Shown here: in pieces, positions 1-11,365 of the stretch
Layout: the number at the start of each line of letters is the position of its first letter
Position numbering within the stretch: the first letter of the stretch is position 1
Assembly: GCA_937927985.1 (NCBI GenBank)
Contig: CALFWH010000024.1
Location: forward strand, 1 to 11,365
Direction: 5' to 3'
Source of the DNA: an uncultured bacterium
GTDB lineage: Bacteria; DRYD01
DNA: 11,365 nucleotides
Translations under genes and position numbers: made by a program
The notes under the pieces: model-generated
Told to the model about the DNA's origin: nothing
Database searches by the model: none
What the model saw: only the letters and a program-made list of their open reading frames with translations

Positions 1-552
1 TTTTAAGAATTCCAAATCAATTACTTTATTTAAGTTTTTGATTAATAATTCAAAAATTTTTGATTCTTTATAGTTTAGGATTTCTATTTGGTGGTAGAAG
101 TTATTTTTGTAAAGCAATATAGAGCCTGTAAGTTTATCAAAATAGTAGTCGGAGAATATGTGGATGTATTCTTTACTTTCTTTGGATATTCTTTTTATCC
201 AGTTTTTAATTTTTGCGATTAATTCGTTAATATTGAATGGTTTAGTTATGTAGTCTTCTGCTCCTAATTCCAAGGCTATTAATTTTTCTATATCACTATC
301 TATGGAGGTTAAGAAAATAACTATTCCTTCGGGATATAATTCTCTGTATTCTTTGTACAGGTCTGTGCCTCTTCCATCAGGTAGATTTATATCTAAGATT
401 ACTAAGGATGGTTTATGTTTATAGATTATATTTTTGGAATCTTTAATATTGGAGGCTAGGAAAATTTCTACGTTTTTGATACTTTTTTTTATTGAGTTAT
501 TTATACTTTGTGCTATTTCTGATTCATCCTCAACTATTAATATTTTGACCAT
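1..552 (-). CDS. OmpR/PhoB-type response regulator (3' end beyond window)
   Basis: An open frame of 184 codons starts at ATG 552-550 and runs off the left edge without a stop. The receiver domain (about residues 1-122) carries the expected residues: acidic pair E8-D9, phospho-acceptor D54 in LVILDINLPDGRG, T82, and K104 in the TKPF motif. A linker is followed from about residue 128 by the start of a winged-helix domain (a strand-rich FDKLTGSILLYKN segment, then a helix containing ELLIKNLNKVIDLEFL) typical of OmpR/PhoB regulators. It should be phosphorylated at D54 by the sensor kinase encoded two genes upstream and then bind DNA; targets cannot be read here. The start overlaps the preceding gene by 23 bases and has only a short AAAGG upstream, which suggests translational coupling. 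The receiver call is secure; the output-domain subtype is likely, because the C-terminal end is missing. Confidence 0.93.
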   Translation of the reverse strand, partial: MVKILIVEDESEIAQSINNSIKKSIKNVEIFLASNIKDSKNIIYKHKPSLVILDINLPDGRGTDLYKEYRELYPEGIVIFLTSIDSDIEKLIALELGAEDYITKPFNINELIAKIKNWIKRISKESKEYIHIFSDYYFDKLTGSILLYKNNFYHQIEILNYKESKIFELLIKNLNKVIDLEFLK

Positions 553-1111
553 AACCTTTATTTTTTATCATTGTCATTACGTAATCTTGAAATTCGTAAA
601 TATTAGTAAAATATTGTATTTTTGCTAATGAGTTTTTATTGATGAAATTAAAAACTATATCATCTATTTTTTCAGTAGGTAAAATACTAGCAAAATACTG
701 GACGAATTTTCTCATATTTATAAAAGAAGAAAATGTAGAATCTTTACCTAGAAAATCCTTATAATTAAAAGTAGTTAAGTCTACTCTAAAATAAATTAAT
801 TCGTTTTTAAAAACTATGATATCAAAGATTATTTCTTCTTTGATACTAAATTCTTTTTGCTTTGCTTCGTCATATACTCCTAGAGACACCATTTTTTTGA
901 AAATTTTTGATATTTTGGGGCTATTTTCTTTGAATTCTTCTACATTTTTTATATATCCTAGGCAAACATAAACTATGTCTTGAATATCAAAAACCATTTC
1001 TTTTTGGATAAATTCATTTAGATTATCTTGAGTTTCGAAAAATGATATTATTATGTAAAGTTTGTTTTCTTTGTGATATAGATTTTTAACTCTGTAGGGT
1101 ATATAACTCAT
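530..1111 (-). CDS. Unrecognised 193-residue protein between sensor kinase and response regulator
   Basis: I do not recognise this family. The protein is soluble-looking, rich in Lys, Ile, Phe and Asn, with no signal peptide, membrane helix or metal-binding motif. It looks alpha/beta: strand-like stretches such as NKLYIIISFFET (about 17-28) and EIIFDIIVF (about 93-101) alternate with amphipathic helices. The gene lies 26 bases after the kinase stop and overlaps the response regulator by 23 bases, so all three are almost certainly co-expressed. That position suggests an accessory of the two-component system, for instance a phosphatase, connector or ligand sensor, but this is inference from context only. 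The spacer before its ATG is pure A/T-rich sequence without a Shine-Dalgarno site, so translation may depend on ribosomes finishing the kinase gene. That the gene is real is supported by its length, operon position and codon use. Confidence 0.75.
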   Translation of the reverse strand: MSYIPYRVKNLYHKENKLYIIISFFETQDNLNEFIQKEMVFDIQDIVYVCLGYIKNVEEFKENSPKISKIFKKMVSLGVYDEAKQKEFSIKEEIIFDIIVFKNELIYFRVDLTTFNYKDFLGKDSTFSSFINMRKFVQYFASILPTEKIDDIVFNFINKNSLAKIQYFTNIYEFQDYVMTMIKNKGYGQNINS

Positions 1112-1137
1112 TTAACTTTTTTATTTAATTTTTATGT

Positions 1138-4100
1138 TTATATGGTTAAGGTGAAGTAGAAGGTAGTTCCTTTGCCTAGTTGGCTTTTAGCCCAGATTTT
1201 ACCTCCATGTAGTTCTATTATTTTTTTAGTTATATATAGTCCTAGTCCTTTACCTGACACTCTTTTTTTTGTAGCTTCTTTGATTCTGTAGTATTTTTCA
1301 AAAATTTTATCTATTTCTTCTTGAGGAATTCCCATTCCTTGATCTTGTACAGAGATTAAGGCGTACTGATTTTTTTGTTCGCTACTAATTTCTACGGTTA
1401 TTGTTATTTTTCCACCGGTAGGAGAATATTTTACAGCGTTAGATAATAAATTATGTAGTACTTGTTCTACTTTATCTTTATCAGCAAAAACTATTAAATT
1501 GTCTAAGTGGGTTTTTATTTCAAATTGAAAATTGACGTAACTAACTCTAAATATTTCTATGACTTTGTTTATTATTTTTAGGATATCAAATTTTATGGGG
1601 TTTATTTTTAGGACGTTGCCTTCTAATTTTCTAAAATCCATTAGGTTATTTAACATTCTATTGATTCTATCTATTTCTGAGTTAATTACTCTTAGGTATG
1701 AGTCTCTTTGATCTGGGGTTATTTTATCTGGGTATTTTAGTAAAGCAGATAGATATCCTTTCATTGTGGTTAAGGGAGTTTTTATGTCATGGGATATAGT
1801 TGCTACAAAATCATCTTTTTCTTTCTCTATATTTTTTTGCTCCGTTACATCCTTTAAAACAATCAAATAATCCAGATTATAATCACTTTCGAATAAGAAA
1901 GGTAAAGTGGTTAATGGATATTTTAGAATAGAAATTGTGTAGTTAATTATTTTGTTTTTATTTTCTAGTTCTATTTCACTTTCTCCAGATATACTTTCTA
2001 TGTTATTTTCTATATACTTTTTCATTAATTCTTCAGGGGAGGTTAAAATTTGTATCAATTCTCCCATTTTGTCAGATAGTAAATCATTTATATTGTATTT
2101 TCTTCTAATGATTTCATATTCACGATGATTTATCTCTAAGATTTTTAGAGCACTTTTATTTATAAAATTTATTTTCTTTTCTAAATCCATAACAATTATT
2201 CCATCTTGCATTACTTCAAAAACTTCAAACAAAATCTTTTTATCTCTTATATTTGTGTAGTACAAAAAGATGTTGTTATAAATAAAGGATAGTATTTTCT
2301 GAATAAGAGTGAATATTTGTACATCGAATTGTGTATATTCGGGTTTATCTGATAAAGCTATTAAGAAAAAATTAGAATATTCGTAATTTAAATCAGAATA
2401 AGTTACATTTGAAAATGGTATAAAGAACATCAATTCATGACCATCTCTTAAAAAATATTCCACGAATTGGTATTTATATTCATAATCTTTACCTTTTTCA
2501 AAGATCATTATTTTCTCAAAAGAATAGAGTAATTCGCGAGGTATTTTGATAGAATTGACAAAATCGCTTTCTTTACTGCTACAGTACTGAAGATTAAATT
2601 CTACTAGATTACTTAAGAAAAATTCCTTCCTTTCTTTATAGACTAAGATATTTTTAAATCCCAGTTTATGAAATATAACCTGTATGTAATTGAAAATTTC
2701 ATTAAAAGTTAGATTATCTTGAAAGTATAGGTTTTCTAAAAATTCTTGAAATAGGGCATATATATATCTTATTTTTTCTAGTATTTCTTGATTTTTTATT
2801 ACTCTTAGTCGTCGTGATAATTCTTTTGAGAGGAATTCTAAAAAATCAATTTCAATTGGATTCAATTCTATTTTAGTATTGAAAAATAGCAGTATACTTC
2901 CAATTACATCGTCATATAATTTAATTGGGACATTTATAATGGATTTAAAGTTAGCGGAGTACTTTATGGCACCTTCAAAAAATTTTTTTATGAATTTTTC
3001 GTATAGTGGTTCTTCTTTGTGGATTACTCTAAAATAAGAAAGAAATTCTGATAATTCCCTAGATTCGTAATTTTTTTCTATTTCTCTCAATTTATTAAAT
3101 ACGTTTCTTTCAAAGTAAGTGGGAATATTCCAGAGAATAACATTAACAAATTTAGAGGCTACTTTATTAAAGAAAAGGATAACTATTGAATTAATTTTGT
3201 AGCTAATTGCTTCATCAACAATTTGCGAAAAATCTTCTATTTTTTTCTCCAAACTATTAATACTTACTAGTGAATTAATATATTTGAATAACTTTTCTTT
3301 TATTAAGGTGTAGTTGATTTTGTTTTCTAGTTCCGATATTTTATTATGATAGATAGTAATTTCTTCTTCAAGTTTTTTAGTTTTGCTATACAGATTTTTT
3401 ATTTCTTCTCTTTTGTCTTTTAAGTCTTCTCTATAGGAGTCGATTAAGTAATTAATAACTGATACGAATTCTAAAAAGCTTTTTATTATTTGGACTTCTT
3501 TAGGTATATTTTTTATGTTTTTGTGATTAATAAAGATTATGTCAAAAGCTATTGATTGATTTTTAGATTTTATGATAAAAGAGAAAGTACCATTAAAGTT
3601 AGTGTTTGGGAATTTGTTTTTTAAAAACTTTGTGTATTCAAATATTAGGTTACTGTAATTTTGGTATTTAGGATTAATTTTTATGAATTCAAAATTACTT
3701 TTTGATTTAAGTGAGTAAGCGTAAACAGCTGCATTATCTAACAAATCAAATAGACTGTCGGATATTTTAGCTATGGAATTGTCAAGAGTAAATTTTTCTG
3801 TACCAATTAAATCTTTTACTATTTCAAAAATTTTGTCGTATACAATAACGGAATCTATTTTATTGATTGAATAATAGATTAGAATAAACTTATAAAATAG
3901 GTTGATAAAAATTTCGTTCCAGGATTGATCATTTTCATGGGTTAGGTCAGAGAAAGAAAATACTGCACAAGCTTTTCTGGGTTTACTTTCAATTTTACTA
4001 CATATAAATCCTCTATTTTTTGAAAATTTGCAAATCCCAGATTCAATATATTTGTCTTTTTTCAAAGCTGGGCAGATACTTTTTAATATATTCCAGTTAT

Positions 4101-4731
4101 TTATCTGACAAGGTAAATTATTATATCCATATTCATCATCAAAAACTACTGATAAATTTACATCTATAGACAAACTTGACAAAAAACCCAAAAACTGATC
4201 TATAAGTAGCTCTTTTTTCTGAGTACCTATTTTTTCTATCAACCATTTAGAAATTTCTTTAGAAAATTCATTTTTATCAAAAGTTGAGAATTTACTACTT
4301 AATGCAAAGGATATATTCTCGGTAAAGAGTTGTAATTCATTAAGATCTTTTATATCGAATTTTTTATCTCTTATTACTGTTAGAGTTCCCATGGAAAGAC
4401 CTTTATTTTTTACAGGTAAAACTAATATTGAGTAGTTTTTATTTGATAGGTTAGAGTTTATGGTTCTAGGATCTTTAGATGTATCCATTACTACAACTGG
4501 GATATTTTCTTCATAGGATATTCTTTCCAGTTTATCTACTAATGATCTATGGAAATTGGAGCAATCTTTATCTGTACCTATGTGTTTAACACAGAAAGAG
4601 GATGATTCATCAAATTCCATATAGTAAACTTCTTTAGCTTCAAATTTATTCTGAATCTGTAGCAATATTTGGGTAAGTAATTCTAGCTTAGTAGTTTTTT
4701 TATTAATTTGTAGATTTTGAAATATACTCAT
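1138..4731 (-). CDS. Large cytoplasmic multi-GAF/PAS sensor histidine kinase
   Basis: This 1197-residue kinase has no obvious transmembrane helix, so it should sense a cytoplasmic signal. A GAF-like domain (about 15-150) is followed by a cysteine-bearing region (about 160-300; C208, C220, C234, C244, C255), another possible GAF-like region (about 300-425), a coiled coil (about 432-475), a clear GAF (about 485-645, with VPIKLYDDVIGSILLFF), a further GAF-like region (about 655-825), a PAS domain (about 832-965, with GIIVMDLEKKINFINKSA), HisKA with phospho-acceptor H981 in ISHDIKTPLTTM, and HATPase_c (about 1085-1197). The catalytic domain has an intact N box (N1094/N1098 in HNLLSNAVKYSP), G1 (DQGMGIP, 1130-1136), F box (IFEKYYR) and G2 (GKGLGL, about 1160-1165). 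It should autophosphorylate H981 and pass the phosphate to the regulator two genes downstream. It starts 6 bases after the gyrB stop without a visible Shine-Dalgarno site. The kinase class is certain; domain edges in the sensory half are approximate and the ligand is unknown. Confidence 0.93.
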   Translation of the reverse strand: MSIFQNLQINKKTTKLELLTQILLQIQNKFEAKEVYYMEFDESSSFCVKHIGTDKDCSNFHRSLVDKLERISYEENIPVVVMDTSKDPRTINSNLSNKNYSILVLPVKNKGLSMGTLTVIRDKKFDIKDLNELQLFTENISFALSSKFSTFDKNEFSKEISKWLIEKIGTQKKELLIDQFLGFLSSLSIDVNLSVVFDDEYGYNNLPCQINNWNILKSICPALKKDKYIESGICKFSKNRGFICSKIESKPRKACAVFSFSDLTHENDQSWNEIFINLFYKFILIYYSINKIDSVIVYDKIFEIVKDLIGTEKFTLDNSIAKISDSLFDLLDNAAVYAYSLKSKSNFEFIKINPKYQNYSNLIFEYTKFLKNKFPNTNFNGTFSFIIKSKNQSIAFDIIFINHKNIKNIPKEVQIIKSFLEFVSVINYLIDSYREDLKDKREEIKNLYSKTKKLEEEITIYHNKISELENKINYTLIKEKLFKYINSLVSINSLEKKIEDFSQIVDEAISYKINSIVILFFNKVASKFVNVILWNIPTYFERNVFNKLREIEKNYESRELSEFLSYFRVIHKEEPLYEKFIKKFFEGAIKYSANFKSIINVPIKLYDDVIGSILLFFNTKIELNPIEIDFLEFLSKELSRRLRVIKNQEILEKIRYIYALFQEFLENLYFQDNLTFNEIFNYIQVIFHKLGFKNILVYKERKEFFLSNLVEFNLQYCSSKESDFVNSIKIPRELLYSFEKIMIFEKGKDYEYKYQFVEYFLRDGHELMFFIPFSNVTYSDLNYEYSNFFLIALSDKPEYTQFDVQIFTLIQKILSFIYNNIFLYYTNIRDKKILFEVFEVMQDGIIVMDLEKKINFINKSALKILEINHREYEIIRRKYNINDLLSDKMGELIQILTSPEELMKKYIENNIESISGESEIELENKNKIINYTISILKYPLTTLPFLFESDYNLDYLIVLKDVTEQKNIEKEKDDFVATISHDIKTPLTTMKGYLSALLKYPDKITPDQRDSYLRVINSEIDRINRMLNNLMDFRKLEGNVLKINPIKFDILKIINKVIEIFRVSYVNFQFEIKTHLDNLIVFADKDKVEQVLHNLLSNAVKYSPTGGKITITVEISSEQKNQYALISVQDQGMGIPQEEIDKIFEKYYRIKEATKKRVSGKGLGLYITKKIIELHGGKIWAKSQLGKGTTFYFTLTI

Positions 4732-4737
4732 TGATTG

Positions 4738-6648
4738 TTATACATCTAATTGAGTAAAAGATACGGAGAGAGCGTTTTGTAGGATGATTTTTTTTCTTTC
4801 TTCTACATCTGTGCCCATTAGGATGTTTATTATATTTTCTGCTTTTTCTATATCATGTAGTGAGATTTTTTTTAGGATTCTGGTTTTAGGATTCATTATG
4901 GTTTCCCATAGTTGCTCAGGATTCATTTCACCTAATCCTTTGAATCTTTGTACTTTATAATTTTTTAGATCTTTTATTATTTTGTTTAATTCTTTTTCGG
5001 TATATACGTAGATATATTTGTTGTTGGTTATGACTTTATATAGGGGGCTATGTGCTAGGCATAAGTAGCCATGAAGGATTAATGGTTTCATAAACCTGTA
5101 GAAGAAGGTTAGTAGTAGGGTTCTTATGTGGTAGCCATCTATATCTGCGTCTGTTGCTATGATTATTTTGGAGTATCTTATTTTAGATAGGTCGACTTTC
5201 TTGTCTTCGTAATCTATTCCACATCCTAGGGCTGCTATGATTGATCTTATTTCGTTGTTTTGAAGTATTTTTTCTATGTTGGATTTTTCTACGTTAATTA
5301 TTTTACCTTTTAGGGGTAAGACTGCTTGGGTATTTCTATCTCTTGCACTTTTTGCTGATCCACCTGCACTATCACCTTCTACAATGTAAATCTCTCTCTT
5401 TTCAACATCTTTTGATATACAATCTGCTAACTTACCAGCTACGGTGTATAGTATATCTGTTTTGGATTTAGCTATTACTATTTGTTTAGCTCTTTTTGCT
5501 GCTATTCTGGCTTTATAGAAAATTAACGCTCTTTGTAAGATTGTATCTATTATATCAGAATTTGAATCAAAAATTCTTTTTATTTCACTTAAGACTGTAT
5601 TTTCTACAGCTATTCTTACATCGGGGCTAACTAATCTTGATTTAGTTTGTCCTTCGAATTGTGGATTAGGGGTTTTGATAGATACAACATAAACCATTGA
5701 TTGTCTTATATCTTCGCCTGTTAGATTAATGTCCTTTTCTTTTATTTTTTCGGATGCAAAATTGTTTACCAGTTTAGTGAAGGAATTTCTGAAAGCTGTT
5801 AGGTGTACTCCTCCATCTACGGTGTTGATATTATTGGCAAATGATCGGGATATTTCGGTATCTGAATTAGTATGGATAAAAGCTATTTCTACTATATTTT
5901 CTCCATAAACATTTTTAACATACTGTATATCGTATAGTTTTTCAAGGGAATTTCTGTTTAGTAGATTTTGTACAAAATCAATTATTCCTTGGGGGAAGTG
6001 AAATATTTTGGATGTTTGTCTATTTTCGTCTATGAATTCAATTTGGATGAAAGGGTTAAGGTAAGCTAATTCGGTTAATCTTTCTTCTATTTCTTCGGGA
6101 TCAAAGTTTATATTTTTGAATATGGAGTTATCGGGTTTAAATTTTATGATGGTGGCTGTTTTGTTGGTTTTTCCTTTTTTTGTTAGTGGGGTTATGGGTA
6201 TTCCTCTTTGGTATTGTTGAGTCCAGATATATCCATCTCGGTGGACTTCAGCTATTAGGTACTCTGATAGGGCGTTGACTACTGATATACCTACTCCGTG
6301 TAATCCTCCAGATATTTTATATACTTTATTGGAGAATTTTGCTCCTGAGTGAAGTACTGTAAGTACTACTTCTAGTGCTGGTTTATTTTCCGAGGGTACT
6401 ATATCTACTGGTATTCCTCTTCCGTTATCTTCTACTATACATTCATTATTTTTTGTAAGTTTTACTTTTATATAGTTGCAGTATCCTGCTACTGCTTCAT
6501 CTATGCTATTGTCTACTACTTCGTATACTAGGTGGTGTAGTCCTTTTTTATCTGTGGAGCCTATATACATTGCTGGTCTTTGTCTTACAGCTTCTAATCC
6601 TTTTAGGACTTTTATATCTTTACCACCGTATTCGCTTACCTTTGTCAT
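4738..6648 (-). CDS. gyrB: DNA gyrase subunit B
   Basis: The 636-residue type IIA topoisomerase ATPase subunit pairs with GyrA to introduce negative supercoils. The GHKL ATPase has catalytic E43 and Mg-binding N47 in YEVVDNSIDEA, D74 in VEDNGRGIP, R137 at the coumarin-sensitive position, and the GGLHGVG lid glycines (114-120). The transducer domain has the QTK loop (334-336). The TOPRIM domain has EGDSAGG (424-430), PLKGKIINVEK, and the metal-binding TDADIDG (D500, D502, D504), followed by KGLGEM (570-575) and a C-terminal tail ending LDV. Length fits the short GyrB form without the large insertion of E. coli GyrB. A ParE role is less likely from the tail and overall similarity, but cannot be excluded with no gyrA/parC nearby. 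Its ATG overlaps the upstream gene's TGA as ATGA. It is not in the common dnaN-recF-gyrB-gyrA setting. Confidence 0.95.
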   Translation of the reverse strand: MTKVSEYGGKDIKVLKGLEAVRQRPAMYIGSTDKKGLHHLVYEVVDNSIDEAVAGYCNYIKVKLTKNNECIVEDNGRGIPVDIVPSENKPALEVVLTVLHSGAKFSNKVYKISGGLHGVGISVVNALSEYLIAEVHRDGYIWTQQYQRGIPITPLTKKGKTNKTATIIKFKPDNSIFKNINFDPEEIEERLTELAYLNPFIQIEFIDENRQTSKIFHFPQGIIDFVQNLLNRNSLEKLYDIQYVKNVYGENIVEIAFIHTNSDTEISRSFANNINTVDGGVHLTAFRNSFTKLVNNFASEKIKEKDINLTGEDIRQSMVYVVSIKTPNPQFEGQTKSRLVSPDVRIAVENTVLSEIKRIFDSNSDIIDTILQRALIFYKARIAAKRAKQIVIAKSKTDILYTVAGKLADCISKDVEKREIYIVEGDSAGGSAKSARDRNTQAVLPLKGKIINVEKSNIEKILQNNEIRSIIAALGCGIDYEDKKVDLSKIRYSKIIIATDADIDGYHIRTLLLTFFYRFMKPLILHGYLCLAHSPLYKVITNNKYIYVYTEKELNKIIKDLKNYKVQRFKGLGEMNPEQLWETIMNPKTRILKKISLHDIEKAENIINILMGTDVEERKKIILQNALSVSFTQLDV

Positions 6649-6866
6649 ATATTATATTTATCCTTTTCCTGTTTAATTTTTATAAATTTTACAATAGTAC
6701 CGATTACAAAGCCAGTTATTAGGCCTACAAATCCCCCTGTAACACTTAGTATAAATAAACTTCCTGGGAAAAAAGTAAAAAAATTCCCAATTATTAATCC
6801 TACCATAACTCCTAAAATCACAAAAAATACTACATAATTCATTACCAGTTTATCATACTTATACAT
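6645..6866 (-). CDS. Small two-helix glycine-rich membrane protein
   Basis: This 73-residue protein has a short N-terminal arm, two hydrophobic helices (about residues 9-33 and 37-61) with small-residue packing motifs (GVMVGLIIG, GGFVGLITGFVIG), and a basic C-terminal tail (KFIKIKQEKDK). The tail would be cytoplasmic by the positive-inside rule, giving a hairpin with both ends inside. I cannot name a family; gene position says nothing specific, although AtpI/AtpZ-like small membrane proteins look superficially similar. It is 24 bases downstream of the panE-like stop, and its TGA overlaps the gyrB ATG by 4 bases, so it probably couples translation into gyrB. The start is uncertain: M1 at 6866 has only a weak purine-rich stretch upstream, and M9 (6842) is an alternative that keeps both helices. 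Confidence 0.7.
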   Translation of the reverse strand: MYKYDKLVMNYVVFFVILGVMVGLIIGNFFTFFPGSLFILSVTGGFVGLITGFVIGTIVKFIKIKQEKDKYNI

Positions 6867-6890
6867 ATATAACTATTATTCTTCTTGAAA

Positions 6891-7889
6891 TCAAAAACTC
6901 TTCTTTGTATTCATCTCTAGTTCTTTTATTTTTTCGTAAATTAGTTTAATGGTTTTGAATTGAAAATGGGGGTATTTTTTAGACCATCCCAAGTAATATT
7001 TAATTTCGGTTTTGGTTTTATTTATTATTAGGTCATTATAGAAAGAGGGGGGTCTATTATTTCTTAGTTTTTTTAGTAAATTAGGATTACTATAAATTTT
7101 TTCAAAAATCCAACTTGGGCAGTATCTGTAAAAATAGGCTATTAAGCTTGTTTTATAACCTTTGAAATTAAAAAAAGCAATATTGGAATTCTTCATAAAA
7201 TCATAAATTTCACTAATTAGTGCTTTCTCTAGTTTAATAGCTTCTTTATTTTCAGTAAATACTTGCCAAGGTAATTGCCCATATGAAGAAGGTACAACAT
7301 TCGAAATCAGATTTAGTATTAATTTTGAAAATCTTACACTTAAATGATTCCCACTAAAACCAAAATCCAAATACCTATTACCTAAATGCAAAGTAAATGA
7401 ATAATCCAAAGTAAATGAATTAGTAAAATCTTTTTGATTTATTTTTGTTAATATACCTTGAGATTTATTAGGATTGTATACTAAAAGTTCATTATTTACA
7501 AATTGTAAGCCAGTGGTAAGAGTTAAGTAAAATATGTTAATATTGTTAGAGTTTTTTGTTTTTAGAAAGTTTATCACTTCTTCTTCAAGTCCTATTCCAT
7601 TTTGAGTAAGTATTAAGTTTTCAATATGAGAATTGGTTATGATTTCTTGTAAATAGTTTGTAGCTTGATAAGCTTTACAACAGAGAAAAAGATAATCTAT
7701 TTTATTTGGTAAGAGGTCAGTGTTTAGTTTTTCTATTTTATGGGTTAATGGTTTTTTGGATAAAAAGGTTATTTGGTAAGGATCTAGTTGTTTTCTTTTT
7801 GAGAAAACAAGTGGGTTAAGTTTATTTTGTGATAGAATAAAATATATGAAAGAGCCTATAGCACCAAAGCCTGCTATTACTATTGACAT
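6891..7889 (-). CDS. panE: Ketopantoate reductase family protein (2-dehydropantoate 2-reductase, PanE/ApbA)
   Basis: The family reduces 2-dehydropantoate to pantoate with NADPH, in the pantothenate/CoA pathway. The 332-residue protein begins with a Rossmann fold, GFGAIGS (G7, G9, G12), then has CCKAYQ with K72 and QNGIGLEE with N97, matching conserved NADPH and active-site positions. The C-terminal helical domain has RFSKLILNLISN, where K189 is the probable catalytic lysine and N193/N197 the flanking asparagines, and a KTEIKYYLGW segment with E295 at the substrate-binding glutamate position. It is somewhat longer than E. coli PanE (303 residues), and its middle (about 125-180) is poorly conserved. 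No panB, panC or panD is present, so a related 2-oxoacid reductase is possible. The 37-base gap from the upstream gene lacks a clear Shine-Dalgarno site and contains a direct repeat. Family assignment is firm, exact substrate less so. Confidence 0.85.
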   Translation of the reverse strand: MSIVIAGFGAIGSFIYFILSQNKLNPLVFSKRKQLDPYQITFLSKKPLTHKIEKLNTDLLPNKIDYLFLCCKAYQATNYLQEIITNSHIENLILTQNGIGLEEEVINFLKTKNSNNINIFYLTLTTGLQFVNNELLVYNPNKSQGILTKINQKDFTNSFTLDYSFTLHLGNRYLDFGFSGNHLSVRFSKLILNLISNVVPSSYGQLPWQVFTENKEAIKLEKALISEIYDFMKNSNIAFFNFKGYKTSLIAYFYRYCPSWIFEKIYSNPNLLKKLRNNRPPSFYNDLIINKTKTEIKYYLGWSKKYPHFQFKTIKLIYEKIKELEMNTKKSF

Positions 7890-7893
7890 TTCG

Positions 7894-7930
7894 ATAAATA
7901 AAAACTATTTATTCCATAAATAAAAACTAT
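7894..7930 (-). repeat. 15-base direct repeat and A/T hairpin before the panE-like gene
   Basis: The 15-base word ATAGTTTTTATTTAT (coding strand) occurs twice, at 7916-7930 and 7894-7908, with a 22-base period. The first copy covers the stop codon (7927-7929) of the upstream KhtT-like gene; the second ends four bases before the panE-like ATG. The segment 7894-7912 can also fold into an A/U-only stem of 7 pairs with a 5-base loop just upstream of the start, in place of a Shine-Dalgarno site. It may be a simple duplication, a regulator site, or a translation-control element. The repeat itself is directly visible; any function is inference. Confidence 0.6.
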
Positions 7931-8412
7931 ATAGGAGGTTGAAGAATGTATTCTTCTAATTGCCTGAGTTGATTTCTATTGCCTATACATACCAATATAT
8001 CTTGGTGGTTTATTTTAAAATTTAGGGGATCAGGGTTAATGTTTACTTGATTATCTCTAATTATTGCTATAACTGATACTCCACTTTTTCTTCTTATATC
8101 CAATTCGGATAATGTTTTACCTATAAAATAGCTATTTTCTGGGATTTTTATCCATTCGAATATTAATTGTTTTTGGATATAATCTATTTTGTCTTTGGGT
8201 ACGGTTTTGTATATTGCTTCGGTTAGGATTAATCCTAAGTTTTTAGCTTCGTTATAGTTTAATGTAACTTCAAAAACAACTTGATCGTCTTTTATGAAGT
8301 AAATATCTTTCTTACCGCTATCATGTACTATTATGTTTATTTCAAAATCAATGGTTTTTATTATATATTTTTTACCTACCGTAGGTAGGTCTATTTCTTC
8401 AAAGAAATCCAT
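7927..8412 (-). CDS. KhtT-like regulatory subunit of a cation/proton antiporter (RCK_C/TrkA-C domain)
   Basis: The 161-residue protein matches the two-part layout of KhtT (YhaT) proteins, peripheral subunits that gate CPA2-type K+/H+ antiporters at the inner face of the membrane. The N-terminal part (about 1-75) has the LPTVGKKYIIKT opening seen in this family, a small beta domain with VHDSGKKDIYF, and a helix with LNYNEAKNLGLIL. The RCK_C domain (about 82-157) has the hallmark IGKTLSELDIRRKSGVSVIA run, NPDP, and a final ligand-pocket region ending DILVCIG. RCK_C domains bind small ligands such as cyclic nucleotides. The gene starts 2 bases after the thrS stop and so is translationally linked to it. 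The usual neighbour, a khtU-type antiporter gene, is absent here; the partner must be elsewhere or beyond the window. Confidence 0.85.
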   Translation of the reverse strand: MDFFEEIDLPTVGKKYIIKTIDFEINIIVHDSGKKDIYFIKDDQVVFEVTLNYNEAKNLGLILTEAIYKTVPKDKIDYIQKQLIFEWIKIPENSYFIGKTLSELDIRRKSGVSVIAIIRDNQVNINPDPLNFKINHQDILVCIGNRNQLRQLEEYILQPPI

Positions 8413-8414
8413 TA

Positions 8415-10292
8415 TTAGGGGTTATTGAAGAATTTATTTATTAGTTCTTTGGGGGTTATTTGGCCTATATCTCCGATTCCTTTTTGTCTTACAGAGATAG
8501 TATTATTTTCTTGTTCTTTTTTTCCTATGATTATCATTAGGGGTATTTTTTGGGTTTCTGCTTTTCTTATTTTGTAGTTTAGTTTTTCTGCTCCGTCATC
8601 TAGTTCTACTCTTAAATTGTGTGATTTTAGGAAATTTAGTATCTGGTAGCTATATTCTAGGAATTTTTCTGAAATTGGTAGTATTACTGCTTGGGTGGGG
8701 GCTAACCAGAGTGGGAAATCTCCTTTATAGTGTTCTATTAGTATTCCGAAGAATCTTTCGAAGGATCCCAGTATAGCTCTGTGAATCATTACGGGGGTGT
8801 GTTTTTGGTTATCTGGTCCTATGTAGTGGATATTGAATTTTTGTGGTAGATTAAAATCAAGTTGTATGGTTGAGCATTGCCAGTTTCTTCCTAAAGCGTC
8901 GGTTATTTCTATATCTATTTTGGGGCCATAAAAAGCTCCTTCTCCTTCATTTATCTTATATTCTAAATTAGATTTTTCAAGGGCTTTTTTTAGTGATTCT
9001 TCTGCTAAATTCCATATTTCTATTTCTCCTACAAAATTCTCTGGTCTTGTGCTTAAGTAAACATTGTAATTTTCGAATCCAAACTTTGTTAGTATTTCCT
9101 TAGTTAGATTGATAAGATTAATTATTTCGTTTTCTATTTGTTCTGGTGTGCAGAATATGTGGGCATCATCTTGGGTAAATCCTCTAACTCTAAGCAATCC
9201 ATGTAGTACTCCTGATTTTTCATATCTATATACTGTGCCATATTCTGCTATTCTCAATGGTAATTCTTTATAACTTCTAGTTTTGCTTTGGAATACTTTT
9301 ATATGAAATGGGCAGTTCATGGGTTTTAGGATGAATTCTTGTTTTTCGTCGGTTTGCATAATGGGGAACATATACTGGTTGTATACATCTAGGTGGCCAC
9401 TTATTTTCCATAGCTCAGAATTTGCTATATGGGGGGTTCTTACAAATACGTAATTATTTTCTTCTAGTTTTTTTCTTAGGAATTCTTCTATAATGAATCC
9501 TATTTTTTCTCCTTTTGGTAACCAGATAATAAGTCCTGAGCCTATGGTGGGGTCTATTTCAAAGAGTTCAAGTTGTTTTCCTAGGATTCTATGATCTCTT
9601 TTTTTAGCTTCTTCTCTTTTTTGGATAAAATCTTCTAGTTCTTCTTGGGTGAAGAAGGAGGTGCCATATATTCTTTGTAGCATTTTATTTTTTTCATTAC
9701 CTTTCCAGTAGGCTCCACTTATTGATAGTAGTTTAAAATGTTTTATTTTACTGGTAGATATTAGGTGTGGTCCTCTGCATAGATCTATAAATTCTCCTTG
9801 TTGATAGATTGATACGATTTCTTCGGGGATATCTTCTTTTAGCATGATTACTTTATAAGGTTCGTCAAGTTCTTCGAATATTTTTATTGCTTCTTGTTTA
9901 GTTAATTCTTTGCGTTGGATTGGTAGGTTTTCTTGGGTTATTTTTTTCATTTCTTCTTCTATGATTGGTAAGTCTTGTTCGGAGATAGGGGTTTCAAAAT
10001 CGATGTCGTAATAGAATCCTATATCTACTGGTGGGCCTATGGTTATTTTAGCTTTATTTTTGTATATTCTTTTAATAGCTTGAGCCATTAGGTGAGCTGT
10101 ACTATGTCTTAGAATTTCTAGTGATCTATTATCTTTTTGGGTTAAAAGTTCTACTTCAGTAGTATCTTGTACTTTATAAGTAAGATCAACGGTTTTATCG
10201 TTTACTACTGCTGCTATAAAGTAATCAATATTGAGATTATTTTCCTTTATTGCTTCGATAATTGTGGTATTTTTTTTCACTATTATTCTCAT
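8415..10292 (-). CDS. thrS: Threonine-tRNA ligase
   Basis: ThrRS charges tRNA-Thr with threonine in the cytoplasm. From the start at 10292 it is 625 residues and has the full bacterial layout. The TGS domain (about 1-55) leads into the editing domain with HSTAHL (H63, H67) and CRGPH (C172, H176). The class II core follows: motif 2 around RIAEYGTVYRYE (R356) and RGFTQDDAHIFC, zinc ligands C327 (KPMNCPFH), H378 and H504 (VMIHRAILGS), and motif 3 (GSFERF). The anticodon-binding domain begins at about LAPTQAVILPIS. I chose this start because AAAGGAG lies 8 bases upstream and the TGS domain begins here; the longer in-frame ATG at 10394 would put the terminator hairpin inside the gene. No infC follows, as it often does in other bacteria; a KhtT-like gene follows after 2 bases. 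Confidence 0.96.
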   Translation of the reverse strand: MRIIVKKNTTIIEAIKENNLNIDYFIAAVVNDKTVDLTYKVQDTTEVELLTQKDNRSLEILRHSTAHLMAQAIKRIYKNKAKITIGPPVDIGFYYDIDFETPISEQDLPIIEEEMKKITQENLPIQRKELTKQEAIKIFEELDEPYKVIMLKEDIPEEIVSIYQQGEFIDLCRGPHLISTSKIKHFKLLSISGAYWKGNEKNKMLQRIYGTSFFTQEELEDFIQKREEAKKRDHRILGKQLELFEIDPTIGSGLIIWLPKGEKIGFIIEEFLRKKLEENNYVFVRTPHIANSELWKISGHLDVYNQYMFPIMQTDEKQEFILKPMNCPFHIKVFQSKTRSYKELPLRIAEYGTVYRYEKSGVLHGLLRVRGFTQDDAHIFCTPEQIENEIINLINLTKEILTKFGFENYNVYLSTRPENFVGEIEIWNLAEESLKKALEKSNLEYKINEGEGAFYGPKIDIEITDALGRNWQCSTIQLDFNLPQKFNIHYIGPDNQKHTPVMIHRAILGSFERFFGILIEHYKGDFPLWLAPTQAVILPISEKFLEYSYQILNFLKSHNLRVELDDGAEKLNYKIRKAETQKIPLMIIIGKKEQENNTISVRQKGIGDIGQITPKELINKFFNNP

Positions 10293-10300
10293 ATTGTGAG

Positions 10301-10307
10301 CTCCTTT
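10301..10307 (-). promoter_or_regulatory. Strong Shine-Dalgarno site fixing the thrS start
   Basis: AAAGGAG on the minus strand sits 8 bases before the ATG at 10292. It decides in favour of the 625-residue ThrRS over the 34-residue longer frame. Confidence 0.85.
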
Positions 10308-10338
10308 ACTTACTATAAAAATCAATTTACTTACTATA
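10305..10338 (-). repeat. 13-base direct repeat in the thrS leader
   Basis: TATAGTAAGTAAA occurs twice on the minus strand, at 10326-10338 and 10305-10317, with starts 21 bases apart, about two helical turns. The copy nearer thrS runs into the Shine-Dalgarno site. Each copy begins with TATAGT, five of six matches to a sigma-70 -10 box, but neither has a good -35 at the right distance. It could be a promoter with an operator, or a small duplication. The repeat is certain; the role is not known. Confidence 0.6.
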
Positions 10339-10353
10339 GAAAAAATTAAAAGC

Positions 10354-10385
10354 AAAAAAGAAAAACCCTCCTTGCTGGAGGGTTT
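10354..10385 (-). terminator. Rho-independent terminator after the glycine-rich gene
   Basis: On the minus strand, AAACCCTCC pairs with GGAGGGTTT (9 pairs, 10363-10385) around the loop AGCAA, followed by TTC and a run of six T (10359-10354). It begins 28 bases past the stop of the glycine-rich gene and lies 62 bases before the thrS ATG, so it separates the two units. No T-box sequence or antiterminator is evident, so I read it as a true terminator rather than a thrS attenuator, though the latter cannot be fully excluded. Confidence 0.88.
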
Positions 10386-10413
10386 ATGTATCACTTATAG
10401 TTTGTTTTTAAAT

Positions 10414-10965
10414 TTAGGCTAATCTTCCTGGGAATCCGAATGATCCACTTACTGTACTGAAGTTAAATCCCAAAGAAAATCCTCCTTGTTGGAATTGATT
10501 ATTTTGTGATTGTTGTTGCATTAGTAGCATTAGGAGGATGATTATTAGGAGTAGTATCATTTGTTGGTTTACTCCTTGGGGTTGGCAGCAGTTAGCTCCT
10601 GGTAGTCCACCCATTCCTGGTAGTCCGCCTATTCCGGGTAATCCGCCCATTCCTGTTAGTCCACCTATTCCAGTAGGTAAGGAGAAAGGAGATACTGGAT
10701 TTTGTCCAAACTGGTTTAGTGGATTAGATAATAAGCCACCTAGAATTCCGCCAAGTAATCCTCCTACTAGTCCACCTACTAAACCGCCTAATAATCCACC
10801 TGTTAATCCTCCTAATAATCCTTGCATTAATGGATTAGAAATATTAAGATTATCTTGTATACCAAAGCCGCTGCTTATCAATCCTGAGTTTACGGCAAAA
10901 CCTCCACTTACAAATCCTGTACTTATTGAAAATCCTCCGCCTATTAAATTAAACCCTGTATACAT
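10414..10965 (-). CDS. Low-charge LxGG/GxGGLP repeat protein of unknown function
   Basis: I do not recognise a family. The 183-residue protein is extreme in composition: apart from D38 and R181 I see no charged residue. Its N-terminal part (about 4-36) is a run of Gly-Phe/Ser phrases (GGFSISTGF, SGGFAVNSG, SSGFGI). Residues 50-77 are seven perfect tetrads of [LI]-[LTV]-G-G, a glycine-zipper pattern suited to membrane insertion or tight helix or sheet packing. Residues 99-122 are four hexads G-[IM]-G-G-L-[PT]. A C126-C127 pair follows, then a 14-residue purely hydrophobic stretch (136-149) between glutamine-rich arms, and a GGFSLGFNFS tail echoing the N-terminus. There is no classical signal peptide. 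An AGGAGG site 7 bases before the ATG and a dedicated terminator suggest high expression as a single gene. Possible roles are a self-assembling envelope or surface protein, a pore-forming peptide, or an amyloid; all are guesses. That it is a real gene is well supported. Confidence 0.85.
   Translation of the reverse strand: MYTGFNLIGGGFSISTGFVSGGFAVNSGLISSGFGIQDNLNISNPLMQGLLGGLTGGLLGGLVGGLVGGLLGGILGGLLSNPLNQFGQNPVSPFSLPTGIGGLTGMGGLPGIGGLPGMGGLPGANCCQPQGVNQQMILLLIIILLMLLMQQQSQNNQFQQGGFSLGFNFSTVSGSFGFPGRLA
10600..10671 (-). repeat. Four 18-base units encoding GxGGLP hexads
   Basis: Four tandem 18-base units encode residues 99-122 of the glycine-rich protein (G-I/M-G-G-L-T/P). The units differ mainly at synonymous positions, which suggests the peptide pattern, not the DNA, has been kept by selection. 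Confidence 0.8.
10735..10818 (-). repeat. Seven 12-base units encoding LxGG tetrads
   Basis: Seven tandem 12-base units encode residues 50-77 of the glycine-rich protein ([LI]-[LTV]-G-G). Glycine codons vary between GGA and GGT and leucine codons between units, so this is an older, maintained repeat and not a fresh slippage product. Confidence 0.8.
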
Positions 10966-10972
10966 ATCTCAT

Positions 10973-10979
10973 CCCTCCT
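10973..10979 (-). promoter_or_regulatory. Strong Shine-Dalgarno site of the glycine-rich gene
   Basis: AAGGAGGG on the minus strand lies 7 bases before the ATG at 10965. An overlapping ATG at 10972 is out of frame and too close to this site to be used. It is the strongest ribosome-binding site in the window. Confidence 0.85.
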
Positions 10980-11018
10980 TTTTAAAACCTTTAAAATTAA
11001 TTTCATTCTTCAATGTTA

Positions 11019-11047
11019 ATTATTAAAAGTGAATTCTTAGAAAGCAA
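11019..11047 (-). promoter_or_regulatory. Possible sigma-70 promoter of the glycine-rich gene
   Basis: On the minus strand TTGCTT (11047-11042), a 17-base spacer and AATAAT (11024-11019) resemble a -35/-10 pair: three of six and five of six consensus matches. It lies in the 138-base gap between the hemD-like stop and the glycine-rich gene and would give a leader of roughly 45 bases. In A/T-rich DNA such matches arise by chance, so this is tentative. The rest of the gap holds no other feature I can support. Confidence 0.3.
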
Positions 11048-11103
11048 GCATTTTTTTGTTAACTTTATTAAAAATTTTTAGAATTTGTAAAATTATTGAG
11101 TTT

Positions 11104-11365
11104 TTATTGAGTTTTATTGTGAATATTAGCTATTTTGTTTAAAGTGTCTTTGATGGTATAGTTTTCGGGGTACTGTATTATTTTTGTTTTATCGACATAT
11201 TTTAATAATTCTTTGTAAGTAGTTGGTCCTATTGGTACAAAAAAATTAGCTTGTATGTTTGTATAGTTTTCAAAAAATATTTTAGTAATGAAAGAGCTTG
11301 TTAATATTAGGTAATCGTATGTTTTTTGTGGGGGAGGATTAGATTTTAATTTTAAAATGGGCTCT
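11104..11365 (-). CDS. hemD: Probable uroporphyrinogen-III synthase, C-terminal part (5' end beyond window)
   Basis: An open frame enters from the right edge (first whole codon at 11364) and ends in TAA at 11106-11104, giving 86 C-terminal residues. The order fits the last third of HemD, which cyclises hydroxymethylbilane to uroporphyrinogen III for haem, sirohaem or cobalamin synthesis: YDYLILTSSFITKIFFE corresponds to the family's D-x-[LI]-x-F-T-S-x-x-x-[IV] segment, then VPIGPTTYKELLKY to the A-I-G-x-x-T segment, and YPENYTIKDTLNKI to the closing P-x-x-[PT]-x-x-x-[LM] helix. HemD is poorly conserved, and only the C-terminal part is seen, so the call rests on these three patterns. No other tetrapyrrole gene is in the window. 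Confidence 0.65.
   Translation of the reverse strand, partial: EPILKLKSNPPPQKTYDYLILTSSFITKIFFENYTNIQANFFVPIGPTTYKELLKYVDKTKIIQYPENYTIKDTLNKIANIHNKTQ

Follow-up and report, generated by a model that had tools for sequence, protein, structure and literature searches.

A nearly charge-free glycine-zipper protein from a Candidatus Calescibacterium-type genome is the enzyme-free member of a module family shared with peptidoglycan hydrolases

The window analysed here, a stretch of DNA of 11,365 nucleotides, encodes on its minus strand a 183-residue protein that is an enzyme-free member of a module family. At the level of sequence, this family is defined by the order of its elements: a Gly/Ser/Asn/Phe head, one Asp, an LxGG zipper, an SPFS motif and a hydrophobic block bounded by Asn and Gln. 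The window protein has all of these elements in this order, and no NlpC/P60, SLT or lysozyme domain was found in it. The same module forms the N terminus of NlpC/P60 peptidases (six genes) and of SLT transglycosylases (three genes and one cut short). Neither the enzymes nor the glycine zipper are new in kind. What appears to be new is the neutral module with its single Asp, the occurrence of this module in two or three classes of enzyme, and its version without an enzyme.

Gene and sequence features

The ORF is a genuine gene, conserved among relatives, and belongs to a genome of the Candidatus Calescibacterium type (hot springs); the assembly used comprises 876 kb in 169 contigs and is 71% complete. 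The features of the gene and its surroundings are as follows.

10973..10979, minus strand: ribosome-binding-site-like AGGAGGG, 7 bases before the ATG (spacing by eye)
10414..10965, minus strand: complete gene, encoding a 183-aa stand-alone member of the charge-free module family
10855..10965, minus strand: head, residues 1–37, rich in Gly, Phe, Ser, Ile and Val, uncharged
10837..10854, minus strand: residues 38–43, DNLNIS, with D38 the sole acidic residue
10735..10818, minus strand: glycine zipper, residues 50–77, six LxGG and ILGG
10681..10701, minus strand: residues 89–95, NPVSPFS; SPFS-type motif kept in most module members
10600..10671, minus strand: residues 99–122, GIGGLT and three GxGGLP, not conserved in orthologues
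10585..10590, minus strand: Cys126-Cys127, kept in four of five orthologues, Tyr-Tyr in G005
10519..10560, minus strand: 14-residue hydrophobic block, residues 136–149, between NQQ and QQQ
10417..10485, minus strand: tail, residues 161–183, FNFS...SGSFGFP, specific to stand-alone members
10363..10385, minus strand: terminator-like hairpin with a T run, 3' of the gene

The ORF (10414–10965) starts at ATG. Terminator-like sites number two in the region against 0.7 expected, and promoter-like sites show no excess (three against 2.9 expected); scans of the window with Rfam and ARAGORN returned no match and no tRNA, respectively. Downstream in the same direction lies a threonyl-tRNA synthetase-like gene (named by eye), and upstream, again in the same direction, a fragment weakly like HemD (16.6 bits; cut-off 27.5, so below threshold). 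The GTG listed as the start codon for the synthetase-like ORF (window 8415–10394) falls within the terminator hairpin of the charge-free gene, and its likely start is an ATG near 10292. Elsewhere in the window, a 193-aa ORF (533–1111) between a response regulator and a GAF/PAS histidine kinase gave no Pfam match.

D38 and R181 are the only charged residues of the protein, in which Glu, Lys and His are absent; 2 of 183 residues are thus charged, compared with 13.7–27.3% in seven other ORFs of the window that were counted. This residue count agrees with the original prediction, made from the DNA letters alone, that just these two residues carry charge. That prediction also gave the order of the elements correctly apart from two counts. 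Seven LxGG tetrads are present as it claimed, one of which (LIGG, residue 7) sits in the head, and the unbroken tetrad run at 50–77 consists of six LxGG and one ILGG. Three of the four GxGGLP hexads it listed are found (at 105, 111 and 117), while the unit at 99 reads GIGGLT. The Cys126-Cys127 pair and the 14-residue hydrophobic block flanked by NQQ and QQQ are as it described, and the synonymous variation it noted between repeat units can be seen in the codon listing. Structure prediction for the protein (pLDDT 45.7, pTM 0.17) is too poor to use; it places helices at 45–77 and 132–153 with a low confidence that makes them a hint only. Alternation in the head (residues 1–37) looks β-like, and the same poor model gives no strand there.

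Orthologues and constraint

Co-linear, full-length orthologues were found in four of the five other genomes of the taxonomic family, with identities to the window protein of 67% (G001), 68% (G002, assigned to the window's own genus), 63% (G004) and 56% (G005). In G003 the synthetase match starts at the very start of its contig and covers the C-terminal part only, so the stretch expected to hold the gene is not assembled in that genome. No orthologue was found in the one genome of the sister family (G006). When named genomes were scanned with the alignment of orthologues, a single record came up, Candidatus Calescibacterium sp. SKYB25 (JANXBF010000001.1). Weak matches with E up to 0.1 in eight genomes outside the family were taken as glycine-rich chance matches. 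The G001 orthologue has the same neighbours as the window gene; in G004 and G005 the orthologue faces a GroEL-like gene instead (by eye), and a HemD-type query used to compare gene order in G003 to G006 gave no match and is uninformative.

Third codon positions are the most variable in every pair, and dN/dS lies between 0.09 and 0.41 over the 10 pairs, ratios that are approximate because dS exceeds 1 in nine of them, near saturation. These values support the earlier proposal that the peptide pattern is selected, and the reading frame, whose loss in orthologues the original prediction had named as counter-evidence, is conserved. The zipper, SPFS, NQ and the hydrophobic block are kept in all five orthologues; the GxGGLP hexads, the number of tetrads (four to seven) and the Cys pair vary, and an Arg stands near the C-terminal end, as R181 does, in four of the five. 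The weight originally placed on the GxGGLP and Cys-Cys elements finds no support, since neither is conserved. Conservation is seen instead in the single Asp, in the zipper, in SPFS and in the block bounded by Asn and Gln.

The module family

Weak matches of the first searches were proteins with the same N-terminal order followed by a hydrolase. A module profile, built from 16 module sequences and searched over 386 genomes, gave 18 match rows representing 17 genes in all six genomes of the taxonomic family, and in the 380 other genomes three weak matches covering the zipper part only. The 17 genes comprise five stand-alone genes, six NlpC/P60, four SLT (one cut at a contig end) and two others: a lysozyme copy with a stop, and a gene of the window's own genome cut by a contig end. 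All six NlpC/P60 genes of the family bear the module, as do only 3 of its 16 SLT rows. The NlpC member of the own genome (L062) is without the zipper, which is thus not indispensable. The hydrophobic block measures 14 residues in 9 of 15 sequences, 15–16 in five, and is scored as 20 in one whose run includes Asn. No signal peptide is recognisable ahead of the module.

NlpC/P60, SLT and lysozyme domains scored over cut-off on the paralogue copies tested. Motifs of catalytic, active-site type, Cys/His and Glu, are present in the complete hydrolase copies; in two NlpC copies, those of G004 and G005, the third motif is a variant. Two reading frames share the NlpC member of G002 (L017, L064), and in G005 the lysozyme member (L120:3696-4679) contains one in-frame stop; each may reflect real decay or an assembly error. 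In the sister family, the SLT and NlpC frames of G006 (L077, L067) have Ser/Pro/Gly-rich N-terminal parts with neither the zipper module nor a visible signal peptide.

Two other sets of zipper-bearing proteins were observed. Long proteins of about 518–783 aa as read (L116:13104-15452 in G004, L057 in G005, L056 in G003 and L002 in G000) have a helical Ala-rich middle, GMPG/GMGLP repeats and glycine zippers, with no family over cut-off. In G004 and G005 the long gene lies about 4–11 kb from the stand-alone gene, and in G004 two proteins come after it, one acidic and helical, the other Hfq-like (by eye; L116:11918-13013). The 783-aa neighbour was considered as a type III translocator and dropped, its Pfam matches being all below cut-off and none of that family. 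L023, L026, L049 and L052 encode small proteins with zipper-like segments and a similar N/Y/S-rich N terminus (NNLYS type), some in tandem and without a signal peptide.

Likeness beyond composition

A profile from eight modules that do not stand alone was tested on the five stand-alone proteins and on shuffles of them. Three shuffle designs of 500 each were used, two of which keep the zipper and hydrophobic block in place, with composition correction off for real and shuffled sequences alike. The five proteins score 77.4, 65.9, 58.7, 86.4 and 88.7 bits, against maxima of 22.8 bits for the full shuffles and 65.0 bits for those preserving zipper and block; in each of the 15 comparisons, 0 of 500 shuffles reached the real score. 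What carries the alignment is the zipper and its NPL/NG flank, together with SPFS and the NQ block; the heads align weakly between stand-alone and hydrolase members.

The single aspartate of the neutral head

In all 16 module sequences the first 45 residues include one acidic residue and no more, always Asp and always at positions 33–43, and D38 of the window protein matches it. Basic residues in the same segment number 0 or 1, the window head having none. A loose motif around the Asp, D-x-[LFYAS]-[NSAI]-x-[NSL], was fitted afterwards. Charges in the first 40 residues average 1.2 (0–2), compared with 10.0 in 114 neighbouring ORFs. The Asp count left out two lysozyme proteins that speak against the rule: the G005 copy with one stop, the 17th module gene, has several acidic residues in its first open piece, and a G001 lysozyme protein, outside the list returned by the module profile, has three acidic and three basic residues in its head.

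With the module of an NlpC member as query, a protein database gave five proteins, of which one was identical and another 82% identical; the rest were two further NlpC proteins and a partial SLT member already known. On inspection by eye, the 82% relative has a single Asp at D34 and P0004 one at D32, one place outside 33–43; in P0005 the single Asp (D39) holds from an internal Met only, not from the annotated start 22 residues earlier.

Discussion

From these features we infer the topology, export route and function of the module proteins. The reading we prefer, to which we give an even chance, is that a neutral two-helix membrane module keeps wall hydrolases at the envelope, the stand-alone protein being an assembly partner. 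The module is predicted to span the inner membrane with two helices, one formed by the glycine zipper, which is weakly hydrophobic, and one by the hydrophobic block, with the head and the C-terminal part both on the periplasmic side. The head could cross the membrane because it is uncharged but for one Asp, and with the C-terminal part in the periplasm the hydrolases would be held at the wall. The stand-alone protein may pack with other members via the glycine zipper and so set the assembly of the hydrolase complex. The original prediction had guessed at a self-assembling envelope, fibre or pore component; the envelope is the most economical of these readings, since the same module carries peptidoglycan hydrolases. 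An envelope setting is sensible given that Omp85 was found in six of seven genomes of the order (it was not found in the incomplete own genome) and that the group is described in PMC4791363 as hot-spring bacteria, likely gram-negative, with flagellar genes.

Precedent for such insertion comes from PMC8548208, in which N-out tails with few charges are reported to insert without Sec, and acidic residues to govern dependence on YidC and on the membrane potential. The charges near the block are too few for the positive-inside rule to fix the topology of the module. In 3 of 10 hydrolases the sole charge near the block is a Lys or Arg just after it, which leans against a periplasmic C terminus. Sums over 19 residues, a crude measure, are 0.96 to 1.59 for the stand-alone zippers and 4.1 to 4.9 for the block with its N/Q flanks; being positive, they do not predict insertion of either segment. 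No operon joins the stand-alone gene to a hydrolase.

A more far-reaching version of this reading, which we consider unlikely, is that the membrane potential draws the neutral head with its obligatory Asp across the inner membrane independently of Sec. Two or three unrelated wall hydrolases would in this way reach the periplasm, with the stand-alone protein building a matching oligomer or pore. Such a carrier would bring enzymes to the wall without a signal peptide and would be the cellular, non-phage equivalent of a SAR endolysin with its pinholin.

The heads might instead direct export by a route that bypasses Sec, the simplest candidate being the flagellar type III apparatus, in which case the proteins would be secreted rather than anchored; we regard this as quite unlikely. 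An FlhA-type export gate is present in all seven genomes of the order, and in G001 a short SLT protein without a signal peptide (L115:7723-10988) adjoins flagellar-type genes (one FlgE/F/G domain over cut-off, FliK-type below); in G006 one SLT frame starts Ser/Pro/Ile-rich, with neither signal peptide nor zipper (by eye). Short SLT proteins similar to that of G001 occur in all six genomes of the family. For Pseudomonas effectors, type III substrate patterns given in PMC3338616 are Ser above 10% in the first 50 residues, an aliphatic residue or Pro at position 3 or 4, and no acidic residue in the first 12. All three of these Pseudomonas patterns are seen in 5 of 16 module heads and in 3 of 114 neighbouring ORFs; however, the other 11 heads miss at least one, and the aliphatic or Pro pattern is not enriched (7/16 heads, 54/114 neighbouring ORFs). 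Furthermore, the module genes looked at lie outside flagellar clusters, and the 14-residue hydrophobic block would tend to direct the chain to the membrane.

Gly/Phe/Ser repeats, the neutral composition and a tail (FNFS...SGSFGFP) limited to stand-alone members speak for a structural fibre, sheath or surface coat from which the hydrolases merely borrow low-complexity parts. The absence of a signal peptide, and an order of elements common with the hydrolases beyond composition, argue against a fibre, to which we assign a low probability.

It is less probable still that the module serves antagonism, permeabilising the membrane of a competitor and bringing wall hydrolases in, with the stand-alone protein as translocator or pore. 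PMC10240207 reports that the T6SS effector Tde1 has a glycine zipper which permeabilises membranes and without which delivery fails, and phage tail and lysis proteins also bear NlpC/P60, SLT and lysozyme domains. Against this, the module genes lie scattered as single copies that most of the family's genomes retain, neither an immunity gene nor a secretion cluster was noticed beside them (by eye), and PADLOC returned nothing for three proteins tested.

Equally improbable, in our estimation, is a cellular set resembling SAR endolysins and pinholins, in which the weakly hydrophobic charge-free segment would hold the hydrolase until the membrane potential falls and the stand-alone protein would be a small pore. 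The S21 pinholin has a two-helix layout, and holin-mediated export has reportedly been described in print. SAR domains are weakly hydrophobic, charge-free and Gly/Ala-rich, and phage Mu gp22 has a run with six Gly (PMC9239132); pinholins are small proteins paired with SAR endolysins (PMC9636201). SAR endolysins, however, have N-terminal basic residues and their segment at the very N terminus, whereas the module zipper starts near residue 50 after a neutral head; no phage genes were seen around the module genes (by eye), and a scan of viral contigs gave no relative. Lastly, that the frame is no gene and opens by chance over low-complexity DNA is barely credible. In the window the opposite strand too is open for much of its length (155 codons), because a Gly codon read in reverse encodes Pro; but in the four orthologues every antisense frame is broken by three stops or more, the sense frame is open and constrained in all five, and a ribosome site and terminator are present.

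If the two-helix membrane reading is right, a family of uncultured thermophiles places its NlpC/P60 and some of its SLT wall enzymes via a neutral two-helix module that is undescribed in the family libraries searched. The single conserved Asp in an otherwise charge-free head makes a simple, testable prediction on charge and membrane crossing. Low-complexity membrane segments, usually filtered from searches, can bear a conserved and shared architecture.

Comparison with known systems

Searches of Pfam and NCBIfam with the window protein gave matches below cut-off only, and PHROGs and PADLOC gave none. The original prediction knew of no family with this order of elements, which holds for these four resources; it had asked for a clear hit to a characterised family as counter-evidence, and no such match was obtained. 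A protein database searched with the full-length protein, with scoring confined to the 8000 candidates that had most words in common with it, returned one glycine-repeat protein (P0001, E 1.5e-3), taken as a chance match; residues 118–183 drew three candidates and no match, a result of little weight as an orthologue exists on a public contig. A PDB search by sequence gave three weak matches (best E 0.048), likewise taken as chance. The viral contig scan gave no relative, and no mention of the module family was found in the open-licence literature searched.

The nearest likenesses are to the Pfam glycine zippers PF05433 (Rick_17kDa_Anti; 14.8 bits, cut-off 24.2) and PF13488 (Gly-zipper_Omp; 13.8 bits, cut-off 25), both below threshold, with which the protein shares a Gly-x3-Gly-type repeat over residues 49–79; unlike them, it has LxGG with paired Gly and no lipoprotein signal. 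Membrane-anchored NlpC/P60 and SLT hydrolases have the same enzyme domains that follow the module in the paralogues, whereas the window protein has no enzyme domain, and a Sec or lipoprotein signal was not recognised in module members. The T6SS effector Tde1, compared by description only, resembles the module hydrolases in having a glycine zipper near its N terminus and a catalytic C terminus, but is an adaptor-loaded DNase and not a wall hydrolase.

SAR endolysins and pinholins (phage Mu gp22, phage 21 S68) resemble the family in that a Gly-rich, charge-free segment, weakly hydrophobic in the phage proteins and perhaps so in the module, is joined to wall hydrolases, and in having a small partner with two hydrophobic segments. 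The zipper is itself charge-free, with a crude 19-residue sum near 1 to 1.6. The one to three basic residues that precede a SAR segment are replaced in the window protein by a 37-residue neutral head with none, the 16 members having 0 or 1; the module hydrolases differ further from SAR endolysins in having a second hydrophobic block, and no phage setting was found.
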